Below are positions 1 through 64,000 of a DNA stretch of 64,000 nucleotides, piece after piece. Both the position numbers and the translations under genes were made by a program. The stretch comes from Frigoribacterium sp. ACAM 257 (GTDB taxonomy: Bacteria; Actinomycetota; Actinomycetes; Actinomycetales; Microbacteriaceae): positions 121,205 to 185,204 of the forward strand of contig NZ_VOLO01000005.1 in the NCBI RefSeq assembly GCF_007954365.1, read 5' to 3'. The stretch's first letter is position 1. Every line of letters starts with the position of its first letter. Under the pieces are notes generated by a model. The model worked only from the letters and a program-made list of their open reading frames with translations, made no database searches and was not told the origin of the DNA.

Positions 1-208
1 CCGCGCCCTTGGCGGGGGTGACGAGGTTGACCTTCACGCCGGGCTTGGCGATGCCGCCCGACCAGGCCTTCTGCACCGCAGTGCAGTTGGCGTAGGTCTT
101 CGCAGCCGTGGTCGCGGCGTGGGCCTGGCTGCCGCCTCCGAGCAGGGACGCGACGACGACGCCGGCCGCGAGGAGCCCGAGCTGCGTGCGGGCGATGGTT
201 CCGGCCAT
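1..208 (-). CDS. secreted Excalibur-like protein, N-terminal part
   Basis: The reading frame starts with ATG at 208 and runs off the left edge, so only about 69 residues are visible. The first 31 or so residues form a signal peptide: MAGTIARTQ, then a Leu/Ala/Val stretch ending in an A-H-A-A cleavage-like site. The following segment, with KTYANCTAVQKAW, resembles the start of the Excalibur calcium-binding domain of secreted actinobacterial proteins. The diagnostic DxDxDGxxCE end of that domain lies outside the window, so the family call rests on the N-terminal half only. A GAGAGGAC stretch about 8 bases before ATG could serve as ribosome binding site. No partner gene is visible; the downstream gene is an independent membrane protein on the same strand. 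Confidence 0.6.
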   Translation of the reverse strand, partial: MAGTIARTQLGLLAAGVVVASLLGGGSQAHAATTAAKTYANCTAVQKAWSGGIAKPGVKVNLVTPAKGA

Positions 209-359
209 GGTGGGTGTCCTCTCGAGGGCGCCGTCTGACGTCCGGCTCCGATCCAAGCCGCCGCGCGCCTCCTGCACGACCCCCAGAGCGAGCGCCCCTC
301 GCACGGGGCTCAGAGGCGCGGTGCGGCTGAGGGGGGCAGCCCCTGGCGCGCGGGCCAGC

Positions 360-2345
360 TCAGCCGCGGCTGCGGGCCAGTGCCTCGAGCTGCTCGTTGT
401 AGGCGGTCAGCTCGGCGTCGCCGTCGCGGTCGGCCTGACGGTCCTTGCGCTTGGCCTCGCGGCCGTCGCTGCGGCTCCACATGATCGCGACGATGATCGC
501 CATCGTGACGGTCGGGATCTCCCCGACGCTCCAGGCGATGCCGCCGGCGGCGTACTGGTCCTCCATCGGCGTCGGGCCCCAGGTCCGTCCCATCGCGCCG
601 TACCAGTCGGCCAGGAACAACCCGGTCGCCGTCATGATCCCGATGCCGAAGAACGCGTGGAACCCCATGGTCGCCAGCAGCACGACGAGCCGCATCGGGT
701 ACGGCAGGCGCCCCTTCACCGGGTCGATGCCGATCATCGACTGCACGAAGAGGTACCCGACGATCAAGAAGTGCACGATCATCCAGTAGTGGCCGAGGTG
801 CGTCGTCGTCGCCCAGCTGAACAGCGACGTGTAGTAGAAGACGAAGAGCGATCCGGCGAAGAGCACGGCGGCGACGATCGGGTTGCTGATGACGTGCGCG
901 TAGCCGGAGTGCACGAGGATCATGATCCACTCGCGCGGCCCCCGGGTGCCGTCCGTCCGCTTGCGGATCGCCCGCAGCGCCAGTGTCGCCGGGGCGCCGG
1001 GCACCAGCAGCAGCGGGATCACCATGCCGAGCACCATGTGCGACAGCATGTGCGCGCTGAAGAGGTAGGGCTCGTAGACGTTCGGGGCGCCGCTCGTGAC
1101 GTAGAACAGCACGAGCAGGCCGGCGATCCAGGAGGCGGTGCGTCCGAGCGACCACTGGTCGCCACGGCGTCGCAGCCGCACGACGCCCGCGACGTAGAAG
1201 AAGATCCCGAAGGCGCAGACGAGCGCCCAGAGCAGGTCGACGTTCCACTCCGTCAGGTACCGGATCGGCGTCAGCTCACGAGGCAGCGCCTCCTCCGTGA
1301 GGATCTCCGCCGGCGACGGCGCGGCCAGGTCGCTGGCAGCCACCTCCTCGACCGGTGTCGCCGTGCGGGCGAGCGCCGACGCGACGCCGGAGGCCAGGCC
1401 CATGAAGGCCAGCTCGGCCGTCACGAACCACCAGAAGAACCGGGCGGTCCTCGCCGGGTGCGTCTCCATCCGCCGGACCAGGTACTGCCGCTGCACGACG
1501 CCGAACAGCCCGAGCGCGACGAGCGCGAAGGTCTTGACCAGCACGAGCACGCCGTAGCCCGTCGACAGCGCGGCCCAGTCGCCGATGCGCAGCGCCGCGC
1601 TGCCGACGCCCGAGACGGCGACGACGACGAAGCAGATGATCGCGAGGGTCGAGTAGCGCGCCAGGACGACGCTGATCCGGCCCTTCTCGAGCGTGCTCCG
1701 CAGGAGGACGAGCGCGACGAGGCCGCCGAGCCAGACGGAGGCGCCCTCGAGGTGCAGCGCGAGGTCGGTGACGGCGGCGTCGTGGCCGCTCGAGCCGGCG
1801 GCGTGACCCTGCTGGGCCAGGGGGATGAGCCCGCCGCCCGCGAGCACGGTGAGGGCGACGAGCGCCCAGATGTTGCGCAGCACGAAGCTGAGCACCGTGA
1901 CCGCCGCGGCGATCAAGGTGGTGATGAGCCAGGCCCGGCCCAGCTCGGTGTCGGTGAGGAAGAAGGCGAGGGTACGGCCGAACTGCTCGTCGAGGGTGAC
2001 GGGCACGTTGGCGACGCTGAGGAACGTGAAGAAGCTGGTGGCCGCGGAGGCGACGGTCCAGAACCCGGCAGCGCCCGCCGCGATGTCCATGGCCCGCTCG
2101 AACTCGGGTCGGTCGCGCGAGAGGGCGAAGCAGGTGAGGAACAACGTTCCGATGGTGACGGCCGCGCCGATGTTGCCGAGCATCTTGGCCATCGGCAGCC
2201 CGTAGCGCACGACCTGGCCGGGGTCGACGACGAGCGGCGCGTCGGCGGCGCCGCCGAACTTCAGGGCGGCGACGAGGGCCGCGAACGCGACGACCACGAG
2301 CAGTGCGGGCCCGGCCGTGCGAGAGAGTCTGGGCATCGCTCCCAT
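360..2345 (-). CDS. CopD/CtaG-like copper resistance and cytochrome oxidase assembly membrane protein
   Basis: A polytopic membrane protein of about 661 residues. The N-terminal half has the helices and spacing of the CopD copper-resistance family. The C-terminal half resembles the caa3-type CtaG/cytochrome c oxidase assembly family, with histidines in HMLSHMVLGM and in the HLGHYWMIVHF and MGFHAFFGI segments that could bind copper. This fused layout is common in actinobacteria and is thought to handle copper for oxidase assembly in the plasma membrane; that role comes from the family, not this sequence. ATG at 2345 (MGAMPRLSRT) was chosen. An alternative ATG at 2336 is equally possible, and no strong ribosome binding site decides. 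The frame stays open further upstream into the 93-bp repeat, but that part is not protein-like. Confidence 0.85.
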   Translation of the reverse strand: MGAMPRLSRTAGPALLVVVAFAALVAALKFGGAADAPLVVDPGQVVRYGLPMAKMLGNIGAAVTIGTLFLTCFALSRDRPEFERAMDIAAGAAGFWTVASAATSFFTFLSVANVPVTLDEQFGRTLAFFLTDTELGRAWLITTLIAAAVTVLSFVLRNIWALVALTVLAGGGLIPLAQQGHAAGSSGHDAAVTDLALHLEGASVWLGGLVALVLLRSTLEKGRISVVLARYSTLAIICFVVVAVSGVGSAALRIGDWAALSTGYGVLVLVKTFALVALGLFGVVQRQYLVRRMETHPARTARFFWWFVTAELAFMGLASGVASALARTATPVEEVAASDLAAPSPAEILTEEALPRELTPIRYLTEWNVDLLWALVCAFGIFFYVAGVVRLRRRGDQWSLGRTASWIAGLLVLFYVTSGAPNVYEPYLFSAHMLSHMVLGMVIPLLLVPGAPATLALRAIRKRTDGTRGPREWIMILVHSGYAHVISNPIVAAVLFAGSLFVFYYTSLFSWATTTHLGHYWMIVHFLIVGYLFVQSMIGIDPVKGRLPYPMRLVVLLATMGFHAFFGIGIMTATGLFLADWYGAMGRTWGPTPMEDQYAAGGIAWSVGEIPTVTMAIIVAIMWSRSDGREAKRKDRQADRDGDAELTAYNEQLEALARSRG

Positions 2346-2411
2346 GGTAGGTCGCCGCGACTGGGAGCGGGAGCGGACCGCTCGCCCCCGAGCGACCTCC
2401 TCCTCCTCCTC

Positions 2412-2504
2412 ATTCAGGAAGATCGGACCTGAGCCGCGCGAGCGGGGGAGGCGGAGTCCTGACTCGTGCACCGATCAGGAACTACGGATGGCGAGTTCCT
2501 GAAT
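2412..2504. repeat. 93-bp dispersed palindromic repeat, copy 1
   Basis: A 93-bp element bounded by ATTCAGGAA and its inverse TTCCTGAAT. Internal CCTGA/TCAGG words are repeated in both orientations. A second copy of exactly the same length lies at 48888-48980, sharing blocks such as GGGGGAG, AGTCCTGA and TCGTGCAC. Both copies sit between a minus-strand gene start and a minus-strand gene end, and both are followed by a short hexanucleotide array. No protein is convincingly encoded. It most resembles a MITE/REP-like intergenic element. Confidence 0.75.
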
Positions 2505-2507
2505 GCT

Positions 2508-2581
<74 letters not shown>

Positions 2582-2613
2582 GCCGCTGCCCGCACAGAGC
2601 CCGGGCATGCAGA

Positions 2614-2643
2614 AGAGGGCGGCGACCGAAGTCGCCGCCCTCT
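2614..2643 (-). terminator. terminator of the HU gene
   Basis: Perfect 13-bp stem AGAGGGCGGCGAC / GTCGCCGCCCTCT with a 4-base loop, 28 bases after the HU stop codon on the minus strand. A short pyrimidine run (TCTTCT) follows on that strand. Confidence 0.8.
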
Positions 2644-2670
2644 CCCGGGTGCTTCGTGAGAAGCGGAGGA

Positions 2671-2958
2671 CTACTTGACCGCAGCCTTGAGCTTGCTGCC
2701 GGCGCTGACCTTGACCGAGTCGCTCGCGGCGATCTCGAGGGCCTCGCCCGTCTGCGGGTTGCGACCCGTGCGAGCGGCGCGGTGCGTCTTCTCGAAGGCG
2801 ATCCACCCGGGGATGGTGACCTTCGTGCCGTCGGCGACCGACTTCGACACGACGGAGAAGAAAGCGTCGACGACGCCGCTGACGGCGGCCTGGCTCTGGC
2901 CGGACTCGGAAGCGACAGCTGCGACGAGCTCGGTGCGGTTCAGTGACTTGTCAGCCAT
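2671..2958 (-). CDS. hup: HU-family nucleoid DNA-binding protein
   Basis: A 95-residue histone-like HU protein that bends and compacts DNA as a dimer. The N-terminal helices begin MADKSLNRTELVAAVA. The core has the family signature around GWIAFEKTHRAARTGRNPQTGE, which forms the DNA-gripping arm. The length matches a short HU rather than the long Lys/Ala-tailed HupB of mycobacteria. GGAGGA lies 6-7 bases before ATG. A strong hairpin terminator follows, so the gene is probably monocistronic. Its promoter should lie in 2959-3100, but no confident -35/-10 pair was found. Confidence 0.95.
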   Translation of the reverse strand: MADKSLNRTELVAAVASESGQSQAAVSGVVDAFFSVVSKSVADGTKVTIPGWIAFEKTHRAARTGRNPQTGEALEIAASDSVKVSAGSKLKAAVK

Positions 2959-3101
2959 GTGGTGTCCTCCTCGGACTTCGTTCGGTGAGACATGACACGG
3001 CGTTCACCGTGCCTGTTCGGATCAGTCTGCAGAGCCGAGGGCCCTGTGCCTGTGTGGTTCAGACCCGGTGCCGCAGCCCCGGACCATCTAGCTCGATCCT
3101 G

Positions 3102-3126
3102 GAGCCGAGGCCCCGGGAAACGGCTC
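3102..3126 (-). terminator. possible weak terminator after rpsN
   Basis: A 6-bp stem GAGCCG/CGGCTC with a 13-base loop lies 5 bases beyond the S14 stop codon on the minus strand. It lacks a U-tract and is short, so it is only a candidate. Confidence 0.3.
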
Positions 3127-3130
3127 GAAC

Positions 3131-3436
3131 CTACCAGGAAGACTTCGTGATGCCCGGAAGCTCACCACGGTGCGCCATGTCACGGAAGCGCACGCGGCTG
3201 ATGCCGTACTCCTTGAGGTGGCCACGGGGGCGACCGTCGATGGCGTCGCGGTTGCGCAGACGGACCGGCGACGCGTCGCGCGGCAGCTTCTGCAGGCCGA
3301 GGCGAGCGGCCTCGCGGCTCTCGTCGGTGCCGGCCGGGTCGACGAGGGCCTTCTTCAGCTCGAGGCGCTTCTCGGCGTAGCGCGCGACGATGACGGCGCG
3401 CTGGTCGTTCTTGGCGATCTTGCTCTTCTTGGCCAT
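3131..3436 (-). CDS. rpsN: 30S ribosomal protein S14, zinc-free type
   Basis: 101 residues starting [12 protein letters not shown] and ending [12 protein letters not shown]. This is the long S14 form that lacks the two CxxC zinc-binding pairs of the short form. S14 binds 16S rRNA in the head of the small subunit. It is the last gene of rpmB-rpmG-rpsN, transcribed right to left, only 2 bases after rpmG. In actinobacteria this cysteine-less set is the alternative used when zinc is short. The neighbouring zur and znu genes fit that idea, although no Zur box was seen at this operon. Confidence 0.95.
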
Positions 3437-3438
3437 GC

Positions 3439-3606
3439 TTAGCGCTCCTCGCGGAATTCGACGTGCTTGCGGATGACCGGGTCGTACTTCTTGAGAACCA
3501 GGCGGTCGGGGTTGTTGCGACGGTTCTTCTTGGTCACGTACGTGAAACCGGTGCCCGCCGTCGAGCGGAGCTTGATGATGGGACGGACGTCCTGCTGACG
3601 AGCCAT
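3439..3606 (-). CDS. rpmG: 50S ribosomal protein L33, zinc-free type
   Basis: 55 residues, [20 protein letters not shown] onward, without any cysteine. It is therefore the C-minus form that does not need zinc. Its ATG overlaps the stop codon of rpmB by one base (TAATG), which suggests translational coupling. The downstream neighbour is rpsN. It is a structural component of the large subunit near the E site. Confidence 0.95.
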
Positions 3607-3842
3607 TAGATCTTCTCCCCACGAGCGAGCAGGTCCTTGACGACCGACTCGATGCCACGAGCATCGATGACCTTGATGCCCTTGGCGCTGAGCTGGAGGG
3701 TCACCTTCCGGCGCAGCGACGGCACGTAGTACGTCTTCTTCTGAATGTTCGGGTCGAAACGACGCTTGGTGCGTCGGTGCGAGTGCGAGATGTTGTGGCC
3801 GAAACCAGGAATGGCTCCGGTCACCTGGCAGGTTGCTGCCAT
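3606..3842 (-). CDS. rpmB: 50S ribosomal protein L28, cysteine-poor type
   Basis: 78 residues beginning [25 protein letters not shown], typical of L28. Only one cysteine is present, so the paired CxxC zinc motif of the C-plus paralogue is absent. It is the first gene of the rpmB-rpmG-rpsN operon, with GGAGGAAA 4-5 bases before ATG. A likely promoter lies about 160 bases upstream, giving a long leader. The operon sits directly beside zur, a common arrangement for zinc-sparing ribosomal proteins. Confidence 0.95.
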
Positions 3843-4001
3843 GATTTCCTCCGTAGGTACCGTAGGAACTCGCCGCCCGTGGACGGCGACCCCTACCCAA
3901 GGTCACTTGTCGGCGCGCGTCGCCCCGCTCGGTCCGCATGACGGGCCGTGGTGCTCGGGGGTCGGTGCACATGGGCGCAGAGAGCGCCCAACCAAAGAAC
4001 G

Positions 4002-4031
4002 AGCTTACGCGACACGCCCGACCCGGGTCAA
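4002..4031 (-). promoter_or_regulatory. putative promoter of rpmB-rpmG-rpsN
   Basis: On the minus strand TTGACC (4031-4026) and TAAGCT (4007-4002) are separated by 18 bases, close to the vegetative consensus. Transcription would start near 3995 and give a leader of about 150 bases before rpmB. No AT-rich Zur-like palindrome overlaps it. Confidence 0.5.
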
Positions 4032-4100
4032 CTGCGACCCCGCTGGTAATTCAGGCCGAGACCGCAGGAGGCGCGAGGCCGAGATCGCAGGAGGCGCGGC

Positions 4101-4538
4101 TCAGTCGGCCGCCCCGCCGCGCGTCACGGCAGGGTCGCGTCCCGCGGCCTTCTCCGCCGTGCACGCCGCGCAGGTCCCGAACACGTCGACGATGTGCTGT
4201 GCCTCGGTGAAGCCGTGCTGCGCGGCGACCTGTCGGGCCCAGGTCTCGACGGCGTCGGCCTCGATCTCGACCGTGGTGCCGCAGGTGCGGCAGATCAGGT
4301 GGTGGTGGTGGGTGCCCGGCGTGCAGGCGCGGTAGAGGCTCTCGCCCTCCTGCTGCAGCGAGTCGGCGGCACCGTCGGTGGCGAGGTCCGAGAGCGCGCG
4401 GTAGACGGTGGCGAGCCCGATGGGCGAGCCCGTGTCGCGCAGCTGGCCGTGCAGCGACTGGGCGCTGACGAAGCCCTCCGAGCGGCCGAGCGCCTCGCGC
4501 ACGGCCTCGCGCTGCCAGGTGTTCCGCTTCGCTACCAC
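4101..4538 (-). CDS. zur: Fur-family zinc uptake regulator Zur
   Basis: 145 residues with the Fur fold: an N-terminal winged helix (about 5-80, with IGLATVYRALSDL as recognition region) and a C-terminal dimer/metal domain. The latter contains a HHHHLICRTCG metal cluster and the structural zinc pair CAAC near 123-126. It represses zinc uptake genes when loaded with zinc. The assignment as Zur rather than Fur rests on context: znuABC immediately upstream on the same strand with a Zur box before znuA, and zinc-free ribosomal proteins on the other side. It starts with GTG at 4538, with GGAGGT 5 bases upstream. It is the last gene of the znuA-znuC-znuB-zur run, 45 bases after znuB. Confidence 0.88.
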   Translation of the reverse strand: MVAKRNTWQREAVREALGRSEGFVSAQSLHGQLRDTGSPIGLATVYRALSDLATDGAADSLQQEGESLYRACTPGTHHHHLICRTCGTTVEIEADAVETWARQVAAQHGFTEAQHIVDVFGTCAACTAEKAAGRDPAVTRGGAAD

Positions 4539-4583
4539 TGCGCACCTCCGTGCATCGCTCGTGCTCGTGCAGGTCCCGCCACG

Positions 4584-5483
4584 TCAGGCCTCCTTCGTCG
4601 TCGTCGAGGGTACCGGGGCGTCCTGTGGTCGCCTGGGGGCGCCTCCTCGGCGGTCGCGTCGCCCGCCGACGACGCGGCAGACGAGCCAGATCAAGAACGA
4701 GATGGTGGTGACGTAGGGGCTGATCGGCAGCCCGCCGCCCAGTGCGAGCAGGATGCCGCCCACCACCGACACCACCGCGAACACGACGCTGAGCACCGGC
4801 ACGAGCCGCGGGTCGACGGTGAGTCGCAGAGCTGCCGCCGCCGGGGTGACCAGCAGCGCGAGCACGAGCAGGGCGCCCACGATCTGCACCGAGACCGCCA
4901 CCGCGAGGCCGAGCACGAGCATGAAGACGAGGCCGAGCGCCCGCACCGGGATGCCGGCCGCCGCCGCGACGTCGGGGTCGACGCTGGCGAAGGTCAGCGG
5001 TCGCCAGATCACGAGCAGCACCACGATCACGACGGCCGAGATGGCGACGAGCCAGCCCAGCTGCGGGTTGTCGACCGAGACGATCTGGCCGGTGAGCAGG
5101 CCGAACTTGTTCGCCGACCGTCCGCGGTACAGCGCGAGGAACAGGATGCCCAGGCCGAGCCCGGCCGGCATCAGCACCGCGATGATCGAGTTCCGCTCGC
5201 GCGCCCGCGATCCGAGCAGGCCGATCAGCAGCGCCGCGACGACGCTGCCGACGACCGAGCCGCCCACGACGTTCGCGCCGATCAGCAGGGCCGCCGAGGC
5301 GCCGGCGAACGAGAGCTCGCTGATGCCGTGCACGGCGAACGGCAGGTTGCGGGTGATCACGAACGGCCCGATCAGTCCGCCGACGAGGCCGAGCACGGCG
5401 CCCGCGACGATCGAGTTGCGCACCAGCACGACGAGCTCGCCGAAGTCCTGGAACGAGAACAGCTGGGTCCAGAGGTCGGTCAC
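4584..5483 (-). CDS. znuB: zinc ABC transporter permease ZnuB
   Basis: 299 residues forming an ABC-3 family integral membrane permease with eight or so hydrophobic segments. The family core motif region is at FAVHGISELSFAGASAALLIG. It forms the channel through which the binding protein ZnuA passes metal. It starts with GTG at 5483, overlapping the znuC stop (GTGA), which implies coupled translation. The C-terminal 35 residues are basic then Pro-rich and probably cytoplasmic. Zinc rather than manganese is inferred from the adjacent zur and the Zur box. Confidence 0.9.
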   Translation of the reverse strand: MTDLWTQLFSFQDFGELVVLVRNSIVAGAVLGLVGGLIGPFVITRNLPFAVHGISELSFAGASAALLIGANVVGGSVVGSVVAALLIGLLGSRARERNSIIAVLMPAGLGLGILFLALYRGRSANKFGLLTGQIVSVDNPQLGWLVAISAVVIVVLLVIWRPLTFASVDPDVAAAAGIPVRALGLVFMLVLGLAVAVSVQIVGALLVLALLVTPAAAALRLTVDPRLVPVLSVVFAVVSVVGGILLALGGGLPISPYVTTISFLIWLVCRVVGGRRDRRGGAPRRPQDAPVPSTTTKEA

Positions 5484-6361
5484 CGCACGAGTCCTTCGTC
5501 GTCGTCGTGCTCGTCGGGGTGGTGGTCGTCGTGGCCCTGGCCGCCGACGATCACGATGCGCCCCATGGTGCGCACCACGTCGACGGGCGTGCCGTAGAGC
5601 TCACTGAGCACGGGGGCCTGCAGCACCTCGTCGGGGGTGCCGATGCGGAACCTGCCGCCGGCGAGGTAGAGCACCCGGTCGACGACGTCGAGGATCGGGT
5701 TCACGTCGTGGGTCACGAACACCACGGCCGCTCCGCGGGCGCGTCGCTGCCGGTCGATCAGCTCGGTGACGCCGCGCTGGTGCCGCAGGTCGAGCGAGAT
5801 GAGCGGCTCGTCGCACAGCAGCAGGGCCGGCTCGGCCGCGAGGGCCTGGCCGACGCGGGCGCGCTGCTGCTCGCCGCCCGACAGGCTCGCGACGGGCGCG
5901 GAGGCGAACGAGGAGGCGCCCACCTCGTCGACGAGGGAGTCGATCGTCGCGCGCTCGGCGGCCGACTCACGACGCAGGCCCCACCGGTGCCCGGTGACGC
6001 CGAGGGCGATCATGTCGCGGGTGCGGAGCGGGGTCCCGGCCTCCATCAGGCGTTGCTGCGGCACGTACCCGATGCGGCGGTGGCCGCGGCCCACGGGCCG
6101 GCCGAGGAACTCGAGGGTGCCCTCGGTGAGCTGCTGCTGGCCGAGCACGGCGCGCAGCAGCGTGGTCTTGCCCGCGCCGTTCGGCCCGAGCACGGCGATG
6201 AACTCGCCCGGGGCGACGTCGAGGTCGAGGCCCGACCACAGCGTGCGGTCGCCGAACGAGACGCCCGCGCCGCGAAGGCGCAGCACGGCGTCTCCGCCGC
6301 CCCCGGCCGAGGAGGCGCGGTGGGCGGCGGCGACGGAGGCGTCGGCCGTGCCGGGGGTCAC
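5480..6361 (-). CDS. znuC: zinc ABC transporter ATP-binding protein ZnuC
   Basis: 293 residues from GTG at 6361, which overlaps the znuA stop codon by 4 bases. Walker A is GPNGAGKTT (about 59-67), the signature motif is LSGGEQQRARVGQAL, and Walker B is ALLLCDEPLISLD followed by the H-loop VTHD. It powers uptake with ZnuB. The C-terminus carries an unusual run of His, Asp and Glu (GHDDHHPDEHDDDE), which could bind zinc in the cytoplasm; that is inference. A longer ATG start at 6406 is possible but would overlap znuA by 49 bases. Confidence 0.92.
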   Translation of the reverse strand: MTPGTADASVAAAHRASSAGGGGDAVLRLRGAGVSFGDRTLWSGLDLDVAPGEFIAVLGPNGAGKTTLLRAVLGQQQLTEGTLEFLGRPVGRGHRRIGYVPQQRLMEAGTPLRTRDMIALGVTGHRWGLRRESAAERATIDSLVDEVGASSFASAPVASLSGGEQQRARVGQALAAEPALLLCDEPLISLDLRHQRGVTELIDRQRRARGAAVVFVTHDVNPILDVVDRVLYLAGGRFRIGTPDEVLQAPVLSELYGTPVDVVRTMGRIVIVGGQGHDDHHPDEHDDDEGLVR

Positions 6362-7362
6362 TTGTCGAGCGCCGCCTTGATCGCGTCGATGTTGCTCTGC
6401 TGCCACGAGACGTAATCATCCCCTGTCGGGAGCAGCTCCGTCACCGGGACGATCGCGACGCCGGCCTCGGTCGCCGCCTGCTCGACCTGCTCGGTCTCGG
6501 GGCTGGAGGTCTGCTCGTTGTAGGCGAGGAGGTCGACGCTGCCGTCCGAGAACAGCTTCAGGGTGTCGTTCAGGGCGGCAGGCGACACGTCGTCGCCTTC
6601 CTCGATCGCCTCGGAGAAGTCGGCGGGGGTCACGTTCACGAGGCCCATCGCGTCGAAGAGGTACCCGGGCACGGGCTCGGTGTAGGCGACCGACTCGCCG
6701 TCGTGGGCGGTCTCGATCTCTGCTGCCTGCGCCTCCAGGTCGGCGATCTGCTCGCCGAACGAGGCGGCGTTCGCGGTGAACGTGTCGGCCTGGTCAGGGT
6801 CGACCGAGCCGAGCTCGTCGGCGATCGCGGTGGCGACCGCGGCCATCGAGGGGAGGCTGTAGAAGACGTGCTCGTTGAACTCGCCGTGCTCGTGGTCGTG
6901 CTCGTCGGCGTCGGCCGGCTCGTCGGCGTGCGCCTCGCCCGTCTCGTCGGCGTGCACCTCGTCGGCCTCGAGCCCGCTCACCTCGACGGCGTCGATCACG
7001 GCAGCCTCCGACCCGCTCGCGTCGAGCAGCGTGTGCATGAACTCGTCGTAGCCGCCGCCGTTCTGGACCACGACGTCGGCCCGCGAGACGGCGAGCTGCG
7101 TGCGGGCGTCGGCCTCGAACGAGTGCGGGTCCTGTGAGGGATCGCTGATGACGCTGGTGACGTCGACCGCGTCGCCGCCGACCGTCTTCGCGATGTCGCC
7201 GTAGACGTTCGTCGACGCGACCACGGCGATCGCGCCTCCGTCGTCGGACGACGACCCGGCCGCACCGGGACCGCCGCCCCCGTCGCCCGAGGCGCAGCCG
7301 CTCAGCACCAGCACGGCGGCGGCGGGCAGGGCGAGGAGCGACAGGGCACGCGATGTGGTCAT
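6358..7362 (-). CDS. znuA: zinc ABC transporter substrate-binding lipoprotein ZnuA
   Basis: 334 residues of the cluster A-I metal-binding family. A signal peptide ends in the lipobox LSGC (about 20-23), so the protein is anchored to the membrane outer face. A His/Asp/Glu-rich loop (HADETGEAHADEPADADEHD and onward) near residues 137-165 is the zinc-scavenging loop typical of ZnuA. DPHSFE and EHVFYSLPS carry probable metal-ligand histidines. It is the first gene of znuA-znuC-znuB-zur. A Zur box lies 20 bases upstream of the ATG, so zinc-dependent repression is expected. Confidence 0.93.
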   Translation of the reverse strand: MTTSRALSLLALPAAAVLVLSGCASGDGGGGPGAAGSSSDDGGAIAVVASTNVYGDIAKTVGGDAVDVTSVISDPSQDPHSFEADARTQLAVSRADVVVQNGGGYDEFMHTLLDASGSEAAVIDAVEVSGLEADEVHADETGEAHADEPADADEHDHEHGEFNEHVFYSLPSMAAVATAIADELGSVDPDQADTFTANAASFGEQIADLEAQAAEIETAHDGESVAYTEPVPGYLFDAMGLVNVTPADFSEAIEEGDDVSPAALNDTLKLFSDGSVDLLAYNEQTSSPETEQVEQAATEAGVAIVPVTELLPTGDDYVSWQQSNIDAIKAALDK

Positions 7363-7381
7363 GTCGCCACGCTATTGCTAC

Positions 7382-7396
7382 TGATAATGATTGTCA
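7382..7396 (-). promoter_or_regulatory. Zur operator upstream of znuA
   Basis: TGATAATGATTGTCA is a near-perfect palindrome, TGAYAAT-G-ATTRTCA, matching the actinobacterial Zur box. It is one of the few AT-rich patches in this GC-rich DNA and lies 20 bases before the znuA ATG. It also lies upstream of the divergent histidine kinase gene. Confidence 0.85.
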
Positions 7397-7458
7397 AAAC
7401 AGTGACGCGGGCCGATCGAGAGGGCTCGCCAGGATCAGCCCGGAACGCGCACACCCGC

Positions 7459-7476
7459 AATGTAGTGCTAGACATT
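7459..7476. promoter_or_regulatory. small inverted repeat before the histidine kinase gene
   Basis: AATGT-N8-ACATT lies 4 bases before the ATG of the kinase gene. Its position suggests an operator, possibly for the neighbouring NarL-type response regulator, but the arms are only 5 bp. Confidence 0.25.
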
Positions 7477-7480
7477 CCAC

Positions 7481-8758
7481 ATGTCTTCTCGCGCACAGCC
7501 TGCAGGTGTGCGCCGGGCGGAGCCGCCCGCCGCACCGCCCGCCGCCGAGCGACCGCGACCGCGGCCGCACGGCACCCTCGGCCCCGGCGCGCGCGACCTG
7601 GCGCTCGGGGTGGGACTCGTCCTGTGGAACTCCCTCTACACGACCTACGTCCACCCCGACAGCGGTGAACGCGTCTGGCCGTACGACCGTCCCTCGACGT
7701 ATCTCCTCGTCCTCCTCGGCGTCTGGGTGGTCGTCGTCGGCCGCCGGTCCCGGCCGGGGACGACGGTCGTGGCCTGTGCGGTGCTCGATCTCCTCCTGCG
7801 GGGGACGGACGCCGCCAGCGACCCGCTGCCGACGGCGTGCGCGGCCTTCGCCGTCATGCAGTACCGACACGGCCCGCGCCGACCTGTCGCGGTGGGCCTC
7901 GCGATGCTGGTCTTCGTCGCCTCGGTCCCGCTCGCCGACCGGTCGCTGGACGGCCTCGTGGTCGCGCTGTCGACCATCGCCGCGAGCGCAGCGACGGGGC
8001 ACGTCTCCGCGCGGCACCGCAGCGCGGCGGCGCAGGCCGAGCAGGCGGCGCTCCTGCGCCTGAGGGCGGCCGAGCAGGCGGTCGCTCTCACGGTGGCGCA
8101 CGAGCGGCAGATGGTGGCGAGGGAGATGCACGACGTCCTGTCGCACGGCGTGGCCGTGATGGTGCGGCTCTCCGAGGCTGCTCGGGTGCTCGGCGACCAG
8201 GACGACGACGACCGGCGTCGGGACGCGCTGCTCAGCGAGGTGTCGGCCACGGGACGGGGAGCCGTCGCCGACATGAGGCGGCTCCTCCACGTGGACGGAT
8301 CGCCGCCTGACGGCTCCGGCTTCGAGCCGACGTTGTCGGACTCGCTCGAGGCCCTGGGCCGACGGGCACGGCTCGCCGGCCTGCCCGTCGAGCTCGAGGT
8401 CGACGAGCCCCTGATCGCCCGGTGCTCGACGGCCGCACGACGACTGGTCGCGCGGGCGGTGCAGGAGGGCCTCACGAACGCCTTCCGCTACGCGGACGGC
8501 GCGACCCGCGTCGCCGTCCGGGTCCGTGGGGGAGACGCGGCGGCACAGGCGGCGGGCTCGTCCGCCCGGGTCGTCGTCGAGGTCGAGGACGACGGGGCCG
8601 GTGCCGCCGTGCCCCTCCAGGGCACGCTCAGCGGGCTGATCGGCCTCGACGAGGGCGCCCGCGCCGTCGGCGGTCGCGTCGAGGCCGGGCCGCGGGCCGA
8701 CCTCGGCGGGCTCGGCTGGCGACTGGTCATGACACTTCCCGAGAGAGAGCTCCCGTGA
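7481..8758 (+). CDS. NarL-type sensor histidine kinase
   Basis: 425 residues. The N-terminal half has about five hydrophobic segments between residues 35 and 165, with a very short loop structure and no large sensor domain. It is followed by a coiled linker. The HisKA_3 phosphoacceptor site is AREMHDVLSH with His about 217. The ATPase domain begins near 310 (VQEGLTNAFRYAD as N box, DDGAGA as G1), and GLIGLDEGARAVGG is the second glycine motif. It phosphorylates the response regulator encoded next, with which it overlaps by 4 bases. The stimulus cannot be read from the sequence, and no target operon is adjacent. Confidence 0.9.
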   Translation: MSSRAQPAGVRRAEPPAAPPAAERPRPRPHGTLGPGARDLALGVGLVLWNSLYTTYVHPDSGERVWPYDRPSTYLLVLLGVWVVVVGRRSRPGTTVVACAVLDLLLRGTDAASDPLPTACAAFAVMQYRHGPRRPVAVGLAMLVFVASVPLADRSLDGLVVALSTIAASAATGHVSARHRSAAAQAEQAALLRLRAAEQAVALTVAHERQMVAREMHDVLSHGVAVMVRLSEAARVLGDQDDDDRRRDALLSEVSATGRGAVADMRRLLHVDGSPPDGSGFEPTLSDSLEALGRRARLAGLPVELEVDEPLIARCSTAARRLVARAVQEGLTNAFRYADGATRVAVRVRGGDAAAQAAGSSARVVVEVEDDGAGAAVPLQGTLSGLIGLDEGARAVGGRVEAGPRADLGGLGWRLVMTLPERELP

Positions 8759-9405
8759 ACGACACCACCGTCCTGATCGCCGACGACCAGCCCATGGTCC
8801 GTCTGGGCACGACGGTGGTCGTGGGGCGCGCTCCGGGGCTCCGCGTCGTGGGCGAGGCAGCCACGGGACGCACGGCCGTCGAGGCCGCGACCGCCCTCCG
8901 CCCGGACGTGGTGCTCATGGACATCCGCATGCCCGACGTCGACGGGGTGGAGGCCACGCGGCGCATCGTCGAGACCCTCCCCGAGGTGCGGGTGCTCGCG
9001 CTCACCACCTTCGACCTCGACGAGTACGCCTTCGGGGTGCTGCACGCCGGGGCGAGCGGCTTCCTCGCGAAGGACTGCACCGCGGAGGAGCTGGTGTCGG
9101 CGATCAGGACGGTGGCCGCCGGGGAGGCGGTGACGTCGCCCCGCGTCACGAGCGCGCTGATCGCCCTGCACCGCCACCGCTTCGCCGAGCTGGTGCCGAC
9201 GGGCGACGCGGCGGCGTCGCTCACGACTCGCGAGCGCGAGATCCTCCGGAGGGTCGGGCACGGACTCTCCAACGCCGAGATAGCCCACGAGCTGTACCTC
9301 GCCGAGTCGACCGTCAAGACGCATCTCTCGCACGTCCTCGCGAAGCTCGGGGTGCGCGACCGCGTCCAGGCGGCCATCTGGGTGCATCACCACGGGGCCG
9401 TCTGA
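8755..9405 (+). CDS. NarL/LuxR-family response regulator
   Basis: 216 residues from GTG at 8755, overlapping the kinase stop (GTGA). The receiver domain has acidic pocket D10-D11, phosphoacceptor D56 in VVLMDIRMPD, T84 and K106. The C-terminal LuxR-type helix-turn-helix spans about 150-212 (LTTREREILRRVGHGLSNAEIAHEL, with STVKTHLSHVLAKL as recognition region). It is the cognate partner of the kinase upstream. An inverted repeat before the kinase gene may be an autoregulatory site. The next gene is convergent, so the pair forms a two-gene operon. Confidence 0.93.
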   Translation: MNDTTVLIADDQPMVRLGTTVVVGRAPGLRVVGEAATGRTAVEAATALRPDVVLMDIRMPDVDGVEATRRIVETLPEVRVLALTTFDLDEYAFGVLHAGASGFLAKDCTAEELVSAIRTVAAGEAVTSPRVTSALIALHRHRFAELVPTGDAAASLTTREREILRRVGHGLSNAEIAHELYLAESTVKTHLSHVLAKLGVRDRVQAAIWVHHHGAV

Positions 9406-9438
9406 CGACCTCCGGACGCCTGCCGAGGAGGCGCCCCC

Positions 9439-10965
9439 TCAATCGAGCAGGAGCGCCGGCTCCTCGAGCACGCTCGCCACGTCGGCCACGAACCGGCTCG
9501 CCACGTCGCCGTCGACGACGCGGTGGTCGAAGCTCGCACCGATCGTCGTCACCATGCGCGACCGCACCTCGCCGTCGACGACCCACGGCTTCGCCTTGAT
9601 CGTGCCGAGGGCGACGATGGCGACCTCGCCCGGGTTGAGGATCGGCGTGCCCGTGTCCATGCCGAACACGCCGATGTTGGTGATCGTGATGGTGCCGTCG
9701 CGCATGTCGGCCGGGCTCGTCTTGCCGTCGCGGGCCGTCAGCGTGAGCTGCTCGAGTGACTGGGCGAGCTCGAGCAGGCTCATCGACTGCGCCTCCTTGA
9801 CGTTCGGCACGATGAGGCCGCGGGGCGTCGCGGCGGCGATGCCGAGGTTCACGAAGTGGTGCACGAGGATCTCGCGATCGGTCCAGGCCGAGTTCACCAT
9901 GGGGTTGCGGCGCACGGCCCAGATGATCGCCTTCGCCATGATCAGCAAGGGCGACACCTTGACGCCGGCGAACTGCGGAGAGGCCTTGAGGCGCTTGACG
10001 AACTCCATCGTGCGTGTCGCGTCGACGTCGACGAAGAGGCTGACGTGCGGCGCGGTGAACGCCGACGAGGTCATCGCGGCGGCGATGGCCTTGCGGACGC
10101 CCTTGACGGGGATGCGCTCGACGCGCTCCTCGCTCCACTCGGGGGTCTCGATGTTGCGGAACACGCTCGCCTGCTGCGCGTGGCGGATGACGTCGTCCCG
10201 CGTGACCTCGCCGGCGAGGCCGGTCGGCTGCACGGTCGCGAGGTCGACCTCCAGGTCCTTCGCGAGCTTGCGGATCGGGGGCTTGGCGATGATCGGCAGC
10301 GCGAGCGCGGCGGGCACCGAGGTCGTCGGCCGGCGGCGGGCCTGCTCGGCCACGCGCAGCTGGCGCGCGTCGACCTCGCCCTGCGACGGCTTGCGGCGAC
10401 GGGTCTGCCCGTGGCCGCCTGCAGCGCCGTAGCCCACGAGCACGGCCCCCGAGCCGGAGTCGGCGTCCGCGGACGGGGCCGACGCCGCAGCGGATGGGCT
10501 CGACGCCGCAGCCGACGGCACGGTGCCCGTGCTGCCGGACGCGGCCACCTCGTCGGCCGAGGGCGCAGGAGGCGCGGGCGGGGCAGCAGGGGCGGGCGCG
10601 GACTGGCGAGCGCGCTGCTCGGAGAGCGCCGCCTCCTCCTGCGCGATGATCTGGGCGGTGCGGGCCAGCGCGCCCGACTCGCCGGACGCGGCCTCGGCGG
10701 CCCGGTCGGACGGCGTGGCCGGCCCGGTGCCGTCGGCGATGGTGATGATCGGCGTGCCGACGTCGACGGTCTCGCCGCTGGCGACGAGCACGCTCTCGAC
10801 GACGCCCGCGTAGGGCGAGGGCAGCTCGACGAGCGACTTGGCGGTCTCGATCTCGACCAGCACCTGGTTGATCTGGACGGTGTCGCCGGGGGCGACCTTC
10901 CACTCGACGATCTCGGCCTCGGTCAGGCCCTCGCCGACGTCGGGCAGGGAGAACTCGTTGGTCAC
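9439..10965 (-). CDS. 2-oxoacid dehydrogenase E2 acyltransferase
   Basis: 508 residues. The single N-terminal lipoyl domain (1-78) has the lipoylated lysine K43 in [14 protein letters not shown]. An Ala/Pro-rich flexible linker follows. A peripheral subunit-binding domain lies near 205-245 ([26 protein letters not shown]). The catalytic domain ends with the HxxxDG active-site motif (H481, D485) in [10 protein letters not shown]. It transfers the acyl group from E1-bound thiamine diphosphate to CoA. Linkage to separate E1alpha and E1beta genes, rather than a fused E1, suggests the branched-chain 2-oxoacid complex, which supplies primers for iso/anteiso fatty acids. No E3 gene is present here. 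Confidence 0.92.
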
Positions 10966-10978
10966 GGAGGTGTTCCTC

Positions 10979-12031
10979 TCAGTACGCGAGAGCGCGGTCG
11001 ACGGCCTCGAGCACGCGGTCCGCGTCGGGCAGGTAGAGGGTCTCGAGCTTGGCGGGCGGGAACGGCGTGTCGAAGCCGCTCACGCGCAGCACCGGCGCCT
11101 CGAGCGAGTAGAACGCCTTCTCGGCGACGGTCGCGGCGATCTCGGAGCCGACGCTGACGAAGCCGGGCGCCTCCTGAGCGACGACGAGGCGGCCGGTCTT
11201 GCGGACCGACTCGAGGATCGGCGCGTAGTCGATCGGCGACAGGGACCGCAGGTCGACGACCTCGGCCGAGATGCCCTCGGCGGCGGCGATCTCGGCGGCC
11301 TGCAGCAGCACGCTGACCATGGCGCCGTGGCCGAGCAGGGTGACCTCGGTGCCGGTGCGGACGACGCGGCTGGCGTGCAGCGGCGCGTGCGGCTCGGCGA
11401 GGTCGACCTCGCCCTTGGGCCAGTAGCGGCTCTTGGGCTCGAAGAACATGACCGGGTCGTTCGACGCGATCGCCTCCTGGATCATCCAGTAGGCGTCGTG
11501 CGGCGTGCTCGGGCTGACGACCCGCAGGCCGGCGGTGTGCGCGAAGTACGCCTCGGGGCTCTCCTGGTGGTGCTCGACGGCGCCGATGTGCCCGCCGTAG
11601 GGCACCCGGATGACGACGGGCATCGTGACCGAGCCCTCGTGGCGGTTGGTCATCTTGGCGAGCTGGGACACGATCTGGTCGAAGCCGGGGTAGATGAAGC
11701 CGTCGAACTGGATCTCGACCACAGGGCGGAAGCCGCCCATCGCGAGGCCGATCGCGGTGCCGATGATGCCCGACTCGGCCAGCGGCGTGTCGATGACGCG
11801 GTTCTCGCCGAACTCGGCCTGCAGCCCCTCGGTGACGCGGAACACGCCGCCGAGCGTGCCGATGTCCTCGCCCATCAGCAGCACGCGCGGGTCGTCGGCC
11901 ATCGCGCGGCGGAGGCCGGCGTTGATCGCCTTGCCGAGCGGCATGGTCTCGAGGGAGGCGCGGGTCGGCTCGCCCGCACCGGCGGCGGTCGCGTCGGTGG
12001 TCGTCGCGTCGGTCGTCGTCACGTCGCTCAT
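10979..12031 (-). CDS. 2-oxoacid dehydrogenase E1 component, beta subunit
   Basis: 350 residues from ATG at 12031. The transketolase-like fold has [20 protein letters not shown] near the start and [20 protein letters not shown] in the middle. The C-terminal swivel domain contains [15 protein letters not shown]. With the alpha subunit it forms the thiamine-dependent decarboxylase. The start overlaps the alpha-subunit stop codon (ATGA), and E2 follows after 13 bases. The first 25 residues, rich in Thr/Asp/Ala, are not conserved; the real start could be internal, although the overlap favours ATG 12031. Confidence 0.92.
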
Positions 12032-13194
12032 GCGCGTCCTCCTGCTGGGTCGGAGCCCGAGGCGACGTCGCTGCCGCCGAGGCCCTGTTCGTAGTGGGTC
12101 AGCCACTCGTGCTGCTCGCGCACGACGGGGTGCGGCTCGCTGTAGACGTGCTCGAACATCAGCGACGGGTCGGGGGCGGGCAGCGACGTCGTGCGGGTGC
12201 GGACGTCGTGGCCGAGGTCGTCGCCCTCGGCCTCGAGCTGGGCGAAGAACTCGTCGCCCTCGCCGCGCGAGCGGAGGAACGCCTCGAAGCGGTCGATCGG
12301 GTCGCGGGCGATCCAGCCCTGCAGCTCGTCGTCGGTGCGGTACTTCGTCGGGTCGTCGGACGAGGTGTGAGCACCGATGCGGTAGGTCATCGCCTCGATG
12401 AACCGGGGGCCGGAGCCAGAGCGTGCCGCGTCGAGGTCGCGGCGGCTGACGGCGTAGCTCGCGAGCACGTCGTTGCCGTCGATCTGGGTGGCGGGCAGGC
12501 CGAACCCGGCCGCGCGGTCGACGAGCGGGGTGCGCGACTGGCGCGACACGGGCACGCTGATCGCCCACTGGTTGTTCTGCAGGAAGAACAGCTCGGGCGT
12601 CTGGAAGCTCGTCGCGAAGATCATCGCCTCGTTGACGTCGCCCTGGCTGGTCGCGCCGTCGCCGAAGAACGTGACGACGGCCTGGTCGACCTCGGGGTCG
12701 CCGGTGCCGCTCTTGCCGTCGAGGCCGAGGCCCATCGCGTAGCCGGTGGCGTGCAGCGTCTGCGAGCCGATCACCAGCGTGTAGACGTGGAAGTTCTGGT
12801 GCTCGGCGGGGACCCAGCCGCCGTGGGTGTGGCCGCGCAGCAGGCGGAGGATGTCGACCGGGTCGACACCGCGCGCGAGGGCGACGGCGTGCTCGCGGTA
12901 CGACGGGAACAGGTGGTCCTGCGGACGGGTGGCGTGCGCCAGGCCGACCTGGGCGCCCTCCTGGCCGTGGCTCGGCACCCACAGGGCCAGCTGGCCCTGG
13001 CGGGCGAGCGCGGCGGCCTCGCGGTCGAAGCGCCGTGTCAGCACCATGTCGCGGTGCATCGCGCGCAGCTGGTCGTCGCTCAGCGCGTCGACCCAGGGCA
13101 GGAACTCGGCCGTGTCGTCGGTGCGGACCAGCTCGCCCGCGGGCGTCAGCAGCTGGACCGTGCCGGGGCGCCGGCTCGTTTCGCTCGGGGACAT
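12028..13194 (-). CDS. 2-oxoacid dehydrogenase E1 component, alpha subunit
   Basis: 388 residues from ATG at 13194; a GTG two codons earlier is an alternative. The thiamine diphosphate motif is GDGATSQGDVNEAMIFATSFQ, with FLQNNQWAISVP completing it. The phosphorylation-loop region YRIGAHTSSDDPTKYR is typical of branched-chain 2-oxoacid E1alpha. It decarboxylates the oxoacids of valine, leucine and isoleucine; substrate preference is inferred. It is the first gene of the E1alpha-E1beta-E2 operon. An aminotransferase on the same strand lies only 30 bases upstream and may be co-transcribed. Confidence 0.92.
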   Translation of the reverse strand: MSPSETSRRPGTVQLLTPAGELVRTDDTAEFLPWVDALSDDQLRAMHRDMVLTRRFDREAAALARQGQLALWVPSHGQEGAQVGLAHATRPQDHLFPSYREHAVALARGVDPVDILRLLRGHTHGGWVPAEHQNFHVYTLVIGSQTLHATGYAMGLGLDGKSGTGDPEVDQAVVTFFGDGATSQGDVNEAMIFATSFQTPELFFLQNNQWAISVPVSRQSRTPLVDRAAGFGLPATQIDGNDVLASYAVSRRDLDAARSGSGPRFIEAMTYRIGAHTSSDDPTKYRTDDELQGWIARDPIDRFEAFLRSRGEGDEFFAQLEAEGDDLGHDVRTRTTSLPAPDPSLMFEHVYSEPHPVVREQHEWLTHYEQGLGGSDVASGSDPAGGRA

Positions 13195-13224
13195 GCGCAC
13201 AAACCTACTAGGGCACGCATGCCC

Positions 13225-14295
13225 TCACGCGGATGTGTTGCCCAGCACTTCCTGCGCTGCCCGCAGCACCCGCTCGACCGACTCCGGCTCGCCGATCGTG
13301 ATGCGGAGGCCCTCGGGCGCGAACGCCCGGACGACCAGCCCGTGGGTCTCGAACACCTCGGCCGCGTGCGCCGTGTGCTCGCCGGTGGGCAGCCAGACGA
13401 AGTTGCCCTGCGCGAGCGGCGGCTCCCAGCCCTGGTCGACGAGGGCGCGCCAGACCTGGTCGCGCAGCACCGCGATCCGGTCCACCCGCGCGAGCAGCTC
13501 CTCCTCGTGTGCCAGCGACGCCAGGGCGGCGGCCTGGCCCTGTGCGGTCACGGCCAGCGGGATCGCCGTCGAGCGCGCGGCGTCGAGCACCGAGGAGGCG
13601 CCGATCGCGTACCCGACGCGGAGCGCCGCCAGGCCGTGCGCCTTCGAGAAGGTGCGCAGCACGACGAGGTTCGGGTGCCGCTCGGTGAGCGACGGCCCGT
13701 CGACGGCGTTCTCGTCGGTGACGAACTCGGCGTACGCCTCGTCCAGCACGACGAGCAGGTCGTCGGGCACGGTGCTCATGAACGTCTCGAACTCGGTCGT
13801 GGTGACGACCGTGCCCGTGGGGTTGTTGGGCGAGCAGACGATCACCAGGCGGGTGCGCTCGCCGACGGCCGCGGCCATCGCGACGAGGTCGTGGCTGCCG
13901 TCCTCGCGGAGCGGCACCTGCACGCTGGTCGCGCCGCTGACGGTGACCAGCCCGGGGTAGGCCTCGAACGAGCGCCAGGCGTAGACGACCTCGTCGCCCG
14001 GGGCCGCGGCGGCGAGCACGAGCTGCTGCAGCAGCGAGACGCTGCCGGCGCCCACGTGCACCTCGTCGGTGGTGACGCCGAACTTGTCGGCGAGGGCGGC
14101 GCGCAGGCCCGCGCCCGTCGCGTCGGGGTAGCGGTTGACGGCGACGGCGTCGCGGAGCGCGTCGACGACGGCGGGCAGCGGCTCGAACGGGTTCTCGTTC
14201 GACGACAGCTTGAACGCGTCGGGCGCGGCCTGCTTCCCCTGGCGGTAGGCGGGCAGGGCGGCGATCTCGGGACGGAGCCTGACGGGAGCGTTCAC
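13225..14295 (-). CDS. hisC: histidinol-phosphate / aromatic aminotransferase
   Basis: 356 residues of the fold-type I PLP-dependent class II aminotransferases. It shows the HisC signature SSNENPFEP near residue 30, [20 protein letters not shown] and the PLP lysine in [18 protein letters not shown]. It converts imidazole-acetol phosphate to histidinol phosphate, or transaminates aromatic amino acids. In actinobacteria a second HisC-like protein (Pat) does the latter. No other his gene is present and the neighbour is an oxoacid dehydrogenase, so the aromatic role is quite possible. It starts with GTG at 14295, with AAGGTGG upstream. Confidence 0.85.
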
Positions 14296-14325
14296 CCGGC
14301 CACCTTAGGACGGCATGATGGACCC

Positions 14326-14730
14326 ATGCGATTCCTCGTGCGGCTGCTGATCAACGCCCTCGCCCTCTGGGCGACCACGTTCGTCGTCGGGGGAGTGCGG
14401 GTCGACGCGTACGGCGACGGCGGCACCACCGAGACGGTGCTCACCTACCTGCTCGTCGCCCTCATCTTCGGCATCGTCAACGGGATCGTCGGCACGGTGA
14501 TCCGGGTCGTCGCGTTCCCCCTCTACGTGCTGACCCTCGGGCTGCTCGCGCTGATCGTGAACGGGCTGCTCCTCGGCATCGTGGCCTGGATCTCGGGGCA
14601 GATCGGCTTCGGCCTCGTCGTCGACGGGTTCTGGTGGGGCGTGGTCGGCGCGCTCGTCCTCGCGATCGTCGCCTGGCTGATCGGCATCGTCGTCCGTCCG
14701 ATCGTCGAGTCCGGCGACCGCCGGCGGTGA
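14326..14730 (+). CDS. small membrane protein of the phage holin 4_2 (YvlD-like) family
   Basis: 134 residues with four hydrophobic helices, starting MRFLVRLLINALALW and ending in a short charged tail. It matches the layout of the holin-4_2/YvlD family, which is chromosomal and envelope-associated in most bacteria rather than phage-derived. Its stop overlaps the GTG of the following phosphatase gene (GTGA), so the two are translated together. The divergent hisC start is only 30 bases away. No lysis gene is present, so a true holin function is unlikely. Confidence 0.75.
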   Translation: MRFLVRLLINALALWATTFVVGGVRVDAYGDGGTTETVLTYLLVALIFGIVNGIVGTVIRVVAFPLYVLTLGLLALIVNGLLLGIVAWISGQIGFGLVVDGFWWGVVGALVLAIVAWLIGIVVRPIVESGDRRR

Positions 14731-15230
14731 GCCGCCTCAGCGTCGTCTTCGTCTGCACCGGCAACATCTGCCGGTCGCCGATGGCCGAGGTGGTCCTGCG
14801 CGAGGTCGCCCGTCGGGCCGGCCACGCCGACTCGCTCGACGTCTCGTCGTCGGGCACGGGCGACTGGCACGTCGGCGAGGGCGCCGACCCGCGCACCGTC
14901 GAGGCCCTGCGGGCCCGCGGCTACGATGGCTCCCGGCACCGCGCCTCCCAGTTCTCGACCGCCGACTTCGCTCGACACGACCTCGTGGTCGCGCTCGACC
15001 GGGGCCACGAACGGGTGCTCCGGTCGTGGGCCGAGAACGAGTCGGACCGCTCGAAGGTGCAGCTGCTCATGTCGTTCGACCCGCAGGGCGCGGCGCAGGG
15101 CGGCTCCGACGTGCCCGACCCCTACTACTCGGACCCGGCCATGTTCGACGACGTGCTCGCCATGGTCGAGCGAGCCTGCACCGCCCTCTTCCGCCAGATC
15201 GAACCCGCACTCCGCAAGGGACCCTCATGA
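14727..15230 (+). CDS. low-molecular-weight protein-tyrosine phosphatase
   Basis: 167 residues from GTG at 14727. The active-site loop CTGNICRS is C10-X5-R16, and the general-acid aspartate lies in VPDPYY near the C-terminus. It hydrolyses phosphotyrosine in the cytoplasm, possibly acting on capsule kinases; a BY-kinase gene lies 45 kb away but is not linked here. The stop overlaps the purB ATG (ATGA). It is the middle gene of a three-gene, tightly overlapping operon. Confidence 0.9.
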   Translation: MSRLSVVFVCTGNICRSPMAEVVLREVARRAGHADSLDVSSSGTGDWHVGEGADPRTVEALRARGYDGSRHRASQFSTADFARHDLVVALDRGHERVLRSWAENESDRSKVQLLMSFDPQGAAQGGSDVPDPYYSDPAMFDDVLAMVERACTALFRQIEPALRKGPS

Positions 15231-16609
15231 CGTTGCCCCCTCAGCCCCTCAGCCCGCTCGACGGCCGCTACCGCGCCTCCGTGGGGCAGCTCGGCGACCA
15301 CCTCAGCGAGGCGGGCCTCAACCGGGCCCGCGTGCACGTCGAGGTCGAGTGGCTGATCGCGCAGACCGACCGCGGGGCGTTCGGCTCGCAGGCGCTCGCC
15401 GCCGACCAGAAGGAGGCGCTGCGAGCGGTCGTCACCGACTTCGGGCAGCCCGCGATCGACGAGCTCGCCGGGCTCGAGGCCACGACCCGTCACGACGTCA
15501 AGGCGGTCGAGTACTACGTGCGCGCCCGTCTGTCCGAGCTGGGCCTCGACCCGATCGCCGAGCTCACGCACTTCGCCTGCACGAGCGAGGACATCAACAA
15601 CCTCTCGTACGCGGTGACCGTCAAGGCCGCCGTCGCCGAGGTCTGGCTGCCGGCGCTCGACGCCGTCCTCGACGCCCTGTCGACCTGGGCGACGGACGCC
15701 CGCGACGTGCCGATGCTCGCGCACACGCACGGCCAGCCTGCGACCCCCACGACCGTCGGCAAGGAGTTCGCGGTCTTCGTGCACCGCCTCCAGCGCCTCC
15801 GGGCCCAGGTGGCCGGCACCGAGTACCTCGGCAAGTTCAGCGGCGCCACCGGCACCTTCTCGGCTCACGTCGTCGCCGACCCGGCGGCCGACTGGCCCGA
15901 GATCTCGCGTGCCTTCGTCGAGGACGCGCTCGGTCTCAGTTGGAACCCCCTCACGACGCAGATCGAGTCGCACGACTGGCAGGCCGAGCTCTACTCGCGC
16001 ATCGCCCACGTCAACCGCGTGCTGCACAACCTCGCGACCGACATCTGGTCGTACATCTCGATGGGCTACTTCACGCAGATCCCCCAGGCGGGCGCCACCG
16101 GCTCGTCGACGATGCCGCACAAGATCAACCCCATCAAGTTCGAGAACGCCGAGGCCAACCTCGAACTGTCGTGCGCCCTGCTCGACTCGCTCGCGGCGAC
16201 CCTCGTCACCTCGCGTCAGCAGCGCGACCTCACCGACTCGTCGGCCCAGCGCAACATCGGCGTCGCCCTCGGCCACTCGGTGCTGGCGCTCGACAACCTG
16301 CGTCGCGGGCTCGGCGAGATCGCCGTCGGCACCGCTGCCCTCGAGGCCGACCTCGACGGCAACTGGGAGGTGCTCGGCGAGGCGATCCAGACGGTGATCC
16401 GCGCCGAGGTGGTCGCCGGTCGCTCGTCGATCGCCGACCCCTACGCGATGCTCAAGGAGCTCACCCGGGGCAAGCGCGTCTCGCAGGCCGACCTCGTCGC
16501 CTTCGTCGAGGGGCTCGACATCGGCGCCGACGCGAAGGCCCGCCTCGTCGCGCTCACGCCCGCGACCTACACGGGCCTCGCCTCGGACCTCGTCGCCCGC
16601 CTGAGCTAG
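15227..16609 (+). CDS. purB: adenylosuccinate lyase
   Basis: 460 residues, beginning with the PurB pattern LSPLDGRY. The fumarase/aspartase superfamily signature is GSSTMPHKINPIKFEN near 295-310. HDVKAVEYYV and the catalytic-histidine segment AHTHGQPATPTTVGKEF are also present. It cleaves SAICAR and adenylosuccinate, releasing fumarate, in purine synthesis. The length and motifs match the E. coli-like subgroup. It starts with ATG at 15227, overlapping the phosphatase stop, and the next gene is convergent. Confidence 0.96.
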   Translation: MTLPPQPLSPLDGRYRASVGQLGDHLSEAGLNRARVHVEVEWLIAQTDRGAFGSQALAADQKEALRAVVTDFGQPAIDELAGLEATTRHDVKAVEYYVRARLSELGLDPIAELTHFACTSEDINNLSYAVTVKAAVAEVWLPALDAVLDALSTWATDARDVPMLAHTHGQPATPTTVGKEFAVFVHRLQRLRAQVAGTEYLGKFSGATGTFSAHVVADPAADWPEISRAFVEDALGLSWNPLTTQIESHDWQAELYSRIAHVNRVLHNLATDIWSYISMGYFTQIPQAGATGSSTMPHKINPIKFENAEANLELSCALLDSLAATLVTSRQQRDLTDSSAQRNIGVALGHSVLALDNLRRGLGEIAVGTAALEADLDGNWEVLGEAIQTVIRAEVVAGRSSIADPYAMLKELTRGKRVSQADLVAFVEGLDIGADAKARLVALTPATYTGLASDLVARLS

Positions 16610-16652
16610 TCCGCGGCGGCGGGCGGGCCACCCGGCGGGGCAGAAGCGCGGG

Positions 16653-16898
16653 TCAGTGGCCCTTGGGGCGGTCCGACTCGTCGATCTCGTGGCGCTCGTC
16701 CTCGTTGGGCTTCGCGGCGAGGGCCAGCATCGCGATGACGACGAGCGCGACGATGAAGGCGATGCAGAGGAAGATCAGCGCGAGCTCGAGCTCGCGGGTG
16801 GTCATCAGCACGACGACGCCGACGAACACGGCGAACACGGCGCTGAGGCCCAGGAACTCGGCAGGACGGACGCGCTCGCGCCAGCTGGGTGTGGTCAT
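16653..16898 (-). CDS. small two-helix membrane protein, unknown function
   Basis: 81 residues with two hydrophobic helices (about 14-35 and 39-62) separated by a short charged turn. A polar tail NEDERHEIDESDRPKGH probably faces the cytoplasm. Its ATG overlaps the stop of the preceding membrane-protein gene (ATGA), so they are likely co-translated. No family assigned. It converges with purB, separated by 43 bases. Confidence 0.65.
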   Translation of the reverse strand: MTTPSWRERVRPAEFLGLSAVFAVFVGVVVLMTTRELELALIFLCIAFIVALVVIAMLALAAKPNEDERHEIDESDRPKGH

Positions 16899-17644
16899 GC
16901 GTGCTGTCCCTCGTCGGAAGTCGGTTCGGTGCTGGTGCTGCTGCTGCTGGTGCTGCTGCTCCTGGAGGGCCCTTCAGCGCGGCCCGTGTCCGTCTGCCAC
17001 CGCAGCGACAGCCCGGCGATCACCAGGAACACCCCGACGACCGCCGCCCACGCCCCGAGCACGCCCACGAGCACGGTGGACGAGGTGAGCTCGCCCTCGA
17101 TCTGCTCGACCCCGCCGAGCGGCTGCGCGTAGTCGAGCGGCACCACGAGGAACACCGCGGCCAGCGCGAGCGTGAGCACCGCCACGCTGATCCAGTCGCG
17201 GGCGAGCGGCGAGCGGCCGCGGCGACGCAGGCCGGCGACGAGCTCGAGGGCCCCGGCGACGAGCGCCCAGCCCGACACGAGGGCGACGAAGAACGCGAGC
17301 CCGGCCGAGGAAGCGGCGAGGGCGACCACGCCGGCCACGACGGTCGTCACGCCCTGGACCACCTGCAGGGTCCGGCTGCTGCGGTCGTCGAGGCGCAGCA
17401 GCACGCCGACGGTGAGCAGGAGCCCGCCGACGACGGCGGCGACGCCGAACGAGACGAGGCCGACGAATGGCGAGTGGTCACGCGAGAAGGTCACGACGGC
17501 GGCCGTCACGAGGAGCGGCACGGCGCGCACCAGGGGCACGGGCCAGTACGAGGAGGACCCCGTCGAGGGGGAAGCCGAGGAGGTGCGGCCCCGGTCGGCC
17601 GTGTCGCCGCCGGACGGCGCGGGGGGCACGGAGGCAGACGGCAC
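16895..17644 (-). CDS. multi-helix membrane protein, DUF308/HdeD-like
   Basis: 249 residues. A Ser/Pro-rich N-terminus precedes paired hydrophobic helices with short turns spread over about residues 40-215, and a Ser/Thr-rich tail ends the protein. The repeated two-helix layout resembles DUF308/HdeD proteins. The family call is tentative and the function unknown. The start is set at GTG 17644 because GGAAGAA lies 6 bases upstream; the frame stays open further upstream but runs into 21-bp repeats that are not protein-like. It is coupled by ATGA overlap to the small membrane protein that follows. Confidence 0.6.
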   Translation of the reverse strand: MPSASVPPAPSGGDTADRGRTSSASPSTGSSSYWPVPLVRAVPLLVTAAVVTFSRDHSPFVGLVSFGVAAVVGGLLLTVGVLLRLDDRSSRTLQVVQGVTTVVAGVVALAASSAGLAFFVALVSGWALVAGALELVAGLRRRGRSPLARDWISVAVLTLALAAVFLVVPLDYAQPLGGVEQIEGELTSSTVLVGVLGAWAAVVGVFLVIAGLSLRWQTDTGRAEGPSRSSSTSSSSTSTEPTSDEGQHA

Positions 17645-17755
17645 GGTACTTCTTCCTGGGCGAGGCGGACCCGGGGAGTTTACCGCCCCCTCCTGGCAGC
17701 TCCCGCTCGGGACCTCGAGGGTCGCTCGCCGTCGAGGGAGAGCGCGACGGAGCGA

Positions 17756-17839
17756 CCGCCCGGTCCACCTGTGCATCCGCCCGGTCCACCTGTCCATCCG
17801 CCCGGTCCACCTGTGCATCCGCCCGGCATCGCTGTGCAT
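17756..17839. repeat. 21-bp tandem repeat, four units
   Basis: Three almost identical units based on CCGCCCGGTCCACCTGTGCA (one G/C change in the second) plus a degenerate fourth. They lie in the 300-bp gap between the divergent DUF308-like gene and the desaturase gene. The period equals about two helical turns, as expected for stacked regulator sites. The rest of the gap shows no gene. Confidence 0.85.
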
Positions 17840-17945
17840 CGCCGACTGCGCTGGCGCTGCCCCCGCGCGTGCCCGTAGCGTCAGAGCATCTGGGGCGCAC
17901 CGCTCACCTCCACGGCTGGGAAGTCGACACACCCGCGGGAGCTCC

Positions 17946-19061
17946 ATGTCCGTCATCGCACCCCCCGTCGGCGCCTCAGGCCCGATCTCGTCCGGCTTCC
18001 GGCCGACCGTCGCCGGTCGCGCCAGCAAGCCGACCAGCACCTACTCGGCCCTGCTCGCCAGCGTGCGCGAGGCAGGCCTGCTCCGTCGCCGCACGGGCTT
18101 CTACGTCACGGTCTTCGTGATCCTCGTGGCCTGCCTCGGCGGCGCCGCGACCGGCTTCGTCCTGCTCGGCTCCAGCTGGTTCCAGCTGCTCATCGCCGCA
18201 GCCCTCGGCGTCATCCTCACGCAGTTCGCGTTCCTCACCCACGAGGCCGCGCACCGACAGGTGTTCGACTCCGGCACGCGCAACGACAAGGTCGGCCGCG
18301 TCCTCGCCGCCGGCGTCGTCGGCATGAGCTACGCGTGGTGGATGTCCAAGCACACCCGGCACCACGCCAACCCGAACACCAAGGGCAAGGACCCTGACAT
18401 CGCGTTCGACACGGTGTCGTTCCTCGAGGAGGACGCGGCGAAGCAGACCGGCCTCATGAAGCACCTGACGCGTCGTCAGGGGTACTTCTTCTTCCCGCTG
18501 CTGCTCGGCGAGGGCGTCAACCTCCACGTGCACTCGTTCAAGGTGCTGCTCACCAAGGAGAAGATCGAGGGCCGGGCGCTCGAGATCTCGCTGATCGCGA
18601 CGCGCATGGTGCTCTACTTCGGAGTCGTGTTCTTCTTCCTGCCCGTCGGGATGGCCTTCGCCTTCATCGGCGTGCAGATGGCCGTCTTCGGCCTCTACAT
18701 GGGCTCGTCGTTCGCGCCGAACCACAAGGGCATGCCGATCATCCCCGAGGGCGCCAAGGTCGACTTCCTCAGCAAGCAGGTGCTCACCTCGCGCAACATC
18801 ACGGGTCGCTTCTCGACCGCGTTCATGGGCGGCCTGAACTACCAGATCGAGCACCACCTCTTCCCGAGCATGGCGAGGCCGCACCTGCGTGCCGCGTCCG
18901 CGCTCGTCAAGGCGCACTGCGCCGCGCACGAGATCCCCTACCAGGAGACGACGGCCGTCAAGTCGTACGGCATCGTCATCCGCTACCTGAACCGCGTCGG
19001 CCTCGCCGCGGGCGGCGACCCCTTCGACTGCCCGGCAGCGGCGCAGCTCCGCCCCCGCTGA
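17946..19061 (+). CDS. membrane fatty-acid desaturase
   Basis: 371 residues with the three histidine boxes of the acyl-lipid/acyl-CoA desaturase superfamily: HEAAH (about 98-102), HTRHH (about 135-139) and QIEHH near 300. They bind the di-iron centre. Four to six membrane helices surround them. It inserts a double bond in acyl chains of membrane lipids to adjust fluidity; position and electron donor are unknown. It starts with ATG at 17946. A strong hairpin terminator follows. The 21-bp repeats 100-190 bases upstream may regulate it. Confidence 0.9.
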   Translation: MSVIAPPVGASGPISSGFRPTVAGRASKPTSTYSALLASVREAGLLRRRTGFYVTVFVILVACLGGAATGFVLLGSSWFQLLIAAALGVILTQFAFLTHEAAHRQVFDSGTRNDKVGRVLAAGVVGMSYAWWMSKHTRHHANPNTKGKDPDIAFDTVSFLEEDAAKQTGLMKHLTRRQGYFFFPLLLGEGVNLHVHSFKVLLTKEKIEGRALEISLIATRMVLYFGVVFFFLPVGMAFAFIGVQMAVFGLYMGSSFAPNHKGMPIIPEGAKVDFLSKQVLTSRNITGRFSTAFMGGLNYQIEHHLFPSMARPHLRAASALVKAHCAAHEIPYQETTAVKSYGIVIRYLNRVGLAAGGDPFDCPAAAQLRPR

Positions 19062-19077
19062 CCAGCGTCAGGTCCTG

Positions 19078-19121
19078 AGCACGACGGCGCCTGTCCCCTC
19101 GGGGGCAGGCGCCGTCGTGCT
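19078..19121. terminator. bidirectional terminator between desaturase and idi
   Basis: A stem of about 21 bp with one G-T wobble (AGCACGACGGCGCCTG and its complement) and a 2-base loop lies between two convergent genes, 16 bases from one stop and 14 from the other. Confidence 0.85.
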
Positions 19122-19135
19122 GTCCGGCTCGGCGG

Positions 19136-19714
19136 TCAGCCCTGCGGTGTCGGCCAGGCCTCGAGCTGCCAGCCGAGCCACGGGCTGAAGGCGAACGGCG
19201 TCGCCGCGACCGCGTCGCGCAGCGCCGCCGGGTCGGTCCAGGCCCACTCGGCCACCTCGTCGGGCGACGGGTCGGGCACGCCGACCGCGCGGGCGGTGAA
19301 GACCGGGCAGATCTCGTTCTCGACCACGCCGGAGGCGTCGGTCGCCAGGTACCGGAAGTCCGGCAGCACGCTGGTCACGTCCGTGACCTCGATGCCGAGC
19401 TCCTGCGAGGCGCGCCTGGCCACCGCCTCCTCGGGGGTCTCGCCCGGCGCGGGGTGTCCGCAGAAGGAGTTCGTCCAGACGCCGGGCCAGGTCTTCTTCG
19501 ACAGGGCGCGACGGGTGACGAGCACACGGCCGCGGTCGTCGAGCACGTGGCAGCTGAAGGCGAGGTGCAGCGGCGTCGTCGCCGTGTGCACCGTGGCCTT
19601 CAGGTGCGTGCCGCAGGGCTCGCCCGCCTCGTCGAGCAGTACCACGAGCTCGTCGCCGCCGCTCGCGACGGGGCTGCGGAGCGCCTGGGGATGCACGGAG
19701 GTCTCGGGTGTCAT
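19136..19714 (-). CDS. idi: isopentenyl-diphosphate delta-isomerase, type I
   Basis: 192 residues with the Nudix fold of type I Idi. Metal and substrate residues lie in HLAFSCHVLD, the active-site cysteine in TNSFCGHP, and the Nudix-like glutamates in ETPEEAVARRASQELGIE. It interconverts IPP and DMAPP for isoprenoid synthesis. It is divergent from crtE with only 18 bases between start codons, so it probably supplies precursor to the carotenoid pathway. No ribosome binding site precedes ATG 19714, and a leaderless transcript is likely. The first 25 residues are variable in the family. Confidence 0.93.
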   Translation of the reverse strand: MTPETSVHPQALRSPVASGGDELVVLLDEAGEPCGTHLKATVHTATTPLHLAFSCHVLDDRGRVLVTRRALSKKTWPGVWTNSFCGHPAPGETPEEAVARRASQELGIEVTDVTSVLPDFRYLATDASGVVENEICPVFTARAVGVPDPSPDEVAEWAWTDPAALRDAVAATPFAFSPWLGWQLEAWPTPQG

Positions 19715-19720
19715 GAGAGG

Positions 19721-19726
19721 TAGTCT
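19721..19726 (+). promoter_or_regulatory. putative -10 element for leaderless crtE transcript
   Basis: TAGTCT fits the TANNNT -10 pattern and ends 6 bases before the crtE GTG, the spacing expected when transcription starts at the start codon. No ribosome binding site lies before crtE. Read on the other strand, the same patch offers CAGACT (nAnnnT) 7 bases before the idi ATG. Confidence 0.45.
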
Positions 19727-19732
19727 GCCCTG

Positions 19733-20848
19733 GTGAGCGGTGAACACCAGCGTGCGGGGACGCACGACCGGCAGGGCCGCGTCGACGGCGACCTCGTCGA
19801 TCGTGAGGCGCGGGACCAGTCCCGGGTCGACGCCGTCCTCGACGACTTCTTCCGGCTGGCCAAGCGCCGGGCCGAGTCGGTCGGCTACCGCTACGTCGAC
19901 CTCTGGAAGGTCCTCGAGCGCAACACCAGCGGCGGCAAGAGGTTCCGCCCTCGCATGGTCTTCACGACGTACACGGCCCTCGGCGGCCGCGACGACGAGG
20001 CAGCGGCCCGCGTCGGCGCCGCCTTCGAGCTGCTGCACACCGCGTTGATCGTCCACGACGACGTGATCGACCGCGACTTCTCGCGCCGCGGCATCCCCAA
20101 CGTCTCCGGCAGCTACCGCGACGAGGCGACCACGGCGGGCATCCCCACGCCCACGGCCGAGCACCGCGGCATGTCGGCCGCGGTCATCGCCGGCGACCTC
20201 GCGCTGACGGGTGCGAGCCGCCTCCTGCTGCAGGTGCCCTGCGACGGGCCGGTCCAGGCGCGCCTCCTCGACCTGCTCGACGAGGCCGTGTTCGTCAGCG
20301 CCGGCGGCGAGATGATCGACGTCGAGCTCTCGCTCTCGGACGACCTGCCGACCGTCGACGAGATCCTCGACATGGAGCGCGCGAAGACCGCGGTGTACTC
20401 GTTCGAGGCGCCGCTGCAGGCCGGCGCCGTGCTGGCCGAGGCTCCGGAGGTGGTGGTCAGGGCCCTGGGCGAGTTCGGCCGTGAGGTCGGGGTCGCGTAC
20501 CAGGTCGTCGACGACCTGCTCGGCGTCTTCGGCACGCAGTCCGACACCGGCAAGACCGTGCTCGGCGACCTCCGCGAGGGCAAGCGCACCGTGCTCGTGG
20601 CGCACGCGGCCACGACCGACGACTGGTTCGGCATCCGGCCCTTCATCGGCAAGGCCGACCTGTCCGAGGCCGAGGCCGAGGTCGTCCGCGGCCGCCTCGA
20701 GGCCTGCGGCGCGCGGCGCTTCGCCGAGCAGCTCGTCGAGGACCACGCGCGTCGAGCGCTCGCCGTGCTCGACGGCCCCGACGTCGGCGAGGCCCTGCGC
20801 GACGCCCTGGCGCCGCTGGTGCAGGTCGTGCTGGAGCGCGTGCGGTGA
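19733..20848 (+). CDS. crtE: geranylgeranyl diphosphate synthase
   Basis: 371 residues, all-alpha trans-isoprenyl diphosphate synthase. The first aspartate-rich motif is DDVID at about 109-113, the second DDLLG near 260. GGKRFRPRM provides the IPP-binding basic patch. It condenses IPP with allylic diphosphates to GGPP. It is the first gene of a six-gene operon with 1-4-base overlaps throughout. It starts with GTG at 19733; no later in-frame start precedes the conserved core convincingly. Confidence 0.94.
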
Positions 20849-21747
20849 CCGGCCTCTCGCTCTACGACGCGACCGCCGACGGCACCGCGTCCGGCGTCAT
20901 CCGCCGGTACTCGACCTCGTTCGGGCTCGCCTCGCGGCTGCTCGGCCCGGCCGTGCGCCAGCACGTCGAGAACGTCTACGCGCTCGTGCGGGTCGCCGAC
21001 GAGGTCGTCGACGGGCCGGCCACGGAGGCGGGCCTGACGGCCGACGAGTCGCGTCGCTGCCTCGACGAGCTCGAGGCCGAGACCGAGCGCGCGATGGCGC
21101 AGGGCTTCAGCGCCAACCTCGTCGTGCACGCCTTCGCCCGGACGGCCCGCGCCACCGGCTTCGGCCCCGAGCTGACCCGGCCGTTCTTCGAGTCGATGCG
21201 TGCCGACCTCAGCGCGAGCGAGCACGACCAGGAGTCGTTCGACCGCTACGTGCACGGGTCGGCCGAGGTCGTCGGGCTGATGTGCCTGCGTGCCTTCCTC
21301 ACCGGCCACAGCTACCCGGAGTCGACGCGGGCGCTGCTCGACGAGGGCGCCACGCGGCTCGGGGCGGCCTTCCAGAAGGTGAACTTCCTCCGCGACCTCG
21401 CGGCCGACTTCGAGCACCTCGGCCGCAGCTACTTCCCCGGGGTCGACGTGACGACCTTCGACGAGGCCACGAAGCTGCGCCTCGTCGCCGACATCGACGA
21501 CGACCTGCGCGTCTCGGGCGAGGTGATCCCCGTGCTGCCCGCCTCGTCGCGCCGCGCGGTGGCGCTCGCCCACGGCCTGTTCGCCGAGCTGAACCGGCGT
21601 CTCGAGGCGACCCCCGCCTCCTCGCTCATCAGGGCGCGCGTCCGCGTGCCCGACCCCGTCAAGGTGCGGATCGCGCTGCAGGCCACGGCCGGCCGCGTCG
21701 CCTCCGTCCCCGACCACCGACCCCCACCTCCTGGAGCCTCCCTGTGA
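20845..21747 (+). CDS. crtB: phytoene synthase
   Basis: 300 residues of the squalene/phytoene synthase family. Two aspartate-rich motifs, DEVVDG near 54 and [19 protein letters not shown] near 180, bind the diphosphates through magnesium. It joins two GGPP molecules head to head to make phytoene. It starts with GTG at 20845, overlapping crtE by 4 bases, and its stop overlaps the crtI start. The length is typical. Confidence 0.94.
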
Positions 21748-23426
21748 CGACCCCCTGGCTGAAGCGCGCCGTCGGCGACACGAGCGTCGAGCGGCACGGC
21801 CGCCGGGTCGTCGTGATCGGCGGCGGCATCTCCGGGCTCGCCAGCGCGGCGCTGCTCGCCCGCGAGGGCCACGACGTCACCGTGCTGGAGAAGAACGACC
21901 AGGTCGGCGGTCGCGCCGGCAGCTGGGAGCAGGACGGCTTCCGCTTCGACCTCGGCCCGAGCTGGTACCTGATGCCCGAGGTGTTCGACCACTTCTTCAG
22001 GCTGATGGGCACGTCCGCCGACGAGCAGCTCGACCTCGTGCCGCTCGACCCCGGCTACCGCGTGCTGTTCGAGCCCGGCGCCGACGGCACCCGCGAGGAG
22101 CCGATCGTCGTGCCGCGCGGCCTCGAGGAGAACATCGCGCTGTTCGACGGCATCGAGCCCGGCAGCGGCGACCGCATGCGCGGCTACCTGCGGTCGGCGC
22201 GCGACACCTACGAGCTCGCCAAGCAGCGGTTCCTCTACACGAGCTTCGAGACCGTCGGCCCGTTGCTGCGCGGCGACGTCGTCGTGCGGCTGCCGAAGCT
22301 CGGCCGCTTGCTGCTGCAGGACCTGGACGCTTTCGCGTCGCGGGCCGTCAAGGAGCCGCGCCTGCGCCAGATCCTCGGCTACCCGGCCGTCTTCCTCGGC
22401 TCGTCGCCGTTCGCGACGCCGAGCATGTACCACCTGATGAGCACGCTCGACCTGGACGACGGCGTGCTCTACCCGCAGGGCGGCCTGACGACGGTGATCC
22501 GGCGGATCGCGGCGGTGGCCGAGGAGGCGGGCGTGCGGATCGTCACCGAGGCGCCCGTCACGCGCGTCCTCACGTCGCCGGGGCCCGCGCGGTCCGCCGT
22601 CGTGCGCGGCGTCGAGCACGGCGACGCAGACGGCGGGCATCACGTGCTCGAGGCCGACGTGGTCGTCGGCGCCGCCGACCTCGAGCACCTCGAGACGCAG
22701 CTGCTGCCCGAGGGGCTGCGCACCTACGACTCCGACTACTGGGCCACCCGCGACCCGGGGCCGAGCGCCCTCCTGCTCTACCTGGGCGTCGAGGGCGAGG
22801 TGCCCGAGCTCGAGCACCACACGCTGTTCTTCGCCCGCGACTGGCACGAGAACTTCGACCGGATCTTCGGCGACGACAAGCGCATCCCCGACCCGCCCTC
22901 GCTCTACGTCTGCAAGCCGAGCACGGTCGACCCGTCGACGGCCCCCGCCGGGCACACGAACCTCTTCGTGCTCGTGCCGCTGCCCGCCGACCCGGCCCTC
23001 GGCCGCGGCGACGTCGGCGGCGACGGCGACCCGCTGATCGAGCGGCTGGCCGACCAGGTCATCGAGCAGATCGCCGACTGGGCCGAGATCCCCGACCTCG
23101 CGTCGCGCGTCGTGCTGCGCCGCACCCGCGGGCCCCGCGACTTCGTCGACGACGTCAACGCGTGGAGCGGCAGCATGCTCGGCCCGGCCCACACGCTCTC
23201 GCAGAGCGCGATGTTCCGCGCCGGCAACACCTCCGAGCACGTGCAGGGCCTGTTCTACGCCGGCGGCTCGGTGCGCCCGGGCATCGGCCTGCCGATGTGC
23301 CTGATCAGCGCCGAGATCCTGCTCAAGAACATGCGCGGCGACACGAGCACGGGGCCGGTGGCCGAGCCGGCCGTCGGCGCGGGCTCGGGATCCGGGGCCG
23401 TGCCCGGCGCGAGCGGCGACGCCTGA
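21744..23426 (+). CDS. crtI: phytoene desaturase
   Basis: 560 residues. The N-terminal FAD-binding dinucleotide fold has [22 protein letters not shown] and the following [11 protein letters not shown] (about 22-60). The C-terminal carotenoid-desaturase signature includes [23 protein letters not shown]. It converts phytoene to lycopene in the membrane. The Gly/Ala/Ser-rich last 30 residues are probably disordered. It starts with GTG at 21744, overlapping crtB. Its TGA shares one base with the ATG of the cyclase gene. Confidence 0.95.
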
Positions 23427-23803
23427 TGGGCTTCGCGTACCTCGTCGCCCTGCTGATCTCGATCTTCGGCATGGCGATGCTCGACCGGCGCTTCGGCCTG
23501 TTCTTCTGGCGCGACGGCTGGCGCGCGTTCGTCACGCTGCTCGTCGGCGTCGTGTTCTTCCTCATCTGGGACATCGTCGGCATCGACGCGGGCGTCTTCT
23601 TCCGTGGTGAGACCTCGTTCATGACGGGCGTCCAGCTGGCGCCCGAGCTGCCCCTCGAGGAGGTCTTCTTCCTCGTGCTGTTCTGCTGGCTCACGATGAA
23701 CCTGCTCGCCGGCTCGCGCCTCGCGCTCGACGCCCGCGTCGAGCGCCGAGCCGCCTCCGCCGGCATCTCGACCGGCGGCCCGACGGACGGCGGCCGCGCG
23801 TGA
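23426..23803 (+). CDS. crtYe: lycopene cyclase subunit, CrtYe type
   Basis: 125 residues with three hydrophobic helices and the cyclase-domain motif PELPLEEVFF near residue 70. It is one half of the heterodimeric C50 carotenoid cyclase; the other half is encoded next. Together with CrtEb it makes a cyclic C50 carotenoid. The type of ring (epsilon, beta or gamma) cannot be fixed from the sequence, so the e/f naming follows the decaprenoxanthin pathway of Corynebacterium and is provisional. Confidence 0.85.
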   Translation: MGFAYLVALLISIFGMAMLDRRFGLFFWRDGWRAFVTLLVGVVFFLIWDIVGIDAGVFFRGETSFMTGVQLAPELPLEEVFFLVLFCWLTMNLLAGSRLALDARVERRAASAGISTGGPTDGGRA

Positions 23804-24210
23804 CCTACTGGGCGATCAACGCGGTGTTCCTCGCGCTCGTGGCCGTGACGGCGGGGGCCGCCCTGCTGCTGCGCTGGACGCGCACCCGGTCGACCCGCGC
23901 CTCCTCGGCCCGCGCCTCCTCGACCCGCGGCTCGCTCGCGCCCGTCGTGCGAGCGGCCGGTCTCTCGACCGCGGTGCTGCTGGTCATGACCGCCGTCTTC
24001 GACAACGTCATGATCGGCGTCGGTCTCGTCGGCTACGACGAGTCGCGCATCAGCGGAGCCTTCGTCGGCATCGCCCCGCTCGAGGACTTCGCCTACGCGG
24101 TCGCGGCGCTCGTGCTGCTGCCGAGCGTCTGGACCCTGCTCGGGTCGCGCCGCGAGACGGAGGCCGTGAAGGCCGCGAGGGCGTCCCGTCGCGCCGAGGA
24201 GGCGCGGTGA
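23800..24210 (+). CDS. crtYf: lycopene cyclase subunit, CrtYf type
   Basis: 136 residues from GTG at 23800, overlapping crtYe by 4 bases. It has three hydrophobic helices and the motif IAPLEDFAYAVAAL near residue 88, matching the second cyclase half. An Arg/Ser/Ala linker (TRTRSTRASSARASSTRGS) after the first helix contains a short duplication that also carries two copies of the window-wide GCGCCTCCT motif. It acts with CrtYe in the membrane. Confidence 0.85.
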   Translation: MTYWAINAVFLALVAVTAGAALLLRWTRTRSTRASSARASSTRGSLAPVVRAAGLSTAVLLVMTAVFDNVMIGVGLVGYDESRISGAFVGIAPLEDFAYAVAALVLLPSVWTLLGSRRETEAVKAARASRRAEEAR

Positions 24211-25196
24211 CCGCGACCCTGAGGGCCCTGTTCTGGTCGTCCAGGCCCCTCAGCTGGATCAACACGGCGTTCCCGTTCGCGGCGGCGTACATCCTCACCG
24301 CGGCCAGCGCGCCGCGACCCGACGCCGGCGGCGCGTACGTCTCCCAGTCGGTCGCCGATGCCGTGGCCGACGGCTCGGCCGCGGTGGTCGTCTTCTCCGG
24401 GCCGACGCCCGCCTTCGACTTCGCCCAGGTGAACTGGCTCGTCGCGGTCGTCGGCATCCTGTTCTTCCTCGTGCCGTACAACCTCGCGATGTACGGCATC
24501 AACGACGTCTTCGACTACGAGAGCGACCTGCGGAACCCGCGCAAGGGCGGCGTCGAGGGCGCGCTGCTCGACCGGAGCATGCACCGCACGACGCTCTGGG
24601 CAGCGGTGCTCACGTGCGTGCCGTTCGTGCTGTTCCTGGTCGCGGTGGGCAGCCCGCTCAGCTGGCTGGTGCTCGCCGTCAGCCTGTTCGCGGTCGTCGC
24701 CTACTCGGCCAAGGGCCTGCGCTTCAAGGAGCGCCCGTTCGTCGACTCCGTCACGTCGAGCACGCACTTCGTCAGCCCCGCCGTCTACGGCCTCGTGCTC
24801 GCGGGGGCCACCTTCACGCCGGCTCTCTGGGCGCTGCTGGGGGCGTTCTTCCTCTGGGGAGCGGCGAGCCACGCCTTCGGCGCCGTGCAGGACGTCATCG
24901 CCGACCGGGAGGGCGGCATCGCCTCGATCGCGACCGTGATCGGCGCCCGCACCACCGTCCGGCTCGCCGTCGTCGCCTACCTGCTCGCGGGCATCCTGCT
25001 CACGTTCACCGACGCACCAGGGCCGTTCGCGGCGATCATCCCGGTCGCCTACGCCCTGAACTGCGCCCCGTGGTGGAACATCACCGACGCCGAGGCCGAG
25101 GGCGCGAACAAGGGCTGGAAGAGGTTCCTCTGGCTCAACTTCGTCTCGGGCTTCGTCACGACGATGCTGCTCATCGGGTGGGTGGCGCTGGGGTAG
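24207..25196 (+). CDS. crtEb: lycopene elongase, UbiA-family prenyltransferase
   Basis: 329 residues with about eight membrane helices. The first UbiA aspartate motif is NDVFDYESD near 95-105, followed by NPRKGG. The second is QDVIADREGG near 230. It adds DMAPP to both ends of lycopene, giving C50 flavuxanthin-like products that CrtYe/CrtYf cyclise. It starts with GTG at 24207, overlapping crtYf. It is the last gene of the operon and converges with the MarR-like gene 14 bases away. Confidence 0.92.
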   Translation: MTATLRALFWSSRPLSWINTAFPFAAAYILTAASAPRPDAGGAYVSQSVADAVADGSAAVVVFSGPTPAFDFAQVNWLVAVVGILFFLVPYNLAMYGINDVFDYESDLRNPRKGGVEGALLDRSMHRTTLWAAVLTCVPFVLFLVAVGSPLSWLVLAVSLFAVVAYSAKGLRFKERPFVDSVTSSTHFVSPAVYGLVLAGATFTPALWALLGAFFLWGAASHAFGAVQDVIADREGGIASIATVIGARTTVRLAVVAYLLAGILLTFTDAPGPFAAIIPVAYALNCAPWWNITDAEAEGANKGWKRFLWLNFVSGFVTTMLLIGWVALG

Positions 25197-25210
25197 CTGC
25201 GACCGCCGGG

Positions 25211-25747
25211 TCAGCCGCCCAGGTTGCCGACGGCCCTCCGCAGCACGCGCAGCGCCGTCTCGCGGTCGTCAGGGCTGACGCCCGCGAAGGCGTCCGCGCC
25301 GATGCCGAGCACCACGTCGCGCAGCTTCGCGTGCGCCACCGCGCCCCGCTCGGTGAGCGAGTGCCGGCTCGCGCCGAGGCCGTCGGTCTCGACCGCGACC
25401 CAGCCGCTCTCGACGAGCTCGCCGAGGTCGTCGACCAGCGACTGGTCGTCGTCGGCCGGCCCGTCCGCGGACGCGGTCGAGCCGGTCGCCGCCGCGAGGG
25501 ACTCGTCGGCGCCGGGCTGGACGCCCCGCTCGAGGGCCTCCAGCACCTGCCACTGGCGGCGCGTGACGCCGTGCTCGTCGAGGGCCTCGGCGAACCGCTG
25601 GTCGAGCAGCCGCTCGACCCGGGTCAGCCACCAGCCGACCGGCCTGTCGTCGTCGCTCTCGTCGCCGCGCGTCGCCTGGTCGTCCTCTGGCCCTGGCGCA
25701 GCCGTGCGCGGGTCGTCGTCGGAGCTCCATCGGTCCATGCGCGGCAT
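25211..25747 (-). CDS. MarR-like winged-helix protein, possibly degenerate
   Basis: 178 residues. An acidic N-terminus is followed by a MarR-like core: RVERLLDQRFAEALDEHGVTRRQWQVLEALERG, and after the wing RHSLTERGAVAHAKLRDVV. In the usual place of the basic recognition helix the sequence reads GPADDDQSLVDDLGELVESGW, strongly acidic, so normal DNA binding is doubtful. The Corynebacterium C50 cluster is controlled by a MarR protein (CrtR). This gene sits convergent at the far end of the crt operon and could be a relative, but that is inference. The start is uncertain (ATG 25747 or 25738). Confidence 0.65.
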   Translation of the reverse strand: MPRMDRWSSDDDPRTAAPGPEDDQATRGDESDDDRPVGWWLTRVERLLDQRFAEALDEHGVTRRQWQVLEALERGVQPGADESLAAATGSTASADGPADDDQSLVDDLGELVESGWVAVETDGLGASRHSLTERGAVAHAKLRDVVLGIGADAFAGVSPDDRETALRVLRRAVGNLGG

Positions 25748-25799
25748 CGTACGCCCCGTGTTCACCTCGTCGAAAGGTGCACGCCCTAGCGTCCGCAGG

Positions 25800-27302
25800 G
25801 TGAGCTCGCGCACGCCCTCGACCGCCGCCTCCTCGTCACTGCGTGCCCGTGTCGGGCACCTGCGCCGGGTCTGGGGCGTGTTCCGCCAGCAGCCCCGCGC
25901 GATCTGGTGGACCTTCGCGGCCCTGCACGCCGCCGTCTTCGTCGCCCTGACGCCGCTGATGCTCCGAGGAGGCGCGGAGGGCGACCTGCCCCTGTACCGC
26001 ACCTGGGCCACCGGCGCCCTGAGCGAGGGCCGCTGGCCCGTCATGGACTTCGCCTGGGTCTACCCGGCCGGCGCGCTGCTGCCCGTCGTGCTGCCGAACC
26101 TGCTGGGCGAGTCGCTCTACCAGCTCGTCTGGCTCGTGCTCGTGACGGCTGCGAACGCGGCGTCGCTCTGGCTGCTCACCGACCGCGGGCGCCGCACGGT
26201 CGACGCCCCGGCGGCGTGGTGGTGGCTGCTGGTCTTGTTCCTCCTGAGCCCGGTCGCGTTCCTCCGCCTCGAGGCGTTCAGCGCGCCCGCCGTGGTCGCG
26301 GCCCTCCTCCTGCTCGGCACCCGGCCCCGCGTGGCGGGCGCGCTGCTCGCCGCGGCCACCTGGGTCAAGGTCTGGCCCGCGGCCGTCGTCGCGGCCGTCG
26401 TGGTCGCGAGCCGAGGACGCGCGACGGTCGTGCGGGCGTGCCTGTGGGTGACGCTCGTCGTCGTCGCGGTGGTCGCCGTCGGCGGGGGCCTGTCGTCGGT
26501 GGACGGCTTCGTCACGATGCAGTCGGACCGGGCGCTGCAGCTCGAGGCGCCGCTCGCCACCCCGTGGCTGTGGATGGCGATGCTGGGGGTCCCCGGCGCC
26601 TCCGTGTACGAGAACGTCGGGCTCGCGACCCGCGAGGTGATGGGGCCGGGCGACACCTGGGCGGTGCACGGCAGCACGCAGGCCATGGGCGTCGTGATGC
26701 TCGCGCTCGTCGGGCTGCTGGCGGTCGCGGCGGCCGGGCGGGCACGGGCCGGGCGGGCGCAGGCCAGGCGGGCGCAGGCCGGCCGTGCGGGTCGGGTCGG
26801 CAGCGACGCCCCTGCCGTCACCGGGCACGAGCCCCGTCTCGTCCTGCTGGGGGCGCTGACGCTGACGATCACCCTGATCGTCTTCAACAAGGTCGGGTCG
26901 CCCCAGTACGTCCTGTGGATCGCGCCGGTGGTCGCGGCGGGCCTGTGGGCGGACGCAGCCGCCTTCCGTGCCCCGGCGAGGATCGTCGCGTGGGCGGCCG
27001 GGCTGACGACGCTGGTGTTCCCCGTGCTCTACCTGCCGCTGATCGACCTGGACCCCGTGGCCGTCGCGGTGCTCGGCGCGCGCAACGTGCTGCTCGTCGT
27101 GCTCTTCGGCTGGTGCGTGCTGCGCCTCGTCGAGGAGGCGCTCGCCGCGTGGGGCCGCGAGCTCCCGCCCCGCTGGTGGTCGCGCCGGGTGCGGGCGGTT
27201 CCCGTTCCTGCTCCGGTGGCCGTCCTGGCCGATGCGACCCCCGCCTCCTCGGCGTCGTCGCTGCCGGCCGTCCACAGTCGGGGCGCTCGTCGCTCCTCCT
27301 GA
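25800..27302 (+). CDS. polytopic membrane glycosyltransferase, DUF2029/GT87-like
   Basis: About 500 residues with ten or more hydrophobic segments. An acidic loop after the first helix (GDLPLYRTWATGALSEGRWPVMDFAWVYP) resembles the catalytic loop of lipid-linked-sugar mannosyltransferases of the GT87/GT-C type. An Arg/Ala-rich cytoplasmic loop (residues about 310-335) separates the last helices. It likely adds a sugar from a polyprenyl-phosphate donor at the outer membrane face; donor and acceptor are unknown. The start is uncertain: GTG 25800 is used, with GTG 25758 and ATG 25737 also open. It is next to carotenoid genes, but no evidence ties it to carotenoid glycosylation. Confidence 0.65.
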   Translation: MSSRTPSTAASSSLRARVGHLRRVWGVFRQQPRAIWWTFAALHAAVFVALTPLMLRGGAEGDLPLYRTWATGALSEGRWPVMDFAWVYPAGALLPVVLPNLLGESLYQLVWLVLVTAANAASLWLLTDRGRRTVDAPAAWWWLLVLFLLSPVAFLRLEAFSAPAVVAALLLLGTRPRVAGALLAAATWVKVWPAAVVAAVVVASRGRATVVRACLWVTLVVVAVVAVGGGLSSVDGFVTMQSDRALQLEAPLATPWLWMAMLGVPGASVYENVGLATREVMGPGDTWAVHGSTQAMGVVMLALVGLLAVAAAGRARAGRAQARRAQAGRAGRVGSDAPAVTGHEPRLVLLGALTLTITLIVFNKVGSPQYVLWIAPVVAAGLWADAAAFRAPARIVAWAAGLTTLVFPVLYLPLIDLDPVAVAVLGARNVLLVVLFGWCVLRLVEEALAAWGRELPPRWWSRRVRAVPVPAPVAVLADATPASSASSLPAVHSRGARRSS

Positions 27303-27427
27303 ACGACGTGGCTGTACCCCGGGCCGCAGGGCGGTCCTGCGAATCTGGGCTGTAGCCGGGGGTCTGTGCCAGCGTTGGTGTCCTGGGCCGCTGAGGCCCG
27401 GTCGACCTCGAACTGAATGGAGCACTC

Positions 27428-27769
27428 ATGAAGGGCAAGATCCTCTTCGTCGCCGGAGCAGCTGTGGGCTACGTGCTGGGAGCACGTGCCGGGCGCGGTG
27501 CCTACGTCAAGATCAAGTCGCAGGCCGAGAGCCTGTGGGAGAACCCCTCTGTGCAGAAGACGGTCCACCAGGCCGAGGACTTCGTGAAGGAGAACGCCCC
27601 CGTCGTGGGCAAGAAGCTGCAGGGCGCCGCCGGCGACGCAGCCTCGAAGGCCAAGTCCGTCGCCTCGAAGGCGTCCGACAAGGCCGACGACGTCGCGGAC
27701 TCCGCCAAGAGCGCCGGCTCCGACAGCGAGGGCGCCGCGAAGCTGCCCGGGGTGAACGTCGGTGAGTGA
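27428..27769 (+). CDS. YtxH-like small envelope protein
   Basis: 113 residues. One N-terminal hydrophobic segment, ILFVAGAAVGYVLGARAGR, matches the YtxH-type motif. A long Ala/Lys/Asp/Ser helix follows and is likely to form an extended coiled structure. It overlaps the next gene by 8 bases. Together with the following two genes it forms a small conserved-looking envelope cluster of unknown, possibly stress-related, role. GGAG precedes ATG at a normal distance. Confidence 0.7.
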   Translation: MKGKILFVAGAAVGYVLGARAGRGAYVKIKSQAESLWENPSVQKTVHQAEDFVKENAPVVGKKLQGAAGDAASKAKSVASKASDKADDVADSAKSAGSDSEGAAKLPGVNVGE

Positions 27770-28196
27770 CCTCAAGGCACCGGAACAGAGCACCAAGAAG
27801 TCGCTCGGCTCGCTGCTCGGCAGCCTGCCCGAGCTCATCTCCCGCCTCATCAGGGGCGAGATCCAGCTCGCCAAGACCGAGCTCGTCACCAAGCTGAAGG
27901 AGGCGGGGGTCGGCGCAGGGCTGCTGGTCGGCGCCGCGCTCTTCGGCTTCTTCCTGCTCGCCGTGCTGATCACCGCCGGTGTGCTGGGGCTCGCGACCGT
28001 GGTGGCGCCGTGGCTGGCCGCCCTGATCGTGGCGGCCGTGCTGCTGGTGATCACCGGCGTGCTCGCGCTGCTGGGCGTCAAGGCGCTCAAGAAGGGCGTC
28101 CCGCCCGTGCCGCAACAGGCCGTCGACAGCGTCAAGGCCGACGTGGCCGCCCTCAAGGGGACGAGCACGAAGAGCACGAAGGGCACCGACGTCTGA
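27762..28196 (+). CDS. phage-holin-family (DUF1469-like) membrane protein
   Basis: 144 residues from GTG at 27762. It has an amphipathic N-terminal region (LIRGEIQLAKTELVTKLKEAGVGAG) then two long hydrophobic helices with a short turn, and a Lys-rich tail. This is the layout of the actinobacterial 'phage holin superfamily'/DUF1469 proteins. These are chromosomal, and no lysis function is shown. Its stop shares one base with the ATG of the DUF3618-like gene. Confidence 0.75.
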   Translation: MSDLKAPEQSTKKSLGSLLGSLPELISRLIRGEIQLAKTELVTKLKEAGVGAGLLVGAALFGFFLLAVLITAGVLGLATVVAPWLAALIVAAVLLVITGVLALLGVKALKKGVPPVPQQAVDSVKADVAALKGTSTKSTKGTDV

Positions 28197-28471
28197 TGGG
28201 CGACGACAAGAACGAGCAGAAGCCCGGCCCGCGCGAGGGCGCGAGCATCCCCGAGATCGAGCTGGACATCGCCCGCACCCGCGAGCAGTTCAAGGAGACC
28301 CTCGACGCCATCGAGGACAAGCTGAGCGTCCCCGCCCACGCCAGGCGCCTCACGGCGAGCGTCAAGCGCCGCCTCGACGACGACCCGGCACCCGTGATCG
28401 CCACGGCGGCCGCCGGCGTGGCCGGCGTCGCCGCGATCATCGCCGGCGTCGTCAAGATCGCGCGACGCTGA
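28196..28471 (+). CDS. DUF3618-like protein
   Basis: 91 residues. The conserved part SIPEIELDIARTREQFKETLDAIEDKL fits DUF3618, and a single hydrophobic helix follows at the C-terminus (ATAAAGVAGVAAIIAGVVKI). The function is unknown. In actinobacteria it commonly follows a YtxH/holin-like pair, as here. It is the last gene of the three-gene operon, with a terminator 14 bases later. Confidence 0.75.
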   Translation: MGDDKNEQKPGPREGASIPEIELDIARTREQFKETLDAIEDKLSVPAHARRLTASVKRRLDDDPAPVIATAAAGVAGVAAIIAGVVKIARR

Positions 28472-28484
28472 CGCGACGCTGACG

Positions 28485-28514
28485 GACGGCAGGGGGCGCG
28501 CCTCCTGCCGTCTT
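28485..28514 (+). terminator. terminator after DUF3618-like gene
   Basis: 9-bp stem GACGGCAGG/CCTGCCGTC with a 10-base loop that itself contains GGCGCGCC, followed by TTCTGC. Confidence 0.65.
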
Positions 28515-28554
28515 CTGCATCACCTCGCACTGCATCACCTCGCACTGCATCACC
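28515..28554. repeat. 15-bp tandem repeat, 2.7 units
   Basis: CTGCATCACCTCGCA occurs twice without gaps and is followed by a partial third copy, CTGCATCACC. It lies 34 bases before the BrkB-like gene and may be part of its promoter region. Confidence 0.8.
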
Positions 28555-28587
28555 CATCTCGTTCGTAGGACAGGAACACGAGACCCC

Positions 28588-29820
28588 ATGGCACAGACCA
28601 GCACGCGTCGGGACGAGACGGCGCCCGAGCCGAACGACAGCCGCAAGCCCGACAGCCCCGACGACCTGCACGCACGGTCGTGGGGCTACGTCCTGAAGAA
28701 GACCCTGCGCGAGTTCGGGTCCGACCAGTGCACCGACCTCGCGGCGTCGCTCACGTACTACGCCGTGCTCGCGATCTTCCCCGGGCTGCTCGCCATCGTC
28801 GCGCTGCTGGGCGTGTTCGGCCAGGCCGGGCCGACGACCGACGCGGTGCTCGATCTCCTGACGCAGCTCGGCGGCGCCTCCGTCGCCGCCACCCTGCGTG
28901 GCCCCATCCAGGAGCTGATCGCCTCGCAGGCGGCCGGCATCGCCCTCGTCGTCGGCGTGCTCGGCGCCCTGTGGTCGGCCTCCGGCTACGTCGGCGGCTT
29001 CGGCCGGGCGATGAACCGCATCTACAACGTCGACGAGGGGCGTCCGGTCTGGAAGCTCCGCCCGACGATGCTCGCCATCACGGCCTTCACCGTGGTGCTG
29101 ATCGTGGTCGCGGGGCTCATCCTCGTGCTGAGCGGCGACGTCGCCCAGACGGTCGGCGACGTGGTCGGCCTCGGCTCGACGTCGGTCTTCGTCTGGAGCA
29201 TCGTCAAGTGGCCCGTGCTGCTGGTCATCGTCGTGGTGGTCGTCGCGGTGCTCTACTACTTCTCGCCGAACATCCGCCAGCCGAAGTTCCGCTGGATGAG
29301 CCTCGGCTCGATCACCGCGATCGTCATCTGGGGCATCGCCAGCGCCGGCTTCGGCTTCTACGTCGCGAACTTCTCGAACTACAACAAGACCTACGGCTCG
29401 CTCGGTGCCGTGATCGTGTTCCTGCTGTGGCTCTGGATCACCAACCTGGCGCTGCTGTTCGGCGCCGAGTTCGACGCCGAGATCGAGCGTGGCCGCGAGC
29501 TGCAAGCCGGCATGAAGGCCGAGAAGGACATCCTGCTGCCGCCGCGCGACACCGCGCAGAGCGAGAAGAAGCAGGCGGTCGCGGCGCAGGACGAGCTCGA
29601 CGGCATGCGGCTCCGCCAGGCCGCCGCCGAGTCGATCGAGCGGCAGGAGGCCGAGGAGGCGCGCGGCGGCAACGCCCGGCGCGGCGACGACCACGCGGAC
29701 GCCGACTCCGACGACCTCGACCGGGCCAAGGCGAAGGACGACGCCGCCGACGACGAGGCCAAGGCCAAGCGAAAGGCCGACAAGGCCGACGCGAAGGCGA
29801 AGGCGAAGGCTGACGACTGA
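28588..29820 (+). CDS. YihY/BrkB-family membrane protein
   Basis: 410 residues. Six or so helices lie between residues 50 and 290, with family motifs DLAASLTYYAVLAIFPGLLAIVALL, FGRAMNRIYNV and FVANFSNYNKTYGSLGAVIVFLLWLWITNLALL-like segments. A 110-residue Lys/Ala/Asp/Glu-rich tail follows, unusually long and probably disordered or coiled. The family is often mislabelled ribonuclease BN; the real role is unknown. It is monocistronic, with a strong terminator after it. Confidence 0.88.
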   Translation: MAQTSTRRDETAPEPNDSRKPDSPDDLHARSWGYVLKKTLREFGSDQCTDLAASLTYYAVLAIFPGLLAIVALLGVFGQAGPTTDAVLDLLTQLGGASVAATLRGPIQELIASQAAGIALVVGVLGALWSASGYVGGFGRAMNRIYNVDEGRPVWKLRPTMLAITAFTVVLIVVAGLILVLSGDVAQTVGDVVGLGSTSVFVWSIVKWPVLLVIVVVVVAVLYYFSPNIRQPKFRWMSLGSITAIVIWGIASAGFGFYVANFSNYNKTYGSLGAVIVFLLWLWITNLALLFGAEFDAEIERGRELQAGMKAEKDILLPPRDTAQSEKKQAVAAQDELDGMRLRQAAAESIERQEAEEARGGNARRGDDHADADSDDLDRAKAKDDAADDEAKAKRKADKADAKAKAKADD

Positions 29821-29828
29821 GTCCGGCT

Positions 29829-29884
29829 GCACGCACGAGAGAGGCCCCGACGACCTGAGTCGTCGGGGCCTCCCTCGTGCGTGC
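29829..29884. terminator. long bidirectional terminator
   Basis: GCACGCACGAG-A-GAGGCCCCGACGAC, a CTGA loop and the exact complement give about 25 paired bases with one A/C mismatch. It lies between two convergent genes. Confidence 0.9.
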
Positions 29885-29895
29885 GGGGTGCTGCG

Positions 29896-30693
29896 CTAGA
29901 AGCCGAAGCCGAGCTCGCGGGGGTAGTCGCCCCTGGCGGTGAGCTGCTCGGCGGCGTCGCGCAGGTGCGACAGCGTGAGGCCCATCGTCATCGGCCCGAA
30001 GCTGACGCGCGAGACGCCCAGCTCGGCGAGGCGGGCGAGCGGCACGGAGTCAGGGCCCGAGATGACGCTGACCTTGCCGTGGATCTCGTCGAGGGCCCGC
30101 TTGACCAGGTCCTCGGTGCCGAGGCCCAGCACGAAGGCGCAGTCGGCGCCGGCGTCGAGGTAGGCGTTCGCCCGCAGCACGGCGTCGTCGAAGCTGTCGG
30201 GGTCGCCGGCCAGCGCGTCGACGCGGGCGTTGATGACGATGGGGACACCGGCGCGGTCGCCGGCCTGGCGGGCGGCGGCGACCTTGGACACCTGGGTGTC
30301 GACGTCGTAGAGCGGGGCCTTCGCCTGGCCGATGCTGTCCTCGATGTTCAGGCCCGCGGCGCCCTCCTCGATCAGGCGCCAGACGTTGTCGAGCGTGCCG
30401 GCCGCGTCCGTCGCGTAGGCCTTCTCGAAGTCGACCGAGACGGGGAGGTCGACGGCACGGATCACGAGCCGGACGGCGTCCAGCATCTGGTCGACGTCGA
30501 GCCCCTCGCCGTCCTCGACGCCGTGGGCCTCGCTGATCGAGTGCGACGCGGTGGCGAGCGCGGTGACTCCGGGGGCGCCCGCGACGACGCGGGCGGTGAT
30601 GCTGTCCCACACGTTGGTGACCACGAGCGGGTCGCCGGGCACGTGAAGCGAGCGGAGGAGTTCGGCCTTGGCGGCCGTGGAGGAGATCGACAT
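29896..30693 (-). CDS. isocitrate lyase / PEP mutase superfamily enzyme
   Basis: 265 residues forming a (beta/alpha)8 barrel of the PEP-mutase-like group. It has TNVWDSITARVVAGAPGVTALATASHSISEAHG at the start, VSVDFEKAYATD near 86, the metal-site NIEDSIGQ near 115 and INARVDAL near 152. Members cleave or rearrange C-C or P-C bonds in carboxyvinyl or 2-methylisocitrate-like substrates; the exact reaction is not predictable. The catalytic-loop KxxGxC motif of true isocitrate lyases is absent. It stands alone, with ATG 30693 chosen by homology of the N-terminus. Confidence 0.8.
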   Translation of the reverse strand: MSISSTAAKAELLRSLHVPGDPLVVTNVWDSITARVVAGAPGVTALATASHSISEAHGVEDGEGLDVDQMLDAVRLVIRAVDLPVSVDFEKAYATDAAGTLDNVWRLIEEGAAGLNIEDSIGQAKAPLYDVDTQVSKVAAARQAGDRAGVPIVINARVDALAGDPDSFDDAVLRANAYLDAGADCAFVLGLGTEDLVKRALDEIHGKVSVISGPDSVPLARLAELGVSRVSFGPMTMGLTLSHLRDAAEQLTARGDYPRELGFGF

Positions 30694-30781
30694 GGCCCCA
30701 GCCAACCGCACCCGCGCCTCCTGCGCCATCAGGGGACGAGGAGGTGCGGGTGCGGTGCGAGGGACCAGCACGGACTCCGGG

Positions 30782-31855
30782 TCAGCGGCCGGCCCAGTCC
30801 CAGGAGCCGGTGAGGCTCGTGAGCGTGCGCTCGGTCGCGGCGGCGCGGGTGCGGTCGTCTGCGTCGACGTGGTCGAACTCGGACTCGCTGTCGCCGAGGG
30901 TCACGAGGGTGAGCGAGGAGGTGCCCGCCGCGTCCTCGGGAGACCAGGCGACGACGACCGCCACGGGCGTGCCGAGGTCGGGGCCGGTCGCGAGGCGGAC
31001 GAGCGCGGCCGGCTCGCCGTCGAGAGTGGTCTGCTCCGGCTCGCCGACGACGGTGCCGAGGCGCGGGAGCCAGCTCTGCCGTAGGGCCGCGACGGCGTCC
31101 GCGACCCGGTCGGTGCTCGTCGAGGGGACGAGGCCGGCCGAGACCGCGGCAGGCACGGCCGCGGCATCGACCCAGGTGAGGTCAGTGCCGTCGGCCACGA
31201 GCACCGACGTGGAGCAGGAGACGGCGTCGCTGTGGTCCTCGGAGAGCCAGGTGTCGTCGGGGAGCGAGAACGACCAGCACGAGGTGCTCGTCGTGGCCCG
31301 GTCGGCGATGCCGTCGAGGCCGGCGTCGCCCTCGCCGAGGCCGGAGTCGTCCGGGTCGTCGCCCTGGACCTGCCCCTGGTCCCCGCCGTACCAGCTGTTC
31401 GCGGCCTCGTCGGCGAGGCGGGCCCCGAGGGGCACGGCGACGACGAGCGCGGCCACGACGACGACGTTCGTGACGGCGGCGACGCCGGAGAGCGCAACGC
31501 CCGTGACGCCCAGGCCGAGTCCCGACTGAGCACGGCGACGGCGGACCAGCGCGACGATGCCGAGTGCGACGCCGACGAGCGCGACGAGCAGGCCGACCAC
31601 GGGCACGAGCCCGACGAGGAACGCGCCGATGCCGACGACGAGGGCAGCGATCGCCCAGCCGCTCGCACCCGCCGGCGCCGGCGGAGCTACGGCATCGGGT
31701 GCGGGGGCGCCGAGGTCGTGGGTCACCTGCTGGTCGGCGGCCTGCCCTTCCGCGTGCTGCTGGTCGGCGGCCGGGTGAGCGGCGTCCTGCTGCGCGGCGT
31801 TCGGCTGGTCGGCCTCGTCGGCGGGGTCCTCGGGGGGCGTGCGGTCGTCGGTCAT
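30782..31855 (-). CDS. membrane-anchored protein with DUF4190-like helices and an extracytoplasmic domain
   Basis: 357 residues. A 60-residue Ala/Asp/Gln-rich cytoplasmic region is followed by three hydrophobic helices (about 65-85, 85-105 and 118-145) like DUF4190. A C-terminal domain of about 200 residues is predicted outside; its only cysteines (SCWSF and SCST) could form a disulphide. The function is unknown. GAGGAGA lies 5 bases before ATG 31855. It appears to be a single-gene unit. Confidence 0.65.
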   Translation of the reverse strand: MTDDRTPPEDPADEADQPNAAQQDAAHPAADQQHAEGQAADQQVTHDLGAPAPDAVAPPAPAGASGWAIAALVVGIGAFLVGLVPVVGLLVALVGVALGIVALVRRRRAQSGLGLGVTGVALSGVAAVTNVVVVAALVVAVPLGARLADEAANSWYGGDQGQVQGDDPDDSGLGEGDAGLDGIADRATTSTSCWSFSLPDDTWLSEDHSDAVSCSTSVLVADGTDLTWVDAAAVPAAVSAGLVPSTSTDRVADAVAALRQSWLPRLGTVVGEPEQTTLDGEPAALVRLATGPDLGTPVAVVVAWSPEDAAGTSSLTLVTLGDSESEFDHVDADDRTRAAATERTLTSLTGSWDWAGR

Positions 31856-32019
31856 GGTGTCTCCTCGCGTGCGGGGCCGGCGTCCACCGGCCCGTCCTCG
31901 ACGCTACGGAGCCGCGCGTCCCCGGACGTCCGCCGTCGGTGGCGCGAGTGCGGTCCTGCAGGATGACCCGCGCCTCCTGCGCCGTCGCCCCAGCGGATGA
32001 GGCGGCCGGATCACGGCGA

Positions 32020-32081
32020 GACCCCTCGGACCCGCGCACGCCCTCGCTCGCGCGGAGGGGTGCACGCGGGTCCGAGGGGTC
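32020..32081 (-). terminator. large hairpin after the nitroreductase gene
   Basis: Perfect 17-bp arms GACCCCTCGGACCCGCG / CGCGGGTCCGAGGGGTC enclose a second smaller stem (GCAC-CCCTC / GAGGG-GTGC). It lies 35 bases beyond the nitroreductase stop and upstream of the DUF4190-like gene. No U-tract. Confidence 0.7.
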
Positions 32082-32115
32082 TGGACGGTCAGCGCGCGGG
32101 CAGCGGCAGCGCCGG

Positions 32116-32733
32116 CTAGTCGCGGCGCAGCACCAGCTCGTCGAGCGACAGGCGGACGCGCGGCGCGGTCTCGCGCTCGGCCAGCGCCTCGATCAGCTTG
32201 TCGGCCTCGTCCACGACGCCGACGGCGGTCACGGTGACGGGCTCCAGGTTCGCGGGCAGGTCGAACGCCGCGACCAGCTTCTCCCACTCGACGCCGGCCA
32301 TCTGGTGGGTGTGGAAGCCCTCCGCGTGCGCCTGGACGCTGAGGTGCGCGACGGCCTGGCCCAGGTCGTACTCGGCGGTCGGCCGGTCGTCGCCCTCGAC
32401 GGTCGAGGTCTCGGCCAGGGCGACGATCAGCGCGGAGGCGTTCCCGGCCCACATCGCGTTGAAGCTCAGCAGGGCGCCGACGATCGTGTCGAAGGTCTCG
32501 GTGCCGCGACGGGCCACGACGAAGCGGCGGGGCTGGTGGTTCTGGGCCGACGGGGCCCAGCGGGCGGCCTCGAGCAGGGCGTCCAGCTGGCGGTCGCTGA
32601 TCTCGGCCGTCGGGTCGAACGAGCGGGGGCTCCAGCGCTCGTCGAGCAGGTCGACGATCGGCACGCTGGTCTCGGCGGTGCGGACGGTGGACGGGGCGGT
32701 GGAGCTGGAGGTGGTGGTCTCGGAGAGCGACAC
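32116..32733 (-). CDS. nitroreductase family flavoprotein
   Basis: 205 residues of the FMN-dependent nitroreductase fold. FMN-contact segments are ERWSPRSFDPTAEISDRQLDALLEAARWAPSAQNHQPRRFVV near the start and the C-terminal LSLDELVLRRD typical of the FbiB/Frm2-like subgroup. It reduces nitro compounds, quinones or related electrophiles with NAD(P)H; the substrate is unknown. It starts with GTG at 32733. A hairpin at 32873-32924 separates it from acs upstream. Confidence 0.88.
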   Translation of the reverse strand: MSLSETTTSSSTAPSTVRTAETSVPIVDLLDERWSPRSFDPTAEISDRQLDALLEAARWAPSAQNHQPRRFVVARRGTETFDTIVGALLSFNAMWAGNASALIVALAETSTVEGDDRPTAEYDLGQAVAHLSVQAHAEGFHTHQMAGVEWEKLVAAFDLPANLEPVTVTAVGVVDEADKLIEALAERETAPRVRLSLDELVLRRD

Positions 32734-32872
32734 GGTGGACCGGCTTTCGTGGTGGTGACGGGGAGGGGCCGGCGCGACGTCGGGCCACCGAGGTGAACCG
32801 TCGCTCGGCGCGCAAGATTCCCGCTGCGCCCCGCTGCGCCCCGGTGCGCCCCCGGGCGTCGGAGCCGTGCCG

Positions 32873-32924
32873 AGTGGTCAGGACGTGTTCCCCTCGCGCC
32901 CCGGGAGGACGTCTTCTGACCACT
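32873..32924 (-). terminator. hairpin after acs, probable terminator
   Basis: AGTGGTCAG / CTGACCACT arms enclose an inner imperfect GACGT-CCTC stem, 26 bases beyond the acs stop. Nearby, at about 32812-32850, the 10-mer CTGCGCCCCG is repeated. Confidence 0.55.
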
Positions 32925-32950
32925 TGAGGGCGCAGAGCCGACAGCGGACC

Positions 32951-35050
32951 CTAGGAGGCGCCCCGCACCTCCGCGAGGACGGCCGCGATCCGCCCCGGCA
33001 CCGACGCGTCCTGCAGGCTGGTCGTGTCGCCGAGCCCGCGCCCCTCCGAGACGTCGCCCAGCAGGCGCCGCATGATCTTGCCCGAGCGGGTCTTCGGCAG
33101 GTCGGGGACGACGAGCACCGTCGCGGGCTTCGCCACGGGGCCGATCTGGTCGGCGACGTGGGCCCGCAGCAGGGGCGAGAGCGAGCCCGACGCCGACCCC
33201 GAGAGCGCGGCCCAGACCTGCGGTTCGGAGGCGTCGCCGGCGTCGCGCACCGCGCCTCCTGCGGGGCGGGTCGCCGGGACGACGAACGCGGCGATCGCCT
33301 GCCCGGTGCGCTCGTCGGCCACGCCGACCACGGCCGCCTCGGCGACGAGGGGATGCGCGACCAGCGACGACTCGATCTCGATCGTCGAGAGGCGGTGGCC
33401 CGACACGTTGATGACGTCGTCGACGCGGCCGAGCAGCCAGATGTCGCCGTCGTCGTCGTACTTGGCGCCGTCGCCGGAGAAGAACCAGCCCTGCTTCCAG
33501 TACTTCGCCCAGTAGCTGTCGCGGTAGCGCTCGGGGTCGCCCCAGACCGTGCGCGCCAGCGACGGCGGCGTCTGCTGCACGACGAGGTAGCCGCCGGAGC
33601 CGTTCGGGACGCGCTCGCCGGCCTCGTCGACGATCGCGGTCGAGACTCCGGGCAGAGCCCGCAGCGACGAGCCGGGCTTGAGGGTGTCGACGCCCGGCAG
33701 CGGGGCCATCACGGCCGCGCCCGTCTCCGACTGCCACCAGGTGTCGACGATCGGCAGCTCGCCCCGGCCGAACTGCTCGCGGAACCAGACCCACGCCTCC
33801 GGGTTGATCGCCTCGCCGACCGTGCCGAGCAGCCGGAGCGAGCTGAGGTCGAAGTCGGTCGGCAGGCCGTCGGGGAACCACGAGGCGAGCGTCCGCACCA
33901 GGGTCGGCGCCGTGTAGTACGTCGTCACGCCGTAGCGCTCGATGATCTCGAGGTGCCGGGCAGGGTGCGGGGTGTCGGGCGTGCCCTCGTAGATCACCTG
34001 CGTGAGGCCGTTCGAGAGCGGGCCGTAGATCTCGTAGGTGTGGGCCGTGACCCAGGCGAGGTCGGCCGTGCACCAGTGCACGTCGTCGCGCTTCGCGTCG
34101 AACACGGCCCAGTGGGTCCAGCTCGCGGCCGTGAGGTAGCCGCCGCTCGTGTGCACGAGCCCCTTCGGCTTCCCGGTCGTGCCGCTCGTGTACATGATGA
34201 AGAGGGGCGTCTCGGCGTCGAACGCCTCCGGCTCGTCGGTGTCGGGCTGCGGGTCGACCACGTCGTGCCACCACAGGTCGCGGCCCTCGGTCCACGGGAC
34301 GTCGGGGGTCTCGTCGCCGGTGCGCCGCACGACGAGCACGTGCTCGACCTGGTTCTCGCCACTCACCGCGTGGTCGGCGTTCGCCTTGACCGGCACCGCG
34401 CCTCCTCGACGGAACTGCCCGTCGGTGGTGACGAGCAGCTTCGCGCCCGTGTCCTCGACGCGGAACTTCAGGGCCTCGCCCGAGAAGCCCCCGAACACGA
34501 GCGAGTGGATCGCGCCGATCCTCGCGATCGCCAGCGTCACGACGATCGTCTCGGCGATGACGGGCAGGTAGACGACGACCCGGTCGCCCTTCTCGATCCC
34601 GAGGCTGCGGAGGCCGTTCGCGGCCTTCACGACCTCGCGCTGCAGCTGCGCGTACGTGACGTCGCGCCGGTCGCCGGGCTCGCCCTCGACGTGCAGCGCG
34701 ACCTTCTCGCCGTTGCCCGCGGCGACGTGCCGGTCGACGCAGTTGACGGCGACGTTGAGGCGGCCGCCCGCGAACCAGGTCGCCTCGGGCACGGTGAGGC
34801 TGCCGTCCCCTCGCTCGGCGACGGGCCGCCACGTGTGCGCCGTGTTCCACGGCGTCGCCCACTCGAGGCGGCGGGCCTGCTCCTCCCAGAACGCGACGGG
34901 GTCGGCCGCGGCCCTGGCGTGCTCGTCGCTCGTGACGTTCGGGGCGGCGGCAGCGCCGGCGAGCGCGCTCGGCGGCGGGAACGTCCGGCGCTCGTCGAGC
35001 AGGTTCGAGATGGTGTCGCGGGCGGTCGTGGTGGTGTCGCTCGGGGCCAT
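32951..35050 (-). CDS. acs: acetyl-CoA synthetase
   Basis: 699 residues of the ANL adenylating family. The N-terminal Acs domain has FWEEQARRLEW; the P-loop motif is MYTSGTTGKPKGLVHTSGGY near 265-285; the acetate-pocket and adenylation motif is VDTWWQSETGA near 415. GRVDDVINVSGHRLSTIEIESSLVAHP is the hinge region, and the acetylatable lysine is in LPKTRSGKIMRRLL. It activates acetate with ATP and CoA. ATG 35050 was chosen. About 40 extra residues compared with the usual 650 lie in an N-terminal Thr/Ala-rich part and an Ala/Gly insertion before the last domain. Confidence 0.95.
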   Translation of the reverse strand: MAPSDTTTTARDTISNLLDERRTFPPPSALAGAAAAPNVTSDEHARAAADPVAFWEEQARRLEWATPWNTAHTWRPVAERGDGSLTVPEATWFAGGRLNVAVNCVDRHVAAGNGEKVALHVEGEPGDRRDVTYAQLQREVVKAANGLRSLGIEKGDRVVVYLPVIAETIVVTLAIARIGAIHSLVFGGFSGEALKFRVEDTGAKLLVTTDGQFRRGGAVPVKANADHAVSGENQVEHVLVVRRTGDETPDVPWTEGRDLWWHDVVDPQPDTDEPEAFDAETPLFIMYTSGTTGKPKGLVHTSGGYLTAASWTHWAVFDAKRDDVHWCTADLAWVTAHTYEIYGPLSNGLTQVIYEGTPDTPHPARHLEIIERYGVTTYYTAPTLVRTLASWFPDGLPTDFDLSSLRLLGTVGEAINPEAWVWFREQFGRGELPIVDTWWQSETGAAVMAPLPGVDTLKPGSSLRALPGVSTAIVDEAGERVPNGSGGYLVVQQTPPSLARTVWGDPERYRDSYWAKYWKQGWFFSGDGAKYDDDGDIWLLGRVDDVINVSGHRLSTIEIESSLVAHPLVAEAAVVGVADERTGQAIAAFVVPATRPAGGAVRDAGDASEPQVWAALSGSASGSLSPLLRAHVADQIGPVAKPATVLVVPDLPKTRSGKIMRRLLGDVSEGRGLGDTTSLQDASVPGRIAAVLAEVRGAS

Positions 35051-35219
35051 CACCCGAGCGTACGGAGGTGCGGGTCGGCCCCGCGGGGGAGTCGTCACGG
35101 TGCGTAACCGCGCGGCTCCCCGTCGCCTGCGGACCACGCCGCCGCTGCGCCCGCCTGCTCCTCCCTGCGCGCCGCTGCCGGCGGGCGCGCTCCTGCGGAC
35201 CGCGCCGCCGCCTCCTCGT

Positions 35220-35285
35220 GTCGCATCACGTTCCGAGCGTCACGTCTCGGCACAGCGTGACGCGATGCTCGGAACACGATGCGAC
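35220..35285. repeat. 66-bp nested palindromic repeat, copy 1
   Basis: A multi-arm hairpin: outer GTCGCAT/ATGCGAC, middle GTTCCGAGC/GCTCGGAAC, inner GTCACG/CGTGAC around a short loop. A second copy in the same orientation at 36334-36399 differs at one base (TCTCGG against TCTTGG). This copy begins the block that encloses the AbiEi-like gene; its edge is 48 bases from that gene's stop codon. Confidence 0.92.
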
Positions 35286-35289
35286 ACTG

Positions 35290-35331
35290 CCCGGGGCCCG
35301 GGGCCCGGGGCCCGGCGCCCGGCGCCCGGCG
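35290..35331. repeat. 7-bp tandem array (CCCGGGG)3(CCCGGCG)3
   Basis: Six heptamers without gaps lie between the 66-bp repeat copy 1 and the stop codon of the AbiEi-like gene. They are highly self-complementary and likely to form structure or cause slippage. Confidence 0.9.
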
Positions 35332-35333
35332 CG

Positions 35334-36278
35334 TCAGCGGCTGCACGGCACGCCCGCGCTGACGAGCAGCGTCCGCAGCCGCCGAGGGTCGCCCAGGTGC
35401 CACCAGGTGCACCGCACGAACGAGTGCACCTCGGGCCGGGCGCGGATCGCGTCCTCCCGGATCTTCTCCTTCACGACGACCTGCTCGGGCGTCAGCGAGC
35501 CTCGCCATCGGCTCTGCGTGTACTTGACGACGCCGTCGAACTCGAGCACGCAGCCCTGTTCGGGGAACCAGAAGTCGACGTGCGGGTCCCAGCGGCCGCG
35601 TCCGAGCTCGAACCGTCGTTGCAGCACGGGCGCGGGCGCGCCGAGCTGGTGCAGGAGGACCCGGGTGAGCGACTCGCCCGCCGACTCGGAGCGGTCGTCC
35701 GCGAACGCCAGGGCACGGCGGGCGCCCGTCTGGCCGCGCGCCCGCGGTCGCCGGTCGAGGGAGGCGAGCACCGCCTCCTTCGTCGTGAGCCCTCGGTGCA
35801 GAAGGTCGTCGACGACGACCGTCACCTCGTCCAGCGACCGGGTGCCGAGAGCGAGGTCGGCCGCCGTGCGTGCAGGGGTGGTGAGCGAGGTGCCGCGCAG
35901 CGACGACACCTCGTCGTCCTCGAGCGGGCCCGGGTGCTTCACGACGGCCGCCGTCGACTGAGCGCCGCGGGCGTCCGGATCGGTCACGTGCACCCGGTCG
36001 GGCCAGTCGCGGAGCACCGGCGAGCCGAGCAGCGCGGCGGCCGACAGGTGCGAGACCACGTGCCTCGGGCCGGTGCGGCCCAGGGCGGACTCGACCAGGA
36101 GCACGTGACGCCGGCGAGGAGTGAGCGCGTCCCAGTCGTGTCGCGCGACGAACGAGCCCGGATGGAGGCGCCTCAGGCGCCCTGCCGCGGCGGCGCGACG
36201 CAGCCTGGTCGCCTCGCGCGAGCCGGACCCGAGGCCCGTCGTCCGGAACAGGAGGGGGAGGGGGTCGTCGTCGATCAC
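35334..36278 (-). CDS. AbiEi-like winged-helix plus DUF559/Vsr-like nuclease protein
   Basis: 314 residues from GTG at 36278. The N-terminal 100 residues (RLRRAAAAGRLRRLHPGSFV, then RHVLLVESAL and HLSAAALLG) resemble the type IV AbiEi antitoxin-type winged helix common in actinobacteria. The C-terminal 120 residues look like a DUF559/Vsr-type PD-(D/E)xK fold: DPHVDFWFPEQGCVLEFDGVVKY supplies the Asp and Glu, with a following VKEKIREDAI helix. No AbiEii toxin gene is adjacent, so it is orphan. It is bracketed by two 66-bp hairpin repeats 48 and 55 bases from its ends. The nuclease activity is predicted only. Confidence 0.65.
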   Translation of the reverse strand: MIDDDPLPLLFRTTGLGSGSREATRLRRAAAAGRLRRLHPGSFVARHDWDALTPRRRHVLLVESALGRTGPRHVVSHLSAAALLGSPVLRDWPDRVHVTDPDARGAQSTAAVVKHPGPLEDDEVSSLRGTSLTTPARTAADLALGTRSLDEVTVVVDDLLHRGLTTKEAVLASLDRRPRARGQTGARRALAFADDRSESAGESLTRVLLHQLGAPAPVLQRRFELGRGRWDPHVDFWFPEQGCVLEFDGVVKYTQSRWRGSLTPEQVVVKEKIREDAIRARPEVHSFVRCTWWHLGDPRRLRTLLVSAGVPCSR

Positions 36279-36333
36279 GCGTCGACCCTGCCCGACTTCG
36301 CCGGAGGGCCGTGATATCTGTGCACAGGCTGCT

Positions 36334-36399
36334 GTCGCATCACGTTCCGAGCGTCACGTCTTGGCACAGCGTGACGCGATGCTCGGAACACGATGCGAC
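36334..36399. repeat. 66-bp nested palindromic repeat, copy 2
   Basis: Same element and orientation as 35220-35285, 65 of 66 bases identical, beginning 55 bases upstream of the GTG of the AbiEi-like gene. It occupies part of the 326-bp gene-free stretch 36279-36604. The remainder (36400-36604) is upstream of the subtilase gene and shows no recognisable promoter or gene. Confidence 0.92.
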
Positions 36400-36604
36400 G
36401 CCTCATCGGGGCGGCGACGCGCTTGCTGCACGGTGCGGCGGGGTACAGCGGGCGGCTCGGATCGCGGATGCGTTGCGCGCCGGGGGAGGCGGCCCTTTAC
36501 CCTGGGGTACATCCGGCCCCGAGGGCCGCTCGGCCAGGGGGCCGGGCGACCTGGTTCTCGTGGCTCGCGCCCGTCGCCGTGCGCCCGACACCAGGAGCCA
36601 CCAC

Positions 36605-39265
<2,661 letters not shown>

Positions 39266-39372
39266 GCCAGGGGGCGCCCCGGCGGCCCTGCGCAGCCCCG
39301 CAGCCCCGCAGCCCGGGCCTCGTCTCGCCCCGTGCCTAGGATGGACGCCATGCCCTGCGCCGGACCGACCCC

Positions 39373-40641
39373 GTGACCAAGGCCCCCACCGTCTACGACG
39401 TGGCCGCCCACGCCGGCGTCTCGATCGCCACCGTCTCCCGCGTCCTCCGTCGTCCCGACGACGTGCGCCCCGAGACGCGGGCCCGCGTGCTCGACTCGGT
39501 GCGCTCGCTCGGCTACGTGCCGAGCGGCGCGGCGCGGGGGCTCGCAGGTCGGCGACACGGTGTGCTGGGGCTGTTCCTCCCCGGCCACGACGGCATCGAC
39601 CTGCCCGAGCCCGACTGGGAACGCGTCGCGGACGCGAGCCGCATCCCGCTGATCGACGACCGCGAGGGGCGACCGGCGCCTCCTGCGACGACCGGCACCG
39701 AGACGGCGAACGCGGCCGCGGCCGCGACCGCGAACGCCAACGCGAACGCGAACGCCAACGCGAACGCGAACGCGAACGCGACTGCGACCGACGCCCCGCG
39801 CTCCGCGTCGAACCCCGCGAACCTGTACTTCGACGAGGTGCTCCGCGGCGCGGAGGTCGAGTCCTGGAGGCGCGGCTTCGCCCTCATGGTCGCCGCGGGA
39901 CGGGGCTCCAGCCGAGAGGTCATGCTGAACGACATCGCCGGCAGGGTGGACGGCCTAGCCGTCCTCGCGCAGACCGTGCCCGACGACCTCCTGGCGCACG
40001 TGTCGCGGCGCATCCCCGTCGTCGTGCTCGCCGACTCCCGGCCGGGTGACGAGCTCGACCACGTCGGCGTCGACAACACCGCGGGGATGCGGGCCCTGAC
40101 GGACTTCGTGCTCGGGCGCGACGGAGGCGGCCGCGTCAGGGACGTCGTCTACGTGGCGGGCCCCGGCGACTCTCCCGACGAGGCCGACCGGCACCGAGGC
40201 TTCGACGAGGCCGTCGTGGCGGCGACGGCGGCGACGGCGGCCGCCACGCGGCAGGGCCACGGCCCTGTGCGCGTCCGCGTCGAGCGCGGCGACTTCTCCC
40301 GCGAGGGCGGCAGGCGAGCCGGGGAGGCGCTGGTCGCCTCCCCGGACCCCCTCCCGCAGGCCGTCGTCTGCGCCAACGACCAGTCGGCGCTCGGAGTGCT
40401 CGACGCGTTCGTCGCGCACGGGGTGGACGTGCCGGGCCGGGTCGCCGTGACGGGATTCGACGGCATCGAGGCGGGCCGCTTCTCGACGCCGCGCCTCACG
40501 ACGGTGCGCCAGCCGATGAACGACCTCGGCCGGGTCGCGGTGCGCACCATCGTGACGCGGCTGACCGACCCGAGCGCGCCTCCTCTGCGGGTGACCCTGC
40601 CCGTCGAGGTCCTGCTCCGCGAGAGCTGCCCCGCCCGCTGA
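39373..40641 (+). CDS. LacI-family transcriptional regulator with Asn-Ala repeat insertion
   Basis: 422 residues. The N-terminal LacI helix-turn-helix is VYDVAAHAGVSIATVSRVLRRPDDV and the hinge region is around GAARGLAG. The C-terminal sugar-binding domain contains VVCANDQSALGVLDAF and GFDGIEAGRFSTPRLTTV. It probably represses the downstream transporter and beta-glucosidase genes, relieved by a glucoside. Unusually, a run of about nine Asn-Ala pairs, encoded by a hexanucleotide array, interrupts the first beta-alpha unit of the ligand domain near 112-140. GTG start at 39373. Confidence 0.9.
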   Translation: MTKAPTVYDVAAHAGVSIATVSRVLRRPDDVRPETRARVLDSVRSLGYVPSGAARGLAGRRHGVLGLFLPGHDGIDLPEPDWERVADASRIPLIDDREGRPAPPATTGTETANAAAAATANANANANANANANANATATDAPRSASNPANLYFDEVLRGAEVESWRRGFALMVAAGRGSSREVMLNDIAGRVDGLAVLAQTVPDDLLAHVSRRIPVVVLADSRPGDELDHVGVDNTAGMRALTDFVLGRDGGGRVRDVVYVAGPGDSPDEADRHRGFDEAVVAATAATAAATRQGHGPVRVRVERGDFSREGGRRAGEALVASPDPLPQAVVCANDQSALGVLDAFVAHGVDVPGRVAVTGFDGIEAGRFSTPRLTTVRQPMNDLGRVAVRTIVTRLTDPSAPPLRVTLPVEVLLRESCPAR

Positions 40642-40711
40642 CTCGCAGGCTCCGCCCGCACGGTCACAGCGCTCCCTCTGCCGACCTTCGTCGCCGCTCT
40701 GGTCCCGCCCC

Positions 40712-40771
40712 GAACCGCGTTCCGGACCATGGACCGAGATAGATCGCGGTTCATGGTTCGGAACGTGGTTC
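40712..40771 (+). other. 60-bp imperfect palindrome with 25-bp arms
   Basis: The 25-base arms 40712-40736 and 40747-40771 are complementary at 22 positions; the other three are G-T and would be G-U pairs in a plus-strand transcript, so the RNA stem is fully paired. The loop is 10 bases. It lies after the LacI gene and before the transporter promoter, without a U-tract. It could be a terminator, an RNA processing site or another palindromic repeat (it shares GTTCCG/CGGAAC with the 66-bp family). Confidence 0.7.
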
Positions 40772-40788
40772 ATGCCGCTGCGGCATCG

Positions 40789-40818
40789 TTGCGCCGTAGG
40801 GATGTATGCGCTTACACT
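40789..40818 (+). promoter_or_regulatory. promoter with overlapping LacI-type operator
   Basis: TTGCGC (40789-40794) and TACACT (40813-40818) are 18 bases apart. The palindrome TGTATGC-GCTTACA (40803-40816), with the central CG typical of LacI-family operators, overlaps the -10. It lies 40 bases before the transporter gene, consistent with repression by the LacI protein encoded just upstream. Confidence 0.7.
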
Positions 40819-40858
40819 GGCCACGCTCACCTCGACGACGAATGAGAGAACCGTGGCG

Positions 40859-42538
40859 ATGACGCACACGCACAGACACCGCGCCCGAACGCGCACCGCC
40901 GTGGCGGCACTGGCCGCCGCCACCGCCGTGGTCCTCGTGGCCACCGGCTGCAGCATCCAGATCCGCAGCGAGCCCGACCCGACGATCGGCGCCGACACGA
41001 TGTTGATCAACGCCGACAAGGGAAATCCGCAGTTCGAGCGGAACTTCAACCCGTTCCTCACGAACAAGCGCACCGCCTCCACCTGGATCTACGAGCCCCT
41101 GCTCGAGATCAACCCGCTCGACGGCGAGATCACGCCGTGGCTCGCGAGCGAGACGACGCTGCCCGACGCGCGCACCGTCGACATGACGATCCGCGACGGC
41201 GTCGAGTGGTCCGACGGCGAGCCGATGACGCCCGCCGACGTGGTCTACACGTTCGACCTGATCAAGGCGAACCCGGCGCTCGACCTCAAGGGCGCCTGGC
41301 AGCACATCGAGACGATCGAGCAGCAGGGCGACCACGTCGTCTTCCACCTGCAGACGGACGACGTGCCGGCGATGGAGATCATCGGCCAGACGACGATCGT
41401 GCCCGAGCACCTCTGGAGCCAGGTCGACGACCCGGCGACGTACCGCAACCCCGACCCGGTCGGCACCGGCCCGTTCACGCTCGGCAACTACTCGGCGCTG
41501 CAGTACTCGATGGACAAGAACGAGTCCTACTGGCAGGCCGAGAAGATCGACATCGCGCACCTGATCCTGCCCGCGACGAACAACCAGCTCGACACCGTCA
41601 CGCGCGGCTACGACTGGGCGTACTCGTTCATCAGCGACGTCGAGGGCACCTGGGGCGCGGCCAGCGACACGAACTCGTACTGGTTCCCGCCGGGCGGCGT
41701 GATCGGCCTGATGCCGAACCTCACCAAGGCGCCGTTCGACGACGTGGACGTGCGGAACGGCATCGCGCTGGCGCTCGACCGCGACCAGATCGCCGAGTCG
41801 GCGACCGAGGGCTACCTCGAGCCTGCCGGCCAGACCGGCCTCATCCTGCCCAACCAGCAGGACGACCTCGACCCCTCGATCCCCGACGAGGGAGTCATCG
41901 GCCAGGACGTCGACGGCGCCCTCGCCGCCTTCGCCCAGGCCGGCTACACGCAGCAGGGCGACCAGCTGGTCGGCCCCGACGGCCAGCAGCTGCGCATCAC
42001 GATCCTCACCGCGAACGGCTACACCGACTGGCTGAGGGCCGTGCAGGAGGTGCGGGCACAGCTGGGCGCGATCGGCATCGACGTGCAGATCCAGGCTCCC
42101 CAGCCTGCCGGCTACCAGTCGGCCATCGCGAACGGCGAGTTCGACATGGCGCTCGGCGGCATGGGCAACGGCAACACCTACCAGGCCTACAACACGCTGC
42201 TCAACAGCGCGTTCGCGACGCCGATCGGCGAGACGACGGCCTCGAACTTCGGCCGCTTCGGCGACCCTGCCGTCGACGAGCTGCTCGACGAGTGGAAGGC
42301 CGCGATCGACCCCGCCGAGCAGCAGCGCCTCTCGTACGCGCTGCAGAACGTCGTCTACGAGCAGAAGCCGGTCATCGGCCTCTACTACGGCGGGTTGTGG
42401 GGCCTTTTCAACGACTCGAAGTTCACCGGCTGGCCGAGCGAGAAGGACCCGTACATGGCGCCCCAGAACTACGACCAGGCGCCGCTGCTGATCTTCACGA
42501 AGCTGAAGCGCGTCTACCAGGGCGGTGACGACCAGTGA
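40859..42538 (+). CDS. peptide-type (family 5) ABC transporter substrate-binding lipoprotein
   Basis: 559 residues. A basic His/Arg-rich N-terminus is followed by a hydrophobic segment and the lipobox VATGC near residue 35. The SBP_bac_5 fold follows, with ATTLPDARTVDMTIRDGVEWSDGEPMTPADVVYTFD as its signature region. Family members bind di/oligopeptides, but some bind oligosaccharides such as cello-oligomers. The linked LacI regulator and GH1 glucosidase favour a beta-glucoside ligand. ATG 40859 is used; GTG 40853 is possible. It overlaps the permease gene by 4 bases. Confidence 0.9.
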   Translation: MTHTHRHRARTRTAVAALAAATAVVLVATGCSIQIRSEPDPTIGADTMLINADKGNPQFERNFNPFLTNKRTASTWIYEPLLEINPLDGEITPWLASETTLPDARTVDMTIRDGVEWSDGEPMTPADVVYTFDLIKANPALDLKGAWQHIETIEQQGDHVVFHLQTDDVPAMEIIGQTTIVPEHLWSQVDDPATYRNPDPVGTGPFTLGNYSALQYSMDKNESYWQAEKIDIAHLILPATNNQLDTVTRGYDWAYSFISDVEGTWGAASDTNSYWFPPGGVIGLMPNLTKAPFDDVDVRNGIALALDRDQIAESATEGYLEPAGQTGLILPNQQDDLDPSIPDEGVIGQDVDGALAAFAQAGYTQQGDQLVGPDGQQLRITILTANGYTDWLRAVQEVRAQLGAIGIDVQIQAPQPAGYQSAIANGEFDMALGGMGNGNTYQAYNTLLNSAFATPIGETTASNFGRFGDPAVDELLDEWKAAIDPAEQQRLSYALQNVVYEQKPVIGLYYGGLWGLFNDSKFTGWPSEKDPYMAPQNYDQAPLLIFTKLKRVYQGGDDQ

Positions 42539-43515
42539 AGTACGCAGCGCAGAAGCTCGGCCTCTTCGTCCTCACCCTCTGGGCGGCGGTGACGCTGAAC
42601 TTCATCCTGCCCAGGCTGATGCCCGGCGACCCCACCGACGCCGCGATCGCGAAGCTCTCGCAGAACGGCCCCGTGACCGAGGCCACGCGTGCCGCCATCG
42701 AGGCCCAGCTCGGCGTGCCCGACGGCAACGTGCTGCAGCAGTACGGCGCCTACCTCGGCCAGGTCGTCCGGCTCGACTTCGGGACGAGCTACACGTTCTT
42801 CCCCGAGACGGTCGGCCACCTGGTGGGGCAGGCGCTGCCGTACACGCTGATCCTCGTCGGCGCGTGCACCGTGATCGCCTTCGTGGTCGGCACCCTGATC
42901 GGCGTGGCCGCGGCCTGGAAGCGCGGCACCTGGCTCGACTCGCTGCCCACGCTCTCGGGCAGCTTCATGAGCACGTTCCCCTACTTCTGGACGGCCCTGC
43001 TCCTCCTCTTCTTCCTCGGCTACGTGCTGCACTGGTTCCCGACCACCGGGGCCTACGGCGCGACGACCACGCCGGGCTTCACGCCCGCGTTCGTCGGCGA
43101 CGCCCTGCTGCACGCGGTGTTGCCGGCGGTGACGATCCTCGTCACGAGCCTCGGCGGCTGGATCCTCGGCATGCGGAACGCGATGATCAACACGCTCGGC
43201 GACGACTACGTGACCTTCGCGGAGGCGAACGGCCTGAAGGGCCGGACGGTCGCCGTCCGCTACGCCGCCCGCAACGCGATCCTGCCGAACCTCACCGGCT
43301 TCGGCCTCGCCCTCGGCGGGGTGGTCGGCGGCTCGATCCTGGTCGAGCAGGTCTTCGGCTACCCCGGCATCGGCTACCTGCTGTTCAACGCCGTCATCGG
43401 CCAGGACTACCCGCTGATGCAGGCCCTCTTCCTGATGATCACCGTGAGCGTGCTCGTCGCCAACTTCCTCGTCGACATCTTGTACGGCGTGCTCGACCCA
43501 AGGACCCGCCGATGA
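42535..43515 (+). CDS. ABC transporter permease, DppB/OppB type
   Basis: 326 residues with six helices. The N-terminal pattern LGLFVLTLWAAVTLNFILPRLMPGDP is typical of DppB. The cytoplasmic EAA-like loop YVTFAEANGLKGRTVAVRYAARNAILPNLTG contacts the ATPases. It starts with GTG at 42535, overlapping the binding-protein gene, and ends in an ATGA overlap with the second permease. It forms the membrane channel together with the next gene product. Confidence 0.93.
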   Translation: MKYAAQKLGLFVLTLWAAVTLNFILPRLMPGDPTDAAIAKLSQNGPVTEATRAAIEAQLGVPDGNVLQQYGAYLGQVVRLDFGTSYTFFPETVGHLVGQALPYTLILVGACTVIAFVVGTLIGVAAAWKRGTWLDSLPTLSGSFMSTFPYFWTALLLLFFLGYVLHWFPTTGAYGATTTPGFTPAFVGDALLHAVLPAVTILVTSLGGWILGMRNAMINTLGDDYVTFAEANGLKGRTVAVRYAARNAILPNLTGFGLALGGVVGGSILVEQVFGYPGIGYLLFNAVIGQDYPLMQALFLMITVSVLVANFLVDILYGVLDPRTRR

Positions 43516-44474
43516 CCTCCACCGTGTCCGTCCGCCTCCCCGAGGGAGGCGACCCTGCCGGCCCCGCGGCCGAGCAGGCCGCGCCCAGCACCTGGAAGAC
43601 CGTGCTGCGCACCGCCGGCGTCGTCTGGTCGAACCCGAAGGCCAAGATCGGCATCGTCATCCTCGGCGTCTTCGTCCTGATGGCCGTCTTCGCCCCGCTG
43701 ATCGCCCCCTACGGCGGCAGCGAGAACGGGTTCGAGCGCAACCAGGACGCCTCCTGGGCCCACTGGATGGGCACGACCGCCGCCGGCGAGGACGTCCTCA
43801 GCCAGCTCATCTGGGGCGCCCGCATCAGCGTGTTCGTCGGCTTCGTGGCCGGCATCGCCGCGACCCTCGTCGCCGTCGGGATCGGGCTCAGCTGGGGCTA
43901 CATGCGCGGCCCCGCCGCCGAGGTGGTCGGCTTCGTCGTCAACCTGTTCCTCGTCATCCCCGGCCTGCCGTTGATGATCGTCATCGCGGCGTATCTGCAG
44001 AACGGCGGCATCGCGGTCATCATCGCGGTGATCGTCGTGACCGGCTGGGCCTGGGGCGCCCGCGTGCTGCGCAGCCAGACGCAGTCGCTGCGGTCGCGCG
44101 ACTTCGTCGAGGCCGCCCGGTTCTCGGGCGAGGGCGCGACGCGCATCGTGTTCCGCGAGATCCTGCCGAACATGACGTCGCTGATCGTCGGCTCGTTCTT
44201 CGGTGCCGCGACGAGCGCGATCCTGGCGGAGGCGGGCCTCGAGTTCCTGGGGCTCGGCGACTCCTCGATCGTCAGCTGGGGCACCATCCTCTACTGGGCT
44301 CAGAACTCCAACGCCCTGCTCACCGGGCAGTGGATCCTCCTGTTCGCCCCCGGCCTCTGCATCGCCCTGCTCGCGATGAGCCTCACGCTGATCAACTTCG
44401 GCGTCGACGCCGTCAGCAACCCGCGCCTGCGCGAGGGCACCGCGCCGAAGAAGAAGAAGGAGGCGCGTCGATGA
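43512..44474 (+). CDS. ABC transporter permease, DppC/OppC type
   Basis: 320 residues. A soluble N-terminus of about 45 residues is followed by six helices, with the DppC feature HWMGTTAAGEDVLSQLIWGARISV and EAA loop RDFVEAARFSGEGATRIVFREILPNM. The last residues are a Lys/Arg cluster (KKKKEARR). It overlaps both neighbours by 4 bases, in keeping with a tightly coupled transporter operon. Confidence 0.93.
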   Translation: MTSTVSVRLPEGGDPAGPAAEQAAPSTWKTVLRTAGVVWSNPKAKIGIVILGVFVLMAVFAPLIAPYGGSENGFERNQDASWAHWMGTTAAGEDVLSQLIWGARISVFVGFVAGIAATLVAVGIGLSWGYMRGPAAEVVGFVVNLFLVIPGLPLMIVIAAYLQNGGIAVIIAVIVVTGWAWGARVLRSQTQSLRSRDFVEAARFSGEGATRIVFREILPNMTSLIVGSFFGAATSAILAEAGLEFLGLGDSSIVSWGTILYWAQNSNALLTGQWILLFAPGLCIALLAMSLTLINFGVDAVSNPRLREGTAPKKKKEARR

Positions 44475-46228
44475 CCGCCGCAGACCTCACGAACCAGCCC
44501 GCCGCCTCCTCGACGACGACCGCCGGCGACGCCGCGTTGCTGGACGTGCGCGACCTCAGCGTCGTCTACGAGTCCGCGGCGTCGACGCCGGTGCAGGCCG
44601 TCGACCACGTGTCGTTCTCGCTGCGCCGCGGCGAGTTCGTCGGCCTGGTGGGCGAGTCCGGCTCGGGGAAGTCGACGCTCGGCTACGCACTGACGCGGCT
44701 GCAGAAGCCGCCGGCGCGCACCAACGGCGGCAGCATCGTCTTCGACGGCTACGACATCCGCGACCTCGACGCGGAGGCCCTGCGTCAGCAGCGCCAGGGC
44801 GGGTTCGCGATGGTGCTGCAGTCGGGCATGAACGCGCTGAACCCGGTGCGGACGATCCACAAGCACTTCGTCGACATCTTCAAGGCGCACGGTCACGTGC
44901 CGCGCGAGCGCTGGGACTCCCGCGCCGCCGAGCTCGTGCAGAAGGTCGAGCTCGACCCGAAGGTGCTCGCACGGTTCCCCGGCGAGCTGAGCGGCGGCAT
45001 GCGTCAGCGCGTCTCGATCGCGCTCGCCCTGTCGCTCGAGCCGCAGCTGATGGTCTTCGACGAGCCGACGACCGCCCTCGACGTGCTCGTGCAGCACGCC
45101 GTGATGGACACGATCATCTCTCTGCAGCAGAGCGAGGGCTTCACGGCCGTGTTGATCAGCCACGACCTCGGCATCGTGCTCGAGGCGACCGAGCGCGTGC
45201 TCGTGATGCACGAGGGCCGCATCGTCGAGGACGGCCGCTCCGCCGACGTGCTCGCCGACCCGCAGCACGAGTACACGCAGATGCTGCTGTCGCACTACGC
45301 CGACCCCCGCGCCGAGGTGGTCTCGCTGCCCGGCTTCGAGGACAGGGCGGTGCGCCGAGCCAGGGGCGAGCGCCGCGTCGACACGACCACCAGCACGCCG
45401 AGCGTCAGCACGCGCAGCACGAAGGTGGCCCAGAGCGCGATCACCGTGACCGGCGTCAGCAAGATCTACGCGCCTCCTCGTCGGGGCGAGGAGCCCGTGC
45501 GGGCCGTCCGCGACGTGTCGTTCACCCTCGAGCCGGGGCAGTCGCTCGCGCTCGTCGGCCAGTCGGGCTCGGGCAAGAGCACTATCGCGCGCATGGTCAC
45601 CGGCGTCGAGAAGCCGAGCGAGGGCACCATCACGTTCGGCGACGTGGACGTCACGAAGGTGCGCGGACGTGGCCTCCGCGACCTGCGGAGCGACGTGCAG
45701 ATGGTCTTCCAGGATCCGTACTCGGCCCTCAACCCGCTGCACACCGTCGAGTACACGCTCACCCGGCCGGTCGTGAACTACACGGGGCTGCGAGGGCAGG
45801 AGGCGCGGCGCCGCGTCCTGGAGCTGCTCGAGACGGTCGGTCTGACGCCGGTCGAGCAGTTCGCGGCGAAGCTGCCGCACCAGCTGTCCGGCGGTCAGCG
45901 CCAGCGCGTCGTCATCGCCAGGGCGCTCGCCAGCGACCCGCAGGTCATCATCGCCGACGAGCCCGTCTCGATGCTCGACGTGTCGCTGCGGGCCGGCGTG
46001 CTCGCCCTGCTCGAGGACCTGCGCGAGCAGTGGGGCGTCTCGATGCTCTACATCACGCACGACCTGCTCAGCGCGCGGCTCATCACCGACGACGTGATGG
46101 TGCTGCACGACGGCGCCGTGGTCGAGCGCGGCCGCACCGCCGAGGTGCTGCAGCGGCCGACCGACCCGTACACGGTGCGCCTGCTCGACGCCGTGCCGAA
46201 CCCGCGGCGCACGCACCGCGCCTCCTAG
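44471..46228 (+). CDS. fused double ATP-binding subunit of the Opp-type ABC transporter
   Basis: 585 residues carrying two complete nucleotide-binding domains. The first (about 20-290) has Walker A GESGSGKST, signature LSGGMRQRV and LMVFDEPTTALD; the second (about 315-580) has GQSGSGKST, LSGGQRQRV and VIIADEPVSMLD. It corresponds to DppD and DppF fused in one chain. A Thr/Ser linker joins them. It supplies ATP hydrolysis for uptake. The start ATG overlaps the permease stop. It is the last transporter gene, followed by a hairpin and the glucosidase gene. Confidence 0.93.
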   Translation: MTAADLTNQPAASSTTTAGDAALLDVRDLSVVYESAASTPVQAVDHVSFSLRRGEFVGLVGESGSGKSTLGYALTRLQKPPARTNGGSIVFDGYDIRDLDAEALRQQRQGGFAMVLQSGMNALNPVRTIHKHFVDIFKAHGHVPRERWDSRAAELVQKVELDPKVLARFPGELSGGMRQRVSIALALSLEPQLMVFDEPTTALDVLVQHAVMDTIISLQQSEGFTAVLISHDLGIVLEATERVLVMHEGRIVEDGRSADVLADPQHEYTQMLLSHYADPRAEVVSLPGFEDRAVRRARGERRVDTTTSTPSVSTRSTKVAQSAITVTGVSKIYAPPRRGEEPVRAVRDVSFTLEPGQSLALVGQSGSGKSTIARMVTGVEKPSEGTITFGDVDVTKVRGRGLRDLRSDVQMVFQDPYSALNPLHTVEYTLTRPVVNYTGLRGQEARRRVLELLETVGLTPVEQFAAKLPHQLSGGQRQRVVIARALASDPQVIIADEPVSMLDVSLRAGVLALLEDLREQWGVSMLYITHDLLSARLITDDVMVLHDGAVVERGRTAEVLQRPTDPYTVRLLDAVPNPRRTHRAS

Positions 46229-46287
46229 CCGGGGCCCGGCCCGCGCCTCCTTCGCGCTTTCTCCCCTTCCCGTCCAGGGCGGGTCGA

Positions 46288-46329
46288 CCGGGCCGAGGGC
46301 GGGTCCGCCACGACCCGCCCTCGGCCCGG
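46288..46329 (+). terminator. strong hairpin between transporter and glucosidase genes
   Basis: A perfect 17-bp stem (CCGGGCCGAGGGCGGGT and complement) with an 8-base loop. There is no U-tract, and the GH1 start lies 41 bases further on. It may be a partial terminator or mRNA-stabilising structure that lowers glucosidase expression relative to the transporter. Confidence 0.65.
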
Positions 46330-46370
46330 AAGACCCGCCCTCGACCCGCACACCGCAGAACGGACACCCC

Positions 46371-47555
46371 ATGCTGACCTTCCCCGACGGCTTCCTCTGG
46401 GGCGCCGCGACCGCCGCGCACCAGATCGAGGGCAACAACGTCAACTCGAACTGGTGGGTGCACGAGCACGCCCCGGGCACGACGATCGTCGAGCCGAGCG
46501 GCGACGCCGCCGACAGCTACCACCGGTTCCGCGACGACATCCGGATCCTCGCCGAGCTCGGCCTGAACAGCTACCGCTTCAGCATCGAGTGGGCGCGCAT
46601 CGAGCCCGAGCGAGGCGTCGTCTCGAAGGCCGAGATCGCGCACTACCGCCGCATGGTCGAGACCTGCCACGAGTTCGGCGTCGAGCCGATCGTGACGCTG
46701 ATGCACTTCACCGTGCCGCGGTGGTTCGAGCGCGACGGCTTCTGGCGCGCGCCCGACGCTGCCGACCTCTTCGCGCGGTACACCGAGCTCGCGCTCCCCG
46801 TCGTCAGCGAGGGCGTCCGGTACGTGTGCACGATCAACGAGCCGAACATCGCCGCGATGCTGGCCGGGGGGGAGGACGCGTCGAACCTCGTCGCGTACGG
46901 CCTGCCGAACCCCGACCTGCAGGTCGCCGACGCCCTGCTCGCCTCGCACAAGCGCAGCCGCGAGGTGCTGTCGCAGGTCGACGGCCTGAAGTCGGGCTGG
47001 ACCGTCGCCACGCAGGCGTTCAAGACCGTCGACGAGCCAGGGGCCGCTGAGAAGACCCGCGAGTACGGCTACGTCCGCGACGACTGGTACAGCGAGATGG
47101 CCGCGGGCGACGACTTCGTCGGCGTGCAGGCCTACACGCAGACGTTCGTCGGCCCCGAGGGCCCGCGTCCCGTCGCCGAGGGCCTGGAGACGACCCTGAC
47201 CGGCTGGGAGTTCTGGCCCGCCGCGGCCGCCGAGGGCATCCGCAGCGCCTGGGAGCTCAGCGGCCACGTGCCCGTCATGGTCACCGAGAACGGCATCGCG
47301 ACCGCCGACGACACGCGTCGCATCGCCTACACGCAGGGCGCGCTCGAGGGGATCCACGCCACGATCGAGGAGGGCATCGAGGTGCTCGGCTACCAGCACT
47401 GGAACGCCCTCGACAACTACGAGTGGGCCAGCGGGTTCCGCCCCACGTTCGGGCTCATCGGCTGGGACAGGGAGACGTTCGAGCGCACCCCGAAGCCGAG
47501 CGCCCGCTGGTATGGCGAGGTCGCGCGGGCGAACGGGCTGCCCGCGTCGGCCTAG
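46371..47555 (+). CDS. GH1 family beta-glucosidase
   Basis: 394 residues with the GH1 N-terminal signature FPDGFLWGAATAAHQIEG. The general acid/base glutamate is E157 in TINEPN, and the nucleophile E306 in VTENG. It hydrolyses beta-glucosides by the retaining mechanism. It is shorter than the usual 440-480 residues, with loops after the acid/base trimmed, but the barrel motifs are present. No signal peptide is seen, so it should act on sugar imported by the adjacent transporter. It is probably controlled by the LacI protein of the same locus. Confidence 0.93.
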   Translation: MLTFPDGFLWGAATAAHQIEGNNVNSNWWVHEHAPGTTIVEPSGDAADSYHRFRDDIRILAELGLNSYRFSIEWARIEPERGVVSKAEIAHYRRMVETCHEFGVEPIVTLMHFTVPRWFERDGFWRAPDAADLFARYTELALPVVSEGVRYVCTINEPNIAAMLAGGEDASNLVAYGLPNPDLQVADALLASHKRSREVLSQVDGLKSGWTVATQAFKTVDEPGAAEKTREYGYVRDDWYSEMAAGDDFVGVQAYTQTFVGPEGPRPVAEGLETTLTGWEFWPAAAAEGIRSAWELSGHVPVMVTENGIATADDTRRIAYTQGALEGIHATIEEGIEVLGYQHWNALDNYEWASGFRPTFGLIGWDRETFERTPKPSARWYGEVARANGLPASA

Positions 47556-47565
47556 GGGGCGGAGC

Positions 47566-48849
47566 TCAGAACGACGTCACGCCGTACAGCGGGCGCTCGG
47601 GCCTCAGCATCGCGCGGAGAGTCTGCACGGCGCCGGAGCGGCGCTCCCGGACGAGCCCCGCGGCGGCGAGCGTCACCGGGTCGACGCCGCCGAGCCACAG
47701 CGAGCCGAGGGTCGCGACGTCGACCTCGAGGTCTGCACGACGGACGGCGGCGCGCTCGACCGTGCCCGCGCCTCCTGCGCTCGTCAGGCGCCAGGTGCCC
47801 GCGGCGTGGCCCAGGTCGTCCGAGACGGCGACGGTGACGACCCCGTCGGCGGCCCACGGCCGTGCCGAGAATGCGGCGGGCACGTCGAGCAGGCGCAGCC
47901 AGACGTGGTCCTGCTCGTGCGTCGTCGTGAGGACCCGTGCGTCGTCCAGCGCGTGGACCAGCGGGTCGTCGAGCGGCGCGGCCGCCCACGTGATCGACGT
48001 CACGAGGTCGATCGCGAGCAGCAGCTCCCACAGCGCGAGGTACGCCTCGTCCGTCGCCGTCACGAGGTCGGCGACCTCGAGCACGGTCTCGGTCGGCTTC
48101 TCGGTCACGCGGTAGACGACGTACCCGTCGACCCGACCCGAGGAGGCGCGGTGCACGGCCCCCCGCAGGCTGCGGTCGGGCTTCTGGTCGTCGCCCGTCG
48201 CGAGCCCGAGCCGCCGGTCCCAGCTGCCGACGGGCCGGTCGATCGAGCCGGGTGTGCGGGCGTGGAACCGCGCGAAGACCTCGCGGGCGACGGGTTCGAG
48301 GCGGGCGGTCGGGACGAGCTCGACGGTGCCCGTGGTCGGCGCGAGCAGGCGGACCGGACGGCGACGGTCGATCGTCACGGTGCGCTCGCGGGTCGCCGTG
48401 CCGAAGCCGAACCGGCGGTAGATGCTCGCCTCGCTGGCGGTGAGCGCCGCGACGGCGAGGCCCGCGTCGGCGGCGCGGGCGAGGTCGTCGGTCATCATTC
48501 GCCGCAGGATGCCGCGACGTCGGTGGGTGGGCTGCACCGTCACGCCCGAGATGAGGTGCGCGGGCAGCAGCGCGCTGCCGCCGACGTGCAGGGTGCGCTC
48601 GAACGACTCGAAGGTGGCGACGGGCCACTGGTCGTCGTCGAGGGTGCCGGGGCGGGGATCGCGGGGGTACGCGCCCGTCAGCACACGGGCGTCGGCGACC
48701 GCGCGTCGGGCGTCGCCGGCCGCGCCCTCGGGGGTGTCGGTGCTCTCGTGGAACCCCAGGCGGCAGGCGGCGAACCAGGCGGCGGTCGCGTCGTCGTCGA
48801 TCGCGGCGGGGAAGGTGCGGAGCTCGTAGGCGTCGTCGAAGGAGGTCAC
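47566..48849 (-). CDS. Eis-like GNAT N-acetyltransferase
   Basis: 427 residues with the Eis architecture: an N-terminal GNAT domain with the acetyl-CoA loop VQPTHRRRGILRRMM near 108-122, a second GNAT-like region, and a C-terminal SCP2-like domain. Eis proteins acetylate lysines or aminoglycosides; the substrate here is unknown. The C-terminal carboxylate expected for catalysis is present as the Phe end of GVTSF. It starts with GTG at 48849. It converges with the glucosidase gene, 10 bases apart. The 93-bp repeat copy 2 lies just upstream. Confidence 0.85.
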   Translation of the reverse strand: MTSFDDAYELRTFPAAIDDDATAAWFAACRLGFHESTDTPEGAAGDARRAVADARVLTGAYPRDPRPGTLDDDQWPVATFESFERTLHVGGSALLPAHLISGVTVQPTHRRRGILRRMMTDDLARAADAGLAVAALTASEASIYRRFGFGTATRERTVTIDRRRPVRLLAPTTGTVELVPTARLEPVAREVFARFHARTPGSIDRPVGSWDRRLGLATGDDQKPDRSLRGAVHRASSGRVDGYVVYRVTEKPTETVLEVADLVTATDEAYLALWELLLAIDLVTSITWAAAPLDDPLVHALDDARVLTTTHEQDHVWLRLLDVPAAFSARPWAADGVVTVAVSDDLGHAAGTWRLTSAGGAGTVERAAVRRADLEVDVATLGSLWLGGVDPVTLAAAGLVRERRSGAVQTLRAMLRPERPLYGVTSF

Positions 48850-48887
48850 CCGACCAGGCTAGGGCGAGACCTCTGCGCCGCCTCCTC

Positions 48888-48980
48888 ATTCAGGAACTTC
48901 TGTCCTGAGTCGCGCGGCGGGGGGAGCGCGAGTCCTGAGTCGTGCACGAATCAGGATCTGCGCGGACGAAGTTCCTGAAT
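48888..48980. repeat. 93-bp dispersed palindromic repeat, copy 2
   Basis: Same 93-bp length and same ATTCAGGAA ... TTCCTGAAT ends as the element at 2412-2504, with most internal blocks conserved and the differences spread through it. It lies between the start of the acetyltransferase gene and the end of the MFS gene, both on the minus strand, as copy 1 does relative to its neighbours. Confidence 0.75.
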
Positions 48981-48985
48981 GAGGA

Positions 48986-49024
48986 GGGGCAGGGGCAGGG
49001 ACAGGGACAGGGACAGGGACAGGG
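48986..49024. repeat. hexanucleotide array (GGGGCA)2(GGGACA)5-like
   Basis: A run of GGGGCA then GGGACA units starts 5 bases after the 93-bp repeat and ends exactly at the stop codon of the MFS gene. Confidence 0.85.
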
Positions 49025-50407
49025 TCAGTCGATCGCGCGCTGCACCGTCTTGACGGGCAGCATCAGCACGAGGCCGGCGAGCAGCACCAGCGCGATGCCG
49101 ATGATCCCGAACCGGGTGTCGCCCGTCAGCCCGACGAACAGCGTGAAGAGCCCCGGCGCCAGGAAGCTCACCGCGCGCCCGGTCGTCGCGTAGAGCCCGA
49201 AGATCTCGCCCTCGCGGCCGGGAGGCGTCACCCGCGCCAGGAACGACCGGCTCGCCGACTGGATCGGCCCGACGAACAGGGCGAGCGCGAGCCCGAACAC
49301 CCAGAACAGGTTCGTGGCCGTGCCGATCGCGAGCACCGCGAAGGCGGCGACGACGAGCCCGGCCAGCGCCCCGACGATGATCGTCTTCGCGCCGACCTTG
49401 TCGTCGAGCCAACCGCCGACGAAGGTCCCGATGCCGGCGACGAGGTTCGCGCCGACGGCGAAGTAGATCACCATGCTCGGCGTGAAGCCGAACACCTGGG
49501 CGGCGATGATGGCGCCGAACGTGAAGACGGCCGCGAGCCCGTCGCGGAACACCGCGCTCGCCAGCAAGAAGAGCAGCACCTGCCGGTTGGTGCGCCAGAG
49601 CTTCGCGATCGTCGAGCCGAGGAGGCGGTACGAGCCCACGATGCCGACCCGCGGTCGTCCCGGCGCGGCGGGCAGCTCGGGCACGCTGAGCAGCACCGGC
49701 ACCGCGAAGACGGCGAACCACACGGCCGAGACGACGATCGACAGGCGGACGTCCCACGCGCCGCCCTCGGTGCCCGTGGCGACGCCGAACAGGCCGCCCC
49801 GCCCCTCCTCGCCGAAGCTCTGGAGGAACGCGACGAGCAGCAGCAACAGCAAGACGATGCCGCCGACGTAGCCGAGCCCCCAGCCGAAGCCGGAGACCTT
49901 GCCGATGGTCTTGGGGGTCGAGACCTGCACGAGCATCGCGTTGTAGCTGACGCTCGCGAACTCGAAGAAGAGGTTGCCGACGGCGAGCAGCGCGGCGCCG
50001 AACACGAGGTAGCCGGGGGCAGGCGCCACGAACACCATGGCGAGCATCGCCAGCACGACGAGGCCCGTGTTGATCGCGAGCCAGAGCTTGCGGCGGCCCG
50101 AGCCGTCGCTGCGCTGTCCGAGCACGGGCGCGAGCAGCGCGATCAGCACGCCCGCGATCGTCAGCGCGGTCGAGATGACGGTCGCGTTCTCGGCCTTGGC
50201 GAGCACCAGGGCGGGGTTGCGGGTGTCGTCGCCCGCCGCGGCGACGATCGCCGGGTCGACGAACGCGCCGCTCGCGAGGTACGTGCTGAACACGAACGAG
50301 GTGACCACCGCGTTGAAGGCGGCCGAGCCCCAGTCCCACAGGGCCCACGAGACGACCCGGCGGCGGGGGATCGGCGTGGCGTCGGCGAGCGTCTGCGCTG
50401 CGGTCAT
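49025..50407 (-). CDS. UMF1/Atg22-like MFS transporter
   Basis: 460 residues with twelve predicted helices, beginning RRVVSWALWDWGSAAFNAVVTSFVFSTY. That opening is the hallmark of the UMF1 (Atg22-like) branch of the major facilitator superfamily. The central motif GKVSGFGWGLGYVGGI also fits. Substrates are unknown; amino-acid export is a family guess. ATG 50407 was chosen because the conserved region begins shortly after. The gene ends directly at a hexanucleotide repeat. It is divergent from dnaK. Confidence 0.88.
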   Translation of the reverse strand: MTAAQTLADATPIPRRRVVSWALWDWGSAAFNAVVTSFVFSTYLASGAFVDPAIVAAAGDDTRNPALVLAKAENATVISTALTIAGVLIALLAPVLGQRSDGSGRRKLWLAINTGLVVLAMLAMVFVAPAPGYLVFGAALLAVGNLFFEFASVSYNAMLVQVSTPKTIGKVSGFGWGLGYVGGIVLLLLLLVAFLQSFGEEGRGGLFGVATGTEGGAWDVRLSIVVSAVWFAVFAVPVLLSVPELPAAPGRPRVGIVGSYRLLGSTIAKLWRTNRQVLLFLLASAVFRDGLAAVFTFGAIIAAQVFGFTPSMVIYFAVGANLVAGIGTFVGGWLDDKVGAKTIIVGALAGLVVAAFAVLAIGTATNLFWVFGLALALFVGPIQSASRSFLARVTPPGREGEIFGLYATTGRAVSFLAPGLFTLFVGLTGDTRFGIIGIALVLLAGLVLMLPVKTVQRAID

Positions 50408-50499
50408 GGGGGTCAACCTAGTCGGCGCCGGTGTCGCGGAGGAGGTGCTGGCCCTGCACTGGGGGCGAGGGCGGGTCCCGCAGACCCTCACCGCACCTC

Positions 50500-50520
50500 C
50501 TTGAGTCGTTCTGGCTCAAC
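50500..50520 (+). promoter_or_regulatory. HAIR box 1 (HspR operator)
   Basis: CTTGAGT-N7-GCTCAAC matches the HspR consensus CTTGAGT-N7-ACTCAAG in 12 of 14 positions. It lies about 16 bases upstream of the -35 element of dnaK. Confidence 0.85.
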
Positions 50521-50535
50521 TTTCAGGTTCAGGAC

Positions 50536-50563
50536 TTGACGAGCCCGGCGCCGTGAGTAAAGT
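50536..50563 (+). promoter_or_regulatory. dnaK operon promoter
   Basis: TTGACG (50536-50541) and TAAAGT (50558-50563), spaced 16 bases, lie between two HspR boxes. The predicted start is about 70 bases before the dnaK ATG. Confidence 0.75.
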
Positions 50564-50582
50564 TGATGCCAGCGGACTCAAG
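50562..50582 (+). promoter_or_regulatory. HAIR box 2 (HspR operator)
   Basis: GTTGATG-N7-ACTCAAG: a perfect right half-site and a weaker left half (TTGA kept), with the canonical 7-base gap. It overlaps the -10 and start region, where binding would block transcription. Confidence 0.75.
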
Positions 50583-50640
50583 GTCCGCGGACCACTTCCC
50601 GGCCAGCCGGGCGAATCACCAGAGACAAGGAGCGCCACCC

Positions 50641-52521
<1,881 letters not shown>

Positions 52522-52530
52522 GGGCCCCCG

Positions 52531-53259
52531 ATGGCAGACCAGAACGACAAGACGCCTGACGAGCCGGTGGTGAACGACAAGCGCCGCATCGACCCCGAGA
52601 CGGGCGAGGTGCGTCCCGAGCCGGCCGCCCCCTCCGAGGACGGCGGCACCGCCGCGGTCACCGACCCCGACGAGCTGATCGAGGCCGAGGCCCCCGACGT
52701 CGAGGTGCCCGCGGGCGCCGAGGCGCCGGCGGGCGCGGCCGAGGCCGCCGCCGAGATGGCGGCCGAGGGCGCCGCAGGGGCCGGTGTCGACGGCGCCGAG
52801 CCGCTCAGCGCCGACGACGAGGCCATCCTCGACGCAGCAAGCCGTGACCTCGTCGCGGACATGCGCCAGGACATGCTCCGGGCACAGGCCGAGCTGGTGA
52901 ACTTCCGGAGGCGCGTCGAGCGCGACCGCGAGGCGAACCGCGAGGCCGTGGTCGCCGAGGTCGTGCGCTCGCTGCTCCCCGCGCTCGACGACCTGGCGCT
53001 GGCCGAGAAGCACGGTGACCTCGCCGAGGGCCCGATGGTGATCGTGGCGCAGAAGATCCGCGGCGGGCTCGACAAGTTCGGGCTCGTGCAGGTCGGCGAG
53101 AAGGGCGAGGTCTTCGACCCCACAATGCACGACGCGCTGGTCCAGCTGCCGAGCGCCGACGTCACGGTGAACACCGTGGCCGACGTGATCGAGCCGGGCT
53201 ACAAGATCGGCGACCGGGTCATCCGGGCCGCCAAGGTCGCGGTGCACACGCCGCAGTAG
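52531..53259 (+). CDS. grpE: nucleotide exchange factor GrpE
   Basis: 242 residues. A long Glu/Ala/Pro-rich disordered N-terminus of about 100 residues precedes the long helix (DLVADMRQDMLRAQAELVNFRRRVERDRE). The conserved beta domain has EVFDPTMHDALVQLPSADV and a C-terminal GYKIGDRVIRAAKVAV. It releases ADP from DnaK. It starts 9 bases after dnaK. A 121-base gap containing a stable hairpin separates it from dnaJ. Confidence 0.96.
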   Translation: MADQNDKTPDEPVVNDKRRIDPETGEVRPEPAAPSEDGGTAAVTDPDELIEAEAPDVEVPAGAEAPAGAAEAAAEMAAEGAAGAGVDGAEPLSADDEAILDAASRDLVADMRQDMLRAQAELVNFRRRVERDREANREAVVAEVVRSLLPALDDLALAEKHGDLAEGPMVIVAQKIRGGLDKFGLVQVGEKGEVFDPTMHDALVQLPSADVTVNTVADVIEPGYKIGDRVIRAAKVAVHTPQ

Positions 53260-53285
53260 CGGCATCCGCGACGCGAGTCGCGACG

Positions 53286-53318
53286 GGCGGTGGGCTCCTC
53301 GAGAAGGGGCCCGCCGCC
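53286..53318 (+). other. intra-operon hairpin between grpE and dnaJ
   Basis: 13-bp stem GGCGGTGGGCTCC / GGGGCCCGCCGCC with two G-U pairs and a 7-base loop, followed by no U-tract. It may be a processing or stability element in the heat-shock mRNA. Confidence 0.55.
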
Positions 53319-53380
53319 TCCCACATTCCCCGGCCTGCCGCTCCCGAGCGGCGGCTCAGAGACAAGAGAGGAGGTGCCGG

Positions 53381-54397
53381 ATGGCCAGCCAGGACTGGTT
53401 CGACAAGGACTTCTACGCCGTTCTCGGTGTCTCCAAGGACGTCACGGCGGCAGAGCTCAAGAAGGTCTACCGCAAGCTCGCCCGCAAGTACCACCCCGAC
53501 TCCAACCCCGGCGACGCCGCCGCGGAGGCGAAGTTCAAAGAGGTGAGCGAGGCGAACTCGGTGCTCTCCGACCCCGAGCAGCGCCGCGAGTACGACCAGA
53601 TCCGGGCCATGGGCTCCGGCGCACGGTTCACCGCCGGCAGCGGCGGCCCCGGCGGTGGCGGCGGCGGCTTCGAGGACGTCTTCGGCGGCATGTTCGGCGG
53701 CGGCCAGCCCGGCGGCGGTCGTCAGCAGTACCGCCAGCAGGGCGGCGGCGGCTTCGACGACATCTTCGGCGGCATGTTCGGCGGCGGAGGCGGCGGCTTC
53801 GGCCAGACGAGCGGCGGCTACCGCGGCTTCGGCGGTCCGCAGAAGGGCCGCGACATGACGGCCACGACGACGCTCGACTTCCAGACCGCGGTCGTCGGCG
53901 AGACGATCTCGCTGCAGGGCGCCAACGGTCGCCCCATGAAGGTCCGCATCCCCGCGGGCGTGCACGACGGCCAGAAGATCCGGCTGCGCGGCAAGGGCGA
54001 GCCCAGCCCCGACGGCGGCGAGGGCGGCGACATGGTGCTCACCATCGCCGTCCGCAGGCACCCCGTCTTCGAGCTCGACGGCCAGAACCTGCGCCTCGAC
54101 GTGCCGGTCACGTTCGCCGAGGCGGCGCTCGGCGCGACCATCGAGGTCCCGACGCTCGGCGGAGAGCCCGTGCGGCTGCGCGTCGCGCCGGGCACGCCGT
54201 CCGGTCGCGTGCTCCGCGTCAAGGGCCGCGGGGTCTCGACCAAGAGCGGCACCGGTGACCTGCTCGCCACCGTCCAGGTGGCCGTGCCCTCGCACCTCAG
54301 CGAGAAGGCGAAGGAGGCGGTCGAGGCCCTGGCCGCGGCCCTCCCGGCCGAGAACCCCCGCGACGACCTCATCGTCAGGGCCCGCGCGCAGGCGTGA
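53381..54397 (+). CDS. dnaJ: DnaJ-type co-chaperone without zinc finger
   Basis: 338 residues. The J domain (8-75) has the HPD motif in KYHPDSN. A Gly/Phe-rich linker (about 85-155) contains two FGGMFGGG repeats. Two C-terminal substrate-binding beta domains follow. The four CxxCxGxG zinc-finger repeats of classic DnaJ are absent, so this is a type II (CbpA-like) J protein although it sits in the dnaK operon. It stimulates the DnaK ATPase. ATG 53381 follows GAGAGGAGGTG. Its stop overlaps the hspR start. Confidence 0.95.
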   Translation: MASQDWFDKDFYAVLGVSKDVTAAELKKVYRKLARKYHPDSNPGDAAAEAKFKEVSEANSVLSDPEQRREYDQIRAMGSGARFTAGSGGPGGGGGGFEDVFGGMFGGGQPGGGRQQYRQQGGGGFDDIFGGMFGGGGGGFGQTSGGYRGFGGPQKGRDMTATTTLDFQTAVVGETISLQGANGRPMKVRIPAGVHDGQKIRLRGKGEPSPDGGEGGDMVLTIAVRRHPVFELDGQNLRLDVPVTFAEAALGATIEVPTLGGEPVRLRVAPGTPSGRVLRVKGRGVSTKSGTGDLLATVQVAVPSHLSEKAKEAVEALAAALPAENPRDDLIVRARAQA

Positions 54398-54813
54398 CCA
54401 CCATGGACGAGAACTCGCCGCTCTTCGCCATCGCGACCGCCGCCGAGCTCGCGGGCATGCACGCCCAGACGCTGCGGCAGTACGACCGACTCGGCCTCGT
54501 CGTGCCGCAGCGCACGGCGGGCAAGTCGCGCCGCTACTCGATGCGCGACGTCGTCCAGCTGCGCGAGATCGGCCGGCTGGGCGGCGAGGGAGTCTCGCTC
54601 GAGGGCATCAAGCGCATCCTCGAGCTCGAGAACCAGGTCACGTCGCTGCAGTCGCGGGTGCGCGAGCTCGAGCGGGCGCTCGCCGACGAGCTGGTCAACC
54701 GGCCAGGTGCCCGGGTCTTCGCGGCCGGCGAGAGCGGCGTCGTGCCGTTGCGGCACGGTGCGCGTCCGCAGCGTCAGACGTCGGTCGTCGTCTGGCGCCC
54801 CCAGCAGCACTGA
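54394..54813 (+). CDS. hspR: heat-shock repressor HspR
   Basis: 139 residues of the MerR family from GTG at 54394, overlapping dnaJ by 4 bases. The helix-turn-helix is FAIATAAELAGMHAQTLRQYDRLGLVVPQR. A dimerisation coiled coil (about 60-95) follows, then a basic, Arg/Gln-containing tail. It binds HAIR sites and represses this operon, with DnaK as co-repressor in known systems. Two HAIR boxes upstream of dnaK complete the feedback loop. Confidence 0.96.
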   Translation: MTTMDENSPLFAIATAAELAGMHAQTLRQYDRLGLVVPQRTAGKSRRYSMRDVVQLREIGRLGGEGVSLEGIKRILELENQVTSLQSRVRELERALADELVNRPGARVFAAGESGVVPLRHGARPQRQTSVVVWRPQQH

Positions 54814-54817
54814 CCAG

Positions 54818-54874
54818 CCGGCACCGACCCGGCAGCTCTGACCGTCCGGCACCGACCCGTCCGGCATCGGCCCG
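54818..54874. repeat. short direct repeats after hspR
   Basis: CCGGCACCGACCCG occurs twice (54818 and 54846) with a degenerate third copy at 54861, in the 103-base gap between hspR and the methyltransferase gene. No clear terminator is seen there. Confidence 0.7.
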
Positions 54875-54916
54875 GTGGGACCGGGGCGGCGCGGTCGTCC
54901 GCCCTAGGCTGTCGTC

Positions 54917-56038
54917 GTGCCCGACCTCGACTTCTCCGCCCTGCGGCGCTGGCCCGACGTCGAGGCCCACGACCTCGTCGCGTGGGACGCGACGGACCGC
55001 CTCCTGCTCGACGAGGCGCAGGAGGCGCTGGTCGCGTCCCCGACTGCGGTCACCCTCATCGGCGACCGCCACGGGGCCCTCACCCTCGGGGCAGCGGCCC
55101 GCGGCGCGACCGGGCTGCGCGTGCACCAGGACGCGCTGTCGGGCGAGCGGGCGCTGGCGGCCAACGCGTCCCGGCTCGGGATCGCGACGACGTGGGAGCA
55201 GCACCCGCTCGAGGCGTCGCTGGTCGAGCGTGCACGAGTGGTGCTCCTCCAGCTGCCTCGCGAGCTCGACGCGCTCGACGAGGTGGCCGGGCTCGTCGCC
55301 CGCGCCGCGCCCCCGGGGGTCGTGCTCTTCGCCGGCGGGCGCGTGAAGCACATGGCCCTCGCCATGAACGACGTCCTCGGCCGGCACTTCGGCGAGGTGC
55401 GTGCGGGGCTCGCGCGCCAGAAGTCGCGGGTCCTGGTCGCGCAGCGACCCCTGGCAGGCGCAGGAGGCGTGGGCTGGCCCCGCGAGCAGCGTCACCTCGA
55501 CCTCGGCCTCACCGTCGCCGCGCACGGCCGTGCCTTCGCGGGGACGTCGGTCGACATCGGCACCAGGGCGCTGCTCGGCGTGCTCGCCGACGCCGTGCCG
55601 GGGGCCCGCGACGTGGTCGACCTGGGCTGCGGCACCGGGGTGCTCGCGACCTCCGTCGCCCTCGCGCGGTCGGGCGTGCGGGTGGTGGCCACCGACCAGT
55701 CGGCGGCGGCGGTGGCGTCGGCTGCCGCGACGGCGGGGGCCAACGGCGTCGGCGACCGCGTGCGAGTGGTCCGTGCCGACGCAGGCGACGCCCTGCCCGC
55801 GGGCTCGGCCGACCTGGTGCTCCTCAACCCGCCGTTCCACGCCGGAGCGGCCGTGCACGCCGGGCTCGCGCCGCGGCTGTTCGACGCGGCCGCGCGCCTG
55901 CTGCGTCCCGGGGGCGAGCTCTGGACCGTCTACAACTCGCACCTCGGCTACCGACCCGCGCTCGAGGCGTCGGTCGGGACGACCCGTCAGGTGCTCCGTA
56001 CCTCGAAGTTCACGGTGACGGCGTCGACGCGTCGCTGA
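54917..56038 (+). CDS. rRNA (guanine-N2)-methyltransferase-like protein (RlmG/RsmC family)
   Basis: 373 residues. A degenerate N-terminal methyltransferase-like domain is followed by a catalytic domain with the SAM motif VVDLGCGTGVLATSVAL near 232-248. The catalytic NPPFH motif of N2-guanine methyltransferases lies near 306-310. This matches the two-domain RlmG/RsmC layout that modifies 23S or 16S rRNA; which one cannot be told. GTG start at 54917. Its 3' end overlaps the convergent gene by 29 bases. Confidence 0.88.
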   Translation: MPDLDFSALRRWPDVEAHDLVAWDATDRLLLDEAQEALVASPTAVTLIGDRHGALTLGAAARGATGLRVHQDALSGERALAANASRLGIATTWEQHPLEASLVERARVVLLQLPRELDALDEVAGLVARAAPPGVVLFAGGRVKHMALAMNDVLGRHFGEVRAGLARQKSRVLVAQRPLAGAGGVGWPREQRHLDLGLTVAAHGRAFAGTSVDIGTRALLGVLADAVPGARDVVDLGCGTGVLATSVALARSGVRVVATDQSAAAVASAAATAGANGVGDRVRVVRADAGDALPAGSADLVLLNPPFHAGAAVHAGLAPRLFDAAARLLRPGGELWTVYNSHLGYRPALEASVGTTRQVLRTSKFTVTASTRR

Positions 56039-56489
56039 CGGCCGTGCCGTCCGTGTCGCTCGCGACGTCCGGGTCGTCCAGGGTCACCGACGCGGCGATG
56101 TAGGCGAGCAGGGCCTGGGCGTAGGCGTCCTCGGCATCTGCGGCGGTGAACACCCGCTCGTCGCCGTCGATGACGACCCTCACCTCGCTGTCCCCGGTGC
56201 CGGCGCGCGTCAACGACCGGAACGCGCGCGACAGCAGGAGGCGCAGCTGGTCCTCCCGAGGCAGCCACAGCGAGTCGTCGGCCGCCACGGAGTCCAGCGC
56301 CCACTCGGTGGTCCCGTTGAACCCGAGAACGGTGCCGGTGGGGTGCTCGTGCGCCTCGATGGTCATCTCGCTCAGCGTGAAGACGTCCTCGGCGAAGCCG
56401 ACGGTGTCGATCACGAAGCGGTCTCCGGTGGCGGGGTGCCACCGCAGACCGCTGTCGGCGAGGCGGCGGGCGAGGTCGACGTCGATCAT
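56010..56489 (-). CDS. conserved hypothetical protein
   Basis: 159 residues from ATG at 56489. There is no signal peptide or membrane helix. Conserved-looking segments are LARRLADSGLRWHPATGDRFVI, GFNGTTEWALDSVAADDSLWLPREDQLRLLL and a C-terminal acidic tail. Related actinobacterial proteins are sometimes labelled CpaE/pilus assembly, but nothing here supports that. The function is unknown. It overlaps the end of the convergent methyltransferase gene. Confidence 0.7.
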   Translation of the reverse strand: MIDVDLARRLADSGLRWHPATGDRFVIDTVGFAEDVFTLSEMTIEAHEHPTGTVLGFNGTTEWALDSVAADDSLWLPREDQLRLLLSRAFRSLTRAGTGDSEVRVVIDGDERVFTAADAEDAYAQALLAYIAASVTLDDPDVASDTDGTAVSDASTPSP

Positions 56490-56581
56490 GCCTCCATCTT
56501 GCGCCCGACGCGCCGCCCTGAGCTGCGAGCTGTTGCATGAGGCATATAACATCGGTGCACACAAGCGCTAGAGGAGGCCGC

Positions 56582-58000
56582 ATGACGAACGAAGCAGCAC
56601 GGCACGGTGTCGGTGCGATGGGGAGACGAGCTCTCCTGCTCGGCGGGGCAGGTGCGGCGGCGGCCGCGGTGACGACGATGGGAGCCCCGAGCGCGGCCTC
56701 GGCCGACGCGGCCGGCTGCCCGGTGACGCGTCGCGACGACGCGGGTGCGGAGACGCTCGACGAGGCGCTGGCAGCGGTGCCCGACGGGGGCACGCTCACC
56801 GTCACGCGTCCGTGGAGCCGGGGTGTCTCGCTGGTCGTCGACCGGCCCGTCACGATCGTCTTCACGGGTGCCGGCCGTCTCGCGATGACCGCCGACGTGG
56901 CCGCGATCGAGGTGCGGGTCAGCGGCGTCGTCCTCCGGGACGTCGTGCTCGTGGGCACCTCCGGCAGCCGGACGGGGCTGGGGCGCGGCATCCTGGCGGC
57001 CGGCTCGGTCGAGGCACCGATCGACGGGCTGCGCGTCGAGGGCGGGGTGATCAGCGGCTTCACGCACGACGGCGTCTTCGCCGCTTTCTGCAGATCGTTC
57101 ACCATCGCCGGCTGCACGATCAGCGACGTCGCCTACGCGGGCGTGTTGATGCTCTCGTGCTCGTACGGAATCGTCCGTGACTGCACGATCGACACCGTCA
57201 ACCAGCCGTCGCCCTACGTGAACAGCTACGGCGTGATCGCGTCTCGTGACGACACCGTGCCCCTCGCCCGTGCTCCGCGCTCGTCGATGATCCTCATCGA
57301 CTCGAACACCGTCGTCGGCGTCGCCGCGTGGGAGGGCATCGACACGCACGCGGGCGAAGGCATCGTGGTGACGAGCAACACGGTCCGCGACTGCAGGGTC
57401 GGCATCGCCGTCGTGCCCTGCAAGAACGAGGTCGACCGTGCGTCGACCCTCTGGGCGCCGCTCGACGTGGTGGTCTCGGGCAACGTCGTCGAACGGGTGG
57501 GTCTCGACGCGCCAGGTGCCGGCATCCTCGTCAGGGGCGCCGGCGACACCGTCGGCTCGGGCGCCGAGCGGGCCACGGGGGTCGTCGTCGACAACGTGGT
57601 GCGCGGGCACGGCGGCGGCAGCGAGGGCGGGATGGTGCTCTACCTGACGCGTGGGTTCGTCGTCAGCGGCAACGTCTTCGAGTCCTGTGTGGGCAGCGCT
57701 CTGGTGCTGTACCACTCGAACGAGGCGGTCATGCTGCTGCGGAACTCGGCCCGCGGACTGCGCCCGGCGTCACCGGGAGGCGCGATGGCGGTCGTCACGG
57801 TTCGCAGCGGGTCGAACACGGGGACCATCTCGTCGACCCGCTTCGAGGCGAGCGCCGACGCGCCGGCACGGCCCGTCCGAGGCGTCGCCGTCGGACAGGC
57901 CGGAAATGAGCTCGACCTGTTGGGCAACGACTGGTCGCAGACCGACCTGGCCGTCTGGGGCACCAGGTCGGTCGTGAACAGGTACGGCGACGGCGCCTGA
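56582..58000 (+). CDS. Tat-exported right-handed parallel beta-helix protein
   Basis: 472 residues. The N-terminus GRRALLLGGAGAAAAAVTTMGAPSAASADA is a twin-arginine-like signal with a single RR. The rest shows many short repeats rich in Val/Ser/Gly/Asn (for example GLRVEGGVISGFTHDGVF, GNVVERVG and SGNVFESC). These are typical of pectin-lyase-like beta-helices that bind or cleave polysaccharide; catalytic residues cannot be assigned. GAGGAGG precedes ATG 56582. It lies beside polysaccharide-synthesis genes, which suggests action on a surface glycan. Confidence 0.8.
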   Translation: MTNEAARHGVGAMGRRALLLGGAGAAAAAVTTMGAPSAASADAAGCPVTRRDDAGAETLDEALAAVPDGGTLTVTRPWSRGVSLVVDRPVTIVFTGAGRLAMTADVAAIEVRVSGVVLRDVVLVGTSGSRTGLGRGILAAGSVEAPIDGLRVEGGVISGFTHDGVFAAFCRSFTIAGCTISDVAYAGVLMLSCSYGIVRDCTIDTVNQPSPYVNSYGVIASRDDTVPLARAPRSSMILIDSNTVVGVAAWEGIDTHAGEGIVVTSNTVRDCRVGIAVVPCKNEVDRASTLWAPLDVVVSGNVVERVGLDAPGAGILVRGAGDTVGSGAERATGVVVDNVVRGHGGGSEGGMVLYLTRGFVVSGNVFESCVGSALVLYHSNEAVMLLRNSARGLRPASPGGAMAVVTVRSGSNTGTISSTRFEASADAPARPVRGVAVGQAGNELDLLGNDWSQTDLAVWGTRSVVNRYGDGA

Positions 58001-58075
58001 CCGGGCTTCGCCGGGACCGGCGCAGGGGCCTCTCGCCCAGGCCCTCGCCGGGACCCCTCGCCGGGACCCCTCGCC

Positions 58076-59233
58076 TCAGCGAGTCCTCGGCGAGGGCGTG
58101 GGTGTGAGCAGATCGCGGTAGACCCCGACCAGCACGCGTTCCTCGCTCTCCCAGCTGAATATCGACGCGGCGGCGGCGCGGGCGTTGCGACCGTGACGGT
58201 CGAGGAGCTCCGGGTCCGATGCGTACCGCGCGATCGCCCTGGCCGCGGCCTGTGGGTCGTTCGGATCGACGAACGTGGCGCAGTCGTGGGGTGCGAGCAG
58301 CTCGCGCCAGAGCGGGAAGTCGGAGAGGATCACCGCCTGGCCGGCCGCCATGTACTCGAACATCTTGGTCGGCAGGGAGTTGAGGTGCGCCGCCGTGGGC
58401 TGGAACAGCACGAGTCCGACCGGGGCCGTGAGCAGCAGGTCGCGGGTGGCGACGGGTGCCAGCTGTCCGTGGAACACCAGGGGCGATGCGGATCGCGCGG
58501 CTTCGTCCTCGATCTGGGCGATGAACGGCGAACTGACGGTGCCGGCGACTTCGAGCGCCCAGCCGTGGGGCAGCTCGGGGGAGCGAGCGAGGCGCAGCAG
58601 CTCTGCCGCGCCCCGTTCGGCGCCGAGGGCACCGACGTAGACCGCGACGGGACGTCGCGCGCTGGCGGGGGCTGCGCTCTCTTCGCCGGCCCGTAGCCTC
58701 GGGAAGTTCCGCACCAGGACCGTCTTGTGGCGGGGATACGTCTGCTCGATGGTCTCCGTGGCCGCGACGACCCGGTCGGCGGTGGCGGCCAGTCGGACGA
58801 CGGCACGGGCGAACAGGCCCAAGCCGGTACGCAGGAGGCGTCGGCGGCGGCCCGCGAGGTAGTCCTTGCCGAGCACCTGGTCGGGCAGGTCCTCGTGGGC
58901 GTCGAACACGACGCGTCGCCCGAGCAGCCGGTGCAGGGGCACGGACCACACGAGCTCGGGGTCGTGCAGGTGGACGACCCGGGCCTGCGATCGGCAGGCG
59001 AGCCACGTGACCTGGAGGGTGCTGAGCACCATGCGGGCCCGGCGGCGGCGGCGCGGGACGGTCACCACCTCGACGCCCGTGTCGGGCGCCGTGACGTCGC
59101 TCTCGACGGCGATCAGGCGCACGCGGTAGCCGGCGGCGGCCGCGCCGGCGGCCTCGCGAAGGTGCACCCGGTTGTCGGTCCAGGGATGTGCGCTCGAGAC
59201 GTGGACGATGTCAGGGGACGTGGTGTGTCGCAT
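58076..59233 (-). CDS. GT4-family glycosyltransferase
   Basis: 385 residues of the GT-B fold. The N-terminal part carries HVSSAHPWTDNRVHLREA and VVHLHDPELVWSVPLHRLLG. The nucleotide-sugar domain has VAVYVGALGAERG and LPTKMFEYMAAGQAVILSDFPLWRELL, the latter matching the E-x7-E region. It transfers an activated sugar in the cytoplasm to a growing surface polysaccharide; the sugar is unknown. ATG 59233 with AGGAAG upstream is preferred over ATG 59263. It is the last gene of a leftward run with the BY-kinase and epimerase. Confidence 0.85.
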   Translation of the reverse strand: MRHTTSPDIVHVSSAHPWTDNRVHLREAAGAAAAGYRVRLIAVESDVTAPDTGVEVVTVPRRRRRARMVLSTLQVTWLACRSQARVVHLHDPELVWSVPLHRLLGRRVVFDAHEDLPDQVLGKDYLAGRRRRLLRTGLGLFARAVVRLAATADRVVAATETIEQTYPRHKTVLVRNFPRLRAGEESAAPASARRPVAVYVGALGAERGAAELLRLARSPELPHGWALEVAGTVSSPFIAQIEDEAARSASPLVFHGQLAPVATRDLLLTAPVGLVLFQPTAAHLNSLPTKMFEYMAAGQAVILSDFPLWRELLAPHDCATFVDPNDPQAAARAIARYASDPELLDRHGRNARAAAASIFSWESEERVLVGVYRDLLTPTPSPRTR

Positions 59234-59287
59234 GGTGGGCTTCCTGGTCGTGGCGGTCGGCATGTGGTGCGGTGGCGTCGCCGACCG

Positions 59288-60709
59288 TCAGGTCGACCGC
59301 CCGGGCACGAACGAGAGCCGGCGGAGTGCCGGGGCCGCGGGTCGCTGTTCGTTCGGCACGTACCGGTAGTACGAGTCCGTGCCGCGGCGATGACGGGTCA
59401 TCGTCAGGATGGCGCCCCGAGGTCGGGTGCCGACGGCCGTGAGACGGTCGACCGCTCGCCGGACGTCCTCGCGGCGGGTGCGACCGGTCGCGACGACCAG
59501 GAGCATCGTGTCGACGAGACGGGCGATCAAGGCGGCGTCCGTGACGGACAGCAACGGCGGGGTGTCGATCACGATCACGTCGTACGAGTCGCCGAGCGTC
59601 GAGAGCAGCGTCTCCATGGCCTTCGACGAGAGCAGCTCGCTCGGGTTGGGCGGAATGAAGCCGGACGGGATCACCGTCAGCTCGTCGCGTCCCCAGGGCT
59701 GGGCGACGTCGTCGAGCTCGACCTTGCCGACCAGCAGATCGGACAACCCGACCGTGCCCTCGAGGCCGAGGACCGTCGCCAGGCTCGGGCGGCGGAGGTC
59801 GGCGTCGATCACGACGACTCGCAGGCCGGAGTCGGCCAGGGCGATCGCGAGGTTGGCCGTCGTCGTCGTCTTGCCCTCGGATGCGGTGGACGACGTGACG
59901 CCGATGGTGAGGGCGCCGGCCACGTGGTCGGTGTCGAGGTACTGGATGTTCGTCCGCAGCGTGCGGAACGACTCGGCGTGGGGGCTCGTCCCGTCGTCTC
60001 GCACGATCAGGGGCCGGCGCGGCATCTGCGCGTCGAACGCGATCTCGCCCACCACGGGAAGCTCGATGCCCTGTGGGAGGTCGTCGCGTCCCCGCACCTT
60101 GGTGTCGAGGGCTTTGAGGAGCAGGACGACAGCGGCGGCCGCGAAAGCGCCCAACGCAGCGCCGAGTGCCAGGTTCGCCCGAGTGCGGGGGCTGCTCGCG
60201 GAGGCCGCCTCGACGGCGGGGGTGACGAGTTCGAGGGTCACCGAGGGCACGCCGGGCGAGACCTCGGGCTCGAGCTGCGTCGTGACCACGGTGACGAGGC
60301 TGTCGGTCACGGCGGCGGCGAGGGCCGCGGCCGCCGCCCGGTCGGTGGCCGTGGCCGTGATGGTCAGGATGACGCTCGACGGCGCCGCCGACGCGGACAC
60401 CTGCGCGGCGAGCCGGGCGGGTGTGGTGTCGAGGTCGAGCTCGTCGATCACCGGGGCGAGCACCCGAGGAGTGGTCACGAGGTCTTCGTACGTGGTGAGC
60501 TTCTGCTGTGCGGCGTTCGATCCGGTGGCGATCTCGGTCGCCGACGACTCGGACTGGCTGCGCACGGCGACGAAGACCTCGGTCGTGCTCGTGTAGGTCG
60601 GCGTGACGGCGGCGGTCAGGGCCGCCGCGGCGCCGACGCCCACCAGGACGCCCAGGACGACGACGAACCAGCGGGCGGCGATCGCACGTGCTATGTCGAT
60701 GGCGGGCAT
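59288..60709 (-). CDS. polysaccharide co-polymerase/BY-kinase (Wzz-like plus CpsD-like)
   Basis: 473 residues from ATG at 60709. The N-terminal Wzz chain-length domain is flanked by two membrane helices (about 14-36 and 176-198). The C-terminal tyrosine kinase has Walker A SSTASEGKTTTTANLAIAL, Walker A' VVVIDADLRRP and Walker B VIVIDTPPLL. A C-terminal tyrosine cluster, SYYRYVP, lies near residue 450 for autophosphorylation. It controls polymerisation and export of exopolysaccharide or capsule. The polymerase and flippase partners are not in the window. Confidence 0.92.
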   Translation of the reverse strand: MPAIDIARAIAARWFVVVLGVLVGVGAAAALTAAVTPTYTSTTEVFVAVRSQSESSATEIATGSNAAQQKLTTYEDLVTTPRVLAPVIDELDLDTTPARLAAQVSASAAPSSVILTITATATDRAAAAALAAAVTDSLVTVVTTQLEPEVSPGVPSVTLELVTPAVEAASASSPRTRANLALGAALGAFAAAAVVLLLKALDTKVRGRDDLPQGIELPVVGEIAFDAQMPRRPLIVRDDGTSPHAESFRTLRTNIQYLDTDHVAGALTIGVTSSTASEGKTTTTANLAIALADSGLRVVVIDADLRRPSLATVLGLEGTVGLSDLLVGKVELDDVAQPWGRDELTVIPSGFIPPNPSELLSSKAMETLLSTLGDSYDVIVIDTPPLLSVTDAALIARLVDTMLLVVATGRTRREDVRRAVDRLTAVGTRPRGAILTMTRHRRGTDSYYRYVPNEQRPAAPALRRLSFVPGRST

Positions 60710-60782
60710 GGCGGAGCCTTTCGGGGGAGGGGGCGGGAACAGGGAGCGAGGACGCGACGGCTCGGGCCAGGCGCCAGTCGCG

Positions 60783-61841
60783 TCAGGCGACGAACTCGAG
60801 GACGGCCTCGGCCGTGCGCTGAGCGGCACGACCGTCGCCGTACGGCGTCTCCTGGGTGTCGGGCGCCGACAGCGACGAGAGAGCGCTCGGGATGTCGGAC
60901 GGTCGCTCGCCGACCAGCGCGTTCCAGCCGAGGTCGACGGTCTCGGTCCACTCCGTGTCGGAGCGGACCGTGACGCACGGGCGCCTCAGGAGGAAGGCCT
61001 CCTTCTGCAGACCGCCGGAGTCCGTGACGACCCCTGACGACGACAGCACCAGCCGGACGAGGTCGCGATAGCCGACGGGCTCGCGGACGGTGATGTTCCC
61101 GACGTCGAGCCGGACCCCGGCCTCGGCGGCCTTGGCGACCAGGCGCGGGTGCGCGAGCAACAGGGTCGGTCGATCCTGCCCGGAGAGCCCTCGGACGATC
61201 TCGCGAAGCCGCTCCGGGCTGTCCGTGTTCGCGGGGCGGTGCAGCGTGGCGAGGGTGAAGGGTGCCCCGCCGAACGGTGCAGCAGGTGTCGTTGCGGCAT
61301 CGAGGGCGTCGCGCACCTCGAAGAGGATGTCGGTCATCACGTCGCCGACGAGGAGGCTGCGCGCGCCGAGGCCCTCGGTCGCGAGGTTGGCCATCGCGCC
61401 GAGCGTCGGGGCCAGACAGAGATCTGCCGTGTGGTCGGTCATGACGCGGTTGATCTCCTCGGGCATGCTGCGGTCGAACGACCGCAGGCCGGCCTCGAGG
61501 TGCACGACGGGCACGTGCAGCTTCGTGGCGGCGAGGGCGGCCGCCAGCGTGGAGTTGGTGTCTCCGTAGACGATGACGGCGTCTGGCCGGTCGTCCTGCA
61601 GGAGGCGTTCCAGGCTCTCGAGCATGCGGCCGGTCTGCGCGCCGTGCGACGCCGACCCCACCCCGCAGTGGTGGTCGGGTCGCGGGATGTCGAGCTCGAC
61701 GAAGAACACGTCGGACATGACGCTGTCGTAGTGCTGCCCCGTGTGGATGATGCGGTGGTCGCAGAGACCCGCGAGGGCGCGAGCGACCGGGGCGAGCTTG
61801 ACGAACTGCGGGCGGGCCCCGACGATGCTGGTGATGCGCAT
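60783..61841 (-). CDS. wecB: UDP-N-acetylglucosamine 2-epimerase, non-hydrolysing
   Basis: 352 residues with the WecB signatures GARPQFVKLAPV at the start, IIHTGQHYD, VYGDTNSTLAAALAA, HLEAGLRSFDRSMPEEINRVMTDH and SDSGGLQKEA-like VTDSGGLQKEAFLL. It makes UDP-ManNAc, a precursor for surface polysaccharides. The length is slightly below the usual 370-380. GGAGGA precedes ATG 61841. It is the first gene of the leftward wecB-BY-kinase-glycosyltransferase group; a 73-base gap separates it from the kinase gene. Confidence 0.93.
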   Translation of the reverse strand: MRITSIVGARPQFVKLAPVARALAGLCDHRIIHTGQHYDSVMSDVFFVELDIPRPDHHCGVGSASHGAQTGRMLESLERLLQDDRPDAVIVYGDTNSTLAAALAATKLHVPVVHLEAGLRSFDRSMPEEINRVMTDHTADLCLAPTLGAMANLATEGLGARSLLVGDVMTDILFEVRDALDAATTPAAPFGGAPFTLATLHRPANTDSPERLREIVRGLSGQDRPTLLLAHPRLVAKAAEAGVRLDVGNITVREPVGYRDLVRLVLSSSGVVTDSGGLQKEAFLLRRPCVTVRSDTEWTETVDLGWNALVGERPSDIPSALSSLSAPDTQETPYGDGRAAQRTAEAVLEFVA

Positions 61842-61872
61842 GGATCCTCCTTCGCGAGCTCGGCGGGCCGGG

Positions 61873-62286
61873 TCAGCGGGCCGTGACGGTGTTGCCCGTG
61901 CCGTCGCCGACCTGCTCGGGAGCGTCGCCGGTGTGGGTCACGACGTTGTCGTCGCCCCCGAGCTCGACGCGAGTGACGGTGTCGGCCTCGACCGTGGTGC
62001 CGTTGCCCATCAGGCTGAGGGTCGTGACGGGGCCGAGCGTCAGGCTGCCGCCCTCGCCGATGACGACGACCGTCTCGCACCCGTCGGGCAGTTCTTTGTC
62101 GACCCCGTCGGTCAGGTCCATGAAGGCCACGCCGTCGACGCATTCGTCGTCGGGAGCCGCGACCTGCGTCGACGGGGTCGGGTCCGGGGTCGGCTCGGCA
62201 CGGTCGGCATCGGGCGACGTGCAGCCGACCAGGGCGAGGCCGAGGGCAGCCGCGAGGGTGAGGGGCAGGAGGAGCGTCTTCTTCAT
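61873..62286 (-). CDS. DUF3060-type lipoprotein
   Basis: 137 residues from ATG at 62286. The signal peptide MKKTLLLPLTLAAALGLALVGC ends in a lipobox (LVGC). A Pro/Thr/Asp linker follows, then a domain with repeated short beta elements (GGSLTLGPVTTLSLMGNGTTVEADTVTRVELGGDDNVV), as in DUF3060 proteins. The function is unknown; the beta-repeat hints at surface binding. It has its own AT-rich promoter upstream. Confidence 0.75.
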   Translation of the reverse strand: MKKTLLLPLTLAAALGLALVGCTSPDADRAEPTPDPTPSTQVAAPDDECVDGVAFMDLTDGVDKELPDGCETVVVIGEGGSLTLGPVTTLSLMGNGTTVEADTVTRVELGGDDNVVTHTGDAPEQVGDGTGNTVTAR

Positions 62287-62333
62287 GTCACGCTTTCGGA
62301 TCGGGGTGAGCGGGGCGATGTTCCACAATAAAT

Positions 62334-62361
62334 ATTTTACACTAATACGTGAGATTGGCAA
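62334..62361 (-). promoter_or_regulatory. promoter of the DUF3060 lipoprotein gene
   Basis: On the minus strand TTGCCA (62361-62356) and TAAAAT (62339-62334) are 16 bases apart, in the most AT-rich patch of the window. The transcript would begin about 40 bases before ATG. Confidence 0.7.
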
Positions 62362-62385
62362 GGGTGTCGAGGACTGTTGGTCGGG

Positions 62386-63777
62386 TCAGGACCGTGGTCC
62401 GAAGCCGTAGACGGTGGCGAACTGCTCGGCAGGCGTTCCTGCGTCCTGGACGAACTGGAGGTTCCAGATCGACGTGCCCATGTACTGGCGAGTCCAGGTC
62501 CAAGTGCCGTCAGGCCCGACGGGCGTACCGGCGATGACCGTGCCGTAGCCGTTGCGCACCGTGATGCGCTTCCCGGGCGTGGCCGTGCCCGCGAAGGTGA
62601 AGGGCTTGCCGACCTCGTAGCCGATCGACGGATCTGCGGGCGCGGTCGCCGTGACCGCCGGCGAGGGCGAGGAGTGGGGCTTGAAGCCGGACACCTTCGC
62701 GGACGACTCGCTGGCGAGGCCCTTGTCCTGCACGAACTCGAGGTGCCACTCGCCGCTGCCCATGTGCACACGGGTCCACTGCCAGGTCCCGTCCGGGTCG
62801 ACGATCGCCCGGCCGAGGGGGGTGCCCCACGCGTTCTGCACGTTGATGGTGTGGGCGGCGGCTCCTGTGCCCCGGAACGTGTAGGGGGCGTCGGGCGCGT
62901 AGCCCGCGGAGACGTCGGCGGGGGCCGTGATGCTCACCCGGGGCTGCTCGACCTGGGGGCGGAAGTCGTACACCGTCGCCGTGGCCTGCTGCGGGCCGTT
63001 CTTGTCCTGGATGAACTCGAGCTGCCAGATGCTCGTGCCCATGTTGGTGCGAGTCCATGCCCAGGTGCCGTCGCGGTCGACGGCCCTGGTCGCGATCACG
63101 GTCCCCCACACGTTCTGGACCGTGAGCGTGGTGCCCGGCGTGGCCGTGCCCCTGAACGTGAACGGCTTGCCCGGCGTGTAGCCGGCTGAGGTGTCGGACG
63201 GGTTCGTCACGGTGACGCCGGCCTGCGGTGCGGGAGTGCGCTCTTCGCCGCTCCCATCGGCAGGGGCAGGGGCAGGGGCAGGGGCAGAGGCGGGGGCAGG
63301 GGCAGGGGCCGCGTCGCCCGCGGCGTCCGCGACGCCCAGGACCACCGTCTGCTGCACCGAGTCGGCGAGACGTCCCGCGATGAGTTGCTCGACGGTCAGC
63401 TCGTGGCTGCCGGTGCCGAGCGTGGCGGGCACGTCGGCGGACCACGCGCCGCCGACGACGGCCAGGTCGGAGACGACCTGTCGGTCGCGGTCGAGGATTC
63501 GGACCGTCGCGCCTTCTTGTCCTGTTCCGCTCAGCCGAGGCTGCCCCTCGTCGTCGACCGGGTACGTGACGGCGGCTGTGAGGGCTGCCGGCGGGAGGGC
63601 GGGGTCGGTCGGCTCGACGGTGCCCGTGATCGGTCGCGTCGCGGGGGCGCCCGTCGTGCTGGCGGTCGGTGACCCACCTGCAGGGTCGGTCGCGCTGGTC
63701 GCGGGCGCGGCCCCCGCGAGGAGCGCGATCAGGCCTCCCGCTGCGACGGCGGTGATCAGGGGGTTCTTCGTCATCAT
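62386..63777 (-). CDS. secreted protein with three Ig-like repeats
   Basis: 463 residues from ATG at 63777 (or the adjacent ATG at 63774). A signal peptide ends near TSATD (about 30). A Thr/Pro-rich linker follows, then a bacterial Ig-like domain with the ATVRILDRDRQVVSDLAVVGGAWS-type pattern. A (Pro-Ala)n linker encoded by GGGGCA-type hexamers comes next. Three repeats of about 85 residues finish the protein, each with YxxGKPFTFxGTATPG, VxNxWGTVI, DGTWxWTR and WxLEFIQDK. These look like adhesin modules. No anchor motif is seen. A second protein with the same module follows immediately. Confidence 0.82.
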   Translation of the reverse strand: MMTKNPLITAVAAGGLIALLAGAAPATSATDPAGGSPTASTTGAPATRPITGTVEPTDPALPPAALTAAVTYPVDDEGQPRLSGTGQEGATVRILDRDRQVVSDLAVVGGAWSADVPATLGTGSHELTVEQLIAGRLADSVQQTVVLGVADAAGDAAPAPAPASAPAPAPAPADGSGEERTPAPQAGVTVTNPSDTSAGYTPGKPFTFRGTATPGTTLTVQNVWGTVIATRAVDRDGTWAWTRTNMGTSIWQLEFIQDKNGPQQATATVYDFRPQVEQPRVSITAPADVSAGYAPDAPYTFRGTGAAAHTINVQNAWGTPLGRAIVDPDGTWQWTRVHMGSGEWHLEFVQDKGLASESSAKVSGFKPHSSPSPAVTATAPADPSIGYEVGKPFTFAGTATPGKRITVRNGYGTVIAGTPVGPDGTWTWTRQYMGTSIWNLQFVQDAGTPAEQFATVYGFGPRS

Positions 63778-63851
63778 GGAGTCTCTCGATCAGGGTTCAT
63801 GGGCAGACGAGACCATAATGTCAGATGCAAAAGACCAGTGTGGAATGACGT

Positions 63852-63889
63852 GGCCCCCGTGATGGAGCGTGAACTTCACCACGGGGGCC
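63852..63889 (-). terminator. terminator of the truncated Ig-repeat gene
   Basis: 10-bp stem GGCCCCCGTG/CACGGGGGCC with an 18-base loop, 20 bases beyond the stop codon of the minus-strand gene at the window end. Confidence 0.7.
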
Positions 63890-63908
63890 GGAGGAGGTGT
63901 GTCGAGGG

Positions 63909-64000
63909 TCAGGGCCGGGGGGCGAAGTTGTAGACCGTCGCCTTGTGCTCGTTCGCGGTGCCCTTGTCCTGGATGAACTCGAGCTGCCAGGTCGACGTGC
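63909..64000 (-). CDS. C-terminal end of a second Ig-repeat protein
   Basis: Only the last 30 codons are in the window, reading TSTWQLEFIQDKGTANEHKATVYNFAPRP and a stop. They match the end of each repeat in the neighbouring protein (WQLEFIQDK ... ATVYDF), so this is a tandem paralogue. Its N-terminus and length are unknown. It is on the same strand as the paralogue and followed by its own terminator. Confidence 0.8.
   Translation of the reverse strand, partial: TSTWQLEFIQDKGTANEHKATVYNFAPRP

What the first reader, a model, noticed from the sequence alone, without database searches (positions are those of the whole stretch)
35220..36399. AbiEi/DUF559-like nuclease gene bracketed by near-identical 66-bp hairpins
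Two directly repeated 66-bp multi-arm palindromes (65/66 identical) lie 48 and 55 bases outside a single gene combining an AbiEi-like winged helix with a DUF559/Vsr-like nuclease domain. The near-identity implies recent duplication or active maintenance. The whole 1.2-kb block looks like a compact unit: nuclease plus its own structured DNA sites. It could be a homing-like or REP-associated mobile unit, or a gene that cuts or binds these hairpins. This is the best candidate in the window for an undescribed system.
Basis: partly seen in the sequence, partly recalled or inferred. Interest (0 to 1): 0.78.

Follow-up and report, generated by a model that had tools for sequence, protein, structure and literature searches.

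The report
Nuclease gene carrying its own palindromes
A gene for a predicted DNA-cutting protein sits between two nearly identical 67-base palindromes that are also scattered alone through the genome; many relatives of the gene in other bacteria are flanked by their own, different palindromes, so the protein likely recognises these sites and would help to copy or maintain them.

Summary
In detail: two 67-bp imperfect palindromes (66/67 identical) flank one minus-strand gene. The genus is probably Frigoribacterium. The palindrome is a dispersed family with 15 places in this genome: this pair plus 13 solo copies.

The larger result concerns the gene family, an AbiEi-like winged-helix part joined to a Vsr/I-Bth0305I-like nuclease domain. 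Most members tested lie between matching palindromes, usually of a sequence particular to that gene. Left and right flanks matched better than every shuffle in 27 of 43 loci, and in 20 of 28 loci of a second, order-wide set, against 0 of 28 control genes. The palindromes often share one design: a motif repeated 19-20 nt apart in each arm. The palindromes of two further genes also form genome-wide families (about 18-40 copies).

This works like a REPtron (REP palindromes plus RAYT transposase), but the protein has no HUH domain, so it is not a RAYT. Likely mechanism, untested: the protein binds its palindromes and cuts there, and repair copies palindromes and sometimes the gene. Against it: palindromes are kept equally well where the cognate gene is absent, and no clean insertion junction was found. 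The open-access papers searched hold no description.

The parts
35219..35285 (+). left 67-bp palindrome, downstream of the gene (3' side)
35334..36278 (-). gene for a 314-aa protein: AbiEi-like part (residues about 6-194) and Vsr/I-Bth0305I-like nuclease domain (about 199-311)
36333..36399 (+). right 67-bp palindrome, upstream of the gene (5' side), direct repeat of the left one
40712..40771 (+). solo palindrome of another family, the one that flanks the related gene in G011 and G007; context, not part of the 1.2-kb unit
   Evidence: G000:C10:161916-161975; shared with G007:416969
46276..46345 (+). solo palindrome of a third family, the one that flanks the G000 gene at C6:306179; context, not part of the unit
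   Evidence: G000:C10:167480-167549

Best explanation
The block is a self-flanked unit, a gene for a predicted AbiEi-type DNA-binding protein with a Vsr-like nuclease domain lying between two copies of a palindrome, and the protein likely binds the repeated half-sites of such palindromes and would cut there, so that repair copies palindromes, and sometimes the gene, to other sites. Shown by sequence: matching palindromes on both sides of many family members, the recurrent design (a motif repeated 19-20 nt apart in each arm), dispersed solo copies, and joint change of gene and palindromes at one orthologous locus. Inferred: binding by the winged helix, cleavage by the nuclease domain, and spread or homogenisation by repair, as in homing. 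In effect it works like a REPtron with a different kind of enzyme.
For: Left-right flank match above all 1720 shuffles in 27 of 43 family loci, 0 of 28 acs-type controls, 3 of 400 cross-locus pairs; above all 1120 shuffles in 20 of 28 further loci, with 1 of 56 left-versus-distal controls above. Palindrome score 15 or more in 50 of 86 flanks versus 6 of 255 distal windows, and 29 of 56 versus 3 of 112. Best arm-repeat lag 19 nt in 27 of 49 palindromes, 3.4% when shuffled; 19 or 20 nt in 23 of 28. Goekera deserti, another order, shows the same arrangement. Dispersed families: 15 places here; 18 and 19 places in G011 and G007; about 40 in G000 and G007. Compensatory change in both arms of the L062 family, 0 of 500 shuffles. 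Same locus, flanks 94-96% identical, proteins 50% identical, palindromes different, G011 versus G000. Unit in neighbouring gaps of G000 and G003, absent from both in G007. Fold: AbiEi antitoxin plus I-Bth0305I/Vsr. AbiEi and Rv2827c bind inverted repeats in their own promoters (PMC7319586, passages).
Against: 16 of 43 and 8 of 28 loci fail the left-right test. The third-closest relative (52-54% identical, G001) has no flanking palindromes. Window-type palindromes are as well kept in G007 and G011, which lack a close relative of the gene, as in G000, and their arms hardly covary (85.1% paired versus 84.6% shuffled). 11 of 56 acs flanks also hold palindromes, and one own-left versus distal-right pair scored 102. 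No target duplication or base-precise empty site was found. Many copies are at shared sites in related species, so movement is slow at best. Protein and palindrome similarity correlate only moderately; a 98%-identical protein pair has only partly similar palindromes. The window family has a 14-nt, not 19-nt, arm repeat.
Confidence: 0.55

Rival explanations
1. Operator reading: the protein is likely an AbiEi-type autorepressor, the palindromes are its operators and the solo copies the rest of its regulon; the nuclease domain acts elsewhere.
For: AbiEi binds two and Rv2827c four inverted repeats in their own promoters (PMC7319586, passages). One palindrome lies 54 bases upstream of the window gene. 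Each palindrome holds four half-sites.
Against: A palindrome also lies downstream of the gene. In one search many solo copies follow the 3' ends of genes, several between convergent genes, where an operator has little to do. The acidic residues of the nuclease domain are invariant in 38 sequences.
Confidence: 0.2
2. Host-maintained reading: the palindromes are likely structural or termination elements of the chromosome kept by the host, and the nuclease genes merely live beside them, for example because their insertion or exchange by recombination is favoured there.
For: Copies sit at orthologous intergenic places, are equally well kept without a close relative of the gene, and in G007 13 of 14 window-type places lie within about 0.83 Mb of dnaA. 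11 of 56 acs flanks hold palindromes.
Against: The two sides of one gene match each other and differ from those of other genes in 27 of 43 and 20 of 28 loci, with 0 of 28 acs-type controls; hitchhiking does not predict gene-specific palindromes.
Confidence: 0.2
3. The palindromes are REPs moved by an unseen HUH transposase (RAYT) elsewhere in the genome, and the nuclease gene is a passenger.
For: REPs flank RAYT genes and are dispersed in other bacteria (PMC3733652, section 16 read; PMC2817692, search listing only).
Against: The flanked gene is repeatedly this nuclease family, in many genera and in one other order. The protein itself has no HUH domain hit. I did not search these genomes for RAYT genes, so this is not excluded.
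Confidence: 0.05

Closest known systems
REP elements with RAYT/TnpAREP transposases (REPtrons, TIRtrons)
   Same: One gene flanked by palindromes or inverted repeats that also occur alone in many copies; several gene-specific families in one genome (PMC3733652, section 16).
   Different: The enzyme is an AbiEi-Vsr-like fusion, not a HUH tyrosine transposase; the palindromes are about 50-85 bp rather than 20-40 bp, with a 19-20 nt arm repeat.
AbiE type IV toxin-antitoxin (antitoxin AbiEi; Rv2827c)
   Different: Carries an extra C-terminal nuclease domain; the neighbours are an acetyl-CoA synthetase and a subtilase, not an AbiEii nucleotidyltransferase; the palindromes are dispersed.
Vsr-like (EDxHD) homing endonuclease I-Bth0305I and Vsr repair endonuclease
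   Different: The DNA-binding part is AbiEi-like; the gene is not shown to interrupt a target gene; a site with and without insertion was not resolved to the base.
DUF559 / REase_MTES_1575 proteins with AbiEi_4
   Same: A distant relative (P0044, E 6.5e-5) carries PF13338, PF18741 and PF04480 above the cut-offs.
   Different: The window protein itself passes none of these Pfam cut-offs. No palindrome association of such proteins appeared in the papers searched.

Membership tests
REPtron (REP + RAYT) | gene flanked by palindromes that are also dispersed singly in the genome | tested here: met
   flanking pair plus 13 solo copies; other families
REPtron (REP + RAYT) | encoded protein is a HUH (IS200/IS605-like) tyrosine transposase | tested here: not met
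   Pfam at E up to 1 gives only AbiEi_4; the model aligns to AbiEi (6-194) and Vsr-like folds (199-311) over nearly its whole length
REPtron (REP + RAYT) | protein binds and cleaves its palindrome | not testable with these tools
   needs a biochemical assay
AbiE type IV toxin-antitoxin | AbiEi-type antitoxin fold | tested here: met
AbiE type IV toxin-antitoxin | adjacent AbiEii nucleotidyltransferase toxin gene | tested here: not met
   neighbours are acetyl-CoA synthetase and subtilase; tested for the window locus only
Vsr/EDxHD homing endonuclease | Vsr-like nuclease fold with conserved acidic residues | tested here: met
Vsr/EDxHD homing endonuclease | cleaves a gene-free allele at the site where the gene is inserted | not testable with these tools
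   needs an assay; I found no solo palindrome in one species opposite palindrome-gene-palindrome in another, and looked only at the window locus and the L062 locus

The most novel reading that the evidence does not exclude
A widespread second kind of REP-like system, unrelated to HUH transposases: AbiEi-Vsr fusion nucleases, each reading its own four-half-site palindrome through a 19-20 nt repeat, seed, homogenise and maintain families of tens of palindromes in actinobacterial genomes, and protein and palindrome evolve as a matched pair.
Probability: 0.5. Interest if true: 0.9.

Novelty: new variant of a known kind. Interest (0 to 1): 0.8.

Why it matters
Some palindromic repeat families are reported to lack a dedicated transposase (CGTC REPs, PMC3733652, passages and section 16). 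Here a non-HUH nuclease family is tied by sequence to its own palindromes, and members occur in 208 of 297 genomes and 75 of 95 genera searched across the order (presence of the gene, not of palindromes). If the proteins read these sites, each genome may offer several protein-palindrome pairs of different specificity for studying how DNA recognition changes and how extragenic palindromes arise and persist.

Tried and rejected
RNA element: Rfam at E up to 1 gave five sub-threshold hits, four of them microRNA precursors and one a Caulobacter sRNA, all below their gathering scores. Window-type arms hardly covary, so an RNA reading is not favoured for this family.

Transposon with a clean empty site: aligning the joined G000 flanks with G007, G011 and G012 left a poorly aligned middle, so no junction could be fixed. 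For L062-type copies, G000 has none at G007:341488, half of one at 515892 and a variant with compensating changes at 3087687; 3073004 could not be interpreted, and 679193 and 683644 did not map to the stretch fetched.

Decay after gene loss: no difference between G000 and G007 plus G011 (p 0.31 for pairing, 0.07 for identity to consensus).

First left-right test: its cross-locus null was spoiled by orthologous loci, and by its 99% threshold 0 of 43 passed; it was replaced by the shuffle test. The palindrome scan alone also finds ordinary palindromes (11 of 56 acs flanks), so the left-right match is the main evidence. In the acs control, 2 of 30 loci were left out: L076 (holds this unit) and L084 (different coordinates at a contig end).

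PDB sequence search: no match at E up to 1. NCBIfam: none. The genome-contig scan returned one relative, Goekera. The integron attC idea was recalled and not tested.

Literature: eight searches, (open-access PMC only), showed no title or abstract among the listed papers that ties AbiEi-nuclease genes to palindromes. Several listings were cut to the top 12-15. Passages seen: PMC7319586, PMC12306157, PMC3733652 and its section 16; other papers only as listings.

Full report
What is there. Two 67-bp imperfect palindromes lie at 35219-35285 and 36333-36399, in direct orientation and 66 of 67 identical. Each folds as one long hairpin better than all 200 shuffles. Between them lies one minus-strand gene, 35334-36278, 314 aa. 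Outside are an acetyl-CoA synthetase gene, here called acs (32951-35053, minus), a subtilase (36605-39265, plus) and a LacI-type regulator (39373-40641, plus). The genus is Frigoribacterium by inference: the 70-71% relative P0004 is named Frigoribacterium sp. PhB160, and its contig length, 572303, equals that of G003 contig C3, where the ortholog lies.

The palindrome is a family. This genome holds 15 places with it, including the flanking pair. Of 40 genomes searched by BLAST at E up to 0.001, 4 had it: G000, G003, G007 and G011. A sequence profile from 33 copies gave some match at E up to 0.1 in 16 of 16 genus genomes, but scores above 40 bits only in those four; the weak ones may be diverged copies or chance. 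The 33 copies are 15 from G000, 12 of the 13 BLAST places of G007 (606105, with an indel, dropped) and 6 of 8 of G011; G003 copies were left out. Several copies sit between the same neighbouring genes in different species. The 71% ortholog of the gene in G003 is flanked too, by one palindrome on one side and two (one weak, 25 bits) on the other.

The unit lies at different places. G000 order: acs, unit, subtilase, LacI. G003, read in the same direction: acs, subtilase, unit, LacI. G007: acs, subtilase, LacI, with no gene of this family between them. Within 1.5 kb of acs no other genus genome of the 16 showed the gene, apart from a weak 30% match over 109 residues in G001. This fits movement or two insertions; the direction of change is not proven.

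The family rule. I scanned the flanks of 43 family members: top Microbacteriaceae hits plus paralogs in G000, G003, G007 and G011. Palindrome scores of 15 or more occur in 50 of 86 flanks, versus 6 of 255 distal windows of the same loci and 11 of 56 acs flanks. The left flank matches the right flank above the maximum of 1720 shuffles in 27 of 43 loci, in 0 of 28 acs-type controls and in 3 of 400 cross-locus pairs. An order-wide profile search found members in 208 of 297 genomes and 75 of 95 genera. Of the 29 new loci it fetched, 9 from the window's own family and 20 from other families, 28 were tested (L225 dropped, flank too short). 20 pass the same test; palindromes occur in 29 of 56 flanks versus 3 of 112 distal windows. 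Some of these loci are close relatives of one another, so they are not all independent. Goekera deserti, of the order Geodermatophilales, also has palindromes on both sides (scores 18.4 and 15.1) that match each other (score 59) and have a 20-nt arm repeat. Loci were chosen by similarity to the window protein, so these rates are not an unbiased census.

One design, many sequences. The palindromes of different genes are mostly unlike in sequence but often share an arm repeat. The best internal lag is 19 nt in 27 of 49 palindromes, against 3.4% when both arms are shuffled together, and 19 or 20 nt in 23 of 28 in the second set. Of the 49, 24 reach p up to 0.05 one by one, 19 of them at lag 19. 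Where the repeat is present, a palindrome holds four copies of a short motif, two direct and two inverted. The window palindromes have a 14-nt repeat instead.

Each of three families is genome-wide. Besides the window family, the palindrome of the G011 gene L062 has 18 places in G011, 19 in G007 and 2 in G000 (my count of places from a listing cut at the end; match totals 36, 37 and 4 on both strands). The palindrome of the G000 gene L015 gives 84 both-strand matches in G000 and 79 in G007, about 40 places each; only 40 candidates per genome were scored, so these are lower bounds. In a 398-kb sample of G554, another genus, the palindrome of its gene L241 has 4 copies away from the gene. The L062 family, tested on 24 copies (19 of G007, the flanking pairs of L062 and L061, one of the window), shows compensatory change: 95.0% paired versus 90.7% shuffled, 10 pairs changed on both sides, 0 of 500 shuffles. 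The window family does not: 85.1% versus 84.6%.

Gene and palindromes change together. The L062 gene of G011 has a counterpart at the same place in G007 and G000, and its right flank also matches G003 beside gene L061. The flanks of G011 and G000 are 94-96% identical up to 7 and 76 bases from the G011 palindromes, while the proteins are 50% identical and the palindromes differ. G007 and G011 proteins are 84% identical with nearly identical palindromes. Across 19 genus proteins, identity and palindrome similarity correlate only moderately (rho 0.33, pairs not independent), and a 98%-identical pair, L011 and L056, has only partly similar palindromes.

Turnover is slow. 12 of 18 G011 places of the L062 family lie at the same site as a G007 copy; for the other 6 the G007 state is unknown, because only chosen stretches were compared. 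At five sites where fetched G000 stretches could be read, G000 has the palindrome at two (G007:416969 and 2330778), a variant at one, half of one at one and none at one.

How it likely works. AbiEi binds two 23-bp inverted repeats, and Rv2827c four, in their own promoters (PMC7319586, passages). The simplest reading is that the AbiEi-like part reads the half-sites of its own palindrome and the Vsr-like domain cuts there. Repair from another copy would then homogenise the family, restore symmetry and sometimes carry the gene between two palindromes. All of these steps are inferred. An autorepressor with a regulon, and palindromes kept by the host, are the main rivals; equal upkeep without a close relative of the gene favours the latter.

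Comparison with the known. It works like a REPtron, but the enzyme is not a HUH transposase, so it is not filed as one. The window locus is not an AbiE toxin-antitoxin pair, since the adjacent genes are of other kinds. Eight searches of open-access papers listed no description; subscription journals are mostly not covered. I rate it a new variant of a known kind, with the bolder reading given as the novel case.

Noticed in passing
G007:C1, window-type palindromes: 13 of 14 places (13 by BLAST; one more, 2506482, by profile) lie within about 0.83 Mb of dnaA on a 3.33-Mb chromosome, an origin-proximal bias.
   Followed up: partly
window 40712-40771 and 46276-46345: Two solo palindromes of other families lie in the same window, so at least three palindrome families meet here.
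   Followed up: partly
G007:C1:3087687 and the syntenic G000:C7 site: At one shared site the two species carry different palindrome variants with changes in both arms that keep the pairing.
   Followed up: partly
acs-type control loci L077-L105: 11 of 56 flanks of these control genes hold strong palindromes; whether they are terminators or solo copies of such families was not checked.
   Followed up: no
L132 (G001:C8:33994-34908): The third-closest relative of the gene (52-54% identical) has no palindromes in its flanks.
   Followed up: no
window 35286-35333: A short GC-rich run of repeated CCCGGGG-like units lies between the left palindrome and the gene's stop codon.
   Followed up: no
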